The position numbers were made by a program, and so were the translations under genes. From Hoyosella altamirensis (GTDB taxonomy: Bacteria; Actinomycetota; Actinomycetes; Mycobacteriales; Mycobacteriaceae), in the NCBI RefSeq assembly GCF_014191505.1, contig NZ_JACHWS010000003.1, positions 558,001 through 622,000 of the forward strand: a DNA stretch of 64,000 nucleotides, in the 5' to 3' direction. This document shows positions 1 to 64,000 of the stretch, piece by piece. Below the pieces are notes generated by a model. That model had not been told where the DNA came from. It saw nothing but the letters and a program-made list of their open reading frames with translations, and made no database searches. Numbering within the stretch: position 1 is the stretch's first letter; every line of letters begins with the position of its first letter.

Positions 1-1005
1 ATCGCCCCAGAAGGACGGAAGCTACTCCGTATCGAAGCGCGCAACGCTGAAACCCCGATCGAGCGGAAACCAAAATGGATCAAAACCCGCGCCAAAATGG
101 GCCCCGAGTACACCGAACTCAAGGGTCTAGTACGGCGTGAGGGCTTGCATACGGTCTGCGAAGAAGCCGGTTGCCCCAACATCTTTGAGTGCTGGGAGGA
201 TCGCGAAGCGACCTTCCTGATCGGTGGTGATCAATGCACTCGCCGCTGCGATTTCTGCCAGATCGACACCGGCAAACCCGCCGAACTGGACCGGGACGAG
301 CCGCGCCGTGTGGCGGAGAGCGTCCAGGCAATGGGCCTTCGCTACTCGACGGTTACTGGGGTCGCACGCGATGATCTCCCGGACGGTGGCGCCTGGTTAT
401 ATGCCGAAACGGTTCGCCAGATCCATGCCCTCAATCCCGGCACAGGCGTGGAACTGCTGATACCCGACTTCAACGCCGTTCCCGAGCAGCTTGATGAGGT
501 TTTCGGCTCGCGGCCAGAGGTACTTGCACACAATGTCGAAACTGTCCCCCGGGTCTTCCGCCGGATCCGTCCCGCATTCCGCTACCAGCGTTCCCTGGAC
601 GTGATAAGTGCCGCACGCGACGTGGGACTAGTCACCAAATCGAACCTGATTCTCGGAATGGGAGAAACACCCGAAGAGGTCTCTGAAGCGTTGCAGGACC
701 TCCGCACCGCGGGCTGTGACATCATCACCATTACGCAGTACCTGCGCCCCTCCCCCCGTCATCATCCGGTCGAACGCTGGGTAAAGCCTGAGGAGTTCGT
801 CGCGCATTCTGATACGGCCCGGGAGCTCGGCTTCGCTGGCGTCATGGCAGGCCCTCTCGTGCGGTCGTCGTACCGTGCCGGCCGTCTTTACACTCAAGCC
901 GTCGCTGAGCGGGGCGAAGAACTCCCCGCGAACCTCACACATCTCGCAGGCGAAGGCACCGCGGCTCAGGAAGCAAGTGCTGTCCTTGCCCGCTATGGCG
1001 GCTAG
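1..1005 (+). CDS. lipA: Lipoyl synthase LipA (5' end outside window)
   Basis: Radical-SAM enzyme that inserts two sulfurs into protein-bound octanoyl groups to make the lipoyl cofactor of dehydrogenase complexes such as the one using AceE (33 kb). The frame is open from base 1 and already reads the family N-terminus ([19 protein letters not shown]), so only a few codons and the start are missing. Visible motifs are the auxiliary iron-sulfur cluster pattern C-x4-C-x5-C ([12 protein letters not shown]), the radical-SAM pattern CTRRCDFC, and the C-terminal RSSY that ligates the auxiliary cluster. In relatives lipB lies directly upstream, beyond the window edge. It is followed by the DUF4191 gene in the same orientation, as in M. 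tuberculosis Rv2218-Rv2219. Confidence 0.97.
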
Positions 1006-1059
1006 TGCCTGCCGGACTGCATGGCGCTCGGCCCCGGCAGGGGAAGTATCCTGGGATGT

Positions 1060-1812
1060 ATGGCTAAGGGCTCAGCGGGCAAGGGCAAGCTCGACAAGGC
1101 AGAACGCAAGGAACTGAAGGCAACGCGCAGGAAGCGCTCCAAGGAGCGTCGATCTCAGCTGTGGCAGGCCTTCAAGATGCAGCGCAAGGAAGACAAATGG
1201 CTCGTTCCCATCATGGCCGGAACGATCGTGCTCACCACCCTTGTGATGTTTGGTCTGGGCTGGCTCGTGAACGCCCAGTGGTTTTTCCTTCCGATGGGTC
1301 TGATCCTTGGCGTTCTGCTGTCGGTCATCGTGTTCGGCCGACGTGTGACGAAGACGGTTTACAAGAAGGCAGAAGGGCAGACCGGCGCCGCCGCGTGGGC
1401 GCTTGACTCACTCAAGGGGCCCTGGCGTGTCACCAACGCGGTTGCGGGAACCACCCACCTCGACGCAGTCCACCGCGTCCTTGGCCGTCCTGGCATCATC
1501 CTCGTCGGAGAAGGTGCACCCCACCGCGTGAAGAGCCTCCTGGCTCAGGAAAAGAAGCGTGTTGCACGCCTAGTCGGTGACACACCGATCTACGAGATCA
1601 TCGTTGGCAACGAGGCCGACCAGATTCCGCTCCCGAAACTGCAAAAAGCTATGAACCGGCTGCCAAAGAACATCACGCGCAAGCAGATGGATTCACTTGA
1701 GCAGCGACTGGCGGCGATCGCTTCACGCACCAGCGGGCCAGCGATGCCCCATGGCCCAGTGCCTGGCGGCGGCAAGATGAAGAGCGTGCAGCGCACCATC
1801 AAACGCCGCTAG
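1060..1812 (+). CDS. DUF4191 family integral membrane protein
   Basis: A 250-residue protein matching the DUF4191 family (Rv2219 type), almost always found just after lipA in actinobacteria; function unknown. The N-terminal ~45 residues are very basic (Lys/Arg clusters), followed by two hydrophobic segments (about residues 55-75 and 80-100) and a soluble C-terminal domain. I place the start at ATG 1060 (MAKGSAGKG); an upstream in-frame ATG at 1021 would add 13 residues of non-family sequence. Convergent with the RDD gene, 12 bp away. Confidence 0.85.
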   Translation: MAKGSAGKGKLDKAERKELKATRRKRSKERRSQLWQAFKMQRKEDKWLVPIMAGTIVLTTLVMFGLGWLVNAQWFFLPMGLILGVLLSVIVFGRRVTKTVYKKAEGQTGAAAWALDSLKGPWRVTNAVAGTTHLDAVHRVLGRPGIILVGEGAPHRVKSLLAQEKKRVARLVGDTPIYEIIVGNEADQIPLPKLQKAMNRLPKNITRKQMDSLEQRLAAIASRTSGPAMPHGPVPGGGKMKSVQRTIKRR

Positions 1813-1824
1813 AGCGCACCGTTC

Positions 1825-2289
1825 TCATCGTGTCCGGACGATAGCGGTTCCGGTCAGCCTGTCATGCAGTCCCCTCCCGTCGCGATCCCAGATCGCGGCG
1901 GGGATTAGCAGCGACACCAGGAACGCGCGGAGGGCTGAGCGCCACAACCCCACCGGCGCGGCCCTGTCTACTCGTTGCACCCGCAGACCGAACAGCGCTT
2001 GTCCAGGCGTGAACGAGAAAAAGAGCACCGCGAAAATGGCCACCATGAACCAAACCAGGAGGCTCCAGTTGCGGGGCGGTTCGGGAAAAGTGAAGATGGC
2101 AGCGACGCCCGCCGCCATGAAGATGTCGGCAAAGAAGGCGCCGCTTCGTCTCAGCCAGGTGGGCAGTGAGCCAGGCCCATCCTCGGGTAAGCCGAGCGCT
2201 TCCCCCTTGTACTTGGACTCGCCGTGCATCTCACCTTTCGGGAGAGCCGCCGACGGGCCGTAGAGCCATGAGCCTGTAATCCTGGACAT
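1825..2289 (-). CDS. RDD family membrane protein
   Basis: A 154-residue protein with the RDD domain: Arg near the start of the first membrane helix (LRRSGAFFADIF) and the FTPGQALFGLRV and GLHDRLTGT motifs typical of the family. Three hydrophobic helices are visible. The start at 2289 (MSRITGSW) matches the usual family start; the frame stays open upstream to 2604, but that part overlaps glnA1 and its promoter. The gene lies in the Rv2219A position, divergent from glnA1. Transport of ions or osmolytes has been proposed for some RDD proteins; the role here is unknown. Confidence 0.8.
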   Translation of the reverse strand: MSRITGSWLYGPSAALPKGEMHGESKYKGEALGLPEDGPGSLPTWLRRSGAFFADIFMAAGVAAIFTFPEPPRNWSLLVWFMVAIFAVLFFSFTPGQALFGLRVQRVDRAAPVGLWRSALRAFLVSLLIPAAIWDRDGRGLHDRLTGTAIVRTR

Positions 2290-2387
2290 GGCTTCTAGGA
2301 TAGTTCTGACCTTGCCGGTTCCCCACATCTGGATCTGTGCGCGATATGGAACACAGTGCATCCGATTCGCAACCCTCGCGTGAATCG

Positions 2388-2425
2388 GTAACACGTGTGA
2401 AACACTGGGGTGACCGCTGGGCAAC
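2388..2425 (+). promoter_or_regulatory. GlnR box upstream of glnA1
   Basis: Four 5-mers are spaced exactly 6 nt apart: GTAAC (2388-2392), GAAAC (2399-2403), GTGAC (2410-2414), GCAAC (2421-2425). This is the actinobacterial GlnR consensus gTnAc-n6-GaAAc repeated twice, with one mismatch in the last half-site. It lies 78 bp upstream of the glnA1 start. GlnR is the OmpR-type nitrogen regulator that activates glnA under nitrogen limitation in streptomycetes and M. smegmatis; that it binds here is inferred from the match. Confidence 0.8.
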
Positions 2426-2502
2426 ACCAAGTCCATACGGTTTTCTCGAGAATCCCGCGTAATCAAACTGTCTGAGCGGGGCCCGACTGAAGGAGCAGAC
2501 GA

Positions 2503-3939
2503 GTGGCGTTTTCCAATGCCGAAGAAGTCTTCAAGTTCATTGCCGATGAAAATGTCGAATACGTCGACGTCCGTTTCTGTGACCTCCCGGGTGTGCAGCA
2601 GCACTTCTCAATCCCGGCGTCCGCATTCAACCAGGATGTGATCGACGACGGTCTCGCGTTCGACGGCTCATCGGTTCGCGGCTTCCAGTCGATTCACGAG
2701 TCTGACATGCTGCTCCTTCCGGACGTGACCACGGCAGGCATTGACCCGTTCCGCGCGGCGAAGACGCTGAATGTTGTCTTCTCGGTGCATGACCCGTTCA
2801 CGCGCGAGGCGTACAGCCGCGACCCGCGTAACGTGGCACGTAAGGCTGAGGCGTACCTGGCCAGCACCGGAATCGCCGATACCGCGTTCTTCGGGGCGGA
2901 AGCTGAGTTCTACCTGTTCGACTCGGTTCGTTTCGATTCACAGGCCAACGGCACCTTCTACGAAATCGATTCCGAGTCAGGCTGGTGGAACACCGGCGTT
3001 GATCGTGAAGCCGACGGATCGCCGAACCGTGGCTACAAGGTGCGCTACAAGGGTGGTTACTTCCCCGTCGCACCGTACGACCACTACGTCGACCTGCGTG
3101 ACGACATCACCACCAACCTGACCAACGCCGGATTCGAAATCGAGCGCGGTCACCACGAGGTCGGCACCGCAGGCCAGGCTGAGATCAACTACAAGTTCAA
3201 CACGCTGACTCACGCCGCCGACGACTTGCTGCTCTTCAAGTACATCGTCAAGAACACCGCATGGCAGGGCGGCAAATCAGCGACGTTCATGCCTAAGCCA
3301 CTGTTCGGCGATAACGGTTCCGGCATGCACATGCACCAGTCGCTATGGAAAGACGGCAAGCCGTTGTTCCACGACGAGGCTGGCTACGCTGGCCTGTCCG
3401 ACATGGCTCGCCACTACATCGGTGGAATCCTGCACCACGCTCCATCGCTGCTCGCGTTCACCAACCCGACGATCAACTCGTACCACCGCCTCGTGCCGGG
3501 CTACGAAGCGCCGATCAACCTGGTGTACTCGCAGCGCAACCGTTCCGCGGCTGTCCGTATTCCGATCACCGGAAACAACCCGAAGGCCAAGCGCCTCGAG
3601 TTCCGCGCACCTGACAGCTCCGGCAACCCTTACCTCGCTTTCGCTGCGTGCATGATGGCGGGCCTTGACGGCATCCGCAACAAGATTGAACCGCCAGCAC
3701 CGGTGGACAAGGACCTCTACGAACTCCCGCCGGAAGAAGCCAAGGGCATTCCGCAGGCCCCAACCTCACTCGAAGCTGTCATCGACAACCTCGAGCGTGA
3801 TAACGACTTCCTCACCGAGGGCGGCGTGTTCACCAACGACCTGATCGAGACCTGGATCGCGCTGAAGCGCGAACAGGAGATCGAGCCGGTCCGGCTGCGT
3901 CCGCACCCGTACGAGTTCAACCTGTACTACGACGTGTGA
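2503..3939 (+). CDS. glnA1: Glutamine synthetase, type I (GlnA1)
   Basis: Main ammonia-assimilating enzyme (glutamate + NH3 + ATP to glutamine), a cytoplasmic dodecamer; 478 residues, the family's normal length. Motifs visible: N-terminal FDGSSVRGF, the metal-binding AEAEFY loop, the ATP-site [16 protein letters not shown], and the adenylylation loop with Tyr406 ([14 protein letters not shown]), the target of GlnE in GS-I-beta enzymes. The GTG start at 2503 has a good ribosome site (GAAGGAG, 2489-2495, 7 nt away). A GlnR box lies upstream and a strong terminator downstream, so it is probably monocistronic. glnE, which modifies it, is encoded convergently about 2 kb away. Confidence 0.98.
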
Positions 3940-3964
3940 TGCGGTAAGCCGCGCGATACGGCGA

Positions 3965-3992
3965 GAGCCCGCTCCCTTCGGGGGGCGGGCTC
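3965..3992 (+). terminator. Rho-independent terminator after glnA1
   Basis: A 12-bp stem (GAGCCCGCTCCC pairing with GGGGGCGGGCTC, one G-U pair) closed by a TTCG tetraloop, 25 bp after the glnA1 stop. There is no long T tract, as is common in high-GC actinobacteria. Confidence 0.85.
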
Positions 3993-4025
3993 GTTCGCGT
4001 ACACTGAGTTCGGCGGTGAGGACTG

Positions 4026-4637
4026 ATGGGGCTTATTTACACGCTTCTTTACCGGCTGAGAATCACACCGTGGGAGCAGGCCGCTAAAGATCAGCAGCAC
4101 GCGATTGAGCGGCTACTTGAGCGCGAAGCCGATGAACGAGGGAAGCCTGGGCGCGCACTGGATCTCGGCTGTGGGTCGGGCCGTTACTCCGTGATGCTTG
4201 CTGAACGCGGCTGGGAGGTAACCGGAATTGACCAGGTAGGGCTCGCTATCAAACGTGCGGAGAAACACGCCTCAGAACACCACGTTCACGTTCGCTTCCT
4301 CGTCGGTGATGTCACGGCACTCGATCCGAACGTCGTGGGCGGACCGTACGACCTGATACTCGATGTGGGCTGCTTCCACGGGTTAAAGAATGACGAGCGC
4401 GCAGCGATGGGCCGCGGGGCGAGTAGGGTCGCTAGTCCCAATGCCAGCCTGCTGATGATGGCATTCAAGCCCGGCAGTCCGAAACCGCTCCCCCACGGCG
4501 CCGACGAGAAAGACATCGCCCGCGCATTTCCTGGGTGGGAGTTCATCACCTCAGAGTCGGCCTCCGCCGACAATCTGCCCGGCCGCCTCAAAAAGGCGGC
4601 ACCGACCTGGTATCGGTTCCGCAGGTCCGCAAGCTGA
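4026..4637 (+). CDS. Class I SAM-dependent methyltransferase
   Basis: A 203-residue soluble protein with the class I methyltransferase fold: motif I LDLGCGSGRY near residue 40, an acidic end of strand 2 (VTGID), and GDV and DLILDVGCFHGL in the post-I region. The substrate cannot be read from sequence; the closest pattern is the small-molecule Methyltransf_25/thiopurine-type group. Start ATG 4026 follows GGTGAGG. It stands alone between the glnA1 terminator and an unknown gene, and is not part of the conserved lipA-glnE block, so it may be a lineage-specific insertion. Confidence 0.8.
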   Translation: MGLIYTLLYRLRITPWEQAAKDQQHAIERLLEREADERGKPGRALDLGCGSGRYSVMLAERGWEVTGIDQVGLAIKRAEKHASEHHVHVRFLVGDVTALDPNVVGGPYDLILDVGCFHGLKNDERAAMGRGASRVASPNASLLMMAFKPGSPKPLPHGADEKDIARAFPGWEFITSESASADNLPGRLKKAAPTWYRFRRSAS

Positions 4638-4977
4638 CGCCCGCGAAAGAATGTGAGATGACGAACACCTGATTCTCGTAATGCGCCGGGCTCGCAGCTC
4701 AGTCTCTCTGTGGCACAGCGAAACTGGCGTATAGGATGGCGTCCGGTGCGTATCGGTGTGACGAAGTCATATCTAGACATAATCGGCACTCCTCCATATC
4801 AAGGAAGTACGCATGCACTAAAACCTACGAGGAGGCGAACGGGTGCTCACTTTAATTCCGTCGCGCCGCCCCGTGTTCGAACCATCGCATGAACGGAAAC
4901 ACTTTCGCCCAAACTTGGATGCCTTCTCATTCCGTATCCGCACCAGCGAGCCATCTCCGTGCCAGTACCCTAAAGGC

Positions 4978-5625
4978 ATGGTGATTGTCGATGTCGCGCT
5001 CCTGCCCGTACGGGTGGGCATCATCGGTGCCCGGGTGACGGTCATGGCAAGCCAGTGGGTCCGGCCGGACGGCCCGATCCGCCGGGACAACGGTCTTCTC
5101 GATATGGCAGACGTGGTGGTCGGCAAACGCGGTGTTGCAGATCAACTGTTCGCGCTGCTCGCGAACCCTTACGGTCCTGTAGCTCTTTTGCGGGCGATCA
5201 CCTCAGCAACCGCACCCGATCGTCCCCTCGGTCAGGCTCTCGAGCGTGGCGGCATGCTCGAGCATGTTTTCGACCACAATGGCCTGATCGACAAAGTATT
5301 TCAGTCCGGTGGTTTCGTTGAGCGAGTGCTCACAGAGAACGGCCTAGCGGAACGCATGGTCCACCTGATGGAGAATCTGGTTGCCATCGCGCCGACGATC
5401 GACGGTTTACAGGATCCGCTTTCGCGAATTGAGTCAGCGTCCCGTTACATTACGGATGCGGCTGAGCCGATCACCGACATGGCGGGGAAGTTCCCGCGCC
5501 CCCGCTTCCCGCGAGTCAGTCGTTCTAACACGACTGGCGAGGTCGTTGAGGGCGAGGCTGCGCCTCCGCGGTCAGCCTCGAAGGCATCTACTCCCAAGGC
5601 GACTAGTAAGAAGAATCCCCGCTAG
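4978..5625 (+). CDS. Conserved hypothetical protein with amphipathic N-terminus
   Basis: Not recognised. From ATG 4978 it encodes 215 residues that begin with a hydrophobic stretch (MVIVDVALLPVRVGIIGARV). It continues through repeated short helices (RGGMLEHVFDHNGLIDKV, QSGGFVERVLTENGLAERM), suggesting a membrane-associated helical repeat, and ends in a basic Ser/Ala/Lys tail. An in-frame GTG at 4843 has a textbook GAGGAGG site 7 nt upstream and would add 45 residues. I prefer 4978 because that extension has less GC-biased third codon positions and no obvious fold. The gene ends 1 bp before the convergent glnE stop codon. Confidence 0.6.
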   Translation: MVIVDVALLPVRVGIIGARVTVMASQWVRPDGPIRRDNGLLDMADVVVGKRGVADQLFALLANPYGPVALLRAITSATAPDRPLGQALERGGMLEHVFDHNGLIDKVFQSGGFVERVLTENGLAERMVHLMENLVAIAPTIDGLQDPLSRIESASRYITDAAEPITDMAGKFPRPRFPRVSRSNTTGEVVEGEAAPPRSASKASTPKATSKKNPR

Positions 5626-5626
5626 T

Positions 5627-8600
5627 TCACTGGTTGCTGCCGAAGACCCGTTCCACTACCCCACGCGCCCGGCGGGTGGTGCGACGGTAATGTTCGATGA
5701 AGCCACCTGGATCGCCGTCCCATCCAGCGATGTAGGCCACAGTTGTGAGCACCGGACCGGTACCGGGCAGCTGATCTGATGGTTTACCCCGGGCGAGCAC
5801 CAGCGCATTACGTGCCTTTGTTGCAGTGACCCAGGCGTCACGCAGTAGCGCGGTATCGCTTTCCGACAGCACTCCCTCCGCAGCGATCGCATCCAGGGAT
5901 TTCAGTGTGGAGGTATTCCGCATGCTCGTCACTTCATGTGCATAGCGCAATTGGAGCAGCTGCACGGTCCATTCCACGTCGGAGAGACCACCCCTGCCCA
6001 GCTTCGTGTGAGTCGCGGGATCGGCGCCGCGGGGCAGCCGTTCCGAATCGACGCGCGCCTTGATTCGGCGAATCTCCCGCACGGATTTTTCGGACATCCC
6101 ACCCTGGGGATAGCGGGACTTGTCTGCCATGTGCAGGAAGTCGATCCCCAGCTCAGGGTCTCCCGCTACCTGATGTGCACGCAAGAGCGCTTGCACTTCC
6201 CACGGCTGCGCCCACTGTGCGTAATACGCATCGTATGCAGCGAGCGTCCGCACCATAGGCCCGCTGCGTCCTTCCGGACGGAGGTTGGTATCAACCTCGA
6301 GCGGGGGGTCAACGCTGGGCGCTCCGAGTTGTTTCCTGACCATTTCGGCGATCCCAGTGGACCACTTCACGGCGGTGGTTTCGTCGGCGCCGGATTCGGG
6401 AGTACATACGAAGAGGACATCCGCGTCAGACCCGTAGCCGAGTTCAGCACCACCCAAACGGCCCATTCCGATGACCGCAATTCGGGCGGGAGCTGGCTCG
6501 CCCCGATCTTCGACGCTGGACTGGATGGCGGCTTTGAGGGCCGATTCCAGCACTGCCACCCAGACCGAGGACAGCGCCTCACACACCTGCGGGACATCGA
6601 GCATGCCGAGGACGTCAGCCGACGCGACACGTGCAAGTTCCGCGCGCCGCAGCGAGCGCGCCGCGGCAATCGAACGTTCCGGAGTTGCGTACCGCGCGGA
6701 CGACGCGAGGAGGCCCTTCGCCACGTCTTCGGGACAGGGCTCGACGAGCCGGGGGCCAGTGGCACCGTCGGCGAACAAACGCAGCACGTCGGGGGCACGA
6801 ATGAGCAAGTCGGGAATGTACGCGGACGAACCGAGTATCTTCATCAGCCGGCGAGCTGCGGCGCCCTCATCGCGAAGGGTGCGCAGGAACCATTCTTTGT
6901 CAGTCAGTTCGTCGGACATCCGCCGATACGCGAGCAGCCCCGCGTCTGGGTTCGGTGTCTCGCTGAGCCAGTCGAGCAATGTTGGAAGCAGCAGTGCCTG
7001 GATTCTGTCGCGCCTCGACAGTCCGCCCGAGAGGGCACGGAGATGGCTGAGCGCGTTACGCGGCGACGTGTATCCGAGCGCGGAAAGCTGCCTGATTGCC
7101 GCGTCCTCGGTGAGACGTATCGCCTCTGTTTCAAGCCGCGAGACAGACTCGAGAAGCGGCCGGTAGAAAAGCTTCGTGTGGATGCGGCGTACCCGGGCGA
7201 TGTTGCGCTTGATCTCCGCGATAAGCACGCCCTTCGCGTCAGTTGTGCCGTCCGGGCGCACGTGTGCCGCGCGCGCGAGCCAGCGCAGCGCCTCATCGTC
7301 ATCGAGCGAGGGCAACGTGTGCGTGCGCTGCATCCGCTGAATCTGGAGTCGATGTTCAAGCAAGCGAAGAAACTCATACGATGCCGTGAGATTCGCGGCG
7401 TCCTCGCGGCCAACGTAACCCCCAGCAGCCAGCGCGGTGAGTGCCTCAACCGTCGAGAGCACATGGAGCGAATCATCAGCCCGGCCATGCACCATTTGCA
7501 GAAGCTGCACAGCGAACTCGACATCGCGGAGGCCGCCAGCTCCGAGCTTGAGTTCGCGATCACGGATGTCAGCCGGGATCAGCGACTCCACGCGGCGTCG
7601 CATCTTGCGCACACCTTCGACGAAGTCGTCGCGTTCCGAAGTGACCCACACCATTGGGTTGAGCGCATCGATGTACTGCTGACCGAGCGCCATGTCACCA
7701 GACATCGGCCGGGCCTTCAGCAGTGCCTGGAACTCCCAGGTATGCGCCCAGCGCTTGTAGTAGGCGATGTGCGACTCAAGGGTGCGAACAAGGGCACCTG
7801 CCTTCCCTTCAGGACGCAGTGCGGCGTCAACTTCGAAGAACGCAGCCGAGCCGATGCGCATCGTTTCGCTTGCGAGGCGGGTGGCGGCACCATCCGCCGG
7901 CTCGGCAACAAATATGACGTCGACATCGCTGACGTAATTGAGTTCACGCGCGCCGCATTTCCCCATCGCAATAATTGCGAGCCGAACCGGGCATGGTCCT
8001 GCTGGGAACACTGTTGCGACGGCTACGGACAACGCCCCCGTGAGCGCCGCGTCGGCGAGTGCGCTGAGATGGCGGACGACTGCGGTGTACGGCAAGACAG
8101 GTTCGTCCTGCACCGTGGCGGCGAGGTCGACAGCGGCGAGGATCATCAACTGGTCGCGGTACTCGTTCCGCAACGCGATGATCGCCTTGGGACCGTCAAT
8201 CCCAGCCTTGAAAATCTTCGACTGGCCCTCAGGGATTTCTTCAACCGTCGCTGGCACGGCGTCGACCGCAGCGAGCATGCGGGTCGTAAGTTCATCGTCG
8301 GTGGGCAGGGGAATCGACTTCCCCCGGAGGTGGCGCCAGAGTTCAGGCCGCGCGATCAGATGATCACCAAGCGCGGTCGACGCGCCCAACAGCCCGAACA
8401 CACGCGCGCGCAAGCCGGTGTCGTCGCGCACCTCGCGGTCGAACTCCTGCCACTCGGCCCCAAGTGCGTCCTTCAAGCGGCCCAGCGCGAGTAACGCGAG
8501 GTCTGGGTCCGGTGCGCGCGAAAGCGCCCACAGCAAGTCCACGTCTTCTTGGCTGCCCCACCCCAGCAGACTGAGGCGGTTCGCCGCGCTGGAATCGACC

Positions 8601-8656
8601 ATCCCAAGCCTGGCAGGGCCCGGGATGAGAGAACGGCCAAGCGGTGGTCGCACCAT
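5627..8656 (-). CDS. glnE: Bifunctional glutamine synthetase adenylyltransferase/deadenylase GlnE
   Basis: Attaches or removes AMP on glutamine synthetase according to nitrogen status; 1009 residues. The protein is a tandem of two nucleotidyltransferase units. The N-terminal (deadenylylase) unit has [10 protein letters not shown] at 241-250; the C-terminal (adenylyltransferase) unit has [11 protein letters not shown] around 740-750 with metal-binding Asp744 and Asp746. Each unit is followed by the RPEGKAG/RPEGRSG and [22 protein letters not shown] signatures and a helical bundle. Its target Tyr406 is present in GlnA1. The gene follows glnA2 by 15 bp on the same strand, so the two are probably co-transcribed, as Rv2222c-Rv2221c. 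Confidence 0.97.
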
Positions 8657-8671
8657 GACTGCATTAACCCT

Positions 8672-10012
8672 TTACAGAGAAAGGTAGGTCTTCAACTCGT
8701 ATGGTGTGACCTGGGTGCGGTACTGCTCCCATTCCGCGCGCTTATTGCGGAGGAAGTAGTCGAATACGTGCTCACCGAGTGCCTCAGCGACAAGTTCCGA
8801 CTTCTCCATCTCGCGGAGAGCATGATCGAGGTTCCCTGGGAGTTCACGGTATCCCATCGCACGGCGTTCCGCCCGCGTCAGTGACCACACGTCGTCCTCC
8901 GCCTCAGCGGGCAGTTCGTAGCCATGCTCGACGCCACGCAAGCCCGCCGCGAGGAGCACCGCGAACGTCAAGTACGGGTTACAGGCTGAGTCGGGGCTGC
9001 GCACCTCAATACGCCGGGACCCCGCCTTGTTGGGCGTGTACATCGGGACACGGACGAGCGCGGACCGGTTCGCTCGGCCCCACGACCCCGCGGTCGGCGC
9101 TTCACCGCCGTGTATCAACCGCTTGTACGAGTTGACCCACTGGTTCGTGACGGCGCTGATCTCGTTCGCGTGGTGCAGAATTCCGGCGATGAACTGCTTC
9201 GCGGTATCCGAAAGTTCCATCGGGTCGTCCGGGTTGAAGAACGCGTTGCTCTCCCCCTCGAAAAGACTCATGTGGGTGTGCATGGCCGAGCCAGCATGCT
9301 GACTGAATGGCTTCGGCATGAAGGAGGCGTGCACTCCCTCGAGCAGAGCGACTTCCTTCACGACGTAACGGAAGGTCATGACGTTGTCGGCCATCGACAG
9401 GGCATCCGCGTAGCGCAGGTCGATTTCCTGCTGGCCCGGTGCTGTCTCATGGTGGCTGAACTCGACCGAGATCCCCATCGATTCGAGCGCCTCGATCGCA
9501 TGGCGGCGGAAGTTGGGGGCAGTGTCGTGAACTGCCTGATCGAAGTAACCGCCCTTGTCGGCTGGGATCGGCTCCGAACCGTCATCCGGCGAATTCTTCA
9601 GCAGAAAGAATTCGATCTCGGGATGGACGTAGCAGCTGAATCCCAAGTCGCCGGCTTTGTTGAGCTGGCGGCGCAGAACGTGCCGCGAGTCAGACCACGA
9701 GGGTGAACCGTCGGGCATCGCGATGTCGCAGAACATGCGAGCGGTATGCGGCTTCCCGTCTTTGTGCACCCACGGCAAAATCTGGAAGGTGGAGGGATCA
9801 GGCATCGCGACAGTGTCCGCTTCAGACACCCGCGAGAACCCTTCGATGGATGACCCATCGAAGCCAATACCCTCAGTGAAAGCGCCCTCAAGTTCCGCCG
9901 GTGCGATCGCCACCGACTTGAGGAAGCCGAGTACGTCGGTAAACCACAGCCGGACGAACCGGATGTCGCGCTCCTCGATCGTGCGGAGCACGAATTCCTT
10001 CTGGCGATCCAT
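8672..10012 (-). CDS. glnA2: Glutamine synthetase-like protein GlnA2
   Basis: Second type-I glutamine synthetase family member, 446 residues (Rv2222c position). It has FDGSSIEGFSRV, the HPEIEFFL glutamate site, and KPFSQHAGSAMHTHMSL of the ATP/glutamate site. The short form and the DDVWSLTRAERRAMGY loop differ from GlnA1: the position of the adenylylated tyrosine is Trp376, so GlnE should not regulate it. In mycobacteria this paralog is dispensable and contributes little to ammonia assimilation; some actinobacterial paralogs act as gamma-glutamylpolyamine synthetases. Its true substrate here is open. Confidence 0.93.
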   Translation of the reverse strand: MDRQKEFVLRTIEERDIRFVRLWFTDVLGFLKSVAIAPAELEGAFTEGIGFDGSSIEGFSRVSEADTVAMPDPSTFQILPWVHKDGKPHTARMFCDIAMPDGSPSWSDSRHVLRRQLNKAGDLGFSCYVHPEIEFFLLKNSPDDGSEPIPADKGGYFDQAVHDTAPNFRRHAIEALESMGISVEFSHHETAPGQQEIDLRYADALSMADNVMTFRYVVKEVALLEGVHASFMPKPFSQHAGSAMHTHMSLFEGESNAFFNPDDPMELSDTAKQFIAGILHHANEISAVTNQWVNSYKRLIHGGEAPTAGSWGRANRSALVRVPMYTPNKAGSRRIEVRSPDSACNPYLTFAVLLAAGLRGVEHGYELPAEAEDDVWSLTRAERRAMGYRELPGNLDHALREMEKSELVAEALGEHVFDYFLRNKRAEWEQYRTQVTPYELKTYLSL

Positions 10013-10114
10013 ACGGGCGAGGTTATCACCTAAGGTGGTCCGCCAACCGGGTTCGGCACGGGATGGCGGTGTCTAGCAACGACTCAGATGTCAGCCTGCA
10101 TTAACACCGCCGTC

Positions 10115-11767
10115 TCAGCACAGCGTGCCCTCCCCCGGGAGTTCCCCTTCAATCAGATATCTGGCCGCGTAATCGTCTACACACTGGATGCCCTGAAAAA
10201 CCGCAGTATGCGTATTGCCGCGAAAAGTCAGCAGCGCAGCGCCCAGCTGATCAGCGAGTTCAACGCCCGCTTCGTAGGGTGTTGCTGGGTCACCCGTGGT
10301 GGATACGACGAGTAGCGGGGGTAACTCCTCAGCGATATCGAGTGTTCCCGGTTCACTCGTATGGGGCACGGGCCAGAATGCGCACGTCGACAGAGGCGCG
10401 TTCCCGGTTCCACGGCCATCATCGAGGAAGGGGGCAGCCTCGCGGTATCTGCGGTCAACCTCGCCAGCAGTATCGCGGTCAAGTTCGGGCGGGCTGTCAA
10501 CGCAGCGGATAGCGTCAAACGCATCATTGCTGTTGTCGTAAAGCCCGTCGTCGCCGCGACCCTCGTAGATGTCTGCCAGCAGCAGCAGGGCGTCGCCACG
10601 GCCGTCGGCAAGCTCGGCAAGCCCCGCGCGCAGCGAGGGCCAGAACTGCTCCACGTAGAGGGCCTGCACAACTCCCGTGAGCGCATCCTCGTAACTCAAA
10701 CCGCGCGGATCAGTCGTTTGCGCTGGCCGCTCGATGAGTGGGTCCACCAGTTCGCGAAACTGCGGTATCGCCTCGCCTGGATCGTCACCTAGCGCGCATT
10801 CGGGCTGCGCTGTGCAGTCTTCAGCGAATGCGTCGAAAGCGCGCTGGAAGCCCTCTCCCTGCCGAATCACCGATTCGCCCGCTTCCTCCGCAGGGTCTAC
10901 TGCTCCATCCAGGATCATTGCGCGGACGTTCCCAGGGAACGCCTCGGCGTATAACGCTCCGAGATAGGTGGCGTAGGAGTACCCGAGGAAGTTCAGTTTG
11001 TCGTCCCCGAGTACGGCCCGGACAATATCCAGGTCACGGGCACCTTCCCGGCTGCCGACACTCGCAAGCAGCGCCTCCCCTGTTCGTTCGGCGCACAACG
11101 CTGCATATCGTTCATTGTCAGCCTCGTGCGCGGCGATGCCCTCTGGGCTCATATCCACGCGAACCTGCGCGCGGTAGGCATCTTTCTCCTCGTCGGTACG
11201 GCATGCGATCGGCGGATACGACGCTCCGACCCCTCGCGGGTCAAGTCCAACGATGTCGAAGCGCTCGATCACATCCGTGCCGAATATGGAAGTCGTGATA
11301 TCGGCGACGGTTTGCACACCGCCAACCCCTGGGCCGCCTGGGTTTAGGACGAGAGAACCGATCTTCTGGCCTTCCGCAGCGCGTCGCGCGAGGGCCACAT
11401 AGGCAACGTTGCCATCCACGCTCTCCTGGCCCTCCGGGTCGTCTGTGACATCGAGGACGCCTGGAGCGCTGTAGTCGACGGGAACCGCGACGCGGGCACA
11501 CGAGAACTCGTACACAGTGAGATTCTCGCGAGCGAGGGGATCGACCGCGTAGTCGTCGCATGGCCCCCACTCGACGGCCTGCTGGTAATAGCTCGCAAGT
11601 TCCGGGGGAAACTCCGTGGGAGTGGCGGGCACGAATTCCGGCCCTTCTTCATCCCCAGGACCCGGTCCGGCGCACCCAGCGAGCGCGAGTGCTGCAATCA
11701 CGACGAGAGTGAATCCCCCGCGGCCGTACCGCCCTCCCACCGCACGCGGAACCCGTTGCGTGATCAT
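10115..11767 (-). CDS. Secreted alpha/beta-hydrolase lipoprotein, Hip1/CaeA family
   Basis: A 550-residue exported serine hydrolase of the S33/TAP family. The signal peptide ends in a lipobox LAGC with Cys32, so it is predicted to be lipid-anchored outside the membrane. Catalytic features: oxyanion motif NPGGPG (142-147), nucleophile Ser264 in GYSYAT, and candidate Asp493 and His520 in the C-terminal TAP-like region, which also carries Cys residues expected to form disulfides. M. tuberculosis has two tandem paralogs here (Rv2223c and the envelope protease Hip1, Rv2224c); this genome has one. Substrate is inferred to be an exported protein or peptide. Confidence 0.88.
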   Translation of the reverse strand: MITQRVPRAVGGRYGRGGFTLVVIAALALAGCAGPGPGDEEGPEFVPATPTEFPPELASYYQQAVEWGPCDDYAVDPLARENLTVYEFSCARVAVPVDYSAPGVLDVTDDPEGQESVDGNVAYVALARRAAEGQKIGSLVLNPGGPGVGGVQTVADITTSIFGTDVIERFDIVGLDPRGVGASYPPIACRTDEEKDAYRAQVRVDMSPEGIAAHEADNERYAALCAERTGEALLASVGSREGARDLDIVRAVLGDDKLNFLGYSYATYLGALYAEAFPGNVRAMILDGAVDPAEEAGESVIRQGEGFQRAFDAFAEDCTAQPECALGDDPGEAIPQFRELVDPLIERPAQTTDPRGLSYEDALTGVVQALYVEQFWPSLRAGLAELADGRGDALLLLADIYEGRGDDGLYDNSNDAFDAIRCVDSPPELDRDTAGEVDRRYREAAPFLDDGRGTGNAPLSTCAFWPVPHTSEPGTLDIAEELPPLLVVSTTGDPATPYEAGVELADQLGAALLTFRGNTHTAVFQGIQCVDDYAARYLIEGELPGEGTLC

Positions 11768-11950
11768 TCCTCAGATAGTGCCACGCTGCGACGGATGCGG
11801 CGGTGAATCTGTCACCTCCCACGGTCACGTGATCCCTGCCACACCCTCTGCTCAGGACGGTCTTTGACTTCGCAGGAGTGGCAGACTGAGGGAAGTCATC
11901 ACCCAAACCCGGGGACCGTCAACTCGGCCTCGAGGCACGAAGGGAACACG

Positions 11951-12796
11951 ATGTCGGACACACCTGTGTACGGGTCTGCGGCCCAGCAGCCCAAACGGAC
12001 GAGAACACGCATTCACCACCTGCAGGCACTGAAGGAAAAGCACGAGCCGTGGCCAATGCTCACGGCATACGACTATCCGACCGCGCAGATCTTCGATGAT
12101 GCGGGAATTCCGGTCCTGCTCGTCGGCGACTCGGCTGCGAACGTGGTGTACGGCTACGACACCACCGTGCCGGTCAGTATCGACGAACTCATCCCGCTCG
12201 TGCGTGCTGTCGTTCGCGGCGCGCCCAACGCCCTCGTCGTAGCCGACCTGCCTTTCGGCTCGTACGAAGTTTCCGCCGAACAGGCACTTGAAACGTCGAT
12301 ACGCTTCATGAAGGAAGGCGGCACGCACGCTGTCAAACTCGAAGGTGGCGAGCGAATGGCGCCGAAAATTCAGGCGCTCACTGCAGCTGGGATCCCGGTG
12401 ATGGCGCACATCGGCTTCACTCCACAGAGCGTGAACAGCCTTGGCGGTTTCCGCGTCCAGGGACGCGGTAGTGGCGCCGATCAGCTCATTGCCGACGCGC
12501 TTGCAGTTCAGGACGCCGGTGCGTTCTCCGTCGTTATGGAGATGGTCCCAGCCGAACTCGCCACCGAAGTGACCCACAAACTGACAATTCCCACGATCGG
12601 GATCGGCGCGGGAAATGAGTGCGACGCACAGGTTTTGGTCTGGCAGGACATGGCGGGACTGAATCGTGGGAAGACAGCGAAATTCGTCCGGCAGTTCGCG
12701 TCCGTAGGGAACGAGCTCCTGCGCGCTGCATCAGACTATGCTGACGCGGTGCGCGATCGGTCATTTCCCGGCCCCGAACATTCTTTCACCAGCTGA
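11951..12796 (+). CDS. panB: 3-methyl-2-oxobutanoate hydroxymethyltransferase PanB
   Basis: First step of pantothenate (CoA) synthesis: adds a hydroxymethyl group from methylene-tetrahydrofolate to alpha-ketoisovalerate to give ketopantoate; 281 residues, cytoplasmic. Motifs: [32 protein letters not shown] (Mg-binding Asp), [15 protein letters not shown] and [19 protein letters not shown]. Start ATG 11951 follows AAGGGAAC; an open frame upstream to 11864 lacks family sequence. It is divergent from the Hip1-like gene and followed by a lipoprotein gene, the Rv2225 arrangement. Confidence 0.97.
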
Positions 12797-12840
12797 GACC
12801 ACGCGGCCTCAGGCCCTTATCGAGTTGTTCAGGAGGCACG

Positions 12841-13248
12841 GTGCCAAGGACGACCTCACCGCGAATGGCCGCGAGAGGCGCAGCCGCCATTGCCGTGGCG
12901 GCAATGGCGCTCGCTGGTTGCACCGACGCACCGAGCACTGACACTGCTCCCCCAATGCCCACGGAAACGCCCGCTTTCCAGCTTCCTGACGCATCGGCGC
13001 TGTGCACCAATCTCGAGGAGCGCGCACAAGAGTTCCGCACCTACACACCCACTATCGGCAAAGTGACGCTCAACGGCCTCGTGGCCAACTGGGCGACGAG
13101 CCAGGGCGTGGATCTACTCGAACTCGCTCGTAATCGTGATGCTGTGGATGTCGCCCTCGAAAATGCCTGTCCAGAAGTACGGGCGTCAATGCTGAGCTAC
13201 CTCGACATCGATTCGATCGGCTCGGCGATGATTAGCCTTCCAGGGTGA
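12841..13248 (+). CDS. Small secreted lipoprotein of unknown function
   Basis: A 135-residue predicted lipoprotein. An Arg-containing N-terminus and Ala-rich hydrophobic core end in the lipobox LAGC with Cys27, followed by a Thr/Pro linker and a short helical domain with two further Cys (in ALCTNL and NACPEV) that could form a disulfide. GTG start 12841 has AGGAGG (12831-12836) 4 nt upstream. The stop is 4 bp before the CYTH-CHAD gene start, so they are probably one operon. I do not recognise the domain. Confidence 0.75.
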   Translation: MPRTTSPRMAARGAAAIAVAAMALAGCTDAPSTDTAPPMPTETPAFQLPDASALCTNLEERAQEFRTYTPTIGKVTLNGLVANWATSQGVDLLELARNRDAVDVALENACPEVRASMLSYLDIDSIGSAMISLPG

Positions 13249-13252
13249 CTCG

Positions 13253-14788
13253 ATGGTGACGCAAAGCCGTGAGCGAGAGCTCAAGTTCGAGGCTGGACAG
13301 CATTCGGAAATACCAGAACTCGGCGATATTCCGGGTGTTGATGCTGTTGCTGACCCGGCCCGCAATACCCTCCACGCGACCTATTTCGACACTGAAGACC
13401 TTGCCCTCATTCGGGCTCGCATCACGCTGCGGCACCGAACTGGCGGCGGCGACGAGGGGTGGCATGTCAAACTTCCACCGGTCAAAGGCGCACGCACCGA
13501 ACTGCATCTGCCACTCACTTCGTTGACGGAGGGCCCACCCAGCGAACTCCTCGACCTCGTCCGGGTACACATCCGTGACAAGGACGTATCGCCCGTCGCG
13601 GAAATCATCAACAAGCGGCGCACTTGCTATCTACGCGACGCTTCGGGCACCGTGCTCGCCGAGGTCACCGACGACAACGTGACCGCCCGCTCGCTCCGTA
13701 AAGGGCACGAACACACGTCCCGCTGGCGAGAGTGGGAAGCAGAACTCGCGAGCGGGGATGAGGCGCTACTTCAGCGCATCAGGAAGCAACTGCTCGCCGC
13801 CGGTGCGCGGGACTCATTGAGTCCTTCAAAACTCGCGAAAGCCCTGGGCCCGCTTCCGCAAGACAGTGGCGCGGAGCGCGGCACAGACTATCCGGCAGGC
13901 ACTGCCGGAGGCATGACGCTGACTTCGCTGCGCAAACACAGAGCGGCCTTCGTGGCCTACGACCCCCGCGTACGCGCCGATGAGCACGACTCGATCCATC
14001 AGATGAGAGTTGCGGCCCGGCGTATACGCAGCATCCTCCGTGCCTACCGACGAATATTCAACAGGTCGGTCATCGATCAGATCGAATCAGAACTGAAGTG
14101 GATCGCACGCGTGCTCGGCGCTGCACGGGATGCCGAGGTGATGGAGGACCGACTGCGGACTCTGATCGATGAGCAGCCCGCGGGGAGCATCCCAGCGGAA
14201 GTGCGAGACAAGCTGATCAGCAGCCAGCAGACGGCCTACCGGGACGCTTACGACGATGTCACGGACGCGCTCGACGGCGGGCGGTACTTCCGGCTCCTCG
14301 ATTCACTCGATGCCCTCCTGAGCCCGGGGACCTTCGGCGACGGAGCACTCGATTCAGCTGACGACGCCGTCGGCCGCGCTATCCAGGGGATCTATCGCAA
14401 GGCGAAGAAAACCGAGAAGGCGTCGCGCGCTGAAGCTGACCCCGATGCTCGCGACCACCTGCTACACACACTGCGCAAGGAATGTAAACGCATCCGGTAC
14501 GCGGCCGAACTCGCTTCTCGCGAACACAATTCCAAGAAGGTGAAGAAGAGCGTCAAAAGGGTACGCAAGGCTGCCGAGATGCTGCAGGAAACTCTAGGAG
14601 AGCACCAGGACGGCGTCATCACGCGGGCGCTTCTGACTGAAGCCGCGCACGCAGCTCAGAAGGCCGGTGCGGACCCCGCCGCATACGAGTTACTTGCTCA
14701 GCATGAGCAAGAACTCGCCGACGCGGCTATGGAGCGCTACCGGGAGCAGTGGCAGGCGCTTCGTCATGAGCTGAAGCGTTTGGGCTAA
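13253..14788 (+). CDS. CYTH-CHAD domain protein (polyphosphate-related)
   Basis: A 511-residue protein in the Rv2226 position. The N-terminal ~200 residues are a CYTH/triphosphate-tunnel domain with its ExExK signature (ERELK, residues 5-9) and alternating charged strands (LRHRTGG, WHVKLP, AEVTDD). The C-terminal ~300 residues are a CHAD helical domain with the conserved HQMRVAARRIRS histidine/arginine motif and a second KECKRIRYA motif. CHAD domains bind inorganic polyphosphate and CYTH domains hydrolyse triphosphates, so a role in polyphosphate or triphosphate metabolism is likely; the substrate is not determined. The stop overlaps that of the convergent small gene by 2 nt. Confidence 0.9.
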   Translation: MVTQSRERELKFEAGQHSEIPELGDIPGVDAVADPARNTLHATYFDTEDLALIRARITLRHRTGGGDEGWHVKLPPVKGARTELHLPLTSLTEGPPSELLDLVRVHIRDKDVSPVAEIINKRRTCYLRDASGTVLAEVTDDNVTARSLRKGHEHTSRWREWEAELASGDEALLQRIRKQLLAAGARDSLSPSKLAKALGPLPQDSGAERGTDYPAGTAGGMTLTSLRKHRAAFVAYDPRVRADEHDSIHQMRVAARRIRSILRAYRRIFNRSVIDQIESELKWIARVLGAARDAEVMEDRLRTLIDEQPAGSIPAEVRDKLISSQQTAYRDAYDDVTDALDGGRYFRLLDSLDALLSPGTFGDGALDSADDAVGRAIQGIYRKAKKTEKASRAEADPDARDHLLHTLRKECKRIRYAAELASREHNSKKVKKSVKRVRKAAEMLQETLGEHQDGVITRALLTEAAHAAQKAGADPAAYELLAQHEQELADAAMERYREQWQALRHELKRLG

Positions 14789-14967
14789 TTCCGCCATTCC
14801 TCGTCGGACTCGTCTGCAGCGCGATTTCGCTCCTTCGCGATCTCGAGCGCACGCTCGGCAGCCGCGCGGTCCGGGTATGGCCCCATGCGATCAAGGCCAC
14901 GTGATTCTTTGCCCTGTCGCACCGTTCCATCTGTCACGCAGTAGTACCACTGGTCATCATCGCGCAT
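14785..14967 (-). CDS. Small SPOR-like conserved actinobacterial protein
   Basis: A 60-residue soluble protein (WYYCVTDGTVRQGKES followed by MGPYPDRAAAERALEIAKERN). It matches a short actinobacterial family often annotated as SPOR-domain-containing: one beta hairpin plus a helix with the 'GPYxxRxxAExAL' pattern. SPOR domains bind denuded glycan strands, but this minimal form has no signal peptide and its function is unknown. It overlaps the end of the CYTH-CHAD gene on the opposite strand. Confidence 0.65.
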   Translation of the reverse strand: MRDDDQWYYCVTDGTVRQGKESRGLDRMGPYPDRAAAERALEIAKERNRAADESDEEWRN

Positions 14968-15122
14968 AAATCAAGTGTGCCAGGCTACGGAGAATCCCGG
15001 CGGCTACCCAGGAGATTCGGTGAGGCGCGGATACCTTCCGCGCCTGTCGGGTACGCAAATTGTCAGAGTTCACTGGCAGCATGCACATGCACTGGGACGG
15101 CCAGTGCAGACGGGAGGCACTT

Positions 15123-16142
15123 GTGGCGTGGATAGGTAATCTGTGGTGGCTCGCAGACGCCTTACGCGAAGAGGGGCTCCAGGTGGTCGAGCAGCCTGGC
15201 TGGCGACAGCGCGGGCATGGCGAGTACCGCGACATTCGTGGCGTCATGTGCCATCACACTGCCGGTGGTGGCCCCAACGATTGGCAGGTTGTCCTGAATG
15301 GCAGACCTGATCTGCCGGGGCCGTTGTCGAACCTCGTGCTCGAAAAAGACGGCACCTACCGTGTCATCGCCTCTGGTGTCTGTTGGCACGCGGGGCGTGG
15401 TTCCTGGCCCGGCTGGCCCACAGACAATGCGAACTGGCACGTCATCGGCATTGAAGCGGTGAGCCGAGGTGTGCCCGACGCGCAGGGCCGCTATGACTGG
15501 ACTCCAGAACAACTCGACGCATATGTCCGCGGCTGCGCGGTCCTCGCGCGCCGCGCTGGATTTCCGGTGCGGAACGTCGTCGGGCATAAGGAATATAGCT
15601 CCGAGGGCAAAATCGACCCTGCCGGGATCGACATGAACGATTTCCGTGCCCAGGTTCAGCAAGTCGTCAACCGCATGAACGCACCCCGCAGCCCAGATGA
15701 GTACCCGCTGCCGGAAGGCTACTACTTCGGTCCGCTTGAGGGGCCCGTCCAGTCTATTTCAGGACTGCACCCATCTGAGCGGCCCGAATGGCGTGAGGCT
15801 CTCAAACACTGGCAACGCGCTCAACTGATCCCTGACACGGGAACATGGGATGACGCGACCGCAGCGGCTGCGCGCGCTGTGCAAGCCGAAAGTGGCTGGA
15901 ACCCCGATGGGCTGATCGGACCGGGAACGTGGGCTGCTGGCCTTCGCGGCCCAGCAGCGCCGCCAGCCGGGCCTGAAGAGCCGATTCTCGAAGAGGTCGC
16001 GCCGGAGATCCCCGAAGGACCCGCCGAGCCAGATTCCGAAGTACCAGCGCCCACCGAACCGCAGCCACCGGTAGCGACGCCACGAACTGTACTGCGAGAG
16101 GCCCTGCAGTGGATTCGGGACCGCCTACCAGTCGGCCGCTGA
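15123..16142 (+). CDS. N-acetylmuramoyl-L-alanine amidase with peptidoglycan-binding domain (endolysin-like)
   Basis: A 339-residue cell-wall hydrolase. Residues ~10-185 form an Amidase_2/PGRP domain with zinc-site motifs GVMCHHTAGGG, HVIGIEAVS and VGHKEYSSEGKIDP. A PG_binding_1-type domain follows (WDDATAAAARAVQ ... PDGLIGPGTW), then a Pro/Glu-rich tail. GTG 15123 is chosen because GGGAGG lies 5 nt upstream. No signal peptide or membrane segment is visible, which is unusual for a housekeeping amidase and typical of phage LysA endolysins. The next gene, 18 bp downstream, encodes a DUF4185 protein, suggesting a two-enzyme wall-degrading module. I would expect cleavage of the MurNAc-L-Ala bond. 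Confidence 0.85.
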   Translation: MAWIGNLWWLADALREEGLQVVEQPGWRQRGHGEYRDIRGVMCHHTAGGGPNDWQVVLNGRPDLPGPLSNLVLEKDGTYRVIASGVCWHAGRGSWPGWPTDNANWHVIGIEAVSRGVPDAQGRYDWTPEQLDAYVRGCAVLARRAGFPVRNVVGHKEYSSEGKIDPAGIDMNDFRAQVQQVVNRMNAPRSPDEYPLPEGYYFGPLEGPVQSISGLHPSERPEWREALKHWQRAQLIPDTGTWDDATAAAARAVQAESGWNPDGLIGPGTWAAGLRGPAAPPAGPEEPILEEVAPEIPEGPAEPDSEVPAPTEPQPPVATPRTVLREALQWIRDRLPVGR

Positions 16143-16160
16143 GCAGAAAGGAACGTAGCT

Positions 16161-17156
16161 GTGACGGCAGCGTTCACCAAGCTGTGCGACCTCACCGGGC
16201 CGGGAACATCAAGTGCCAGGTTCGGTGTAGTCGGCACCGACCTGGGCATTCCTGCTGTCCTGCCGGACCACGAAACGATCGGATGGGTATTCGGCGACAC
16301 CTTCGAAGGAACTGGCCCGGGCACAAAGGGGTGGCGGTCCCCTGTGCTGTTGCGCTCCCGACTGGCGCCCCCGAGCACTGGGGTGACATTCACGTCCGCG
16401 GCCGGTGGAGACTACGCAAAGCGGCTCATTCCGGAAAGCAATGCCAATGGTGTCACCTGGCTTCCCGCTGACGTTCTCACGCTCGACGGGACCATCTACC
16501 TGTGGGCGATGCGCAACAACGGACTCCACCACGTGACTAAAACCCGCATATTTACGTCTACCGACCATGGTGAGCACTGGTCACCCACGCGAGCGGCATG
16601 GAGCGGGCGGCGGAAGGGCGGCAACATGCAGCTCATCACCTGGGAACGCGGAGGCGATGGGTACGTGTACGCCTTCACGACCGGCTTTCAGCGGAACAAG
16701 CCGCTCTACCTCTACCGGGTTGCCGAGTCGTCACTACTGAACAAGAAAGCATGGACACCGTGGGGGTGGACCAAGCGAACCGGCTGGCAGTGGGGCAACA
16801 AGGCCACCCCTGTCTTGACCGGTCAGTTCGGCGAAATCTCACTAAGGCAGGTCGCGAACCGCTTCGTCCTCTCCTGGTTCGATGCCGGCAACTACCAGAT
16901 CCGTGTCGCGGTCCTTACCCATCCAACGAACAACCTCTACCGGGCGCCAACCCGTACCGTCCTCGCTGGCACCACCTGGGATGCTGAAGATCACGCTGGA
17001 GGACGCATAGCGCAGCTATACGGCGGATACGTGATCCCCGGATCCTCACTGGAAGATTTGTATCTGGCGGTGAGCCAATGGAACACAGGAACAAACAGCG
17101 TCTACAAGACGATGGTGTTCCACGGCGATGTAGGCCCGCCCACCCAGTCTGCGTGA
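16161..17156 (+). CDS. DUF4185 (GH183-like, putative endo-D-arabinanase) protein without signal peptide
   Basis: A 331-residue protein with the DUF4185 beta-propeller signatures: FGVVGTDLGIP and GWVFGDTF near the N-terminus, then repeated propeller blades (FTSTDHGEHWSP, GYVYAFTTGF, LYLYRVAESSL). DUF4185 members were recently shown to be endo-D-arabinanases (CAZy GH183) acting on mycobacterial arabinogalactan/arabinomannan, so hydrolysis of wall arabinan is the best guess. There is no signal peptide. GTG 16161 follows AAAGGA by 8 nt. It is coupled to the amidase gene upstream and ends just before rnpB on the other strand. Confidence 0.82.
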   Translation: MTAAFTKLCDLTGPGTSSARFGVVGTDLGIPAVLPDHETIGWVFGDTFEGTGPGTKGWRSPVLLRSRLAPPSTGVTFTSAAGGDYAKRLIPESNANGVTWLPADVLTLDGTIYLWAMRNNGLHHVTKTRIFTSTDHGEHWSPTRAAWSGRRKGGNMQLITWERGGDGYVYAFTTGFQRNKPLYLYRVAESSLLNKKAWTPWGWTKRTGWQWGNKATPVLTGQFGEISLRQVANRFVLSWFDAGNYQIRVAVLTHPTNNLYRAPTRTVLAGTTWDAEDHAGGRIAQLYGGYVIPGSSLEDLYLAVSQWNTGTNSVYKTMVFHGDVGPPTQSA

Positions 17157-17174
17157 CTACCGGTTGAGGGTAAA

Positions 17175-17610
<436 letters not shown>

Positions 17611-17669
17611 ACCCCAAGGATATCCGGGGGTGCAGCAAAGTGAACGCCCGGTACCACCCGCGCGGCGCG

Positions 17670-18791
17670 TCAATGCGTGTGCGTGTGGCTTGTGTCGTTG
17701 ACCAGCCGGACCGCGGCCCCGCCGTCCGGGTAGAACTCCGCGATGCTCAGCGACGCGAGATCGAGATGCAGCCTGAACAGAAGTGCGGGACCCACGTCGA
17801 GGGCAATCCGCAGCAGCGTCTTGATTGGGGTGACGTGGGTTACCACAATCACGTTGGCGCCGCTGTAATCGGCGACAAGCTCATCTTTGGCCTTCTGGAT
17901 GCGCCGGTGGACCTCGTCAAATGGCTCACCGCCAGGCGGTGCAACCGAGGTGTCGGTCAGCCAGCGCTGAAATAGCTCCGGGTCACGCTCAGCTGCCTCG
18001 GCGAAGGTGAGGCCTTCCCACTCCCCGAAGTCCGTCTCGATGAAACCGTCCCGCACGTGAACATCCACGTCGAGGCCGTCTGCCACGGCGCGGGCTGTCT
18101 GCTGCGCTCTCGTCAACGGCGACGAGATGACAGCGGCGATTCGTCCGCGCTGACGAGCGAGCCTTTCGGCGGCGAATCGCGCTTGACGGTGTCCTTCTGG
18201 TGTGAGCGCATGGTCGCCCCTGCCGGAGTAGCGCCGCTCGATGGAAAGTTGTGTCTGCCCGTGGCGCAGGAGCAGCAGCCGAGTTGGTTTGCCAACAGCT
18301 CCCGTCCAGCCGGGTGCCATTTTCTCCGTTTCCGTTGGAGGTTGCTCACCGTTCTCATTGGCGGCGTCCATCGCCTCATTGGCCAAACGGTCAGCGTGCG
18401 CGTTGTCTGCCCTGGGGACCCAGCGGTACTCAACATGGCTGAACGCTTGCGCAAGCTCAGCCGCACGACGTGCCAGCGGAATCATGTCCGGATGCTTGAC
18501 CTTCCACCGGCCTGACATCTGCTCGACGACCAGCTTTGAGTCCATGCGGACCTCCACTTCATGCGCACCCACTTCGGTGGCCGCCTCGAGGCCGGCGATA
18601 AGGCCGCTGTATTCAGCGACGTTATTGGTGGCGATCCCAATCGCTTGTTTGCGTTCCGCCAGAACGGTGCGGTCCTCAGGGTCGAGAACAACCGCTCCGT
18701 AGCCTGCTGGCCCCGGGTTCCCTCGCGACCCACCATCCGCTTCGATGATCACGCGCTTCTTCGCATTCGGCGTCGTCAACGCTCCAGTCAC
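17670..18791 (-). CDS. Bifunctional RNase HI / histidine-phosphatase (CobC-like) protein
   Basis: Fusion protein of 373 residues (Rv2228c type). Residues ~12-140 are an RNase H type I domain that removes RNA from RNA-DNA hybrids: EADGGSRGNPG, NNVAEYSGL and MDSKLVVEQ supply the catalytic acidic residues, and NAHADRLAN the last Asp. A short linker precedes a phosphoglycerate-mutase-type acid phosphatase (LLRHGQTQLSIERRYSGRGD, FGEWEGLTF, VVTHVTPIK). In M. tuberculosis the C-terminal domain has alpha-ribazole phosphatase (CobC) activity, which fits with cobC- and cobD-like genes nearby. Probably the last gene of an operon with the zinc-ribbon, Nif3 and aminotransferase genes. Confidence 0.93.
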   Translation of the reverse strand: MTGALTTPNAKKRVIIEADGGSRGNPGPAGYGAVVLDPEDRTVLAERKQAIGIATNNVAEYSGLIAGLEAATEVGAHEVEVRMDSKLVVEQMSGRWKVKHPDMIPLARRAAELAQAFSHVEYRWVPRADNAHADRLANEAMDAANENGEQPPTETEKMAPGWTGAVGKPTRLLLLRHGQTQLSIERRYSGRGDHALTPEGHRQARFAAERLARQRGRIAAVISSPLTRAQQTARAVADGLDVDVHVRDGFIETDFGEWEGLTFAEAAERDPELFQRWLTDTSVAPPGGEPFDEVHRRIQKAKDELVADYSGANVIVVTHVTPIKTLLRIALDVGPALLFRLHLDLASLSIAEFYPDGGAAVRLVNDTSHTHTH

Positions 18792-18797
18792 CGTGCC

Positions 18798-19526
18798 TTA
18801 TCGGCCCGCGCGAACAAGGATCGCGCCGCATTCGGGGCATTGGACCACGCGTTCCGGCGGGGTGGCCTTAATTCGTTCGAGCTCCCCGCGGTCAAGCTCG
18901 ATACGGCACGCGCCGCAGCGGCTGCCTTGGAGTCTGCCAGCGCCGACACTGTGCGAACGTCGTTCATTCTCATACAAGCTAAGGAGTTCTTCGGGAAAGA
19001 GCTGTGCGAGCTTCTCGCGATCTGTGTCGCACCGCTTCTCCGCGACGTCGAGATCCGCCGTCGCATCCCCGCGTTTACTTCCCGCGGCGTCGAGTTCCTC
19101 CTCCGCGTGCGAGAGCCGTGCACCGGCGTGCTTGTAGTTCTCCTCAGCCGCTTCGCGCTGCTCCATGATGTCGAGCAGTTCGTCTTCGAGCAGCGAGCGG
19201 CGACGACCGAGGGTGCCAAGTTCATGCTGCAACTCGGATAGCTGTTTCGCGGCTACGGACCCAGACTGCATGAGGGCGTTGTCGCGCTGCTCCCGCTGGC
19301 GCACCTGATCGACCTCACGCTCGAGGCGTTTGATGTCCCTATCAAGGTCGTCGAGCGCGATCTCGGCTGCCACTGCGTCATCTTTTCGGGCCTGGCGCTC
19401 TTTCTTCAGCCGCTCGATCTCCTTGTCTTCTGGGAGATTGATGCGACGATGCCGGATGCGCAAGAGTTCAGCGTCGACATCGGCAAGGTCAAGGAGCTTT
19501 TGCTGAACTTTCACGTCAACATCCAC
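18798..19526 (-). CDS. Coiled-coil zinc-ribbon protein (zf-RING_7, Rv2229c type)
   Basis: A 242-residue protein: residues ~1-170 are a long charged coiled coil (heptads rich in Leu, Glu, Arg, Lys), and the C-terminus is a four-cysteine zinc ribbon (CGAC ... CPEC) of the zf-RING_7 type. The family (also called DUF164) is widespread and poorly characterised; nucleic-acid or nucleotide-related roles have been suggested from structures. GTG start 19526. It ends 6 bp before the RNase HI/phosphatase start and follows the Nif3-like gene by 73 bp, the conserved mycobacterial order. Confidence 0.85.
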   Translation of the reverse strand: MDVDVKVQQKLLDLADVDAELLRIRHRRINLPEDKEIERLKKERQARKDDAVAAEIALDDLDRDIKRLEREVDQVRQREQRDNALMQSGSVAAKQLSELQHELGTLGRRRSLLEDELLDIMEQREAAEENYKHAGARLSHAEEELDAAGSKRGDATADLDVAEKRCDTDREKLAQLFPEELLSLYENERRSHSVGAGRLQGSRCGACRIELDRGELERIKATPPERVVQCPECGAILVRAGR

Positions 19527-19599
19527 GTTTATGCCCCCACTAACAATTTATGACTATCCGCTGAACGATCCACCCTACCGCGCCCGCACACCCACCGGA

Positions 19600-20760
19600 T
19601 CACGGCTGGGCAATCGTCCAGGGGTCTGTTCGGACTTCGCTGATCCTCGTCGCGACCCCTCGAGCACCGAACGCATCCTGGACAACGCTGCGCGCCTGCC
19701 CGCACCAGGGGAATTCGCTTGCCCAGTGTGCGACGTCGACGAGTGCTGGACCCCCGGCCCGCAGATGCTCATCGGCGGGGTGGTGCCGCAGGTCCGACGT
19801 GACGTACGCGTCGACGCCAAGTTTTGCGGCCAGGGCCAGGAACGAATCACCCGCGCCGCCGCACACTGCGACTCGCTCAACCATCCGATGCGGGTCACCC
19901 GCTGCCCGTACTCCCCAGGACGTTCGGGGAAGCCGCGCCGCGACCCGCTGCGTAAACGCTTCGAAGGTTTCGGGCTCCGGCAATGCAGCCACGCGGCCCA
20001 GCCCTTGCGCGGTCGGCATCGCGGCCAGTTCGATCACGTCGAAAGCCGGTTCTTCATAGGGGTGGGCTTCCCGCAGCGCCGAGAGGACGACAGCTCGGAG
20101 GCTTCGTGGCGCCACCATTTCGACGCGGTCCTCGGTGACCAATTCGAGCTCCCCCAGGGACCCGATCGTCGGGTTCGCATCAGCTCCGGGCCGGAACTGG
20201 CCAGTGCCTGTGACAGACCAGCCGCATTCGGTATATTCACCGATCTGTCCGGCGCCTGCGGCGAACATCGCGCGCGAAACAGCGTGGGCATCAGGCTGGG
20301 GGACGTAGACGATCCACTTGTCGGCGGGGCTGTCGTTCTTACTGGAGAGCGGGCCTTGCACCGTGAGGCCGAGAGCATCCGCGAGCGCGTCCGAGACTCC
20401 CGGATCGGCAGAGTCCGCGTTCGTATGTGCGGTGAACAGTGCACATCCTCTTCGGGTGAGCCGATGAATGAGGGCACCTTTGGGAGTGTGCGCGCCTACC
20501 GTGTCGACGCCACGCAGAAGTAGTGGATGGTGCGCGACGAGCAGGTCCGCACCCCACTCGAGTGCCTCCTCGACGACTGCGGCGGTTGCGTCGACGGTGA
20601 ACATGACACGCGTGACGGCATCATCCGGATCCCCGCAGACAAGTCCCACGGAGTCCCACGGCTCCGCGAGGGCTGGCGGGTAAGCAACGTCGAGACACTG
20701 GGTGATGTTTCCGACAGATACTCGTCGGGCCTCAGCTTTTCCACCGTTGTCCTCGCTCAC
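19600..20760 (-). CDS. Nif3-like dinuclear metal-centre protein (YqfO/YbgI family)
   Basis: A 386-residue protein of the long Nif3 form: two Nif3 halves ([14 protein letters not shown] near residue 75; [13 protein letters not shown] near 340) flank a PII/CutA-like insert (~145-240, ending [11 protein letters not shown]). The His/Asp/Glu residues of both halves form a two-metal centre in family structures. Often labelled GTP cyclohydrolase type 2, but the biological function is unsettled. GTG start 20760 overlaps the stop of the aminotransferase gene by 4 nt (GTGA), indicating translational coupling. Confidence 0.88.
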
Positions 20761-21836
20761 AGCACCTCCCTGATCGCGGCGAGAAGCGCATCAGCCGCCT
20801 CGCGCTCTCTCACGGCAACTCTGACATAGTCGTCTGACAGCCCCGGGAATGTGTCACACCGTCGCACCGCAATCCCGCGCTCCTTGAGCCGGTGACGCAG
20901 GTCAGGGCGGCCGCTGACATGGAGAAGCAGAAATGACGCGTCAGCTGGTTCCACTATGCCCACACCCTGGCTTTCAAACTGGCGCAGCGCCGCGATGAGG
21001 TACTTGCGGTCCTCCCCTATTCGCTGCATGATCACCTCTGCCGCGGCGAGCGCTTCCGGCGTACAGCAAGCGCGAATAGCCTCGAGCTGCAGCGTGCCGA
21101 CCGGCCAGTGGGGGCGCCGTCGCGTTAACTCAGCAAGAAGCGCAGGGCTGCCGAGCAGGTAGCCACACCGCAAGCCCGCGATAGCCCACGTCTTGGTGAG
21201 ACTGCGCAGGACAAGAACATCCGGCAATGAGATTCCCGCCAGTGTTTCAGGTTCGCCAGGCACCACGTCTGAAAACGCCTCGTCGACGACGATAACCCGG
21301 CCTGGCCTTCGCAACGCGTGTATGTCAGCGCGTGGATGCAGCACAGATGTGGGGTTGGTGGGGTTTCCGAGAACCACGAGATCAGCGTGGTCCGGCACCG
21401 TGGCGTCAGCCAGCCGGAATGGCGGGGGAACCACGACCTGCTGCACGGCGATTCCAGCCTGACGCAGGGCGAATTCGGGTTCGGTAAATGAAGGGTGGAC
21501 CACGGCCGCGCAGCGAGGGCTGAGGTGCGCGAGCAGCGAAAACCCCTCCGCTGCACCCGAAAGGAGGAGGACCTCGTCAGGGTTTCGCCCGTGCCGTCGC
21601 GCGACAGATTCTCGCACCGCTAGATCCTCGGCCGCGGTTGGGTAACGCGCCAGATCGCTGAGCCTTGAGGCGAGCCGCCGCTGCAGCCAGTCGGGAGGCG
21701 CGGTCCCATGCACATTGACCGCGAAATCGAGCAGGCCGTCGCTCGCATCTACGTCGCCGTGGTGCCGTAACGAATCCCACAGCTGCCGGTCTGCACTCAC
21801 AAGCGTGAGACTACCGGCTCCCTCACCAGGCATCAT
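20757..21836 (-). CDS. PLP-dependent aminotransferase, CobC/HisC-like (Rv2231c type)
   Basis: Fold-type I PLP enzyme of about 359 residues. The PLP lysine is in [16 protein letters not shown] and the phosphate/PLP region is [28 protein letters not shown] and [13 protein letters not shown] give the cofactor-binding Asn and Asp. Relatives are annotated as threonine-phosphate decarboxylase (CobC/CobD of B12 synthesis) or histidinol-phosphate aminotransferase. The Rv2231c position and the nearby cobD suggest a cobalamin link, but histidinol-phosphate or another amino donor cannot be excluded. The start is uncertain: tandem ATGs at 21836/21833, or 21857, which would overlap the divergent ptkA start. 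Confidence 0.8.
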
Positions 21837-21842
21837 GGTGGC

Positions 21843-22520
21843 ATGTCGTCTGTTCAATTGTTGCGTCCCGTTGTGCTTTTCGACCTAGATGGAACACTCA
21901 CTGATTCTGCGCCTGGTGTGATGACGAGCTTCCTGTCCGCGCTTGAACGCATCGGCAAGGAGCCGCCAGCGGGGATGAATGTTCTCGATGTCGTCGGCCC
22001 ACCGATGATTGACACTCTCACCGGTCTGGGTCTGCGGAAGCCCGCTATCGATGCTGCACTCGCCGCCTATCATGAGCGCTATGACAGCGTCGGCTGGTCC
22101 GAGGCAACGTTGTTTGACGGAATGCAGAATCTGCTCGCTGAGCTGGATCAGACCGGCGCCCGCATCGCGCTGAGCACCTCAAAAGCAGAGAAGTACGCTC
22201 GCCGCATGCTGGAGCACTTCGATATTGGCAAGCATTTTGATTTCATCGGGGGTGCCAGTGACGACGGCACGCGCAGACGTAAAGCAGACGTCATCCGCCA
22301 CACACTGGAGAATCTCGGTGTGACCGCGAACGGTCAATCGCTCGGTGACGACGTCGTCATGGTGGGTGACCGCGTCCATGACATCACAGGCGCCAAGACA
22401 TTCGGCATCCCGACTGCAGCAGTGACATGGGGGTACGGGCCAGCGTCCGAACACTGTGAGGCACAGTGGACGGTTGATTCCGCTGCTGAACTCCGCGAAC
22501 TTCTGCTGCCCGCAAGCTAG
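21843..22520 (+). CDS. ptkA: HAD-superfamily phosphatase/kinase PtkA
   Basis: A 225-residue HAD hydrolase with motif I FDLDGTLTDSA (nucleophile and acid/base Asp), motif II STSKAEKYARRM, and motif IV MVGDRVHDITGA. In M. tuberculosis the homologue PtkA (Rv2232) is reported as a protein tyrosine kinase that phosphorylates the adjacent phosphatase PtpA; a PGP-type phosphatase activity is the generic HAD expectation. It starts 7 bp from a divergent gene, so promoters overlap. It is followed by ptpA after 12 bp. Confidence 0.85.
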   Translation: MSSVQLLRPVVLFDLDGTLTDSAPGVMTSFLSALERIGKEPPAGMNVLDVVGPPMIDTLTGLGLRKPAIDAALAAYHERYDSVGWSEATLFDGMQNLLAELDQTGARIALSTSKAEKYARRMLEHFDIGKHFDFIGGASDDGTRRRKADVIRHTLENLGVTANGQSLGDDVVMVGDRVHDITGAKTFGIPTAAVTWGYGPASEHCEAQWTVDSAAELRELLLPAS

Positions 22521-22532
22521 GAGCGTTTACCC

Positions 22533-22988
22533 GTGCACATCACTTTTGTCTGTACTGGAAACATCTGCCGATCCCCTATGGCGGAACGCATCGTCGCTGA
22601 TGTCATCGAGCGTGAGGGACTCGCTGACCACGTCCGCGTCTCAAGCGCCGGAACGGGTGGGTGGCACGTGGGCGATCCCGCCGACCACCGCACCGTCGCC
22701 ACGCTCCGCAGGCATGGATACAGCACGACGCACCGTGCTGAACAGGTCAACGGCGACCATCTGTCGGCAGATCTGATCGTCGCCCTGGACCGCGGTCACG
22801 CTAAGGAACTCCGTAAACGTGGGGCGGACCCCGACAGACTGCGTTTGCTGCGCAGCTTCGAACCCGATGCTGAAGGGGAAGACGTCGCGGACCCCTACTA
22901 CGGGGACATGTCCGACTTTGAGGAAGTCCGGCAGCAGATCGAGGCGGCGCTTCCAGGGCTGGTGGCGTGGATCCGCGAAAACATGTGA
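22533..22988 (+). CDS. ptpA: Low-molecular-weight protein tyrosine phosphatase PtpA
   Basis: A 151-residue LMW-PTP. The P-loop CTGNICRS places nucleophile Cys7 and Arg13 at the N-terminus, and the general acid Asp120 lies in the DPYYGD loop. In pathogenic mycobacteria PtpA is secreted into macrophages; no signal peptide is seen here, and in a non-pathogen a bacterial substrate is more likely. The GTG start 22533 follows AGGAGCG. It is coupled with ptkA upstream. Confidence 0.93.
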   Translation: MHITFVCTGNICRSPMAERIVADVIEREGLADHVRVSSAGTGGWHVGDPADHRTVATLRRHGYSTTHRAEQVNGDHLSADLIVALDRGHAKELRKRGADPDRLRLLRSFEPDAEGEDVADPYYGDMSDFEEVRQQIEAALPGLVAWIRENM

Positions 22989-23051
22989 TGCACGCAACCT
23001 CCACGCGCTGGGCATTTCAGCCGGATCACCTATACCGGTTACGGTGGTGAC

Positions 23052-23909
23052 GTGCGACGATTCAGTTTCCTGTTCCGGCCCGGATGGCTGGCGCTCGTCG
23101 CTGTCGTCGGGGTATTCGCTTACCTGTGTTTTTCGATCCTCGCGCCTTGGCAGCTAGGCAAGAACACGGCAACCGAACACCGCAACAACCTGATCGAGCG
23201 GTCCGTCGAGGCAGAGCCAGTTCCTGTAGGCGAACTCGCCAGTCCAGGGGCCGCGCCCGATCGTGAGGACGAGTGGCGCCGCGTCACCCTGTCAGGCACC
23301 TATCTGCCTGAACATGAAGTCGTCGCGCGCCTGCGCTCCATCGAGGGCACGCCCTCATTCGAAGTCCTGACGCCATTTCGGCTAGACGACGGCAGCGAGG
23401 TTCTGATCAACAGAGGGTTCGTGCATACCGAGCAGGGCACTGACGTGCCCGAGTTCGCACCGGCACCGACGGGACAGCACACCCTTGAAGGACGCGTCCG
23501 GATGCCAGAGGCTGCCCTGGGACGCGAGCCCATCGTCTCGGACGGGACAACCCAGGTCTACAGCATCAATCCGGGCGAAATAGGGGCACTCGCAGGCATC
23601 TCGCTCCCTGGCTACTACATCCAGCTCGCACCCGAACAGCCCGGCGGCCTCGGCCTGATCGGGCTGCCGCAACTCGATCGAGGCCCGTTCCTGTCCTACG
23701 GGCTGCAGTGGATCGCGTTCGGGATAATGGCGCCCCTGGGCCTGCTGTACTTCGTGCGAGCGGAACTGCGTGAACGAAAAACCAGCCGCGGCAACGAGCC
23801 TGGAACCGCTGATCCGGACTCTGGACCCCTGGTGTACGCCGAGGCCGAACAAACGACATCACGAACGCCGGAAGAAAAACTCGCCAGCCGCTACGGCAAG
23901 CGCCGCTGA
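23052..23909 (+). CDS. SURF1 family cytochrome oxidase assembly protein
   Basis: A 285-residue membrane protein with the SURF1 layout: an N-terminal helix (~10-30, ending in the conserved WQLGK), an extracytoplasmic domain (VTLSGTYLPEHEVVARLR, LINRGFV), and a C-terminal helix (GLQWIAFGIMAPLGLLYFVRAEL) followed by a charged cytoplasmic tail. SURF1 helps assemble aa3-type cytochrome oxidase. Rv2235 position. Its 3' end overlaps the convergent cobD gene by 51 bp. Confidence 0.9.
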   Translation: MRRFSFLFRPGWLALVAVVGVFAYLCFSILAPWQLGKNTATEHRNNLIERSVEAEPVPVGELASPGAAPDREDEWRRVTLSGTYLPEHEVVARLRSIEGTPSFEVLTPFRLDDGSEVLINRGFVHTEQGTDVPEFAPAPTGQHTLEGRVRMPEAALGREPIVSDGTTQVYSINPGEIGALAGISLPGYYIQLAPEQPGGLGLIGLPQLDRGPFLSYGLQWIAFGIMAPLGLLYFVRAELRERKTSRGNEPGTADPDSGPLVYAEAEQTTSRTPEEKLASRYGKRR

Positions 23910-24827
23910 AACGGCCGCCACGACAGTTACGGTCTGCACACGGCGGGATAGCTGCACAGCACGGCGCAGGTCCTTCACCGACGGCGCGGGGCCCGATCCG
24001 AGCAATGGCCGGACTTCGGTCCCATGCCGATACGGTGTCACGCCTCCCAGCTGTATCCCAAGCGCACCCGCCATCGCGGACTCGGCCACGCCGGCGTTGG
24101 GACTTGGGTGCGAGCGTGCATCGCGGCGCCAGACCCTTATCGCCGCTCTCGGATCTCCTCCTGCCGACCATGCCGCGGCGACGGTCGCCGTGCCAGAAAC
24201 ACGCGCGGGGAGGAGATTGGCGAGATCGTCGAGCCGCGCGGCAGCCCAGCCGAATAGGAGGTAGCGGGGCGATTTGTAGCCGACCATCGCGTCGAGAGTA
24301 TTGATCGCGCGGTACGCCACCGCCCCTGGGGAGCCGAGCAGCAACGCGTACACCACCGGCCCGATGGCAGCGTCGGAGGTGTTCTCCGCGACCGACTCCA
24401 CGGCGGCTCGGGCCAAACCGTCAGCATCGAGGAGTTGCGGGTCACGACCGCACAGCGAGGGCAGAAGGTTTCGCGCGCCGGTCAGGTCGCCCGCATCGAG
24501 GCGCCGCGCCATGTCCTCACCCACGCGGTCCAGGGAGGTCCCGCCGAGGGTCGCCCAAGTTACCAGTGCTAGCGCAGCGATACGCGCCGGGTTGTGCGTC
24601 AGCCGCCGGTCAGCCCAGCCTGCTGCGACGTAAGAACCTCCAGCCAGAGCCGCGGCATAGAAGACTCCGACGACCCGGTCGTCCCGATAGATGAGCCGTT
24701 CCAGCCGCGCGGCGACCTGCCCAAAACCGGCGACTGGGTGATATCGGTGCGGGTCCGCGAATATCCGGTCCGCCCAGTACCCGAGCGCGATTCCGGCCGC
24801 CCGCACTACCATCTCGTCCCGTCGCAT
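23859..24827 (-). CDS. cobD: Adenosylcobinamide-phosphate synthase CobD/CbiB
   Basis: Membrane enzyme that joins adenosylcobyric acid to an aminopropanol unit in B12 synthesis; about 322 residues. The family N-terminus (ALGYWADRIFADPHRYHPVAGFG), SVAENTSDAAIGPVVYALLLG, and the C-terminal VTPYRHGTEVRPLLG are clear, with several hydrophobic helices. I set the start at ATG 24827 (MRRDEMVV); an in-frame start at 24878 is possible. Rv2236c position; the cobC-like aminotransferase and phosphatase genes a few kb away suggest B12 synthesis is retained. Confidence 0.92.
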   Translation of the reverse strand: MRRDEMVVRAAGIALGYWADRIFADPHRYHPVAGFGQVAARLERLIYRDDRVVGVFYAAALAGGSYVAAGWADRRLTHNPARIAALALVTWATLGGTSLDRVGEDMARRLDAGDLTGARNLLPSLCGRDPQLLDADGLARAAVESVAENTSDAAIGPVVYALLLGSPGAVAYRAINTLDAMVGYKSPRYLLFGWAAARLDDLANLLPARVSGTATVAAAWSAGGDPRAAIRVWRRDARSHPSPNAGVAESAMAGALGIQLGGVTPYRHGTEVRPLLGSGPAPSVKDLRRAVQLSRRVQTVTVVAAVSAALAVAAGEFFFRRS

Positions 24828-24958
24828 CACTCCGACAGTTCTACCAGCCCTGAAACAGGCTGCGTTCAGAGCCGTCATACCAGGGTCTGATGCCCCGGCG
24901 CCGCGAATCGAACTGTGAGCCGATGTGGCTTTTGTCCTGCTCAGTGACTATCGACTGT

Positions 24959-25660
24959 ATGCAGACAACACCTAAGTCTCCCGTTCTCACGGCCCGCAAC
25001 ATTGTCAAGCAATTCGGTTCGGCACCGGTCCTGCGGAACGCCTCACTCGACGTTTACCCAGGCAGTGCGATCGCGATCATGGGCCCGTCAGGCTCGGGCA
25101 AATCCACGCTGCTCCACATCCTCAGCGGGATTCTGCAACCTGACTCAGGCGAGGTTCTTTTCAGTGGCCGGGCAATTCAGGGAATCAAAGAAGCAGAACG
25201 CACCGCACTTCGCCGATCGTCCTTCGGCTTCGTCTTTCAGTCAGGGCAACTGCTGCCAGAGCTTCCAGCAATTGAAAACGTGGCACTCCCCCTCATCCTC
25301 GGTGGCGCGAAAGTTGAAGCAGCCAAGCAGCAGGCTGCCGGGTACTTCTCTCCGCTTGGGCTCGCTGGGCTCGAGAACCGCCGCCCAGGTGAGATGTCTG
25401 GTGGCCAGGCGCAGCGTGTCGCGATCGCGCGCGCGCTGGTCACGCGGCCCGCGGTGCTGTTCGCGGATGAACCCACCGGCGCGCTGGATGCGCACACCAG
25501 CCATGAGGTGATGACGCTTCTTCGCGACGCGAGCCGACATACAGGTGCCGCGCTAGTTGTCGTGACTCACGACCCCGAAGTGGCGCAGTTCTGCGACTCC
25601 ACAGTCCATGTGCGTGAAGGGCAACTCAGTAACGCAACCGCGAAGGGAGAAACCTGGTGA
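24959..25660 (+). CDS. ABC transporter ATP-binding protein (LolD/MacB-like)
   Basis: A 233-residue ATPase. Walker A GPSGSGKST (42-50), Q-loop VFQSGQ, signature MSGGQAQR (from 146), Walker B VLFADEP (166-172) and the switch histidine (VVTHD) are all intact. The sequence is of the MacB/LolD/FtsE subclass that powers FtsX-like permeases working on envelope substrates or peptides. ATG 24959 lacks a clear ribosome site and may be leaderless; upstream in-frame ATGs add non-family residues. Its last codons overlap the permease start (GTGA). Confidence 0.9.
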   Translation: MQTTPKSPVLTARNIVKQFGSAPVLRNASLDVYPGSAIAIMGPSGSGKSTLLHILSGILQPDSGEVLFSGRAIQGIKEAERTALRRSSFGFVFQSGQLLPELPAIENVALPLILGGAKVEAAKQQAAGYFSPLGLAGLENRRPGEMSGGQAQRVAIARALVTRPAVLFADEPTGALDAHTSHEVMTLLRDASRHTGAALVVVTHDPEVAQFCDSTVHVREGQLSNATAKGETW

Positions 25661-26973
25661 GCCTCATCGTGCAAGCAAGAACGGTCGGCAGGATCGGCGC
25701 AATGACGACACGGGCCGAAGGACTGCGAACTGTCAGCACTTGGGCTCTGCCGATCGTTGCCTTCGCATCATCCACAGCACTCGCCCTGACCGTATTCGGC
25801 GGCTACAACGCGTTTACTGCCCGCGACTCTCATCCTGAGGCGGGCATGTACCAGATTCTCGCCGCAATCGCGTCGATCCTGATCATCATCCCGTGCTTCA
25901 CTCTCGGGCTCGCTGCCGCTCGACTGGGCGCACGCAGGCGGGATATGCGGCTGGCAGCGCTGCGCCTCACCGGCGCAACACCGGCGCAGGTGGTTGCCCT
26001 ATCTTCCGTGGAAGCTGCAGTTCAGGGCTTTATTGGCGCCGTGATCGGCACAGGGGTGTACGTGCTGTGTCTTCCACTCGTGGCGCAACTGCCCTTCCAG
26101 GGCAACTCCTTCGCGATCAGTGAGCTGTGGGTGGGCGCCCCGATCGTGATCGTCACCGCCATGGGCGTGGTCCTCCTCGCGGTGGTGTCTGCACTCGTGG
26201 GGTTACGGTCGTTGGCGATCAGCCCGCTGGGCGTTGCGCAGCGACATGCCCCGCCCACCCCGAAGTGGGCGTTCGCGGCGGGAGCTGTCGTTGTCGTGGC
26301 GGTGTGGTCGCAAATCAATCCCGCGGCGATCGGTATTGGCGGGATGTTGGCTGGCCTTGTCATTGTGTTCCTGCTCGTCAACCTGATCGGTCCGTTCGCC
26401 GTCGCAGTGGTGGGTCGCCTGCTGGTCGCTCGAGCGCACAACGCTGAGTCGCTGATCGCGGCGAGGCGAATTCTCGACGACCCGAAGCAGGTGTGGCGGA
26501 GCGTCGGCGGAGTCACTGTGGCGAGCTTTGTCGCTGCGGGGACCGCCCTACTGACCGCGTTGGGTACAGGCTCGGATGACCCGTCACAGGTCCAGCTCAT
26601 GACGGATATGCGACTTGGTGTCGCGTTCACTCTTGCAGTGACGTTCGGTCTCGCTGCAATCTCGGCGGTACTGACCCAGATCGCGTCGATCCTGGACAAT
26701 CGCGAGCTGTACCGAAACCTGAGCCTGGCAGGTACACCATTCGGGGTCATGAATGCCGCACGCATCCGTCAAGTCCGAACACCCGTCGCAGTGATGTCGC
26801 TGGTAGGTGCCGGATTTGCTTTGGGCTTCCTCTTCCCCGTCACCGGGATGGTGCTCTTGACGAGCCCTTTGGCGCTTCTGCAACTCGCTGCCCTGATCGC
26901 CTTGGGCTGCGGCCTCGTCATCACCGCGGTTTACGCATCCAAACCGGTGCTGCGGTCAGTGATGAAAACCTGA
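25657..26973 (+). CDS. FtsX-like ABC transporter permease
   Basis: A 438-residue permease with about 8-10 hydrophobic segments, duplicated as expected for the FtsX/MacB family. The first block has the cytoplasmic RRRDMRLAALRLTGATPAQVVAL motif, and the second block the related NRELYRNLSLAGTPFGVMNAARI. It overlaps the ATPase gene by 4 nt, so together they form a two-gene exporter. No substrate gene, two-component system or resistance signature is adjacent, so the substrate cannot be inferred. A strong terminator follows. Confidence 0.87.
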   Translation: MSLIVQARTVGRIGAMTTRAEGLRTVSTWALPIVAFASSTALALTVFGGYNAFTARDSHPEAGMYQILAAIASILIIIPCFTLGLAAARLGARRRDMRLAALRLTGATPAQVVALSSVEAAVQGFIGAVIGTGVYVLCLPLVAQLPFQGNSFAISELWVGAPIVIVTAMGVVLLAVVSALVGLRSLAISPLGVAQRHAPPTPKWAFAAGAVVVVAVWSQINPAAIGIGGMLAGLVIVFLLVNLIGPFAVAVVGRLLVARAHNAESLIAARRILDDPKQVWRSVGGVTVASFVAAGTALLTALGTGSDDPSQVQLMTDMRLGVAFTLAVTFGLAAISAVLTQIASILDNRELYRNLSLAGTPFGVMNAARIRQVRTPVAVMSLVGAGFALGFLFPVTGMVLLTSPLALLQLAALIALGCGLVITAVYASKPVLRSVMKT

Positions 26974-26975
26974 AA

Positions 26976-27007
26976 ACGCGGGGGAGCCGGTGTCGGCTCC
27001 CCCGCGT
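26976..27007. terminator. Bidirectional terminator between convergent genes
   Basis: A perfect 14-bp stem (ACGCGGGGGAGCCG with CGGCTCCCCCGCGT) around a GTGT loop, starting 2 bp after the permease stop and 17 bp before the convergent channel gene ends. It can serve both transcripts. Confidence 0.9.
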
Positions 27008-27024
27008 CTAGCCGTCGCAGCCCG

Positions 27025-27714
27025 CTACAGCGTGGGCGTCTGCGTCGTCTTGTTGGTCCGCAGCTTCTGAGTCTCTGCCTCTGCGTCGGTGAGGTACCGC
27101 TCCCACCGGCTCTGCATCGGCTTGATCAGACCGCCGCCGACACCGACGACGAGGATCCCGCCAGCAGTGGCGAGTACGGCGATCAGCACCGGCATGGTGA
27201 CAGTGACAGCGACACCGACCTGGTTCAGTGCGGCAATGACCCCGAGCGCCAGAATTACGATGCTCGCGATGTTTGCGAGAAGCTTGCCGTACGAGAGGCC
27301 GGATAGACCGTTGCCAAGCAGGTCGCGCACTGCAGACGCAATTGCTGCAGCAACAACAACGATGACAAGCGCAACGAATAGCTTCGGCAAGAAGGCGATG
27401 ATATCGCTGATGAGGCTGCTGATCGGATTAGGCCCGAAGACCCCGAATGCCATTTGCAGCACAATGAGCAACAGTGAGTAGTACACAAGTTTATGCACGA
27501 TCCCACTGGGCGAGTAGGTGCTCCGCTCGAACGCCTGGCTCAGTGCGCCCCGGTTTACGAAGCCATCGAATCCGATTCGCTCGAGAAGCTTCTTCACGCC
27601 CTTCGCGAGTAGTTTCACAACAATCCATCCAATAATCAGGATGGCGAGGAAAGCTGCGAACTTCGGCGCGAATGTTGCGATGGAAGACCATAGGTCTCTC
27701 AGCGCATCTTCCAC
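27025..27714 (-). CDS. Mechanosensitive-channel-like (TM-helix repeat) membrane protein
   Basis: A 229-residue protein with four to five hydrophobic helices. The N-terminal FAAFLAILIIGWIVVKLLAKGVKKLLERIGFD and later LFVALVIVVVAAAIASAVRDLL match the TM_helix (PF05552) repeats found in MscS-related CmpX-type proteins. The MscS beta domain is absent; the C-terminus is short, charged and ends in Thr-rich sequence. Likely a small-conductance channel or osmotic-stress membrane protein. AAGGAG lies 14 nt before the ATG. Confidence 0.75.
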   Translation of the reverse strand: MEDALRDLWSSIATFAPKFAAFLAILIIGWIVVKLLAKGVKKLLERIGFDGFVNRGALSQAFERSTYSPSGIVHKLVYYSLLLIVLQMAFGVFGPNPISSLISDIIAFLPKLFVALVIVVVAAAIASAVRDLLGNGLSGLSYGKLLANIASIVILALGVIAALNQVGVAVTVTMPVLIAVLATAGGILVVGVGGGLIKPMQSRWERYLTDAEAETQKLRTNKTTQTPTL

Positions 27715-27987
27715 GGTTTTCTCCTTCTCTGTACCCGCGCCATGAGCGCAGGAATCGATCGTCGGTGCCGTGATCTTGCGTCGCCAGTCTTACAGAAGAT
27801 TCTGTGGGTGGCCACTTTACACAACCGATATAGATACACGAATACGTGCATTATTTAACGGGGCTAAAAGAATTCCCACATTCGCTGCCATAATTTCAAC
27901 GCCGCGTTAATAATACAGAATTACTGAGCCTTGGAAATTAATTTGGCCAGCCCGCCGGGTCTATAGACTGAGGGAAAGGAGCACAGG
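27715..27987. other. AT-rich intergenic region
   Basis: A 270-bp gap whose part 27800-27960 is conspicuously AT-rich for this genome (runs such as ttatttaacgg, taataatacag). It must hold the divergent promoters of the channel gene and the DUF1905 gene. I see no ORF, RNA fold or repeat I could name. Confidence 0.5.
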
Positions 27988-28284
27988 ATGGGCCACTCGA
28001 CGAGTTCACCTACAGCGCTGAACAGGCAGTTCACCGCCCCACTCACGAAAAGCCCCGCAGCGGGCGGCTGGACGTACGTTGTGATGCCCGGGTCAGCGGA
28101 GTTCTTCGGGACACGCGGTCGCGTGCGTGTCCGCGGCACCATAGACGGGCACCCCTTCGAGAGCAGTTTCATGGCGCTTGGTGACGGGACTCACAAGCTT
28201 CCAGTCAAAGCGAGCGTGCGAAAAGCAATCGGAAAAGAAGCCGGAACAGTGGTCGTCGTACACCTCACCGAACGCCTCAGCTAG
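27988..28284 (+). CDS. DUF1905 domain protein
   Basis: A 98-residue protein consisting of one DUF1905 beta-barrel-like domain: [21 protein letters not shown], then [26 protein letters not shown] and a C-terminal [15 protein letters not shown]. Function of the family is unknown; it is often fused to YdeI/OmpD-like domains, which are absent here. ATG 27988 follows AAAGGAG. Confidence 0.8.
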
Positions 28285-28307
28285 GCCGGGAAGGACAGCC
28301 ACGCGTG

Positions 28308-29609
28308 CTAGTGGAGCGAGACGTGAGTCAGAATGTCCATGCCATCATCCGCGATGAGTGCAGCTCGCTCCCCTAGTTCATCAAGGTCTGTCCTCATCAG
28401 CAGGACGTTGTAGTCGCTCCAGCGGGAGATCGCAAAGTACAGCGTGTTCCCACTGGACCACGGGTGAATGTAGGGCGCATACAGGCCGCTGATGTCGCTG
28501 CTGTCGATCAGTATGGACGCGTCACTCCACGGACCTTCGGGGCTTTCCGCAGTGCGCAGAACAATCGTGCCAGCCGGCTCGTCAGCGTACATCGCAATAA
28601 ACTTCCCGAGGTACTCGTTCCATTGCACAGAAAGCTCGCTCACCGGCGCCGGAATAACTGGTTCTGTTTGAGCCGCTTCCGCTTCCCAGGAAACTCCATT
28701 CCAGTATTCGTAGGCGTTCAGGTCGAGGATGTCGCCCACCGCTACTCGTGACAGATGTGCTGCGCCAAAGCGGCCCGGCGGTGTACCAAAGCCATACAGG
28801 TATTCACCGCTCTTCACGTACGCATGCATCTGGAAGTTTTCATGCCCAGGGGCGAACTGGGGCACGCCCTCAAAACTGACATCACTGCTCAGCCGGATCG
28901 TGGACAGTGCGGTTTCCCAGGTGTGACCGTTATCTTCAGATACAGCGATGGCTGAGAAATTCGTGCGCCACTCACCGTGGTCGCCCCATTCCCGCACGGA
29001 CATGTAATTGATGTACTGCTTACCATCGATGGCGACGGCGGCCGTGGGAATTATTGTCACTTCCACGCCAGAAAAGCCGAGACCTTCGATGATCTGACGC
29101 GCGAAGTCCTGCCCCTCGGGTGCTACCGAGGCCGCCACTAGGCTATCTGTGTGCCGAGGGACGAGTAAGTCCACGCCGTCAGACAGGTCCGTGTCAACGC
29201 TTCGTAACAGCGCGTTGCTGCGCCACTCACCGCCCGGCTGCCTGCAGTCACCGACCGTGTCACCGAAGGCAACCAGAAGCTGCTGATCGTCACCGGAACC
29301 ACCGTTGTCCCACATGATTCCCAGGTCCGTCCCAGTAATGCCGAAGCGGGAGAACGTGTCGTTAGGGCTGTTCGCGCCGGTCATCCAGGACACAGATTGT
29401 GTCGGGTTCTCTTCCGGCATCTCGGGCAGTGGCCCCTGCTGGTCCGCACCGGAGTGACTGATTCCGCCGAACCCTCCGGAGCCTCCTCCCGGCGCGCCCG
29501 CGCCGTCGGCACATGGTTGCGCACCCGCAAATCCACTGGCTACCAGGACGCCACCCAGCGTCACGGCCACAGTTGTGGTGACAGAAGCAGCGTTTCGGCC
29601 CAGGCTCAT
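28308..29609 (-). CDS. Secreted DUF4185 (GH183-like, putative endo-D-arabinanase) protein
   Basis: A 433-residue exported protein. From ATG 29609 it has a signal peptide (RNAASVTTTVAVTLGGVLVASG, predicted cut after AGA) and a Gly-rich linker. The DUF4185 domain follows, with FGITGTDLGIMW and VAFGDTVGD, the same motifs as the gene at 16161, and propeller repeats (AVSEDNGHTWET, EYLYGFGTPPGRFG, LYFAISRWSDYNVLLMRTD). Like Rv3707c-type relatives it probably cleaves D-arabinan of arabinogalactan or lipoarabinomannan outside the membrane, in wall remodelling. An upstream in-frame start (29633) is possible. Confidence 0.8.
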   Translation of the reverse strand: MSLGRNAASVTTTVAVTLGGVLVASGFAGAQPCADGAGAPGGGSGGFGGISHSGADQQGPLPEMPEENPTQSVSWMTGANSPNDTFSRFGITGTDLGIMWDNGGSGDDQQLLVAFGDTVGDCRQPGGEWRSNALLRSVDTDLSDGVDLLVPRHTDSLVAASVAPEGQDFARQIIEGLGFSGVEVTIIPTAAVAIDGKQYINYMSVREWGDHGEWRTNFSAIAVSEDNGHTWETALSTIRLSSDVSFEGVPQFAPGHENFQMHAYVKSGEYLYGFGTPPGRFGAAHLSRVAVGDILDLNAYEYWNGVSWEAEAAQTEPVIPAPVSELSVQWNEYLGKFIAMYADEPAGTIVLRTAESPEGPWSDASILIDSSDISGLYAPYIHPWSSGNTLYFAISRWSDYNVLLMRTDLDELGERAALIADDGMDILTHVSLH

Positions 29610-29829
29610 ACAAGCTCCATGGTCGGACGGCAATTCGCGAGCTGGAAAGATTCACCACACTCGCGGTACCCGGAACGCTACGTGTGACGAGTATCAACCC
29701 AGGCCGCAAAACGTCTCAGCGACAATGCAACTGGATTACGAACCGATAGTCACGGGCGCCACCACTGCGGGTAAGACATGTTGTTGAATGTGCGATTCGG
29801 GTACGAACTACACGTCGTTCCCGCCTGAG

Positions 29830-31302
29830 TCACCTTGGGTCACCATCGATCAGCAGACGTCCACCGACGTCGACCACGCGCACAGTTACCTGCTTCGTCT
29901 GCCCGTCGTAGGTCAGATTGTTGACCTGCATATCGACTGATCCATCGTCGTTGTTGGCCCGCTTGATTGCCTCGATCTGACCGAAGCTTTGAATAACACG
30001 CTCAGACCAGTAGTCCTGGAAGGCCTGTTGCGAGCCGAAGACGTCCTGCGCCGCGGGAGTCAGGAGTGACCATGAGCCAGCGGGATTGCTATAAAACTGC
30101 TGGACTAGCTGCCCGCCCTGCCCCCAATCGACCTGAGTGCCCGAGCTCGCTGTCTGTCCGGCGTCCGCGACGATCGTCTCTGACACGCCGGGACCTCCGG
30201 TTCCCGTATCTGTGTCCCCCGGAGGCGGCAGGTTCGTGACCACGATGACCAGCGCCAGAATCGCCAGCACCACGACCGCGGCCGATCCTGCATAGAGGAC
30301 CGGCTTTCGATTGTTCTGGCCGTACTGCGCGGGCGAAGGCGCTGCCGACGCTAATGCGGCCGCGCTTCGCGTGGGCGCAGGGGGCGGCGGCGCAGAGGAA
30401 TGAAGGGTCCGAGAGTGAGCGGTTCTCCGTCGGCCAGTGCTCGCAGGCAGCGCGGTTGTCGCGGCGGCACTTACGCCGGAGTCAGTCAGCCTGCCCAGCA
30501 CTGCATGCGCCTGACTCATGGACGGCCGGTCGCTGGGGTTCACACTGAGCAGGTGACGCAGTAGGTCCGTTGCCGGCCCGGCGTGGCGCGGCTCGCGCAC
30601 CTGACCATTGGCTGCTGCGTACAGCAACGCGAGTGAGTTTTGGTTGTTTCCGTAGGGAGGTTCACCGTCGACGGCATGGAGCAACGTTGCCCCTAGGCTG
30701 AATACGTCGGAGGCTGGTGTCGGATCTGCTCCTTGCGCGACCTCCGGGGGAAGGTATGCGGCCGTCCCTGAAACAAGGCCGGTAGCCGTCAGATTAATGT
30801 CGCCGACCGCCCTGGAAATCCCGAAGTCGGTGATCTTGGCGGTGCCGAAGTCATCGAGCAGAATGTTGCCAGGCTTGATGTCACGGTGAACGATTCCCGC
30901 GTCGTGCGCAGCGATGAGCGCGCCTGACACCTGTTCCCCCATGCTGACTGCTTGAGCAAGAGGGAGCGCGGCGCGCGCTTTGAGGACCTCAGCGAGACTG
31001 CGCGACTCGAAATACTCCATCACAAGGCACGGGTGACCCTCGTGCTCGGTGATGTCGTAAACAACGATTGCGTTCGGATGATGGAACCGGGCCGCGTTGC
31101 GCGCCTCACGGATTGCGCGCTGACGTATCACTTCGCGTTCGCTATCCGGAAGACTCGGCTGAATAGGGATCTGCTTGACGGCGACCGAGCGCTCGAGGCG
31201 CTCGTCGACGGCTCGCCAAACGACCCCGGCTCCGCCGCTGCCAATCCGCTCGACTAGGCGGTAATGCCCAGCGACCAACTGACCGGTTTCGATCGCATCC
31301 AC
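29830..31302 (-). CDS. Membrane Ser/Thr protein kinase (PknB-like)
   Basis: About 490 residues. An N-terminal Hanks-type kinase domain with Gly loop GSGGAG (21-26), Lys43, HRD Asp141 (HRDIKPGN) and DFG at 159-161 is followed by a Pro/Ala/Ser juxtamembrane linker. One membrane helix lies at ~334-357, then an extracellular ~130-residue domain (YSNPAGSWSLLTPAAQDVFGSQ ... RVVDVGGRLLIDGDPR) that has no PASTA repeats and resembles NTF2-like sensor domains. GTG 31302 is my preferred start because kinase homology begins there; the frame is open to 31434. No cognate substrate gene is adjacent. Confidence 0.88.
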   Translation of the reverse strand: MDAIETGQLVAGHYRLVERIGSGGAGVVWRAVDERLERSVAVKQIPIQPSLPDSEREVIRQRAIREARNAARFHHPNAIVVYDITEHEGHPCLVMEYFESRSLAEVLKARAALPLAQAVSMGEQVSGALIAAHDAGIVHRDIKPGNILLDDFGTAKITDFGISRAVGDINLTATGLVSGTAAYLPPEVAQGADPTPASDVFSLGATLLHAVDGEPPYGNNQNSLALLYAAANGQVREPRHAGPATDLLRHLLSVNPSDRPSMSQAHAVLGRLTDSGVSAAATTALPASTGRRRTAHSRTLHSSAPPPPAPTRSAAALASAAPSPAQYGQNNRKPVLYAGSAAVVVLAILALVIVVTNLPPPGDTDTGTGGPGVSETIVADAGQTASSGTQVDWGQGGQLVQQFYSNPAGSWSLLTPAAQDVFGSQQAFQDYWSERVIQSFGQIEAIKRANNDDGSVDMQVNNLTYDGQTKQVTVRVVDVGGRLLIDGDPR

Positions 31303-31447
31303 CCCGTACTGTCTGCAGAAACAACTAATACACGCGCTACTTGCCGTGCGCTCCGCCGAGTGTACTGCGCGATGCGCGTGCGACAACCAAAGCATGGCCA
31401 ACGTCACCGGCACATCAGCACGAATACCGCGCACAAAAAGACAGGAG

Positions 31448-31519
31448 TGGGCGCAGAGGGATTTGAACCCCCGACCACTGGTGTGTAAGACCAGCGCTCT
31501 ACCACTGAGCTATACGCCC
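31448..31519 (-). tRNA. tRNA-Val (anticodon TAC)
   Basis: A 72-nt cloverleaf on the minus strand: acceptor GGGCGTA/TGCGCCC, D arm TAGCTCAGTGGTAGAGC, anticodon stem CTGGT/ACCAG around loop CTTACAC (anticodon TAC), T arm GGGGGTTCAAATCCCTC. No encoded CCA. Confidence 0.95.
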
Positions 31520-31537
31520 GTCATCAGCACCTGTAGT

Positions 31538-32014
31538 TCAGGCGCTGCTTGAAGAGGGTAGCGCGTCGAGTGCTTTCTCCCAAGCTGACTGGTCACGAGG
31601 CACTCCGGGGGGCCCAACTTCGGCGAAACGGATGATGCCGTTGACGTCGATGACGAAGGTTCCCCTGTTGGGCATTCCGTTGGTCTCATTGAGAACTCCG
31701 TACGCCCGAGACACCTCGCCGTGCGGCCAAAAGTCCGATAGCACCGAAAACAAGTAGCCCTGACCCGCAGACCAGATTTTGTGCACGGGGGGCGCGCTCA
31801 CAGAGATCGCGAGAACCTCGGCCGATGAGTTCTGGAAGGCCGGAAGGTTGTCTCTGATCTGTCCGAGCTCACCCTGGCAGGTACCTGTGAAGGCAAGCGG
31901 GAAGAACACCAGAAGTACGTTCTTGGTGTTCCGGAAGTCCGACAGTGCAACTTGCTGGTTGTTCTGATCCCGCAGAGTGAAGTCGGGAGCTTCCGCTCCG
32001 ACGTCTAAGGCCAT
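31538..32014 (-). CDS. ahpE: One-cysteine peroxiredoxin AhpE
   Basis: Thiol peroxidase of 158 residues that reduces peroxides and peroxynitrite. The AhpC/TSA domain has the peroxidatic Cys46 in PLAFTGTCQGEL; no resolving Cys is seen, as in 1-Cys AhpE of M. tuberculosis (Rv2238c). Catalytic partners Thr43 and the later Arg are in place. ATG 32014 overlaps the stop of the DUF3052 gene by one base, so the two are coupled. Confidence 0.93.
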   Translation of the reverse strand: MALDVGAEAPDFTLRDQNNQQVALSDFRNTKNVLLVFFPLAFTGTCQGELGQIRDNLPAFQNSSAEVLAISVSAPPVHKIWSAGQGYLFSVLSDFWPHGEVSRAYGVLNETNGMPNRGTFVIDVNGIIRFAEVGPPGVPRDQSAWEKALDALPSSSSA

Positions 32015-32433
32015 CAGCGCTTCCCGACTCGCGCTCGCGGCTGAACAAGCCGTGCGCCCATCCAGGCCCCGAGGTTCACGGTCAGAGTCTGGGTAAGTCC
32101 AGCAGTAGGTGCTGACTCGGCGATCTCGCTGGGTTCGACGTGCCCGGGAGTACCGGTTTTGGGTGACAGCACCCAAATACATCCATCGTCCGAAAGCGGC
32201 GCAATCGCGTCCATCAGCGCGTCAACGAGGTCTCCATCTCCATCCCGCCACCACAGGAGAACCACGTCGACAACCTCATCGGTATCTTCGTCGAGGAGAT
32301 CGTCACCGCATCCTTCCTCAACTGAATCGCGTATGTCGTCGCTAACGTCTTCGTCCCAGCCGAGTTCCTGAACAACCATTCCGTTGGTTATGCCCAGTCG
32401 CTCTGCGTATGTCCGAGCATCCGTCCCGGCCAC
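32014..32433 (-). CDS. DUF3052 domain protein (Rv2239c type)
   Basis: A 139-residue acidic soluble protein of the DUF3052 family (YAERLGITNGMVVQELGWDEDVSDDIRD, then DVVLLWWRDGDGDLVDALMDA and WVLSPKTGTPGHVEPSEIAESAPTAGL). It is consistently found beside ahpE and aceE in Mycobacteriales; function unknown. It is the first gene of a two-gene unit with ahpE. Confidence 0.88.
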   Translation of the reverse strand: MAGTDARTYAERLGITNGMVVQELGWDEDVSDDIRDSVEEGCGDDLLDEDTDEVVDVVLLWWRDGDGDLVDALMDAIAPLSDDGCIWVLSPKTGTPGHVEPSEIAESAPTAGLTQTLTVNLGAWMGARLVQPRARVGKR

Positions 32434-32959
32434 GTTCTTCGTTCCTCCTGTTCGCGGGTTCCTGCTTTGATGATCACCCTTGCGGCCGGAGATTGCATCC
32501 CCCGGACGGCAAAAGTTTCAAGGATTTTTCAGCGGCCACGACAGTATGGCGTGCGCTGCTAGTGGTTGACTGTCGCGTCGACTGCAGCGTAGACGCACCA
32601 ATTCGCGACGGGAAATTCTGTGAAGCGTCGCAAAAGCCGCCGCGCGCGGTAAGACCACAGAAGTGTGCGCCGCCCGGCGCCGAAGCGACGGCGACCCGTT
32701 CACGCCTGTTCACGAGCGCCACCCTACCCCCTTGGTTTGCCTGTCGTCGCGCTTTATGCCCGCGATCCGCATTTCCCGATCTTGTCCATGATGTGGGACA
32801 TCGAAACTCACTATTTGACCTACCTCATTGGTGCGCCGGAAAGTAATCTAGGCGACAATTAGGAATGTCCATGCCTTGTACAACCACGGTCTGGATCACC
32901 CGCCCCGTCGCCGATGGACCCAACCAGGTCCTTTGACCACGCCCACAAGGAGTGCCGAC
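32434..32959. other. Intergenic region between DUF3052 gene and aceE
   Basis: A 526-bp region without a convincing gene: short frames on both strands lack family sequence and sensible starts. M. tuberculosis has Rv2240c here; I do not find a counterpart. An imperfect inverted repeat (TGTCC-N7-GGGACA around 32785) and AT-richer sequence at 32800-32880 lie upstream of aceE and may be its promoter. The AAGGAG at 32947-32952 belongs to the aceE start. Confidence 0.5.
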
Positions 32960-35725
32960 GTGCCCAACGAGACATCGCCCCGAAAAGACCGAGACCGTGT
33001 TCGCGTAATTCGCGAAGGCATCACCTCGTATCTGCCCGATATCGACCCCGAGGAAACATCAGAATGGCTCGAATCGTTCGACGCCATGCTGTCTCACTCG
33101 ACTTCGGAACGCGGCAGATACCTGCTACTGCGGCTTCTCGAGCGGGCTAACGAGCGGCGCGTCGCGCTTCCCGCACTGACGTCTACCGACTATGTGAACA
33201 CCATCCCCACCGAGCGTGAACCCTGGTTCCCCGGTGATGAAGAAGTGGAGCGGCGCTACCGCGCCTGGATCCGCTGGAACGCCGCCATCATGGTCCACCG
33301 GGCACAACGGCCCGGCGTCGGCGTGGGTGGTCACATCTCGACATATGCGTCCTCTGCTGCGTTGTACGAGGTTGGCTTCAACCACTTCTTCCGCGGAAAA
33401 TCCCACCCGGGCGGTGGGGACTCGATCTTCATCCAGGGCCACGCCTCACCTGGCATCTACGCACGCGCGTTTCTCGAGGGCCGCCTGACAACCGACCAGC
33501 TCGACGGCTTCCGCCAGGAGCACAGCCATGCAGGCGAAGGTGGAGGGCTTCCCTCCTATCCGCACCCGCGCCTGATGCCGGAGTTCTGGGAATTTCCAAC
33601 GGTGTCGATGGGCCTCGGCCCCATGAACGCGATCTACCAGGCGCGCTTCAACCATTACCTGCGTGACCGCGGCCTGAAAGACACCTCCGATCAGCACGTA
33701 TGGGCGTTCCTTGGCGATGGCGAAATGGACGAGCCAGAGTCGCGCGGTCTGGTCCACATCGCGGCGATGGAAGGGCTCGACAACCTCACATTCGTCATCA
33801 ACTGCAACCTCCAGCGCCTGGACGGGCCAGTCCGCGGCAACGGCAAGATCATCCAGGAACTGGAGTCGTTCTTCCGCGGCGCGGGCTGGAACGTCATCAA
33901 GGTGATCTGGGGCCGCGAGTGGGACTCGCTGTTCTACGCCGACAAGGACGGCGCGCTGGTCAATCTGATGAATACCACGCCAGACGGCGACTTCCAGACA
34001 TATAAGGCCAACGACGGCTCCTACGTCCGCGAGCACTTCTTCGGCCGCGATCCGCGCACAAAGGAACTCGTCAACAATCTGAGCGACTCCGACATCTGGA
34101 ACCTCAAGCGGGGCGGTCACGACTATCGCAAGGTTTACGCTGCTTACAAGGCTGCGACGAGCCACAAGGGCCAGCCGACCGTGATCCTCGCCCACACGAT
34201 CAAGGGCTACCAGCTCGGCACTCATTTCGAAGGCCGCAACGCGACGCACCAGATGAAGAAGCTCGCGCTCGACGACCTCAAGCAGTTCAGGGATCGTCAG
34301 CGCATCCCGATCACGGACGAGCAGCTTGAGAATGATCCGTACTTGCCGCCGTACTACCACCCCGGCGAGGACGCTCCCGAAATCGAGTACATGCTCGAAC
34401 GCCGCAAGCAGCTCGGTGGCTTCCTGCCCCAGCGCCGCAACAAGGCAACAGTTCTTGAACTCCCTGGCGACAAGGCGTATGCCGCGGTTCGCAAGGGGTC
34501 CGGCAAGCAGGAAATCGCGACGACGATGGCGGTAGTCCGCCTGTTCAAGGAATTGTTGCGAGATAAGGAAATCGGGAAGCGAATCGTACCGATCATTCCC
34601 GACGAGGCCCGCACGTTCGGTATGGACTCGTGGTTCCCGTCGCTCAAGATCTACAACCGCCACGGCCAGCTTTACACCTCTGTCGATGCGGAACTGATGC
34701 TCGCGTACAAGGAGTCCGAAATCGGGCAGATCCTTCACGAGGGCATCAACGAAGCGGGCTCCACTGGTTCGTTCATCGCAGCGGGCACGTCGTATTCGAC
34801 GCACGACGAGCCGATGATCCCGATCTATATTTTCTACTCAATGTTCGGGTTCCAGCGCACCGGCGACAGCTTCTGGGCTGCCGCCGATCAGATGGCCCGC
34901 GGCTTTGTGCTGGGCGCCACCGCCGGCCGCACCACACTGACTGGTGAGGGGCTGCAGCACGCGGACGGACACTCGCACACCCTGGCTGGGACCAACCCGG
35001 CGTGCGTGGCGTACGACCCGGCGTTCGCGTTCGAGATCGCGCACATCGTCAAGGACGGGCTCCGGCGTATGTACGGGCCGGATCCGGAGAACATTTTCTA
35101 CTACATCACGATCTACAACGAGCCTTACTCGCAGCCGACCGAGCCGAAAGATCTCGATGTCGACAGTCTTCTCCGAGGCTTGTACCGATACGCCAAGGCC
35201 GGCAAGGGCAAACATAAGGCCAGCATCCTCGTCTCCGGGGTGGCCGTCCCATGGGCGCTGCGCGCACAGGAGATCCTCGCCAAGGAATGGGATGTGGCGG
35301 CTGATGTCTGGTCGGTGACGTCGTGGACAGAATTGCGTCGCGATGGCCGCCGGTGCGAGGACGAAGCTCTTCGTGACCCATCGGGCAAGAAGCGTGAAGC
35401 TCACGTCACCAAGGCGCTGAAGAAGTCTGAAGGTCCCTTCGTCGCTGTATCCGACTGGGAAAGCTCGGTCCCTGACCAGATCCGCACCTGGGTGCCTGGC
35501 CACTACGTGACTCTCGGCGCTGACGGTTTCGGCTTCTCGGATACCCGCCCAGCAGCTCGCCGGTACTTCAACATCGATTCGGAATCGATCGTCGTCGGGG
35601 TCCTCAATGCACTCGCCGATGAAGGGACCATCGATCGAGACGTCGCTGCCAAGGCGGCTCAGGAATATCGCATCGATGACGTCTCGGCAGCGCCGGAGCA
35701 GACCTCGGATCCGGGCGTCGCTTGA
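32960..35725 (+). CDS. aceE: Pyruvate dehydrogenase E1 component, homodimeric type (AceE)
   Basis: Thiamine-diphosphate enzyme that decarboxylates pyruvate and acetylates the lipoyl domain of E2, feeding acetyl-CoA to the fatty-acid genes that follow; 921 residues. The ThDP motif is GDGEMDE ... NLTFVINCN, and [12 protein letters not shown] and [12 protein letters not shown] are family landmarks. GTG 32960 is chosen because AAGGAG lies 7 nt upstream and the family N-terminus starts there. The cofactor dependence links it functionally to lipA at the window's start. It is followed by mabR in the same orientation. Confidence 0.96.
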
Positions 35726-35810
35726 TCCCACCCATCGTCGCGGTACTGTCACCGTGAGACGGCGGGTGTGACAGCGGCCATAAATCTGGGCCGCACGTGA
35801 TGAGGAGCGT

Positions 35811-37049
35811 ATGACCGGCAGGCCACAAAGCGGACGTAATGACGCCAACCCCTTGTCGGACGCACTCCTGCGCCGGGTGAAGCAGTACTCCGGCCGCCTC
35901 TCCACTGAGGCGGTCAACTCCATGCAGGAACAACTGCCGTTCTTCGCCGACCTCGACGCTGACCAGCGTGCAACGGTGCACCTGCTGGTTCAGAGCGCTG
36001 TGTCGAACTTTGTGGACTGGCTGAAAGATCCCGACCGTGACATCTGGAAGACCGTCGACTCATTCCGCGTAGTGCCGCATGACCTCGCACGCAGGGTCAC
36101 CTTGCGTCAGACGGTCGAGATGGTGCGGGTTGCTATGGAGTTCTTCGAGCGATGGCTGCCGCTGATGACGCGCAATGAGCAGCAATTGGCAGCCCTCACC
36201 GAAGCGGTGCTGCGATACCGGGTGGAGATCGGGTTCGCAGCTGCCGCGGTTTATGCCTCGGCTGCCGAGTCGCGTGGTGCGTGGGATACCCGGCTCGAGG
36301 CTCTGGTGGTCGATGCTGTCGTTCGCGGTGATTCCGACTCCGCGATGCTTTCCCGGGCCGCCACGCTCAATTGGGACGCCAATACGCCAGCTACGGTGAT
36401 CGTCGGCACTCCGCCCCCTGGGAGTGGCGTGTCCGCTGTGAGCAACGTTCACAACGCTGCGGGGAAGCACCACCGCTCGGCCCTGTCGGTGGTGCAGGGC
36501 TCAACACTGGTCGCGATTGTCAACGGTGAACTCGACCCTCGAAGCTCCTTCATGACCGATCTGCTCGTAGCTTTTTCTGACCAGCACGTCGTAATTGGGC
36601 CGACCGCCAAAACTCTTGCGACCGCACATACCAGCGCACGGGAGGCGTTGAGCGGCCTGCGCGCTGCGCCTGGCTGGAGATCAGCCCCCCGTCCGGTGCT
36701 CGCGGCGGACCTTCTCCCAGAACGCGCTCTCCTCGGTGACCCAGCTGCAGTGCGAGCCCTGAATGCGCAGATTGTGATTCCACTCGCGAAGGCGGGAAAC
36801 GCCTTGGGCGAGACGCTCGATGTATACCTGGACACCGGTGGCGCTGTCGAGGCGTGCGCGCGAATATTGTTCGTTCATCCAAACACCGTTCGCTACCGCC
36901 TCAAGAAAATCACCGAAATCACGGGCCGAGATCCCTCGAGTCCGCGGGATGCTCATGTGCTCCGAGTGGCCGAATCCGTGGGGCGATTGATTCGCTCTGA
37001 TGCAGAACCGTTACTTCAGTTTCCAGATCTCACTTCAGTAACACTGTGA
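35811..37049 (+). CDS. mabR: PucR/CdaR-type transcriptional regulator MabR
   Basis: A 412-residue regulator. The N-terminal part is a helical sensor domain (FADLDADQRATVHLLVQSAV ... FERWLPLMTRNEQQ), the middle a GGDEF-like CdaR domain, and the C-terminus the PucR helix-turn-helix (CARILFVHPNTVRYRLKKI, about residues 347-370). In mycobacteria the gene in this position (Rv2242, MabR) binds upstream of fabD and controls the FAS-II operon in response to long acyl-CoAs. ATG 35811 follows GAGGAGCGT. An inverted repeat that could be its operator lies between it and fabD. Confidence 0.9.
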   Translation: MTGRPQSGRNDANPLSDALLRRVKQYSGRLSTEAVNSMQEQLPFFADLDADQRATVHLLVQSAVSNFVDWLKDPDRDIWKTVDSFRVVPHDLARRVTLRQTVEMVRVAMEFFERWLPLMTRNEQQLAALTEAVLRYRVEIGFAAAAVYASAAESRGAWDTRLEALVVDAVVRGDSDSAMLSRAATLNWDANTPATVIVGTPPPGSGVSAVSNVHNAAGKHHRSALSVVQGSTLVAIVNGELDPRSSFMTDLLVAFSDQHVVIGPTAKTLATAHTSAREALSGLRAAPGWRSAPRPVLAADLLPERALLGDPAAVRALNAQIVIPLAKAGNALGETLDVYLDTGGAVEACARILFVHPNTVRYRLKKITEITGRDPSSPRDAHVLRVAESVGRLIRSDAEPLLQFPDLTSVTL

Positions 37050-37107
37050 AGTAGATTGCTGTAACGCTCCTGGCAGGTCCGACGATGGACCTCGTCTTTT
37101 GGCCCCT

Positions 37108-37126
37108 TTTGTGGAAACCCCACAAA
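37108..37126. promoter_or_regulatory. Inverted repeat upstream of fabD, candidate MabR operator
   Basis: TTTGTGG (37108-37114) and CCACAAA (37120-37126) are perfect inverted arms separated by 5 nt, 67 bp before the fabD start. Position and TTTTGT/ACAAA-type arms agree with what is known of MabR targets in the mycobacterial fas-II promoter; actual binding is inferred. Confidence 0.55.
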
Positions 37127-37193
37127 CCAGCCGGTCAAGGTTGGTACCCAAAAACACCTGAGAAAACCCTGAATAGGGTGTTGTCTTAAGCAC

Positions 37194-38123
37194 GTGATCG
37201 CACTACTCGCTCCAGGACAAGGCGCACAGACGCCGGGAATGCTCACGCCGTGGCTCGAGCAGCCGGGCGCCGATGACCGCGTTGCGCGCTGGTCGAAGGT
37301 CACTGGGCTTGATCTCGTCCGCTTAGGCACCACTGCCGACGCGGATGAAATCACTGACACCGCCGTCACCCAGCCTCTCGTTGTCGCCACCGCGCTGCTC
37401 GCGTTCGAAGAACTCAAGCGGCTCGGGATAACCGAGGATCCCGCCTTCGCCAAGCTCACCGCTGGCCACTCAGTTGGCGAACTCGCCGCGGCCGCGATCG
37501 CTGGAGTGATCTCCAGCGACGATGCCGTTGCCCTCGCAGCGTTGCGCGGGCGTGAAATGGCCAAAGCGTGCGCGCTTGAACCGACAGGGATGACGGCTGT
37601 GCTCGGTGGCACTGAGGACGATGTCCTTACACGGCTCGACGAACTGGGACTCGAAGCGGCTAACCGCAACGCAAAGGGCCAGATTGTCGCGGCAGGCAAG
37701 CTCAGCGCACTCGCTGAACTCGCCGCAGCACCGCCAGCCCGGGCCAAGCTCCGGTCTCTCGCGGTCGCGGGAGCCTTCCACACACGGTTCATGGCACCCG
37801 CACGGGACGCCGTCGCAGAAGCAGCCGCATCGATCCCGACCAATGACCCGATGCGCATTCTTCTGTCGAACGCGGACGGCAAGCCGGTTACCACTGGCCG
37901 TGCTGCTCTCACCGAGATTGTCGAGCAGATTACGCGGCCAGTTCGCTGGGACCTCTGCACAGCCACAATGATCGAATTGTCGGTCGAAGGGCTCGCGGAA
38001 CTACCCCCGGCGGGAACTCTCACTGGTATCGCCAAGCGCGAGATGCGGGGTGTTCCGCAAACCGCGCTGAAGACGCCAGACGAGCTCACCAATCTCGGCT
38101 TGCTGTCGCCGCAGGCTGCCTGA
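37194..38123 (+). CDS. fabD: Malonyl-CoA:ACP transacylase FabD
   Basis: Loads malonyl units from CoA onto AcpM for FAS-II elongation; 309 residues. Motifs: LLAPGQGAQ at the N-terminus, nucleophile Ser93 in GHSVGE, and GAFHTRFM with the catalytic His. The GTG start 37194 follows a weak ribosome site. It is first in the operon fabD-acpM-kasA(-accD6). Confidence 0.95.
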   Translation: MIALLAPGQGAQTPGMLTPWLEQPGADDRVARWSKVTGLDLVRLGTTADADEITDTAVTQPLVVATALLAFEELKRLGITEDPAFAKLTAGHSVGELAAAAIAGVISSDDAVALAALRGREMAKACALEPTGMTAVLGGTEDDVLTRLDELGLEAANRNAKGQIVAAGKLSALAELAAAPPARAKLRSLAVAGAFHTRFMAPARDAVAEAAASIPTNDPMRILLSNADGKPVTTGRAALTEIVEQITRPVRWDLCTATMIELSVEGLAELPPAGTLTGIAKREMRGVPQTALKTPDELTNLGLLSPQAA

Positions 38124-38192
38124 CAGCCGCACCACTAGTAACACACACCTCAAAGCCCAAAGTATGGGAACAGAAGAAGGGAGCCATTCTCC

Positions 38193-38492
38193 ATGGCCGC
38201 AACCCAGGAAGATATCGTCGCCGGTCTCGCAGAGATCATCGAAGAAGTCACCGGCATCGAGCCGAGTGAAGTGACGATCGAGAAGTCCTTCGTTGACGAC
38301 CTTGATATCGACTCCCTGTCGATGGTGGAGATCGCCGTACAGACAGAAGACAAGTACGGCATCAAGATCCCAGATGAGGACCTCGCATCGCTCCGTACCG
38401 TGGGCGACGCCGTCAATTACATCCAGAAGCTCGAGGCTGAGGGTGTTGAGGGTGTCAACACTGAAGCTCTCAAGGGTGCAAGCGAGAGCTGA
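38193..38492 (+). CDS. acpM: Meromycolate-extension acyl carrier protein AcpM
   Basis: Carries growing acyl chains of mycolate precursors as a thioester on phosphopantetheine; 99 residues with the extended C-terminal tail that distinguishes AcpM from ordinary ACPs. Phosphopantetheine attaches to Ser41 in DIDSLSMVE. Ends 2 bp before the kasA start. Confidence 0.95.
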
Positions 38493-38494
38493 CT

Positions 38495-39769
38495 GTGACT
38501 AATCCCGCTACGTCCTCCCCAGAGATGTCCATTAAGACCGGGCCAAATCGGCCCGGTGTCGTTGTCACTGCTATGTCGGCAACCACGTCGATCGCCGGTG
38601 ACATCGAGCGCACCTGGAAAGGCTTGCTCGCGGGAGAGAGCGGAATTGTAGCGCTCACCGATCCGTGGCTTGAAGAGCTCGGCATGCCCGTCCGGATCGG
38701 TGGGCGCCTCAAAGTTCAGCCCTCGGAGTCCCTCACCAAGGTGGAAGCGCGCCGCAACGACTTTGTCGAGCAGCTCGCACTTGTCGAAGGCCGCAAAGCG
38801 TGGAGCGAGGCCGGGGCACCTGAAGTTGAGAAGGAACGCCTCGGTGTCGTGATCGGTACCGGCATCGGCGGTGTCGATACCTTGGTGCGATCTAACTTCG
38901 CACTGCGGGACGGAGGTGCCCGCAAGGTTTCTCCCATGGCCGTACCCATGATGATGCCCAACGGCCCCGCCGCAACGGTGGGGCTCGAGATCGGTGCGCG
39001 CGCTGGCGTACACACTCCGGTCTCGGCATGCGCCTCGGGCAGCGAGGCTATCGCGCAGGCCTGGCGAATGATCGTTCTCGGTGACGCGGACGTCGTCGTT
39101 GCCGGAGGGGTCGAGTCATTCCTGGACCCCATGGCGATCGCCGGGTTCTCGATGATGCGTGCGATGAGCACTCGCAATGATGACCCGCAAGGCGCGTCAC
39201 GGCCGTTCGACAAGGACCGGGACGGCTTCGTTTTCGGTGAGGCCGGAGCCATCCTCGTTCTTGAACGCGAGGACTTCGCCCGGGCTCGCGGCGCTACGAT
39301 TCTTGGTCGTGTGCTGGGCGCTGGAATCACGTCCGATGGGTTCCACATCGTCGCTCCCGAACCTGATGGCACGGGCGCCGCACGTTCCATGAGAAAGGCA
39401 ATGGCGTCGGCTGGCGTCACTCCATCAGAGGTAAGCCATGTCAACGCACATGCGACGGCGACTAGCGTCGGCGATATCGCCGAGTCACGCGCCATCAACG
39501 CCGCTATTGGCAGGCATCCCGCTGTATATGCCGCCAAGTCAGCACTCGGCCACTCCATCGGTGCGGTGGGTGCGCTGGAATCGATCATCACCATCTTGAG
39601 CTTGAAAGAAGGGGTAATCCCCCCGACTCTCAACCTCGAGAACCTGGATTCCGAGATCGATCTCGACGTCGTCGCGGGCGAACCGCGTCACGGCCAGTTC
39701 GATGTCGCAATCAAGAACTCGTTCGGATTCGGCGGCCATAACGTCTCGCTCGTCTTTGCCCGCCCCTGA
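38495..39769 (+). CDS. kasA: Beta-ketoacyl-ACP synthase KasA (KAS I/II type)
   Basis: Condensing enzyme of FAS-II, 424 residues. Catalytic triad Cys179 (SACASGSEA), His319 (VNAHAT), His353 (ALGHSIGA), and the C-terminal FGFGGHN. It is the only KAS gene in the operon; M. tuberculosis has kasA and kasB in tandem before accD6. The GTG start 38495 is 2 bp after acpM. Confidence 0.95.
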
Positions 39770-39783
39770 CGGCACGCTTAGCT

Positions 39784-39819
39784 GCGCTTTGTGCTTCATC
39801 ACTTTGGGGCACAAAGCGC
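39784..39819 (+). terminator. Stem-loop between kasA and accD6
   Basis: A perfect 11-bp stem (GCGCTTTGTGC with GCACAAAGCGC) around a 14-nt loop, 14 bp after kasA. It lacks a T tract. It could attenuate read-through into accD6 or process the transcript. Confidence 0.6.
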
Positions 39820-39899
39820 GGTCAACCGGTAACAGATAACGAGACACACCAGACATATACCGATAGAGCAGTTCGCACGGACTGGGATTTGGAGGAGCG

Positions 39900-41354
39900 A
39901 TGACCGTCTTGGCGCCGAGGACATCTCGCGACACGACACCGGACCCTCGAGATCCTTTGGACCGGCTAGAACGGTTCTTCGATCCGGGTTCGGTCAGCCT
40001 CCTTCACCCCCGCGACAACTCCGGCGTGCTCGCAGCAGTGGGACTCGTCGATGGTGTCCGCGCAATTGCCTATTGCACCGACGGCACGATCATGGGCGGC
40101 GCGATGGGTATCGACGGCTGTGCCCACATCGTCTCGGCTATCGACGCCGCAATTTCCGAAAAACTGCCGGTCGTTGGGCTATGGCACTCCGGCGGTGCAC
40201 GCCTAGCCGAAGGGGTTGAGGCGCTTCACGCAGTCGGACGCGTCTTCGAAGCAATGGTGCGCGCTTCCGGCACTGTCCCCCAGATCTCCGTGGTCCTCGG
40301 ACCTGCAGCCGGTGGCGCAGCTTACGGCCCGGCCCTTACGGACGTCGTCATCATGGCCCCGGATAGCAGGGTCTTCGTCACCGGACCCGACGTTGTCCGT
40401 TCGGTGACGGGCGAGCAAGTCGATATGGCTTCGCTCGGCGGTCCCGAGACTCACACGCGGAAGTCGGGTGTCGCGCACATAGCTGCGGCCGACGAAACTG
40501 ACGCGATGGCCCAGGCTCGCAGCCTCGTTTCCCTGCTCGCCGACCAGGGCGAATTCGACCTCGCTGCTGCCAAGCACGAGGACTCTGACCTCAAAGCTTT
40601 ACTCCCCGAATCGAACCGTCGCGCGTACGACATTCATCCCGTCATCCGGCAGTTGCTCGACAGCGTGGACACCGGACTCGAGGGAACGGAGTTGTCGACG
40701 TTCATCGAGTTGCAGGCCAAGTGGGCACCGAATATTGTCGTCGGTTTTGGTCGCCTGGCCGGCCGCACGGTCGGTGTACTCGCGAACAACCCGCTACGTA
40801 TGGGCGGCTGTCTCAACTCGGAGAGCGCGGAGAAAGCCTCCCGATTCGTGCGCATGTGCGACGCTTTCGGCGTCCCCATGGTCGTGCTGGTCGACGTGCC
40901 GGGCTACCTCCCTGGCGTCAGCCAGGAGTGGGAAGGTGTGGTGCGCCGCGGCGCGAAACTCCTTCATTCATTCGCGGAGTCCGTGGTTCCTCGCGTCACC
41001 CTTGTAGTGCGGAAGGCGTACGGGGGCGCATACATTGCAATGAACTCCCGTGCGCTTGGTGCGACGAAGGTGTTCGCCTGGCCGGACAGCGAAGTTGCTG
41101 TCATGGGGGCGAAAGCGGCCGTCGGCATCCTGCACAAGCGCGCCCTTGCCGCCGCGGGGACCGACGAAGAGCGCGAAGCGCTGCACGAACGGCTCGCTGA
41201 CGAGCACGAGCGTATCGCCGGTGGTGTCGGCCGGGCTATGGATATCGGCGTCGTGGACGAAATCATCGACCCCAGCGAAACCCGCAGCCGGATCGCCCAG
41301 GCAATAGCCGAGGCTCCTGCCCGCCGGGGCAACCACAAGAATATTCCGCTGTGA
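39900..41354 (+). CDS. accD6: Acetyl/propionyl-CoA carboxylase carboxyltransferase subunit AccD6
   Basis: Beta (carboxyltransferase) subunit that makes malonyl-CoA for FAS-I/FAS-II; 484 residues. Two crotonase-like halves: GLWHSGGARLAEGV and VVLGPAAGGAAYGPALTD in the N-half (acyl-CoA site), LVDVPGYLPGVSQEWEGVVRRGAKLLHS and KAYGGAYIAMNS in the C-half (biotin site). Its biotinylated AccA partner is encoded elsewhere. It sits 130 bp after kasA behind a stem-loop, so it may have its own promoter. Confidence 0.95.
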   Translation: MTVLAPRTSRDTTPDPRDPLDRLERFFDPGSVSLLHPRDNSGVLAAVGLVDGVRAIAYCTDGTIMGGAMGIDGCAHIVSAIDAAISEKLPVVGLWHSGGARLAEGVEALHAVGRVFEAMVRASGTVPQISVVLGPAAGGAAYGPALTDVVIMAPDSRVFVTGPDVVRSVTGEQVDMASLGGPETHTRKSGVAHIAAADETDAMAQARSLVSLLADQGEFDLAAAKHEDSDLKALLPESNRRAYDIHPVIRQLLDSVDTGLEGTELSTFIELQAKWAPNIVVGFGRLAGRTVGVLANNPLRMGGCLNSESAEKASRFVRMCDAFGVPMVVLVDVPGYLPGVSQEWEGVVRRGAKLLHSFAESVVPRVTLVVRKAYGGAYIAMNSRALGATKVFAWPDSEVAVMGAKAAVGILHKRALAAAGTDEEREALHERLADEHERIAGGVGRAMDIGVVDEIIDPSETRSRIAQAIAEAPARRGNHKNIPL

Positions 41355-41363
41355 TCGAGCCTC

Positions 41364-41876
41364 TCAGCCCACGCGTCGCGTCACCCAGGTAACCTCGGCT
41401 CCCTCCCCGACCGCGCGGTACGGCTCCAGATCGTCATCCCACGCACTCCCCAGTTCGTTGTGCAGGACAGTCGCCAGATCTTCTGGGCGTGCCGCCAGAA
41501 GTGCCTTCAGCCGCATTTCACCGATCAGGGTGTCACCATTGGCGCTCATCGTCCCGCGCCAGAGCCCGAGTTCCGGTGTGTGGCAGAAACGTTCGCCATC
41601 GACACCTTCGCTGGGGTCTTCAGTGACCTCGAAACGCAGCCCCGGCCACGCGGCGAGCGCGTTGGCCAGCCGCCCTCCGGTCCCCACGGGACCCACCCAG
41701 TTGATCGTGGCGCGCATATTGCCATCCGCCACTGGTTGCGGTGACCAGCGCACGCGCGCGCGACAACCAAGCGTCGCCGCAACCACCCAGTCCACATGCG
41801 CGCAGACAGCGTTAGGTGATGCGTGCAAGTACACGACACCTGTCGTCGCGTCAGATACCTGACACAAACCCGACAC
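41364..41876 (-). CDS. DUF3145 family protein
   Basis: A 170-residue soluble protein of the DUF3145 family (ATTGVVYLHASPNAVCAHVDW, then GLRFEVTEDPSEGVDGERFCHTPELGLW). The family is restricted to actinobacteria and its function is unknown. It converges on accD6 with a 9-bp gap. Confidence 0.85.
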   Translation of the reverse strand: MSGLCQVSDATTGVVYLHASPNAVCAHVDWVVAATLGCRARVRWSPQPVADGNMRATINWVGPVGTGGRLANALAAWPGLRFEVTEDPSEGVDGERFCHTPELGLWRGTMSANGDTLIGEMRLKALLAARPEDLATVLHNELGSAWDDDLEPYRAVGEGAEVTWVTRRVG

Positions 41877-42058
41877 TTAAGCACCTCCGGTTATCTGGAA
41901 CAGACGAGGAACGTCTTCCCCAAACGGTCCTCAGTCCAGCCGGTGGTACCCGCTCGCCCTTCGCCCCTGCCATGTGACAGCTGTTAGCGAAGTGCTTGCT
42001 GATGCAAGATAGTCTGCCGTGACTTTGCGAATCGCGCTAGTCTTTCGATGAAAATTCG

Positions 42059-42874
42059 TTACAAGTCTGAGATTTCACTGAGGATATCGTCACTCAGTTC
42101 AGGCCATAAAGGCTTTGCCCAGTCGCCGAAGTCGCGGTCGGTCAGAACAACGGTCGCGACTCGCACCGCCGGGTCCACCCAAAGAAATGTTCCTGATTGA
42201 CCGAAATGACCGAACGTCTCAGCAGAGTTTTCCGATCCAGTCCAGTGCGGCGATTTGTTGCCACGAATCTCGAAACCGAGACCCCAATCATTCGGACGTT
42301 GCATCCCGTACCCCGGCACGATGCCGTCCAGATCTGGAAACTGCACAGCCGTTGCCGCACTCAGTGTTTCGGACGCGAGGAACCTCGGTTCGAGTAACTC
42401 CTCCGCGAACCGCGCCAAGTCGTCAACCGTCGAGACCGCCCCATGCCCTGCAGGACCGTCCAGTGCAGTTGATTCCATTCCCAGCGGTTCGAACACGCCC
42501 AGACGCAGATATTCGGGAAATTCAATACTGGTCTTCGATTCAATTAGTTCCGCGAGAACCTCGAAACCGGAACTCGAGTAAATTCGCTTTGTCGCAAGTT
42601 TCGCTTGAGTGCGCTTTTCGCCAAATGCCAGGCCGGAGGCATGGGCAAGTAAATGGCGCACTGTCGAGCCTTCTGGTCCGGCCTCATCATCGAGCCCGAT
42701 CGCCCCTTCCTCGACGGCGATCAGTGCGCCGTAGGCGACGAGGAGTTTCGTTACCGAGGCAAGCGCGAAGAGCCGGTCCGTAGGCCCCGTACTCGCCAGC
42801 GTCCCCTGCGGCGAAACTACCGCTGCCGAGACGTGCGAGACGGGCCACGAACCGAGCTTCTCCAGAGATTGCAC
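42059..42874 (-). CDS. Serine beta-lactamase-like hydrolase (class C fold)
   Basis: A 271-residue protein of the beta-lactamase/transpeptidase-like (PF00144) family. Nucleophile motif SVTK (SxxK), YSS in place of YxN (RIYSSSGFEVL), and HFG near the C-terminus (FGHFGQSGTFLW). No signal peptide, so an esterase-type or cytoplasmic hydrolase is likelier than antibiotic resistance. Its start is 10 bp from the stop of the upstream gene; probably co-transcribed. Confidence 0.85.
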   Translation of the reverse strand: MQSLEKLGSWPVSHVSAAVVSPQGTLASTGPTDRLFALASVTKLLVAYGALIAVEEGAIGLDDEAGPEGSTVRHLLAHASGLAFGEKRTQAKLATKRIYSSSGFEVLAELIESKTSIEFPEYLRLGVFEPLGMESTALDGPAGHGAVSTVDDLARFAEELLEPRFLASETLSAATAVQFPDLDGIVPGYGMQRPNDWGLGFEIRGNKSPHWTGSENSAETFGHFGQSGTFLWVDPAVRVATVVLTDRDFGDWAKPLWPELSDDILSEISDL

Positions 42875-42884
42875 AGAGTGAAGC

Positions 42885-43394
42885 CTAGCCGCCCATGGGG
42901 TTCGCTGGCATGAGAGGCAACTCTGGCTGTGGGGCGAAGAGGTCGAAGTACATGCCGCCTGCGATCAGCAGGCCGATCACGCCGAGTGCGACACCAGCCC
43001 AGGCCAGCGCCCGCACCCACGTGCGCTCATCCTTGCGCGCGGCCAGCATGCCCACCAGAACTGCACCGACGAGCGCGGCAACCAGCGCGAACGCACCATT
43101 CACGAGCGCCGTCATATTCCACGGGGCTCCGTAAATGGCGTCGATCTCGTCCCCCGCGACACCGGTCGCCGCGTCGATCTGACCTAGCAGATCCTGCCGG
43201 GACCGCATCATGTCGGCGAGTGGGGTACCGACGACGGAGGCCAGCCCAAGGCCCACGCTGACTACAGCGCCCGCTCCCGTCGCAGTTCCCCCGCCGGAAG
43301 TGGATTTAGGCGGACTTTGTGGCGTCCGTGCCTCCACTTCACTGTCGGTCTTGTCGTCAACGAACTCTAAGCTACTCGTCTTGTCTGAAGTCAT
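42885..43394 (-). CDS. Membrane protein of unknown function
   Basis: A 169-residue protein with an acidic, Ser/Thr-rich N-terminus, a hydrophobic Gly-rich stretch (~45-60), and two clear membrane helices (~95-115, ~130-150), ending in a Pro-rich tail (APQPELPLMPANPMGG). I do not recognise it. Likely in an operon with the downstream beta-lactamase-like gene. Confidence 0.65.
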   Translation of the reverse strand: MTSDKTSSLEFVDDKTDSEVEARTPQSPPKSTSGGGTATGAGAVVSVGLGLASVVGTPLADMMRSRQDLLGQIDAATGVAGDEIDAIYGAPWNMTALVNGAFALVAALVGAVLVGMLAARKDERTWVRALAWAGVALGVIGLLIAGGMYFDLFAPQPELPLMPANPMGG

Positions 43395-43580
43395 CGGCCG
43401 CGAGTGTAGGGGGAGAACTTAAGACGACAATAAGCGAGTGGAATCGGCATTGCCCCCACCACTCGTGCAGAGAAACGGATGTCATCGCGCGAGTTTTTGG
43501 TGCACTTCTCAGCACGAGTGCGCATCGGCGCCGAACCTTCGTCGTAGGCTGACCCTCACACGCGGCGGACGGAGGTTGAG

Positions 43581-44252
43581 GTGGCTCAGGTGATGGTGGC
43601 CGAGGTGATGGCCGAGTTGGCTGCGCTTGAGGACCCGAAGGTCCGCGCGGTGAACGAAAGGCACGGTGACGATCACGGCGTGAACCTCACCAAACTGCGC
43701 GCGCTCGCCAAGCAGCTCAAGACCCAGCAGGAACTTTCACAAGAGCTTTGGGAGACCGGCGACACCGCGGCAAGGCTGCTGGCGATCCTGATCTGCCGCC
43801 CCAAAGCATTCGACCGGGACGCGTTAGACACGATGCTTCGTCAAGCACGGCTACCCAAGGTTCAGGACTGGCTCGTCAACTACGTCGTGAAGAAGAACCC
43901 TCATGTCGAAGCCCTGCGCCAGACCTGGTGCGCTGACCCCGATCCGATCGTCGCAAGTGCGGGATGGGCGCTGACCACCGAACGGGTGGCGAAGAAACCC
44001 GAAGGTCTCAACCTTCCGGGGCTGCTCGACACCATCGAGGCGGAGATGAAGGACGCTCCCGATCGCTTGCAGTGGGCAATGAATCACTGCCTGGCCCAGA
44101 TCGGCATCGACCATGCCGAGCACCGCGACCGCGCAATCAGCATCGGCGAGCGCCTTGAGGTTCTCAAGGACTACCCGACGCCCCCGAACTGCACGTCACC
44201 GTACGCGCCGACTTGGATCACCGAAATCGTCCGCCGCCAGCATGGCGAGTGA
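43581..44252 (+). CDS. DNA alkylation repair protein, AlkD-like HEAT-repeat family
   Basis: A 223-residue all-helical protein matching the DNA_alkylation/AlkD-like family (LAALEDPKVRAVNERHGDDHGVN, LWETGDTAARLLAILI, DPDPIVASAGWALTTERVAK). AlkD glycosylases remove bulky N3/N7-alkylpurines; whether this branch is an active glycosylase is not decided by sequence. GTG 43581 follows GGAGG. It is the last chromosomal gene before the integrated element, ending 5 bp from attL. Confidence 0.75.
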   Translation: MAQVMVAEVMAELAALEDPKVRAVNERHGDDHGVNLTKLRALAKQLKTQQELSQELWETGDTAARLLAILICRPKAFDRDALDTMLRQARLPKVQDWLVNYVVKKNPHVEALRQTWCADPDPIVASAGWALTTERVAKKPEGLNLPGLLDTIEAEMKDAPDRLQWAMNHCLAQIGIDHAEHRDRAISIGERLEVLKDYPTPPNCTSPYAPTWITEIVRRQHGE

Positions 44253-44257
44253 GGAGC

Positions 44258-44309
44258 TTGAGTGGGGCGGGCGGGGCTCGAACCCGCGACCAGCGGATTA
44301 TGAGTCCGC
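44258..44309. repeat. attL: 52-bp direct repeat (tRNA-Met 3' fragment)
   Basis: Identical to 53791-53842. It covers the acceptor 3' strand, T arm, variable loop and most of the anticodon arm of tRNA-Met. The sequence beyond 44309 departs from tRNA, so this copy is not functional. It marks the left end of the element. Confidence 0.95.
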
Positions 44310-44408
44310 AACACACTGTTCAGGCGTGTACGTGGATGCCTGACTTTGTTGGGTTTAGCTGCATAGACAGTCCGTGCCCGTCTGTCGGATTCCGTGAGCG
44401 TCCGAGTT

Positions 44409-44431
44409 GAGTTGTGACATCCTCGTGACAC
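44409..44431. promoter_or_regulatory. Putative integrase arm-type site, left
   Basis: GAGTTGTGACA followed after 2 nt by CTCGTGACAC, i.e. two GTGACA direct repeats 11 bp apart. Nearly the same sequence occurs at 53714-53735, 56 bp inside the right repeat. In the circular form both would flank the att core (56 and 99 bp away), as arm-type sites of lambda-like integrases do. Confidence 0.55.
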
Positions 44432-44480
44432 CAAGGCAGGAAAGACGCCGACTGCGCCCCGTGCGCAATAAGGTTCCCGT

Positions 44481-45092
44481 ATGGAGGTTCTAGTCAGTCT
44501 GGTCGCGCTGGTCGTGGCATTGGTAGCTCTCGTCATCGCGCACCGTGACCATCGGCTCGCCCGCACAAAGGGGGGCGGACATGGGCTGTCTGTGACATTG
44601 AACATCGGCACGTCATATGTGACACCCAATGCAAGCGGTCAGCCGGTTGAACGTAAATCCGCCACGCTTCGTCTGCGAGCCGATGGCCCTGGAGTCTGGC
44701 ATGACCTAAGCGTCTACATTGGCACTCTCCAAACACCCGTGTTCAAAGCGGTCAGATATGACTGCCATAGTGCCCCCTGGCAATGGGAGGTGCGCCTGGT
44801 CAAATCAGACTACGAAAACGCTTGGTACATGGTTACCTGGCTCGCTCCCCACCTCGAAGGACTGCGGTCAGAGGCGATGCGCAGCAGAATTGACGGCACA
44901 ATGCAGGCAGAGAACTGGTACTGGCACAACTTCTACCGTCTACGACTCTGGTATAACGCTCAGAAATTTGTCCCGCGTCGCTGCAAGCCATTACCACTCG
45001 GCGGATGGCGGACAGTCAAAGAGACTCGGGTGCCCAGCCACCAGGGGCCAAAAATACCTGAATATCACATCACCCCCCACGGCCCCCTGTAG
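44481..45092 (+). CDS. Cargo gene: N-terminally membrane-anchored protein of unknown function
   Basis: A 203-residue protein. Residues 1-20 are one strongly hydrophobic helix (MEVLVSLVALVVALVALVIA), followed by a basic stop (HRDHRLARTK), so the rest is probably cytoplasmic. The remainder is rich in beta-strand and aromatic residues (SATLRLRADGPGVWHDLSVYIG, WQWEVRLVKSDYENAWYMVTWLAP, NWYWHNFYRLRLWYN). I recognise no family. It is the only plus-strand gene in the left part of the element and lies next to attL, the usual place for cargo (superinfection exclusion, defence or host-fitness genes); that role is inference only. Confidence 0.65.
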   Translation: MEVLVSLVALVVALVALVIAHRDHRLARTKGGGHGLSVTLNIGTSYVTPNASGQPVERKSATLRLRADGPGVWHDLSVYIGTLQTPVFKAVRYDCHSAPWQWEVRLVKSDYENAWYMVTWLAPHLEGLRSEAMRSRIDGTMQAENWYWHNFYRLRLWYNAQKFVPRRCKPLPLGGWRTVKETRVPSHQGPKIPEYHITPHGPL

Positions 45093-45538
45093 CACCAACC
45101 CAAACCCCTGTGGACTTTCGCGCTGCTCTGTCCTTGAGCCACAGGCCCTGGGAGGAAACAACAAGGGGGCGGTGAACGATGGCCCTGAGGTCCACGACGG
45201 CCCCCTTGGAAAAAACGAATAGGGGTTGCTCGCCTATGCCGTAAACGGCGAAATAACGCAGGTCACGGGAACCTCCCCAGGGGGGAGGGGGGAGTTCAGG
45301 GGGAGGACTCGCCTATGCCGTGAGGGGCGGAGAAAAGGCCCTCGACGGTACCCTCCCCTACCTCTTCATGCGACTGCGATCACGTTGAGTAGCGGGTGTG
45401 TTGGGTCGATGGATCGCAATGCTTCTTCAAGTTCTTTGATGCCGTGGGGGGCGAATCGGTGGGGTCGGGGGGTGCTTGCCTCCCCCTGGGTGGGTGTGAC
45501 TCGGTGCCGTGCACGTGCCCAGCGCGGGTTTTCCGTAG
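45093..45538. other. Non-coding region at the element's convergent junction
   Basis: Between the cargo gene and the end of the long minus-strand operon. It contains a 14-bp direct repeat (CTCGCCTATGCCGT at 45229-45242 and 45308-45321), a hairpin CCTCCCC-AGG-GGGGAGG (45272-45288), and G-rich runs (45280-45305) that could form a quadruplex. On the minus strand a 57-codon open stretch (45366-45538) reads on from the -1 frame of the upstream gene but has no usable start codon. Probably terminators plus an element-specific site. Confidence 0.5.
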
Positions 45539-46345
45539 CTAGTTGGTGGGTGTGAGGTCGTTGGCGATGCCGAGTGTGGTGCTGCGGATCGCGTTGTTGG
45601 CGTTGTGTGTTTCGCGTTCGCGGCGCGTGGTCTGCTGTTGCCGGATAGCTTCTACTCGCTGCTGGTAGTCGTCGAGGGTGGCGAGTTCGAGGGTGTGTCC
45701 GGCGTGGATGACGTTCTCGGCTTTCGGGTTGGGGCCGAGTTGTTCGAGCTGGCTTGCTGTGAGGTCGGCGATGATGAGTGCGTGTGTCCCGGGTGTGATG
45801 CGGACGGTGTTGGTGGCGAGTGCGCACATGCTCCATGTCTCGGTGATTTTGGATGCGCGTTCGGCTGCGGCTTTCGCTTCTCCCCACGTGGACATTTGTG
45901 AGGGTTGCAGCTGGTGGATTTGGTTGGCGTCGCTGAGGTTGAGGCCGGGGATCGTGTCGCGGGCGGTGTTGATGGTGCGGTCAGCGTCGGCTACTGCTTT
46001 GGTCCATACCTTGATGAGTGTGGGCAGGTGTTTGCGTAGGACTATTACGCGCTGCTGTTCGGCGTGTTGTTGGAGCAGCGCCGACCAGTTGAGCGCTTTC
46101 AGGCTTTCTCTGAGTGTTGCGCGTTGCACGAGGGTGTCGGTGAGGGGGTCGCGCTGTTCGAGGAAAGCGGCGGCGAGGGCTGCGGACAGTTCGGTCTTGT
46201 CGATCGCTGGGAGTGCGGCTTTGTCGAGTTCGTCGAGTTGGGTCATTGCTGCGGTGAGGGCGCTGGGGATTTTGTATCCGTGTTGTTCGGCGTAGCGGGT
46301 GGCGAAGTTGTAGGCGGTGCTGGCGGCGATTGCGTTGAGGTCCAT
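45539..46345 (-). CDS. Element protein of unknown function (268 aa)
   Basis: A 268-residue, mostly helical, Ala/Gln/Glu/Arg-rich protein (EQHGYKIPSALTAAMTQLDELDKAALPAID ... WTKAVADADRTINTARDTIPGL ... RVEAIRQQQTTRRERETHN). No recognised domain; helical regions could form a coiled coil. The ATG 46345 shares its A with the previous gene's TAA (TAATG), so translation is coupled. Last certain gene of the operon; possible -1 frame extension downstream. Confidence 0.65.
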   Translation of the reverse strand: MDLNAIAASTAYNFATRYAEQHGYKIPSALTAAMTQLDELDKAALPAIDKTELSAALAAAFLEQRDPLTDTLVQRATLRESLKALNWSALLQQHAEQQRVIVLRKHLPTLIKVWTKAVADADRTINTARDTIPGLNLSDANQIHQLQPSQMSTWGEAKAAAERASKITETWSMCALATNTVRITPGTHALIIADLTASQLEQLGPNPKAENVIHAGHTLELATLDDYQQRVEAIRQQQTTRRERETHNANNAIRSTTLGIANDLTPTN

Positions 46346-46590
46346 TACTGCTCCTTGGGGATCGTGATGGGTGCGGGGCTGCTGCGGTTGAGGCTGACGG
46401 GGTTGGTGATGCACTCGGCGAAGGTGATGGCGAGTGCGGCGGCGGCGACGGTTTTGGTTCGTTCGATGCTTGTTCCGTGGGCGTGCTGCTTGAGTACTTC
46501 GAGGACGCGGTCTTCGTCGCCGGCGACGGTGGAGAGTGCGCGGATTAAGCGTTCGGCGTCGTGCTGCAGCTTCGGGGGGAGATTCTGCAT
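46345..46590 (-). CDS. Small element protein (81 aa)
   Basis: Not recognised. Helical, 81 residues (MQNLPPKLQHDAERLIRALS, then KTVAAAALAITFAECI). Start is 1 nt after the stop of the upstream gene and the stop overlaps the next start; the tight packing is the main support that it is real. Confidence 0.55.
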   Translation of the reverse strand: MQNLPPKLQHDAERLIRALSTVAGDEDRVLEVLKQHAHGTSIERTKTVAAAALAITFAECITNPVSLNRSSPAPITIPKEQ

Positions 46591-46591
46591 C

Positions 46592-46876
46592 TCAACTCCA
46601 CGTTGTGGGTTCGTCGTTGAAGAGTTGTCTGATGAACGCTGTTTCCCCTGTGTCTGTGGGCGGTGGCGGGTTGTTGCCTTCGCGGGGTGCGTGATTGCCC
46701 TCAGTAGTGCTTAGGGCATCGGGTTCGGTTTGGTGTTCTTGGGGGAACAGTGACCGGACGGCTTCGAGGTTGCGCCGGTAGTCGCTGTCGAGCGATTCGC
46801 GTAGGAATTGTTCGCGTTCGTCGGGGTCGAGGGCGGCGAGGTAGTCGGCTGCGGCTCGGCGGTGCTCATCGGTCAT
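46592..46876 (-). CDS. Small acidic element protein (94 aa)
   Basis: Not recognised. The N-terminal half is charged and helical (HRRAAADYLAALDPDEREQFLRESL), the C-terminal half Pro/Asn/Thr-rich and probably disordered. ATG 46876 overlaps the stop of the HTH gene by 4 nt (ATGA). Confidence 0.55.
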   Translation of the reverse strand: MTDEHRRAAADYLAALDPDEREQFLRESLDSDYRRNLEAVRSLFPQEHQTEPDALSTTEGNHAPREGNNPPPPTDTGETAFIRQLFNDEPTTWS

Positions 46877-47223
46877 GTTCGTCCTTCGAGGTGTTCGGCA
46901 AGTGCGTGCCTATCGACGGTCCATCGGCCCTTGACCTTGCGGCCCCCGATTCGTGGTGCGAGGCGGCGGGCGTGGCGAGCGCTGACGCCAAGCTGTTCAG
47001 CCGCGGCAGCGAGTGGGATCGGGTCATGAGGGGTAGTTTCGTCGCCTGGTGGTTTTCGGTCGTCCGTGTGTCCTGACGTGAGGTGAAGGAGCCTGGTCAG
47101 CGTGGGTGATGCGGGTAGTCCGTTGCGTTTGCGGGCACGTATGGCGACTTCGATGGCGTAGCGCAGGGTGTTGAGGTCGTGGCCGGTGACGATCACGGCG
47201 TGTTCTATGCGCGCCGCGGGCAT
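46873..47223 (-). CDS. DNA-binding protein with excisionase/MerR-like helix-turn-helix
   Basis: A 116-residue protein. The C-terminal ~50 residues (IPLAAAAEQLGVSARHARRL followed by IGGRKVKGRWTVDRHALAEH) are a winged-helix DNA-binding domain of the type used by excisionases and phage regulators, including the 'GRW-VDR-AL' wing and helix. The N-terminal part (VIVTGHDLNTLRYAIEVAIRARK) is an unknown helical module. Possibly a second directionality factor or an operon regulator. Confidence 0.65.
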   Translation of the reverse strand: MPAARIEHAVIVTGHDLNTLRYAIEVAIRARKRNGLPASPTLTRLLHLTSGHTDDRKPPGDETTPHDPIPLAAAAEQLGVSARHARRLAPRIGGRKVKGRWTVDRHALAEHLEGRT

Positions 47224-47315
47224 GGCTTTTTTCTCTGCATGGCGAGCATGAGTGCTTCCCCGAATTTGTCGGCGACGGTTCGAGGTTTCCGCGCAGGGGT
47301 GCGGGGTGGTTTCAT
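47205..47315 (-). CDS. Putative 36-residue basic peptide
   Basis: ATG 47315 overlaps the preceding stop by 4 nt (ATGA) and the frame ends inside the next gene (19-nt overlap). The peptide is strongly basic (KPPRTPARKPRTVADKFGEA ... MQRKKPCPRRA). Support is gene packing only. Confidence 0.35.
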   Translation of the reverse strand: MKPPRTPARKPRTVADKFGEALMLAMQRKKPCPRRA

Positions 47316-47473
47316 GGCGTCTCGGTTCCTTCGAGTACGTCGTTGAGGCGGTCGGCGAGTGCGTGTGCTTCCCCGGCTGTGAGTACGTAGGCGGTTTCGC
47401 CGATTCGGAGGAGGACGCCGCGTTGATGTGCGGGGTGAACGGTCCAGTGCAAGCGCCGGGGTAGTCGTTTCAT
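47312..47473 (-). CDS. Small element protein (53 aa)
   Basis: Not recognised; 53 residues with a beta hairpin then a helix (GVLLRIGETAYVLTAGEAHALADRLNDVL), a pattern common in small phage/plasmid proteins of Mycobacteriales. ATG 47473 overlaps the upstream stop by 4 nt (ATGA). Confidence 0.55.
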   Translation of the reverse strand: MKRLPRRLHWTVHPAHQRGVLLRIGETAYVLTAGEAHALADRLNDVLEGTETP

Positions 47474-47703
47474 GCTGTGCCGCGGTTGGCTAGGTTTTCG
47501 AGTTGAGTCAGCGCGCTGGCTAGTTCGCTGTCGTAGATGTCCGCTAGGGGTTTCAGCCATTCCGTGTATGCCCGAAGCAAGTGGACATCGATCTTTTGCA
47601 GTTCAACGGCATCGAGAATCTGAGGCATGGTGCAGTCGTCGAGCTTCTTGCCGAGGTATTCAACGGTGATGCTGTTGAGGGCGGTTCGTTCGTCAGGGGT
47701 CAT
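47470..47703 (-). CDS. Small element protein (77 aa)
   Basis: Not recognised; 77 residues, helical (ALNSITVEYLGKKLDDCTMP ... LKPLADIYDSELASALTQLEN). ATG 47703 overlaps the WhiB-like gene's stop by 4 nt (ATGA). Confidence 0.55.
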   Translation of the reverse strand: MTPDERTALNSITVEYLGKKLDDCTMPQILDAVELQKIDVHLLRAYTEWLKPLADIYDSELASALTQLENLANRGTA

Positions 47704-48020
47704 GCTGCTGGTTCCGTCTTCGGGCGCCCTGGTGGCCGTTCGTAGTTTCGGCCTGCCCATATCCCCGTCTTTTCGCCGTCGGGGAGTTCACTGGCCACCT
47801 GGTCACACGCAGCCAGCACGGGGCACGTGCTGCATTCGCTTGCCGCCCATTGCAGCCGTGCTCGGCGCTGCGGTTCGGGCTCGTCATCTATCAGGGAGTC
47901 GAACAAGGGCGCCTTGCCTGCGCAGCGGGCATCGGTGAGGCGACGGTCGATGAGGTTCGCGAGCACGGCGGGCAGGTCCGGTTTGGGTGGCTGCTTCCCT
48001 GTTCCCCGCCACAGCCTCAT
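47700..48020 (-). CDS. WhiB-like iron-sulfur transcription factor, element-encoded
   Basis: A 106-residue Wbl protein. Four cysteines (33, 63, 66, 72) follow the C-x29-C-x2-C-x5-C pattern that holds a [4Fe-4S] cluster, then GIWAGR (the G[IV]W-G turn) and a basic C-terminal tail. Wbl proteins act with the principal sigma factor; phage-encoded WhiBs (for example in mycobacteriophage TM4) can repress host whiB2 and cause septation defects or superinfection exclusion. Its role here as a switch of element or host genes is inferred. The start overlaps the upstream stop (TCATGA). Confidence 0.88.
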   Translation of the reverse strand: MRLWRGTGKQPPKPDLPAVLANLIDRRLTDARCAGKAPLFDSLIDDEPEPQRRARLQWAASECSTCPVLAACDQVASELPDGEKTGIWAGRNYERPPGRPKTEPAA

Positions 48021-48187
48021 GACTCACCCCCGAGGGCTTGGTTAGCGCGGTCAGTGCGGGACACGTACGCGGGGGGTGTGGGGTGCGGGTCGTGGATCGG
48101 GCAGCGGCGGCGTTCGGGCGGGGTGTGTTCGCGCCAGCGCCAGCAGCACGACGGGTCGGTGCAGCGGTGCAGTTTCTCATTGGGCAC
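48017..48187 (-). CDS. Cys-rich 56-residue putative zinc-finger microprotein
   Basis: GTG 48187 reads MPNEKLHRCTDPSCCWRWRE and continues with RRRCPIHDPHP; Cys9, Cys14, Cys15, Cys29 and His32 could bind zinc. It overlaps the upstream 48-residue gene by 11 nt, and its stop is embedded in the WhiB start. Small Cys/His proteins of this kind are common in actinophage early regions. Confidence 0.6.
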   Translation of the reverse strand: MPNEKLHRCTDPSCCWRWREHTPPERRRCPIHDPHPTPPAYVSRTDRANQALGGES

Positions 48188-48323
48188 GGCGGGACCGTCC
48201 TTTCCTTCGGGGCCGCTTGGGCTGGGTGAAGCAGGCGAGGCACAGGACGCCGCGGCGGGAATGGATGACGACGACTCGTTGCGTGCGGCACTCGGTGCAT
48301 ACGGGCTGTTGGTATACGGTCAC
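48177..48323 (-). CDS. Zinc-ribbon microprotein (48 aa)
   Basis: GTG 48323 follows GAGGAG. The 48-residue product has two knuckles (C9-TE-C12 and C28-LA-C31) and a strongly basic tail (KRPRRKGRSRRAQ), typical of a nucleic-acid-binding zinc ribbon. Its start overlaps the stop of the 44-residue ORF as GTGA. Confidence 0.6.
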   Translation of the reverse strand: MTVYQQPVCTECRTQRVVVIHSRRGVLCLACFTQPKRPRRKGRSRRAQ

Positions 48324-48454
48324 TGGCTGCTCCTCGTCGAGCCGTTGCGAGCCACGAAGGCTTGCGCGTTAGCGAAGGAAGCGAAATATGCGAAAGAAGT
48401 CGCTCCGGTGGGAATGGGCAAGGCCGCTGATTCGGGCATGTGCTTCGCTGTCAC
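48320..48454 (-). CDS. 44-residue ORF carrying a peptide shared with the DUF3987 protein
   Basis: GTG 48454 overlaps the previous stop (GTGA) and its own stop overlaps the next start (GTGA), so it fits the operon at both ends. The core PTGATSFAYFASFAN is identical to the C-terminal region of the DUF3987 protein because a 45-bp DNA segment is repeated (48368-48412 and 49092-49136, one mismatch). It may be a true peptide, or a frame kept open by a repeated DNA site. Confidence 0.5.
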   Translation of the reverse strand: MTAKHMPESAALPIPTGATSFAYFASFANAQAFVARNGSTRSSQ

Positions 48455-48472
48455 TGAGAGGCTTCGCTGTCA
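48371..48472. repeat. Iteron-like cluster A
   Basis: AGCGAA at 48371 and 48380 and TGCGAA at 48389 (exact 9-bp period), then about 50 bp later the inverse TTCGCT at 48444 and 48463, each within the 12-bp repeat GCTTCGCTGTCA (48442-48453, 48461-48472). The two 12-mers fall in different reading frames, which favours a DNA-level function. The same architecture recurs at 49095-49178. Confidence 0.65.
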
Positions 48473-48855
48473 TGGAAGATGTGCACGTCCTGTCGCCAGT
48501 CGATCGCTTCGACGTTGCCCGTTGAGTCGGTATCAAGCGGCAGCACACTGCCGTCGCCCATGACGCCCCACCCGACTAGCGGGGAAGTAACGGGTTGTCC
48601 GCCTTCGGTACCGGCGGGCCACCGGATGTTCCATCCCGGGGCTGGGATCGCTGAGATGACGGTGAGTCCGGGGTGTTCACCGGACGTCTCGATGCCGAAG
48701 AATCCGTCAACGTCAGTCGCTGGTATGAGGTACTTAGCTCGGTCACTGAACACAAGAGGCTCGCCTTCGCTGCTCCATGCGATGACCTTCTTTACAAATC
48801 TGGGCTGTTTCTCACTTCGGAATATCGCGATCGAGTCGGTGGTGTCGGGGATCAT
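48451..48855 (-). CDS. Element protein of unknown function (134 aa)
   Basis: A 134-residue beta-rich protein (DSIAIFRSEKQPRFVKKVIA, then EPLVFSDRAKYLIPATDVDG and GWNIRWPAGTEGGQPVTSPL). I do not recognise it; it resembles small phage proteins of unknown role. ATG 48855 is preceded by AAGGAC 9 nt upstream. It lies between the two iteron-like clusters. Confidence 0.65.
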   Translation of the reverse strand: MIPDTTDSIAIFRSEKQPRFVKKVIAWSSEGEPLVFSDRAKYLIPATDVDGFFGIETSGEHPGLTVISAIPAPGWNIRWPAGTEGGQPVTSPLVGWGVMGDGSVLPLDTDSTGNVEAIDWRQDVHIFHDSEASQ

Positions 48856-48872
48856 GGACGCTGTCCTTATGG

Positions 48873-50432
48873 TCAGGCGAGGGACTGGTGGTTGAGTTTC
48901 TCGGCGATGCACTGCCCGCACTTCTTAGCGCGGGGTTTGCCGTGGCGGCATTGCTCGGGGTCGTTGTCGATGCACTTGCCGCATAACTCGCCGTTGGTGT
49001 GCCATGCCTCAAACGCGTCGGTGAGGTCCTTGCCGCACGTGGCGCAGCCGGATCGGCGGGCGGGGGCTGTCTCGTTAACAGGGGTCTGCGAGTTAGCGAA
49101 AGAAGCGAAATATGCGAAAGAAGTCGCTCCGGTGGGGTTCGGGGAGGGGTTTAGTTCGCTTTCTTCGCTTAATTCGCTGTCGCGCACGCCGCCGTTGGTG
49201 GCTCGGTACCACGCAGAAGGGCGGCCACGGCCAGTCGACAAACGGAACATTTCAACTGTTCCTGCCTCCACAAGATCGTTCAGCAGTTCGTCGAGCACGT
49301 CTGCCTTCAGGTGGCGTGAGAACAAAGCGGAAATGTCGCTCCGTGATAGCCCCTCATGACCGGCATCGGCTAAGGCCCGGTTGATGCGGTCCAGACGGGG
49401 ATCGACGGCCATACCAGCGAGCACGTACTTCGCTGACTCGATCGAGAACCGGACCAGCGCCGCCGCGGCGGTCAGGTGGGGTTCGAGTATCTGACTGCCG
49501 CCCTCTAACGCGGCGTACAGCGCGGCAATACGAAGGCAGTAAGGGGCCGCTCGTTCCGTGAACTCAATCCACGCGCCGTCACCTTCAACGTCGGCGATGC
49601 CGGTGAACTCGTCGTAGAGCTCTTCCCAGAGCCGACGCGTTGCTGGGTCACCGGTCGCGACGCTGATACCCCCGAGGTTGCGTGCCTCGCACACAGCCTC
49701 AGAGAGACTGCCGGCAAGGTCATTGATGCGGGCAGTGTCGGGCCACGGTGGGAAGGCGAGTTTCTTCGACCGTTCGATGTAGACCGGCAAGTACCGGTTG
49801 TAGGTTCCCCCGGCCATGTCGGAGTCAGCCAGCCTCAGACGGAACTCGCGGGGGGTGATATGCCCAATGATCCCGACGTGGCTTGTTGAGGCTTTGGATT
49901 TCTTCCGGTTGAGTGTGGATAGTCGGCCCCCGTCCCATGCCTGACGGAGTATCTGCGCGAGCGTCGATCCTTCCCGCTTGGCGCGGGCCATGACGGAGGC
50001 GAATTCCGGTTCGAGGACGTACAGCCGTTTGTCTTCCGTGCCGCCCGGATCGTTCTCGTCGAGGGTGTCGCGGATACGTTCTATGACTCCCTCCCCGGAT
50101 GAGAGCCCAGATTCGGTCAGCGCGGGCAGTTCGAGCGGGAACGCGGTCTCGACGTAGCGGGCAGCGACGTTGGTTGCGGAACCTTTGCGCCCTGATCCGG
50201 TGCGCCCAAACAGCAAAGGCCAGATCAGGAGGGGATGCCGCTCGTAGCCGATGCGCAGCCAGGTGCTGGGGCCGACTACCACACCGACCTGGCAGAGCAG
50301 TGACGTGTAGATGCCGATGGGGTCGGCTTCGGTAGCGGGTAATGCGGAGCGGGTGATTTCACCGAGGATGCCGTGGAGGATGCGTTCGTCGTACGCAGGG
50401 ACTTGCGGTCTCTCGCGTGGCGTGCTGGTCAC
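48873..50432 (-). CDS. DUF3987 family ATPase-like replication protein
   Basis: A 519-residue protein, the largest of the element. A Walker-A-like loop GRTGSGRKGS (76-85) and EPEFASVMARAKREGSTL, then WDGGRLSTLNRKKS and GHITPREFRLRL, match the DUF3987/primase-helicase-like proteins that drive replication of mobile elements. A winged-helix-like segment (LSRSDISALFSRHLKADVL) precedes a tail with SELSEESEL and FAYFASFAN repeats and a C-terminal zinc ribbon (CATC ... CGKC ... CGQC). GTG 50432 is chosen because AAGGAGG lies 5 nt upstream. The coding end contains iteron-like cluster B, so it may bind its own gene. Confidence 0.8.
   Translation of the reverse strand: MTSTPRERPQVPAYDERILHGILGEITRSALPATEADPIGIYTSLLCQVGVVVGPSTWLRIGYERHPLLIWPLLFGRTGSGRKGSATNVAARYVETAFPLELPALTESGLSSGEGVIERIRDTLDENDPGGTEDKRLYVLEPEFASVMARAKREGSTLAQILRQAWDGGRLSTLNRKKSKASTSHVGIIGHITPREFRLRLADSDMAGGTYNRYLPVYIERSKKLAFPPWPDTARINDLAGSLSEAVCEARNLGGISVATGDPATRRLWEELYDEFTGIADVEGDGAWIEFTERAAPYCLRIAALYAALEGGSQILEPHLTAAAALVRFSIESAKYVLAGMAVDPRLDRINRALADAGHEGLSRSDISALFSRHLKADVLDELLNDLVEAGTVEMFRLSTGRGRPSAWYRATNGGVRDSELSEESELNPSPNPTGATSFAYFASFANSQTPVNETAPARRSGCATCGKDLTDAFEAWHTNGELCGKCIDNDPEQCRHGKPRAKKCGQCIAEKLNHQSLA
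49095..49178. repeat. Iteron-like cluster B
   Basis: AGCGAA at 49095 and 49104, TGCGAA at 49113, then the inverse TTCGCT at 49155, 49164 and 49173; both triplets have an exact 9-bp period and are separated by 36 bp. It lies inside the DUF3987 coding region, where the arms encode FAYFASFA and SELSEESE. Confidence 0.65.
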
Positions 50433-50737
50433 GCGGCCCTCCTTCGTCGTTCTGCGATCTCGTGCGCTATTTGCCCCCAGGTGAACGCCACTAGACCGGC
50501 ATCGGCTTCGCTGCGGCTGCCTGCCGACCACTTCCGGGGATCGTCGTCGTCGAGTTCACGCCACGCTCTCGTACCGGCGCGGGGCACGTTGACTGGTGCT
50601 GCCGCGGGGGCTTCGCCCCCTTGCCACGGAATCGTGTTGTTACGATGAGCGTGACCCGTGGTGATGTGCGGGTGTGTGATGTGAGCGTGCGCCCTGGGGG
50701 CCGGTCCTGGGGCGTCGCTTCTGTTACCGGAGGTCAT
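50429..50737 (-). CDS. Element protein resembling DUF2742 (102 aa)
   Basis: A 102-residue protein with a disordered His/Pro-rich N-terminus. A C-terminal VPRAGTRAWRELDDDDPRKW module followed by a helix resembles DUF2742-type mycobacteriophage/prophage proteins found next to replication genes. ATG 50737 directly follows the previous stop (TGAATG), and its stop overlaps the DUF3987 start (GTGA). Confidence 0.6.
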   Translation of the reverse strand: MTSGNRSDAPGPAPRAHAHITHPHITTGHAHRNNTIPWQGGEAPAAAPVNVPRAGTRAWRELDDDDPRKWSAGSRSEADAGLVAFTWGQIAHEIAERRRRAA

Positions 50738-50815
50738 TCAAAGCGCTCCCCTCGCTGAATCGACGACACGGCTCGCGATTGTCGCTACCTCGAAAATGTG
50801 GGCCTGTACGGTCAC
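50738..50815 (-). CDS. Putative 25-residue peptide
   Basis: GTG 50815 overlaps the preceding stop (GTGA) and the TGA abuts the next ATG. The peptide (VQAHIFEVATIASRVVDSAR) is helical and amphipathic. It may only maintain translational coupling. Confidence 0.35.
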   Translation of the reverse strand: MTVQAHIFEVATIASRVVDSARGAL

Positions 50816-51261
50816 CATTCGGGGCTCCACTCACGAGCACGGCGGGCAAGGTCGATGAGGTCGGCGGCGAACTGCTCAAGCTCCGCTGGGTCGGTGACTT
50901 CCGCGTACTCGGCAACGAATGCACAATCGGTGATCTCGCCGCTAGGCGCGTATTGGATACCGGCGTAGGTTGCCCACAGATCGCGCCTCTCTGGGGTGCT
51001 GAGAATCGTGACGTTGCGATACACGTTGCCGTCGAACTCAGCGCCCCATTCACCAACATCAACAACATTGCGCGGGGTGGGCACGTTCTTCGTGGCCCTG
51101 TTGATGAAAACGCGTTCTTTCGCGTGGATGAGTAAAGCTCGGGCAGCTTCGTCGTCTGTGCTGTGCTCGGTCCGAACAGCGTCGGCGAGGTCCATGATTT
51201 CGGTCATGTCCCCGGGGGTGAGTTCGTCAAGAATCTCAGCGGGCAGTTGAATGTTGCTCAT
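50812..51261 (-). CDS. Element protein of unknown function (149 aa)
   Basis: A 149-residue acidic protein (ELTPGDMTEIMDLADAVRTE ... KNVPTPRNVVDVGEWGAEFD ... PAELEQFAADLIDLARRARE). No recognised domain. ATG 51261 has GAAGGAG 9 nt upstream. Confidence 0.65.
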   Translation of the reverse strand: MSNIQLPAEILDELTPGDMTEIMDLADAVRTEHSTDDEAARALLIHAKERVFINRATKNVPTPRNVVDVGEWGAEFDGNVYRNVTILSTPERRDLWATYAGIQYAPSGEITDCAFVAEYAEVTDPAELEQFAADLIDLARRAREWSPEW

Positions 51262-51293
51262 TTACTTGCTCCTTCGCGTGTGATGTGGCTGGG

Positions 51294-51617
51294 TCATCGG
51301 TTGGTGCGGCAGCCGCGCCAAAGCCGAGTCAGTCCGTGCGAGCGGGACGGGCGTCTAGACACGCTGTAGCCGACGCATTCGATAACGCCGTCACGGGCAG
51401 CGACCGCGAACAAAGCACCCCAACGGCCCGGGTGGTCTGGGTCGGGTGTGCCATGCTCGGTGAGGTCGAACGTCTCAAACGGCCTGCCCTGCGCGGCGAG
51501 GTGCTCAAGGGCGTGGCGGGCGGTATTCCACCACCAGGAATCGTGGTTCTTGATGGCGTCGGCCAGCTGACGTTGATCGCCGCCGGTCACCGTGTTTCGC
51601 CCTGTCGTTCGATCCAT
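51294..51617 (-). CDS. Actinophage-type small protein (107 aa)
   Basis: A 107-residue protein of a type common in actinobacterial prophages and elements: W-rich helix (NHDSWWWNTARHALEHLAAQ), then PFETFDLTEHGTPDPDHPGR, WGALFAVAARDGVIE and a basic 'SRRPSRSHGLTRLWRG' tail. Function unknown; often next to xis. It overlaps the xis end by 31 nt. Confidence 0.7.
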   Translation of the reverse strand: MDRTTGRNTVTGGDQRQLADAIKNHDSWWWNTARHALEHLAAQGRPFETFDLTEHGTPDPDHPGRWGALFAVAARDGVIECVGYSVSRRPSRSHGLTRLWRGCRTNR

Positions 51618-51772
51618 TCGGTGAGGGCATCGGAAGGTATGAACCGCCGTCGTCCAATCTTTATCGAGGAAAGTTCTCCCTCAGACATCAGGACATACAG
51701 ATGACTGCGGCTGATCCCGCCTAGCGCGGCGCAAGCTTCGGGCACTGCAAGCAAGTGCGTGTAGGTCTTCAT
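51587..51772 (-). CDS. xis: Excisionase (helix-turn-helix Xis)
   Basis: A 61-residue winged helix protein: VPEACAALGGISRSHLYVLM, then GELSSIKIGRRRFIPSDALTEWI, the standard HTH_17 excisionase pattern. It should direct the integrase toward excision. ATG 51772 has AAAAGGAG 6 nt upstream. It is the first gene of the leftward operon, divergent from the repressor, with GGTGCTG operator repeats in between. Confidence 0.88.
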   Translation of the reverse strand: MKTYTHLLAVPEACAALGGISRSHLYVLMSEGELSSIKIGRRRFIPSDALTEWIERQGETR

Positions 51773-51785
51773 TTCCACTCCTTTT

Positions 51786-51905
51786 GGTGCTGTCACAGCA
51801 CCTTGATTATCACGACTGTACCTAGATCGGTGCTGCACCAGCGACAGTAGCGCATGGTGCTGGATAGCCGCAACCAATCACGGACACTGCCCTGATATGG
51901 TGCTG
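51786..51905. promoter_or_regulatory. Operator array between xis and the XRE repressor
   Basis: GGTGCTG occurs four times in the same orientation (51786, 51829, 51856, 51899; spacings 43, 27 and 43 bp), each followed by N-A. The first is part of a palindrome GGTGCTG-TCA-CAGCACC (51786-51802), and the second of GGTGCTGCACC. The last copy ends 2 bp before the repressor ATG. This is the pattern expected for autoregulation and control of the leftward operon. Confidence 0.7.
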
Positions 51906-51907
51906 TA

Positions 51908-52576
51908 ATGCAACCACCAGAGCAGGTTTGGGCCGACTGGGAGAGAAACGCCCTAGAACAACTCGCGGAAGGGCTACGCCGAGCACGTAAACGCGCCGGT
52001 TTGTCACAGCGGGCCTTGGCAGACCACGCGTGCATCGATCGCGGAATTATCGCGAACATCGAGTCTGGCACCGGTCGAATTACGGAACTACCTAAACTCG
52101 CGGTCCTAGTCCGCCTCGCGTGGGCTCTAGAAACAAGTCCAGCGGAGTTGCTCTACCCTCCCAACCAGAGAGAAGTGGCGGTTTACCTCAACTACCGCGC
52201 CGCGCCGCTGATTGCTGCCGAATGGCTACACAAGTCGAAGAGCTTCCGACTAATGGCTGATGCGTGGCTCACTGAAACTCAACTAACCGATGGATTTGCG
52301 GACATCCACGACACTTTCAGGAAGATCAAGGCCGATTCGGCAGACTTCAGCCGAGTTGGCTTCACGACACGAATTCGACACCTTCAGGAGGACATTGACC
52401 ACCTAATCGACGTGAAGAACCAGTTGCCTGAAGAAGACGTTGCCGACGTCGGGGAACTTTCAGTAGAGCGCCTAAGAGAATTGCGGGATGGCCTGCGCAA
52501 CCTGCAACTCGAGTTCTTCGAGTTGGTTGCCGATGAGGGCACCCATCGCCCCGAGCGGAGGCATCGTCATGGCTAG
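51908..52576 (+). CDS. XRE-family repressor of the element
   Basis: A 222-residue protein with an N-terminal XRE helix-turn-helix (LRRARKRAGLSQRALADHAC, then IDRGIIANIESGTGRI; ~residues 22-70) and a helical C-terminal part (RLREL, HLQEDIDHLIDVKNQ) that may dimerise. Being divergent from xis with shared operator repeats, it is the likely master repressor that keeps the element integrated. ATG 51908 has no clear ribosome site and is close to the operator, so a leaderless or near-leaderless transcript is plausible. Its end overlaps the integrase start by 8 nt. Confidence 0.85.
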   Translation: MQPPEQVWADWERNALEQLAEGLRRARKRAGLSQRALADHACIDRGIIANIESGTGRITELPKLAVLVRLAWALETSPAELLYPPNQREVAVYLNYRAAPLIAAEWLHKSKSFRLMADAWLTETQLTDGFADIHDTFRKIKADSADFSRVGFTTRIRHLQEDIDHLIDVKNQLPEEDVADVGELSVERLRELRDGLRNLQLEFFELVADEGTHRPERRHRHG

Positions 52577-53756
52577 GCAGCAGTTGCCACCACAAATACG
52601 CAAGATCACGGTCACCGATCGACGCACTAGCAAGAAAGTACCTCGTTATCAGGTGACAGTTGATACGGGGACCAATGACGAGGGCAGACGGAAGCAGACA
52701 CGCAAGCGCTTCACGACAGAGAAGGACGCCCGAGATTACCTAGCTTCAACACAAGCTGCGGTTGCGGCGGGAACCTATGTGTCGCGCAGTAAGCGGACTG
52801 TGCGACAGGCCATTGATGAGTGGTTAGCGAGTAAGCACAATCTGAAGGCGTCGACGCTGCGCGGGCATCAGTCGAAGCTGTCAGCCGTCACCGACGAACT
52901 CGGCAACGTCGAGGTTCAAAGGCTGTCGAAGGCAAACCTTGACGACCTAGTGAGACGGCTTCGCGCTGGCGAGGTTGAAGGCCGCTCGGCCTGGTCTCCC
53001 CGATCCGTGAACTACATGCTGTCCATCCTGACGTCCGCTCTGGAGTCTGAGGTACAGCAGGGCAACGTAGCGCGCAACGTCGCCGCGCTAGTCGAGCGTG
53101 TCGACCAGTCGGGCCGCACCGAGATGAAGACGTTGACCGAAGGCCAGATGTTCCGCATTCTCGATCACGAGTGTGAAGATCGGCACCTGTGGGCGCTCGC
53201 GCTGTACGGGTTGCGGCGTGGTGAGATCGCGGGCCTCCGCTGGTCGAAGGTCGATTTGAAGGCCGGGGCAGTGACTATCGATGAGACAAAAGTTGTCGTT
53301 GAACGTGAAGTACTTGTCGGTACTCCAAAGTCGAAACGATCACGCCGGACACTGCCCATGCCTGCTGACGTCATAGAGGTTTTGAGGGCGGCACGGAAGC
53401 GGCAACTCGAAGATCGCATGATCGCAGGGTCGACGTACGGGAGCGGCGAATACGTTGCCAGCGACCAGCTTGGGCAGCCGTTGCACCCTGACGCGATCAC
53501 GTCCCGGTGGGAGAAACTGTTGAAGGTTCTCGGCATCCCTGCCGTGCGGCTGCATGACGCCAGGCACTCATGCGCGACGCTGATGCATCTTCGCGGTGTA
53601 CCGATCGCGGTCATTGCGGCGTGGCTCGGTCATGCGTCGGCTGCGTTCACGATGGCGACCTACGCGCATTCGCAAGATGACGCTCTGAAGGCCGCTGCAA
53701 GTAGTTTTGGTCGAGTTGTGACAACTCGTGACACTGAGACCGGTTCGGATGCCTGA
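52569..53756 (+). CDS. int: Tyrosine-type site-specific integrase
   Basis: A 395-residue phage-type integrase: an AP2-like arm-binding domain (~residues 10-75, PRYQVTVDTGTNDEGRR), a SAM-like core-binding domain (~75-175), and a catalytic domain with Arg216 (LYGLRRGEI), His329 and Arg332 (LHDARHS), His355 (WLGHAS) and the nucleophile Tyr365 (MATYAH). All catalytic residues are present, so it should be active. ATG 52569 overlaps the repressor gene, suggesting co-expression. The right att site is 34 bp downstream. Confidence 0.95.
   Translation: MARQQLPPQIRKITVTDRRTSKKVPRYQVTVDTGTNDEGRRKQTRKRFTTEKDARDYLASTQAAVAAGTYVSRSKRTVRQAIDEWLASKHNLKASTLRGHQSKLSAVTDELGNVEVQRLSKANLDDLVRRLRAGEVEGRSAWSPRSVNYMLSILTSALESEVQQGNVARNVAALVERVDQSGRTEMKTLTEGQMFRILDHECEDRHLWALALYGLRRGEIAGLRWSKVDLKAGAVTIDETKVVVEREVLVGTPKSKRSRRTLPMPADVIEVLRAARKRQLEDRMIAGSTYGSGEYVASDQLGQPLHPDAITSRWEKLLKVLGIPAVRLHDARHSCATLMHLRGVPIAVIAAWLGHASAAFTMATYAHSQDDALKAAASSFGRVVTTRDTETGSDA
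53714..53735. promoter_or_regulatory. Putative integrase arm-type site, right
   Basis: GAGTTGTGACA-A-CTCGTGACAC: two GTGACA repeats 10 bp apart, the counterpart of 44409-44431 with a 1-nt shorter spacer. It lies within the last codons of int. Confidence 0.55.
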
Positions 53757-53790
53757 GTTAGCGCGATATTAGGGCTTCTACCTGCACTTA

Positions 53791-53842
53791 TTGAGTGGGG
53801 CGGGCGGGGCTCGAACCCGCGACCAGCGGATTATGAGTCCGC
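53791..53842. repeat. attR: 52-bp direct repeat within tRNA-Met
   Basis: Identical to 44258-44309. It includes the tRNA 3' portion from the anticodon arm to the discriminator plus 5 bp beyond, so insertion preserved a complete tRNA. Confidence 0.95.
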
Positions 53843-53869
53843 GGCTCTAACCGACTGAGCTACCGCCCC
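53796..53869 (-). tRNA. tRNA-Met (anticodon CAT)
   Basis: A 74-nt cloverleaf: acceptor GGGGCGG/CCGCCCC, D arm TAGCTCAGTCGGTTAGAGC, anticodon stem GCGGA/TCCGC around CTCATAA (CAT), T arm GCGGGTTCGAGCCCCGC. An elongator tRNA-Met is most likely; tRNA-Ile with a lysidine-modified CAT anticodon cannot be excluded by eye. It is the integration target of the adjacent element. Confidence 0.93.
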
Positions 53870-53896
53870 TGGGCAGAACTACCATACACAGCATTA

Positions 53897-53924
53897 AGGC
53901 CCTCCGCCGCAGGGTGGAGGGCCT
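53897..53924 (-). terminator. Stem-loop between tRNA-Asn and tRNA-Met
   Basis: A perfect 9-bp stem (AGGCCCTCC/GGAGGGCCT) with a 10-nt loop, just downstream of tRNA-Asn on the minus strand and followed by TTAATG. Likely the tRNA-Asn terminator. Confidence 0.7.
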
Positions 53925-53931
53925 GTTATGG

Positions 53932-54004
<73 letters not shown>

Positions 54005-54179
54005 ATGCCCTGGCCCGCGAACGGGCCTTGCCGACTTTAGCGCATCCTCCCCCACTTTTGCCAAATCGAGAGGAAGCACCAAGTGCTGTGTCACTAGCGC
54101 GCTGCGCGGCAACCTGAGGCAAGATGGAACATGCATCAACCGTTGGTCCCGAGGATTCGAGCCGGGGAGGCTTTCGCTC

Positions 54180-54452
54180 ATGATTGGTCTGTTAGTCGGC
54201 GTCGCTGCCGGGTACGTTCTGGGTACCCGCGCGGGACGTGAACGTTTCGAACAGATCAGCCGGACGGCCCGTACCGTCGCGACCAGTCCGGCCACGAAGA
54301 AAGCGATCGAAGTTGGTCGCCAGAAGCTCTCCGATGCACTGAGCACCACACCGAGGCTCGAGCGGATCGCTGATATCGACGACAGCACATCGGTTTATGC
54401 GCCGCATGAGGCGGCACGCGGCCAGGCGAACGTCAACGGGGCGCGGCGCTAA
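54180..54452 (+). CDS. Small YtxH-like membrane-anchored protein
   Basis: A 90-residue protein: an N-terminal glycine-containing hydrophobic helix (IGLLVGVAAGYVLGTRAGRERF) followed by a basic amphipathic helical stretch, as in YtxH/general-stress family proteins. Function unknown. It is convergent with dnaG, 6 bp apart. Confidence 0.7.
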   Translation: MIGLLVGVAAGYVLGTRAGRERFEQISRTARTVATSPATKKAIEVGRQKLSDALSTTPRLERIADIDDSTSVYAPHEAARGQANVNGARR

Positions 54453-54458
54453 CGCCTG

Positions 54459-56360
54459 CTAGACGAGTCCGCCCTCTGCCCCGTCGCCAACCGCCTTGTG
54501 CAGCAGACTGCGCCTGTACTCTTCCAGCGCAACTAGATCGCCGAACAGCGCGTGGTACTCGGCGGGATCTTCGCTCGGCGACATTCGCTGCAGCCTGGAC
54601 TTAAGGTCAGCGACCTGACGCCCCACCCATACTTCCTGCAAGCGCGCGAGCACACCGCCGATATACCGCGGCACACTGGCTTCCTCCACCGGCATGGATT
54701 CCACCGCGAGTTCCGACACGAGCGATCTGAGCGGACCGTCATCGTCGAGTTCCCGCATTACCAGCTCAATCCACGATGCGCCGCCGTGCCCGCTGCCAGT
54801 ACCTCCAGCGTCGGCCATGGCTCGGCGGATACGGAGATATGCCGGGTGCCGGAACGATTCGTCTGGCAGCGAATCGAACACCGTACCGGCGATACCTGGG
54901 TATTGGAGCCCTGCCTTGAGCGCCTCGCGCTCCGGCCAGACCGAGGGGTCACGTGGATCGGGCCGGGCTGCCGCGCCGCTCTTGCCGTTGCGCTTGGCTT
55001 GCGCCGGCCCCTGCGCCGCACCACCGCTGTGTTGCTGCGCGTACTCCCGGACCCGCTGCCGTACCTGCGCTTCCTTCTCCCAGCCGACCCAGTCGGCGAG
55101 TTGCTTTGCGTAATCATCACGCAGGGCAGTGTCCTTGATCTTGGCTACCACGGGCACAGCCCGCCGCAGCGCCTCAACCCTTCCCTCCGAGGTCTCGAGG
55201 TCATGCTCCCCAAGTATCGAGCGAACCACGAAGGCGAAGAGCGGACTCCGGCGCGCTACCAGGTCGCGCACCGCCGCATCTCCGCGCTCCACCCGCAGAT
55301 CGCAGGGGTCCATCCCCGCAGGCGCGACCGCGACGAAAGTCTTGCCTGCGACTTTCTGATCACCCTCGAACGCTTTGAGCGCTGCCTTCTGGCCTGCTTC
55401 GTCCCCGTCGAATGTGAAGATCACTTCCCCGCGGAAGTAACTGTCGTCCATGAGCAACCGGCGCAGGAGCCCGACGTGCTCGTCACCAAAAGCCGTACCG
55501 CACGCAGCCACTGCGGTCGTCACGCCTGCGAGATGCATCGCCATCACGTCGGTGTAACCCTCGACGATCACGACCTGGTGCGACTTCGCTATTTCACGCT
55601 TGGCGAGATCAAGGCCGAACAGCACCTGCGATTTTTTGTAGAGCACGGTCTCGGGTGTGTTCAGGTACTTGGCCTGCTGAACGTCGTCGTCGAACAACCG
55701 TCGCGCACCGAAACCAATCACATCGCCGGACAGGTTCCGGATCGGCCACAACAGCCGCCGGTGAAAGCGATCGATGGGGCCGCGTTTGCCCTGCTTCGAC
55801 AGTCCTGCTGCTTCGAGTTCTTTGAATTCGAAGCCCTGTGTCAACAGGTGCTTGGTCAGGCTGTCCCACCCACTGGGCGCGTAGCCGCAACCGAACTGGA
55901 CCGCGGCCGCACCATCGAAATGGCGTTCCTTGAGGTACTGGCGCGCCACCTCCGCTTCAGGGGTGGAGAGCTGGCGCGCGTAGAACTGCTGGGCGGCAGC
56001 GTTAGCAGCAACAAGCCGTGTGCGGGTTCCGCGATCCCGCTGTACGGATGTACCGCCGCCTTCATAGGTGATGCGGTATCCGGAGCGGTCTGCGAGCTGT
56101 TCCACCGCTTCAGCGAAACTGATGTGCTCGATCTTTTGCAGGAAGCTGTAGACGTCGCCACCCTCGCCACAGCCGAAACAGTGGAAGTGCCCGTGGCTCG
56201 GCCGCACATGGAAGGAGGGAGTCTTTTCGTCGTGGAAGGGACACAGCCCCTTCATCGACGTTCCGGCGCGGCGAAGCGAAACATACTCACCTACGAGTTC
56301 ATCGATGGGTACGCGGTCGCGGATTGCCGCGATGTCTCGTTCAGGAATACGGCCAGCCAC
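54459..56360 (-). CDS. dnaG: DNA primase DnaG
   Basis: Makes RNA primers for chromosomal replication; 633 residues. N-terminal zinc site Cys40, His43, Cys61, Cys64 (CPFHDEKTPSFH ... CFGCG), the Toprim core VIVEGYTDVMAMH, AACGTAFGDEH and FTFDGDEAGQKAALKAF, and a C-terminal DnaB-interacting helical domain after a Lys/Gly/Ala linker (~440-465). Rv2343c position. Confidence 0.97.
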   Translation of the reverse strand: MAGRIPERDIAAIRDRVPIDELVGEYVSLRRAGTSMKGLCPFHDEKTPSFHVRPSHGHFHCFGCGEGGDVYSFLQKIEHISFAEAVEQLADRSGYRITYEGGGTSVQRDRGTRTRLVAANAAAQQFYARQLSTPEAEVARQYLKERHFDGAAAVQFGCGYAPSGWDSLTKHLLTQGFEFKELEAAGLSKQGKRGPIDRFHRRLLWPIRNLSGDVIGFGARRLFDDDVQQAKYLNTPETVLYKKSQVLFGLDLAKREIAKSHQVVIVEGYTDVMAMHLAGVTTAVAACGTAFGDEHVGLLRRLLMDDSYFRGEVIFTFDGDEAGQKAALKAFEGDQKVAGKTFVAVAPAGMDPCDLRVERGDAAVRDLVARRSPLFAFVVRSILGEHDLETSEGRVEALRRAVPVVAKIKDTALRDDYAKQLADWVGWEKEAQVRQRVREYAQQHSGGAAQGPAQAKRNGKSGAAARPDPRDPSVWPEREALKAGLQYPGIAGTVFDSLPDESFRHPAYLRIRRAMADAGGTGSGHGGASWIELVMRELDDDGPLRSLVSELAVESMPVEEASVPRYIGGVLARLQEVWVGRQVADLKSRLQRMSPSEDPAEYHALFGDLVALEEYRRSLLHKAVGDGAEGGLV

Positions 56361-56388
56361 GCGACGAGTCTACGACGTCTAGGAGCCT

Positions 56389-57666
56389 TCAGCCCCAGGC
56401 TGCCTGTGCTCCCCTGCTCGCGCGGTCGAGTCGTTCGAGGCGACTCTCGGTGTATGACGCGATCTGATCGACCACGACGCGGGTGCGCTGGGCATCTGAC
56501 TGTGCCTGCTCCCAGAATGGCACGAAGATCGCATCAAGCTCACCTGGTGATGTGTGCAGCAGATATTGCGCGACTCGGTGGATTCGGTCACGCTCCCTTT
56601 CCTGCTTCGAGCGGTGCGCGGGGTCCGAGAAAACGAATCTAAGTGCGATTGTTTTGAGGATCGCAACCTCAGATTCGACTATCTGCGGGATGTGGAGATC
56701 GCAGTCGTAGCGTGCGACCCGCACCGCGCCGCATGAAGCGCGTGTAGCAGCGATCGCGGCCGAGGCGAATCGGCCCACCAGCTCACTGGTAAGTCTTTTG
56801 AGTGCGACAGAACTGTCAAGCGTGCCATCGAAAGTCCCAACCGCCTTGACCACCGGCAGCGCGGACAAACGCTGGGCCGCCTCGATCAGGATCGCGTCGT
56901 CGATGTCTTTGAACTCCCGGTGCCCCACCGCGGCGAGTTCGCGCTGTTCCGCTGGGTCAGCGAGCGCTCTCAGGTCGAGCCGGCCTTCGATCACACCGTC
57001 CTCGACGTCATGAACCGAGTACGCGACATCGTCGGCCCAGTCCATGATTTGCGCTTCAAGGCACTTCTGTTTGCCGGGTGCACCGTGCCGGAGCCAAGCC
57101 AGAACATGGGCATCATCGTCGTAGGCGCCGAACTTGGAACCTGGAGCCGGGCGCGTCCAGGGGTATTTCGTGGCCGCGTCGAGCGCCGCGCGTGTGAGAT
57201 TGAGACCTACGCTCTCGCCGGCCGGGTCGAGAAGCTTGGGTTCCAGCCTGGTTAAGATCCGCAGGTTCTGCGCGTTTCCTTCGAAGCCGCCGCACTCGGC
57301 CGCAACCTCATTGAGGGCCCGTTCTCCGTTGTGTCCGTAAGGCGGGTGCCCGATATCGTGTGCGAGCCCGGCGAGGTCGACCAGGTCAGGATCGCAGCCC
57401 AGCCCGTCGGCAATTCCGCGGCCGATCTGCGCGACCTCAAGCGAATGGGTGAGTCGCGTACGCGGCGTATCGCCTTCCTGCGGCCCGACAACCTGTGTTT
57501 TGTCGGCGAGGCGGCGAAACGCAGCAGAATGCAGGACGCGGGCGCGGTCCCGGCTGTAGGAGCTCCGGTGCTGTGACGAAGCTCCTTCCAGGAGGGAGTT
57601 TTTGCCCCCTTCGGGCACACGCCGCTCCGCGTCGTGGTCGGTGTAAAGAGAGCCGCGCTCAATCAT
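56389..57666 (-). CDS. dgt: Deoxyguanosinetriphosphate triphosphohydrolase-like protein (Dgt)
   Basis: HD-domain phosphohydrolase of 425 residues that cleaves dNTPs to nucleoside and triphosphate. Metal ligands His74 ([10 protein letters not shown]) and His103/Asp104 ([15 protein letters not shown]), and the later [15 protein letters not shown]. Start at ATG 57666. It ends 28 bp before the dnaG start, so the two are co-oriented and probably co-transcribed (Rv2344c-Rv2343c order). Confidence 0.95.
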
Positions 57667-57685
57667 GTGCGTTCGCTTCTATGAG

Positions 57686-58330
57686 TCAGAGGCCAGGTAC
57701 GTTCCGTAGTTCGTTCGATGAGTGGGTGAATTGGTAGTAAAGCAGAGCCGCGGTCTCACGCGCGATTCCACGGAATTGCGACTCTCTGGTCAGCACCGCA
57801 GGCCCGGAACGCGAAGGGGCCGTCGTCGCCTGCAATCCCGCGTCGTTAGCCATCACGCGGGTGCGCAGTGAATGCCACGGATCCGTGGTGATCACGACAG
57901 AGGAAAGCCCGAGGCCGCTGAGTTCGCGCGAAATGGCACGCACGCTTTCCAGCGTGTCAGCGCCCTCTTCGACAGCGAGCACATCAGCGGCTGGGATACC
58001 CGTGGACTCCAGATACGACTTGCCAGCGGCGGCCTCAGTGAACACGTCACCCACCTGCTTGCCGCCCACAGTCACTATCAGTGGAGCGACGCCCTCTTCA
58101 TAGAGCGCTGCCGCCTGATCAAGCCGAGATCTGAACACATCAGACGGGACACCGTTGTACTGCGCCGCCCCAAGAACCGCAATGGCGTCGACGGGTGAGT
58201 AGTCGTTCACTCGCGCGACCTGCCACACTCGCGCGGCGGTACCAGCGACGAGCACGATAGCTATCAGGACCACACCGATGAGCAAACGGCTCACCCAGCG
58301 CCCGACCACCGCGACCACACATTCCCCCAT
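57686..58330 (-). CDS. YdcF/DUF218-type membrane protein
   Basis: A 214-residue protein: one N-terminal membrane helix (~10-33), then a DUF218 domain (VDAIAVLGAAQYNGVPSDVF, EEGVAPLIVTVGGKQ, VEEGADTLESVRAISREL, VVITTDPWHSLRTRVMANDAG). The family includes SanA/ElyC proteins implicated in envelope polysaccharide metabolism; the domain should face outside. It precedes dgt by 19 bp, same strand. Confidence 0.85.
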   Translation of the reverse strand: MGECVVAVVGRWVSRLLIGVVLIAIVLVAGTAARVWQVARVNDYSPVDAIAVLGAAQYNGVPSDVFRSRLDQAAALYEEGVAPLIVTVGGKQVGDVFTEAAAGKSYLESTGIPAADVLAVEEGADTLESVRAISRELSGLGLSSVVITTDPWHSLRTRVMANDAGLQATTAPSRSGPAVLTRESQFRGIARETAALLYYQFTHSSNELRNVPGL

Positions 58331-58436
58331 CTCCCGGCTTTACTCGGGCGCAAGGCCTTGCGCCCTGTACCAGTGTGCCAGCAGTTCGACCACTGCCCTC
58401 AATGCCTGGCCTCCATGACTCCGCTAGATTCGGAGC

Positions 58437-60542
58437 ATGCACCCTGGTGGATCAGATAGGCGAACGATGGGCAGGCGACCGGGTCGCACCGCCTTCGCCG
58501 CAGTTATGTTCATGCTTGCCGCGCTGTTCCTGGGAGTTCCCGCTACCTCGGTCGCAGAGCCACCCCTGCGCCTTGATGATCGCATCGTTGACAACGTCGG
58601 AGCGCTATCGGCCGGCGACATGGAACGGATTCGCCCTGAGTTCGATGAGCTTTACGACGATCGGCGAATCCGCCTCTGGGTGGTGTACACGGATACCTTC
58701 ATGGGTTTTGATGGCCAGACGTGGACCGACGCCACGTCCGCCATCAGTGGTTTCGGCGACAACGACGTCCTTCTCGCTGTCGCAGTAACCGACCGGCAAT
58801 ACTTCCTCAATCTGCCGGATTCGATGACAGCCATTTCAGGTTCGGAGGAACGCGCAATCCTGCGGGACGATATTGAGCCCGCGCTGTCGGATGACCTGTG
58901 GGCTGACGCGGCGATCGGCGCTGCCAACGGTCTTGCGCGCGCTGCCGCACCGTCAACGTCGAGCCCGGTGCCAGTGTTGATTGTTCTGGGCGGAATCGCG
59001 GGCTTCATCGTTTTCCTCGTGGTGCGCTCTAAACGCCGCGCAACGCGAATTCATGCTCGCAATGTCGCGTCACTCGACAGCATCGACCTCACGGACCGTG
59101 CCGCGCTCGCTCAGGTGCCTGCGTCAGCGCTGGACACAAAATCGAAGGCGATGCTGGTTGAGACCGATGATGCGATACGTACCAGCGAAGAAGAACTTGC
59201 GCGCGCCCGGGACGAATTCGGAGATAGCTCGGTTTCCCAGTTCACGCAGGCTCTGACCAGTGCGAAACGAGCCCTTGGCCGTGCGTTCGAGATTCGTCAA
59301 CGTCTCGATGACGCGATCCCAGAAACGCCGCCGCAGCGCCATCAGATGCTTGTCGATCTCATAGCGACCTGCGCGACGGCCGACAGAGATCTCGACGCAC
59401 AAGTTGAGGCATTCGACGCGAAGCGCAACCTGCTCATCTCCGCTCCCGAGCGCCTCGATTCACTCACTCAGGACGTAGTCGCCGTGACGGTACGCATTCC
59501 GGAAGCGGAGCGCGCGCTCGAGTCACTTCGCGCACAGTTCGCACCGTCGGTGCTTGGCGCGATCGAAAAGAACCCGTCGCTTGCAAAAGATCACGTCACT
59601 CTGGCTGAGGAAACGATATCCGAGGCGCGTCGCGCGCTCAGCCGCGGTGACTCCGCCAATGTGATCGCGTCTCTGCGTGCTGCGGAGGCTGCGGTCAGTC
59701 AGGCACGTGAGCTAGTCGAAGGTGTTGCACACGCGGAAACCGATATTCGGTCAGCCATCACGCGCCTCCCAGCGGCAATGGCCGACCTTGAAAAGGACAT
59801 TGAGCGTGCCCGCCAGCTCGCCAATGCAGGCGGTTCCGAACTTAACGCTGCGCGCGCTGCGGCCGAGGAGGCATTGGTGAAGGCGCGTGACGCCCGGGAA
59901 TCTGATCCTCTTGGGAGTTTCCATCACATCGTCGAAGCGGACGCTGCACTCGATGAGCTGCTAGCGAGGGCGCAAGAAGCGTCCGAACGCGAACAGCACG
60001 CTCGGCGGACGCTGGCGAACGACCTATCCGCCGCTGATGCTCACATCACGGCAGCGCGTGACTTCATCTCGACTCGGCGCGGCGCCATCGGAGCGGAGCC
60101 GCGCACGAGGTTGTCGGAAGCGGAACGCCACGCTGGGTATGCGCGCCACATCGCTACCTCTGACCCGGTTACCGCACTCGAGCACGCTCGTGCGGCAGTG
60201 AAACTCGCACAGCAAGCGCTCTCCTATGCGCGCAGTGAGGTGTCGTCCTGGGAATCGCAGCAGCGCACCAACTTTGCGAACGTGGGGCAGACGGGCGGTG
60301 GCCCTGGGTCGATGACCAACGTCGTGGTTGGCGGGATGCTCGGCGGTATCCTGATGGACGCAATGCGCAGTGGCAGTGGTTCGCGCCATCGGAGCAGCGG
60401 TTTTGGTACAACACGCCGCGGATCGACAGGTGGCTTCAGCACTGGCCGGTCATCCAGCGCCCGCCGATCGTCGACCGTCCGGTCGCGTTCCTTTGGCGGG
60501 CCCCGCAGCTCAGGCCGGCGAGGCGGCGGCGGACGCTTCTGA
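58437..60542 (+). CDS. TPM-domain secreted/membrane protein with coiled-coil and Gly/Ser/Arg tail (Rv2345 type)
   Basis: A 701-residue protein: signal peptide (~residues 15-40, ending TSVAEPP), a TPM/phosphatase-like domain (~45-175, LDDRIVDNVGALSAGDMERI ... DNDVLLAVAVTDRQYFLNLP), a membrane helix (~182-202, VPVLIVLGGIAGFIVFLVVRS), then ~400 residues of charged coiled coil. The C-terminus is low-complexity Gly/Ser/Arg-rich. TPM proteins work in photosystem repair in plants; the mycobacterial role is unknown. ATG 58467 is an alternative start. Confidence 0.87.
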   Translation: MHPGGSDRRTMGRRPGRTAFAAVMFMLAALFLGVPATSVAEPPLRLDDRIVDNVGALSAGDMERIRPEFDELYDDRRIRLWVVYTDTFMGFDGQTWTDATSAISGFGDNDVLLAVAVTDRQYFLNLPDSMTAISGSEERAILRDDIEPALSDDLWADAAIGAANGLARAAAPSTSSPVPVLIVLGGIAGFIVFLVVRSKRRATRIHARNVASLDSIDLTDRAALAQVPASALDTKSKAMLVETDDAIRTSEEELARARDEFGDSSVSQFTQALTSAKRALGRAFEIRQRLDDAIPETPPQRHQMLVDLIATCATADRDLDAQVEAFDAKRNLLISAPERLDSLTQDVVAVTVRIPEAERALESLRAQFAPSVLGAIEKNPSLAKDHVTLAEETISEARRALSRGDSANVIASLRAAEAAVSQARELVEGVAHAETDIRSAITRLPAAMADLEKDIERARQLANAGGSELNAARAAAEEALVKARDARESDPLGSFHHIVEADAALDELLARAQEASEREQHARRTLANDLSAADAHITAARDFISTRRGAIGAEPRTRLSEAERHAGYARHIATSDPVTALEHARAAVKLAQQALSYARSEVSSWESQQRTNFANVGQTGGGPGSMTNVVVGGMLGGILMDAMRSGSGSRHRSSGFGTTRRGSTGGFSTGRSSSARRSSTVRSRSFGGPRSSGRRGGGGRF

Positions 60543-60562
60543 AGGCGCCCAAAAAAGGCCAA

Positions 60563-60622
60563 ACACCGCGAGTCCCGGCCACACACCCTTTGCTGGCGGT
60601 GTGTGGTCCCTACTCGCGGTGT
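60563..60622. terminator. Nested inverted repeat between convergent TPM and glyS genes
   Basis: Outer arms ACACCGCGAGT/ACTCGCGGTGT (11 bp perfect) enclose a 5/5 internal loop and inner arms CCACACACC/GGTGTGTGG (9 bp perfect) with a 10-nt loop. A long hairpin placed 20 bp from one stop and 16 bp from the other; acts for both strands. Confidence 0.85.
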
Positions 60623-60638
60623 GCGGTGGACCAGAGCC

Positions 60639-62027
60639 TTAAACGCCGATCAGGTGTTTTGCGAGGTATCCCTCTACCTGGTCGATGGCGATGCGTTCCT
60701 GGCTCATCGAATCACGTTCGCGGACCGTCACGGCGTGGTCATCGAGAGTGTCGAAGTCGACGGTGATGCAGAACGGGGTACCGATTTCGTCCTGGCGCCG
60801 ATAGCGGCGGCCGATTGCGCCTGCGTCGTCGAACTCGACGTTCCAATGCTGCCGCAGACGCGCCGCGAGATCTTTCGCCTTCGGTGTGAGGTCGGCATTC
60901 CGGCTCAGTGGCAGCACCGCCGCCTTGACGGGTGCAAGCCGCCGGTCGAGACGCAAGACGACACGCGTGTCGACGCCGCCCTTCGCGTTCGGCGCCTCAT
61001 CCTCTGAGTACGCGTCCACCAGGAACGCCATGAGTGATCTCGTGAGGCCCGCTGCGGGCTCGATAACGTACGGCGTATAGCGGCTGCCGGTCGTCTGGTC
61101 GTAGTAGGACAGCTCGACGCCGGAATGCTTGGCATGCGTAGAGAGGTCGAAGTCGGTGCGGTTTGCAACACCCTCGAGTTCACCCCAGCCGCTGCCGTGG
61201 AAGCCGAACATGTACTCGATGTCGACGGTGCGCTTCGAGTAGTGCGACAGCTTATCCTTCGGGTGCTCGAACAACCGCAGGTTATCGGGGTTGATACCGA
61301 GTTCGGTGTACCAAGAGAAGCGGTAGTCAATCCAGTACTGGTGCCAATCTTCGTCCGTGCCCGGCTCGACGAAGAACTCCATTTCCATCTGCTCGAATTC
61401 GCGAGTCCGGAAGATGAAGTTGCCGGGGGTGATCTCGTTGCGGAAGCTCTTGCCGATCTGGCCGATGCCGAAGGGTGGCTTCTTGCGCGCGGTGGTCATG
61501 ACGTTCGCGAAGTTCACGAAGATGCCCTGGGCCGTCTCAGGCCGCAGGTAGTGCAGACCCTCTTCGTCGTCCACCGGCCCAAGGAAAGTCTTCATTAGTC
61601 CGGAGAATGCGCGCGGTTCCGTCCAGTTGCCCGGCTGCCCGGTGTCGGGATCAGAGATGTCCGCGAGCCCATTGGCGGGCGGCTTGCCGTGCTTCGCCTC
61701 GTACGCTTCGAGAAGGTGGTCGGCGCGATACCGCTTGTGGGTGTAGAGGGATTCGACAAGAGGGTCGGTGAAGACTTCGACGTGGCCGGACGCTTCCCAG
61801 ACCTGACGCGGGAGGATGACGGACGAGTCCAGTCCGACGACATCGTCGCGGCTGGTGACCATGTTGCGCCACCACTGCTTCTTGATGTTGTCTTTCAGCT
61901 CGACACCCAGCGGACCATAGTCCCAGGCGGAGCGCGTGCCACCATAGATTTCGCCGCACGGGAAAACTAGCCCGCGGCGCTTGCAGAGGTTGACGACCGT
62001 GTCGATGCGGTTGGACTTGCCTGCCAC
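60639..62027 (-). CDS. glyS: Glycyl-tRNA synthetase (dimeric type)
   Basis: Charges tRNA-Gly; class II synthetase of 462 residues. Landmarks: [20 protein letters not shown] at the N-terminus, class II motif 2 [29 protein letters not shown], and motif 3 [18 protein letters not shown], then an anticodon-binding domain (~365-462). Rv2357c position, divergent from smtB. Confidence 0.97.
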
Positions 62028-62179
62028 TGAAGGAGCACTCCATCTCGTCGATTAGGTAATTCTGGGTTCCCAGCCGAAGTCAGTGTAGGCGGACTCACGC
62101 GCGTACGGTAAACCGGCGCCTGGCCGCACCGGCTGAGCAACACGCCACCCTCATCGTTGACATGCGCATCAATGCATAC

Positions 62180-62201
62180 AACAATGGATATTGTTTCCAT
62201 T
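62180..62201. promoter_or_regulatory. Overlapping palindromes upstream/at the smtB start: candidate SmtB operator
   Basis: AACAAT-GGAT-ATTGTT (62180-62195) and AATGGA-N7-TCCATT (62183-62201) are both perfect inverted repeats sharing bases, in AT-rich sequence. ArsR/SmtB repressors bind such operators and release them on binding zinc. One annotated ATG (62184) lies inside it. Confidence 0.65.
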
Positions 62202-62612
62202 TTCGACAAGGAGAGCGCCGTTCTGAACACCCCTGGCGTAACATCCGGTGACCCCACCGCTGAGCCGCTGCATGTGCAGTCAGCACGCCCCGACCACAGA
62301 GACCGGGCAATTCCGCCCGCGCCGATGCCACCGCAGCGATCCCTGATCGCTGCGGGCGAGCTGCTGCGCGCCCTTGCCGCGCCAGTCCGGATCGCGATCG
62401 TGCTGCAATTGCGCGAGTCCGAGCGCTGCGTACATGAGCTCGTCGATGCCCTGGGGGTTACGCAGCCGCTGATCAGTCAGCACCTTCGGGTTCTGAAGTC
62501 CGCTGGTGTCGTCCACGGGGAAAGGGCGGGACGCGAGGTGCTCTATAGCCTCGTGGACGATCACCTTGCCCACATCGTTGCCGACGCCGTCGCACACGCC
62601 GAGGAGGAATAA
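62184..62612 (+). CDS. smtB: ArsR/SmtB-family metal-sensing repressor
   Basis: A winged-helix zinc sensor (Rv2358 type). The core is LIAAGELLRALAAPVRIAIV, ESERCVHELVDALGVTQPLI, SQHLRVLKSAGVVHGERAGR; the C-terminal helix carries the alpha-5 metal-site residues (VDDHLAHIVADAVAHAEEE). It should derepress smtB-zur when zinc is present, after which Zur represses zinc-uptake genes. The start is uncertain: ATG 62184 lies in the palindromic operator, whereas a strong AAGGAG (62208-62213) points to a rare CTG start at 62223 giving 129 residues, close to the 135 of the M. tuberculosis protein. Confidence 0.9.
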   Translation: MDIVSIFDKESAVLNTPGVTSGDPTAEPLHVQSARPDHRDRAIPPAPMPPQRSLIAAGELLRALAAPVRIAIVLQLRESERCVHELVDALGVTQPLISQHLRVLKSAGVVHGERAGREVLYSLVDDHLAHIVADAVAHAEEE

Positions 62613-62614
62613 GT

Positions 62615-63055
62615 ATGTCCGCGCCCGCAGGATCTCAACGCAAGCGTCCCTCACCGGCGATCGGAGTCCGCTCAACCCGGCAGCGCTCTGCCGTGACAGC
62701 GCTGCTAAACGACGTCGAAGAGTTCCGTTCCGCCCAGGACATACACGATGAGCTGCGCCGCCGCGGCGAAGGCATCGGGCTGACAACGGTGTATCGCACG
62801 CTGCAGTCACTGGCAGAGACCGGCGCTGTCGATGTGCTTCGTACTGACAACGGCGAAGCCGTGTACCGCAGATGCTCGTCGGGCCACCATCACCACTTGG
62901 TGTGCCGGGACTGCGGATTCACCGTCGAAATCAAGGGCGACGAGGTTGAGCGGTGGTCTCATTCGATCGCCTCAGAGAACGGTTTCACCGACATCAGTCA
63001 TATCGTCGAGGTTTTCGGAATCTGCCGAGACTGCCAGCGCTCAGAGAGCGTTTAA
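62615..63055 (+). CDS. zur: Zinc uptake regulator Zur (FurB)
   Basis: Fur-family repressor of 146 residues. Winged helix ([40 protein letters not shown]), the regulatory zinc site in the HHHHLVC region (His91-94), and two structural CxxC pairs (Cys97/Cys100, Cys137/Cys140). ATG 62615 starts 2 bp after the smtB stop with AGGAGG upstream, so the genes form the smtB-zur operon. The stop overlaps convergent uppS by 4 bp. Confidence 0.95.
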
Positions 63056-63891
63056 GGCCTCACACCTCCGTACCGGCGGTCCCGCTTCGCGTATTCCACA
63101 CATGCGTCCCATAGATCGCGCCGGTCGAAGTCAGGGAAAAGTTTCTCCTGAAAGACGAACTCTGCGTATGCCGACTGCCACAGCAGGAAGTTCGAAGTGC
63201 GCAGTTCGCCCGAGGGGCGGAGGAACAGGTCGACATCGGGCATGTCCGGCTCGTCGAGATGCCGCGCGAACATCGCTTCGGTAATCCGCTCGGGGTTGAT
63301 TTCCCCCGCCGCTGCCTTGCGTGCGATCTCCCGCGTGGCGTCGACGATCTCAGCGCGGCCCCCGTAGTTGACGCACATCGTCAGGGTCATGACCGTGTTG
63401 TGTTTCGTCAGTTCTTCGGCGATCTCGAGTTCGCGTATGACGCTGCGCCACAGCCGCGGACGCCGGCCTGCCCATCGGACGCGTACGCCCATCTCGTTCA
63501 TTTCGTCGCGGCGCCGACGGATCACATCGCGGTTGAATCCCATGAGGAAGCGGACTTCTTCTGGGCTGCGACGCCAGTTCTCTGTGGAGAAGGCGTAGGC
63601 AGATAGCCACGAAACCCCCATCTCGATGCAACCGCAGACAGTGTCCATGAGGACGGCTTCACCTTGCTTGTGTCCTTCGGTGCGCGGCAAGCCCCGCTCC
63701 TCGGCCCAGCGGCCGTTGCCGTCCATGACGAGGGCGACATGCTCCGGCACGAATTCTCGCGGCAGCTTGGGCGGTTTGGCGCCGGATGGGTGCGGGTCAG
63801 GCGGACGCACCGAACGCGCGGCTGCCTCTGCGCTGCTAGATCCCGCTCGCCAGGGGCTCCGTCGGTAATGTCGCTGTGTCACACCCTTCAT
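63052..63891 (-). CDS. uppS: Polyprenyl (decaprenyl) diphosphate synthase UppS
   Basis: Cis-prenyltransferase that makes the decaprenyl-phosphate carrier for peptidoglycan, arabinogalactan and lipoarabinomannan; about 279 residues. Catalytic Asp57 in [46 protein letters not shown] and the [22 protein letters not shown] substrate motifs. Start ATG 63891 has GGAG 9 nt upstream; GTG 63882 is possible, and the frame is open to 63933. The start lies inside the 3' end of recO, so the two are coupled as in Rv2362c-Rv2361c. Confidence 0.95.
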
Positions 63892-64000
63892 CTTGCACGA
63901 CTCCGGCCTGCGCATGAGGGCGGGATCGCTCAATCAGCGGGAGTGTGCGAAGCTGCCGCTCGAGGTGCCATTGAAGGTGTGCTGCAGTGAGGCCACTTGC
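63836..64000 (-). CDS. recO: DNA repair protein RecO, C-terminal fragment
   Basis: The minus strand is open from the window edge to TAG at 63836-63838 (54 residues). [20 protein letters not shown] is the characteristic end of actinobacterial RecO, the mediator that loads RecA in gap repair. A non-family tail of about 30 residues overlaps the uppS start. The rest lies beyond the window. Confidence 0.8.

What the first reader, a model, noticed from the sequence alone, without database searches (positions are those of the whole stretch)
48371..49178. Two matching iteron-like clusters of AGCGAA/TTCGCT flank one gene
Cluster B has three AGCGAA-type units and three inverse TTCGCT units, each triplet with an exact 9-bp period. 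Cluster A, 700 bp away, has the same left triplet and two inverse units in a 12-bp repeat. The inverse units fall in different reading frames in A, and in B opposite strands of the same 6-mer encode FA and SE repeats, so DNA-level selection is likely. Position at the end of the DUF3987 replication gene suggests an origin or a partition/packaging site.
Basis: partly seen in the sequence, partly recalled or inferred. Interest (0 to 1): 0.75.

Follow-up and report, generated by a model that had tools for sequence, protein, structure and literature searches.

The report
Replication origin inside its initiator gene
The repeats look like the start site at which a small mobile element copies its DNA, written inside the gene for the protein that would start the copying; relatives suggest that one amino acid of that protein tracks which repeat it uses.

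Summary
The repeats are real and at the stated coordinates, in a 9.5-kb integrated element (52-bp att repeats, integrase, repressor, excisionase-like gene, DUF3987 gene). Cluster B lies inside the 3' part of the DUF3987 gene: three AGCGAA-type units, a 36-bp spacer, three inverse units. Relatives keep the design at the same place: 56 of 67 loci have three direct and three mirrored units, spaced 9,8 in 54 and 8,9 in 51 of the 56, against 6 of 264 control positions. Cores differ and use all three reading phases, so selection acts on DNA. Iteron sequence follows the Rep's C-terminal, winged-helix-like segment rather than its helicase part (partial r 0.46). Arg at the position of window Ser368 goes with CGCGG cores: 5 of 5 versus 0 of 29; in later loci 4 of 4 with Arg carry CGCGG/CGTGG, 0 of 15 without. 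B is best read as the element's replication origin, SaPI/PICI-like but with a DUF3987 initiator that reads through it. The nearest relative (L037) lacks the full array, and B lacks the palindrome and boxes of most relatives. Cluster A is a degenerate second copy, role open. No wet test; the structure prediction never returned.

The parts
49155..49178 (-). Cluster B, left arm in the sense of rep: three AGCGAA units, 9-bp period, coding SELSEESE in Rep
   Evidence: same place and order as in relatives
49119..49154 (.). 36-bp spacer between the arms of B, 23 of 36 G+C; no inverted iteron pair and no TGACC/GGTCA boxes
49095..49118 (+). Cluster B, right arm: three inverse units (AGCGAA, AGCGAA, TGCGAA on +), 9-bp period, coding FAYFASFA in Rep; among the most AT-rich stretches of the element
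48371..48394 (+). Cluster A, intact right arm; lies in the copy 48363-48423 of the 61-bp repeat whose other copy is 49087-49147
48442..48472 (-). Cluster A, left side: two units in a 12-bp repeat (48442-48453 and 48461-48472), 19 bp apart
48873..50432 (-). rep: DUF3987 protein, 519 aa from a proposed GTG start at 50432 (the open frame reaches 50531), stop included
   Evidence: the start is inferred
49200..49406 (-). winged-helix-like segment of Rep, residues 343-411; Ser368 is the position that is Arg in Reps with CGCGG iterons
   Evidence: the fold is inferred
48876..49046 (-). Cys-rich C-terminal tail of Rep (from CATC, residue 463), probably zinc ribbons; reads on beyond the origin
   Evidence: zinc binding is inferred
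48451..48855 (-). 134-aa ORF between B and A, no family found; its stop lies in the 12-bp repeat region of A
51587..51877 (-). HTH_17, excisionase-like gene
51908..52576 (+). HTH regulator, divergent from the rep side
52488..53756 (+). tyrosine integrase
44258..44309 (.). att repeat, left end of the element, 52 bp
53791..53842 (.). att repeat, right end, identical 52 bp, overlaps tRNA-Met 53795-53869

Best explanation
Cluster B is the replication origin of a small integrated mobile element, placed inside the gene of its own initiator. The DUF3987 Rep, probably a self-loading ring helicase distantly like MCM, binds the iterons with a winged-helix-like segment near its C-terminus. Each triplet seats one Rep assembly; the triplets face each other, so two helicases load in opposite orientation and open the DNA at or between the arms. 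Cluster A is a degenerate duplicate 724 bp away that probably still binds Rep through its intact right arm and serves copy control, or is a relic. Shown from sequence: the arrays, their mirrored spacing in relatives, their independence of the reading frame, and their co-variation with the C-terminal segment. Inferred: binding, ring formation, loading, origin activity and the role of A.
For: Facing triplets near the rep 3' end in 56 of 67 loci, with 9,8 and 8,9 spacing in 54 and 51 of 56, against 6 of 264 control positions. A core-free scan found a facing array near the rep end in 34 of 48 loci, with 21 hits in the other 459 kb and 1 in 497 kb of Markov sequence. All three reading phases are used (16, 12, 9 of 37 loci). 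Iteron distance follows the C-terminal segment, not the helicase part. The CGCG core arose about five times on the helicase tree, and Arg at the Ser368 column goes with it, also in later loci. Three of the four genome matches of the triplet pattern are these arms. Profile matches to MCM and to winged-helix proteins, weak. SaPI Reps and SCCmec Cch2 bind iterons downstream of their genes with C-terminal domains (PMC7581432, passages).
Against: The nearest relative, L037 (51-53% identity), has only two inverse units of a right arm left. Eleven of 67 loci score under the threshold; the 7 outgroup loci (5 of them phage or plasmid DUF3987 genes) have no array. The window differs from most relatives: spacing 9,9, no inverted iteron pair, no TGACC/GGTCA boxes, G+C-rich spacer. 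The search range for the window and for L048 was set by hand. Permutation p values ignore relatedness; independent pairs agree in only 4 of 4 (p 0.125). No binding, replication or structure result.
Confidence: 0.85

Rival explanations
1. The arrays are binding sites of Rep or of another protein that control expression or copy number (autoregulation, handcuffing), and replication starts elsewhere. Cluster A alone may be of this kind.
For: Iterons can serve control as well as initiation (general knowledge). A has an intact right arm but a broken left side, and B lacks the palindrome and boxes of most relatives.
Against: The conserved place is the 3' end of rep, far from its promoter, and the facing triplets are kept in 56 of 67 loci. 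The SaPI/PICI precedent at this place is an origin (PMC6092414, passages).
Confidence: 0.09
2. The repeats are a by-product of a repetitive linker peptide or of codon bias, without a DNA role.
For: The window linker is repetitive, and synonymous redraws already give 3.4 units on average where 6 are seen.
Against: Six or more units come up in about 1% of redraws. In relatives the arrays are in all three phases, span the stop codon in 36 of 55 loci and lie beyond it in 7 of 55.
Confidence: 0.02
3. A centromere-like partition site or a phage packaging site.
For: Clusters of short repeats can be partition sites (general knowledge); the element may be a phage satellite by its gene order.
Against: No partition or packaging gene was recognised in the element ORFs scanned; the arrays co-vary with the helicase C-terminus.
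Confidence: 0.02
4. A decayed origin: the element once replicated from B, but the present copy is no longer active.
For: The nearest relative has lost most of its array; the window lacks the palindrome and boxes.
Against: Rep is an open frame with the P-loop residues of the family, att repeats are identical, and the six units of B are intact at the core. L065 is similarly compact.
Confidence: 0.1

Closest known systems
SaPI/PICI rep-ori module (phage-inducible chromosomal islands)
   Same: Origin at the 3' end of the initiator helicase gene, two sets of iterons, C-terminal iteron-binding domain, and the gene order int-repressor / xis-rep-ori (PMC6092414 and PMC7581432, passages).
   Different: DUF3987 initiator instead of the SaPI Reps; no AT-rich spacer; origin translated inside rep; no capsid or packaging gene recognised; phage induction not tested.
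SCCmec Cch2 and its putative origin
   Same: Helicase with a C-terminal domain that binds short repeats downstream of its gene; three iterons in that site (PMC7581432, passages).
   Different: Different helicase family; here two facing triplets.
DUF3987 domains predicted to be helicases in primase fusions (PrimQH, All3500)
   Same: DUF3987 predicted to be a helicase of mobile elements and, in PrimQH proteins, placed before a WH domain (PMC5862659, passages).
   Different: No primase in the window Rep; those passages name no origin or binding site.
PICMI satellites of Vibrionaceae
   Same: Small islands defined by integrase, AlpA/HTH_17 and a DUF3987 primase (PMC10803314, passages).
   Different: Defined with fis as insertion site, phage-induced; no iteron origin in the passages seen; other hosts.
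Actinomycete integrative and conjugative elements (RepAM, RepSA, Prim-Pol)
   Same: Integrated actinobacterial elements with own replication; relative L011 has Prim-Pol and WhiB genes next to rep (PMC3218068, passages).
   Different: RepAM is DUF3631 there, not DUF3987; no transfer gene recognised in the window element.

Membership tests
SaPI/PICI-type origin | Origin directly 3' of the initiator gene | tested here: met
   At the rep 3' end in relatives; in the window within the 3' part of rep, about 75 codons before its stop
SaPI/PICI-type origin | Two sets of iterons | tested here: met
   Three and three facing units in B
SaPI/PICI-type origin | AT-rich region between the iteron sets | tested here: not met
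   Window spacer 23 of 36 G+C; the arms themselves are AT-rich
SaPI/PICI-type origin | C-terminal domain of the helicase binds the iterons | tested here: inconclusive
   Co-variation only; no binding assay
SaPI/PICI-type origin | rep plus ori drives autonomous replication | not testable with these tools
   needs an experiment
PICI element | int and repressor divergent from xis-rep-ori, specific att site | tested here: met
PICI element | Phage interference or packaging genes | tested here: not met
   None recognised among the element ORFs scanned; several ORFs have no family, so unknown ones may exist
PICI element | Induction and transfer by a helper phage | not testable with these tools
   needs an experiment
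Actinomycete integrative and conjugative element | RepSA, RepAM (DUF3631) or Prim-Pol replication gene | tested here: not met
   Window Rep matches DUF3987; none of the named families among the ORFs scanned
Actinomycete integrative and conjugative element | FtsK/SpoIIIE-type transfer protein | tested here: not met
   None among the element ORFs scanned

The most novel reading that the evidence does not exclude
DUF3987 helicases of Actinomycetota form an unrecognised class of iteron-reading initiators in which the DNA-reading segment and the origin lie side by side in the DNA and change together as one cassette, with a legible protein-DNA code (Arg at one position for CGCGG, mostly Thr or Ser for CGAA). 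Some relatives carry further complete origin-like modules with other cores and no second full rep beside them (L029, L050, L027), so elements may borrow or titrate each other's initiators; the window's second cluster would be a same-core case. In the window the whole origin is translated as part of its initiator.
Probability: 0.45. Interest if true: 0.8.

Novelty: new variant of a known kind. Interest (0 to 1): 0.68.

Why it matters
DUF3987 is a domain of unknown function in phages, satellites and integrated elements, so far only predicted to be a helicase (PMC5862659, passages). Here it gains a likely job as origin-binding initiator, a binding site, and a one-residue correlate of specificity that a gel shift can test directly. 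If it holds, the origins of many actinobacterial elements can be read off the 3' end of a gene, and one could predict which elements compete for the same initiator.

Tried and rejected
A count of the commonest 6-mer in 260-bp windows was too noisy in G+C-rich DNA: in many loci, the window among them, distant windows scored as high; I replaced it by the array scan. A 17-base piece of the right arm gave 4 viral contigs with no array and no convincing Rep match: taken as chance. The A-B region had no blastn match in phages. The ORF between the clusters has no Pfam or NCBIfam match, no match in phages, and none in 150 other genomes of the family. Runs of GCGAA upstream of rep in L058 looked like scattered coding matches when read. 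NCBIfam gave nothing for 10 element proteins. I had noted one control hit (L027) as the origin of a second rep copy; one search shows rep fragments only downstream, so that was wrong: it is an array upstream of rep with another core.

Literature: 10 held papers name DUF3987 (listing; passages of two of them). These and the listings showed me no iteron origin for this family; most subscription journals are not held. Older work on RepAM was not available and nothing recalled about it is used.

The structure job was accepted and polled to without result. The winged-helix assignment thus rests on weak profile matches and on the co-variation.

Full report
Observation. Both clusters are present as described. 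B (49095-49178) has two facing triplets with a 9-bp period. A (48371-48472) has the same right-hand triplet, within a 61-bp repeat of 89% identity, and two inverse units 19 bp apart in a 12-bp repeat. In the 4.76-Mb genome the pattern GCGAA-N4-GCGAA-N4-GCGAA has 4 matches; three are arms of A and B, and the reversed control has none.

Setting. The clusters lie in a 9.5-kb element bounded by identical 52-bp repeats, the right one overlapping tRNA-Met. Integrase and an HTH regulator run towards the right end; an HTH_17 excisionase-like gene, small genes, the DUF3987 gene, a WhiB-like gene and unknown genes run the other way. This is the order described for phage-inducible islands of Gram-positive hosts (PMC6092414, passages), but no packaging or transfer gene was recognised in the ORFs scanned.

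B is inside rep. In the sense of rep the order is: DUF3987 match, winged-helix-like segment (about residues 343-411), left arm, 36-bp spacer, right arm, Cys-rich tail. Both arms are translated (SELSEESE and FAYFASFA). In the alignment as shown (every second row), no relative has a matching Cys-rich tail.

Relatives. In the host's own family they are rare: 2 of 301 genomes, the window's own included; in the family of G628 they are common, 53 of 390. A scan for any 5-mer with at least five units in two facing runs found one near the rep end in 34 of 48 loci, window included; in one of these, L016, the core is not that of its direct units. The rest of the loci (about 459 kb) gave 21 hits, and 497 kb of second-order Markov sequence gave 1. 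The seven outgroup loci (L032, L034, L053-L057) gave none near rep.

Architecture. A finer search, allowing spacings of 8, 9 or 10, found three direct and three mirrored units in 56 of 67 loci (37 of 41, 19 of 26; totals). The search range was set by hand for the window and for L048. Left spacing is 9,8 in 54 of 56 and right spacing 8,9 in 51 of 56; the window has 9,9 on both sides. The same search at 264 other positions in 66 loci gave 6 hits, of which two are one secondary array in L050 and one is a complete array upstream of rep in L027. Between the arms 47 of 56 loci have an inverted pair of iterons, and 47 have both a TGACC-like and a GGTCA-like box under a loose pattern. The window has neither. 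L065, from another family, is similarly compact.

DNA, not peptide. The arrays occupy all three phases of the rep frame: 16, 12 and 9 of 37 loci; two of these 37 lie wholly after the stop, where phase has no coding meaning. The left arm spans the stop codon in 36, precedes it in 12 and follows it in 7 of 55 loci, the window not counted. In the window, six or more units arise in about 1% of synonymous redraws, whose mean is 3.4; the right arm is among the lowest-GC3 stretches of rep, though a stretch of the preceding domain is as low.

Reader segment. Over 31 Reps with arrays, iteron distance correlates with distance in the C-terminal segment when helicase distance is held fixed (r 0.458, p 0.0005), and not the other way round (r -0.215, p 0.99). 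In sliding 50-residue windows the peak is at residues 351-400, upstream of the arrays. These p values ignore relatedness. On a tree of the helicase part the CGCG-core class needs five changes for five members, at least four forced by well supported branches; some branches are long. Of 382 columns scored, that of window Ser368 ranks first: Arg in 5 of 5 CGCG Reps; Thr 24, Ser 3, Asn 1, Ala 1 in the 29 others. Independent pairs agree in 4 of 4, too few for significance (p 0.125). Three of the 29 (L005, L016, L042) have no array above the threshold and were counted as non-CGCG.

Later loci. Of 56 further loci 30 were the same as earlier ones, leaving 26; 19 have arrays above the threshold. The four with Arg carry CGCGG (L100, L108, L119) or CGTGG (L102); none of the 15 without Arg does. 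Those with CGGA cores have Ala, Gly, Tyr or Thr. L063 has Arg with a different array that scores 69, just under the threshold of 70. These loci partly share genera with the first set, so they are not fully independent.

Mechanism. The best solved matches of the Rep profile are MCM helicases (Mcm7 E 0.004; the others 0.1 or weaker) and, weaker, winged-helix proteins; Pfam adds weak AAA-lid and winged-helix matches in a few members. [quoted passage not shown] By analogy two facing triplets would seat two Rep rings. Loading, melting and polarity are inferred.

Against. The nearest relative, L037 in L058, keeps only two inverse units. Eleven of 67 loci are under the threshold. The window departs from the common pattern in spacing, palindrome and boxes. 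A decayed origin cannot be excluded.

Cluster A. It keeps a full right arm and two left units with altered spacing. In one search, which listed clusters of one core in each locus, I saw no clear same-core second pair of arms some 600-800 bp downstream; L005, L021 and L027 have extended or extra inverted units close to the main array. Copy control, weak second origin and relic remain open. A also holds a 39-codon frame that repeats the peptide FAYFASFAN, which may just follow from the duplication.

Novelty. Iteron origins next to helicase initiators are known. A DUF3987 initiator with mirrored triplets, a residue-level correlate of specificity, and an origin translated within its initiator did not appear in the paper searches made.

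Noticed in passing
L029, about +1396 after the rep stop: A complete second origin-like module (ACGGA core, 9,8 and 8,9 spacing, TGACC/GGTCA boxes) with a core other than that of the resident array; no second DUF3987 gene was found in the 13-kb locus.
   Followed up: partly
L050 and L044, about +565 after the rep stop; L029, about +540: Further arrays with boxes and other cores (GGGACGG type in L050 and L044, AAGTGGAT-like in L029), read by eye.
   Followed up: partly
L027, about -1786 to -1657 from the rep stop, and 7502-10431: An ACGAAC array with boxes upstream of rep, whose own array has a TTCGAA-like core; downstream lie several DUF3987 fragments.
   Followed up: partly
L016, +70 to +300 after the rep stop: Direct units with an ACGAAC core are followed by arrays of another core (CGGGTTTG), as if two origins had been spliced.
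   Followed up: no
the 56 loci: Distances between the arms bunch near 84 and 105 bp, about 8 and 10 helical turns. Relatedness was not taken into account.
   Followed up: no
window 48314-48430, minus strand: A 39-codon frame in cluster A repeats the peptide FAYFASFAN of Rep.
   Followed up: no
L058 (G628), downstream of the rep stop at 10140: The nearest Rep relative stands beside a frame that by eye resembles a mobilisation relaxase; not tested against families.
   Followed up: no
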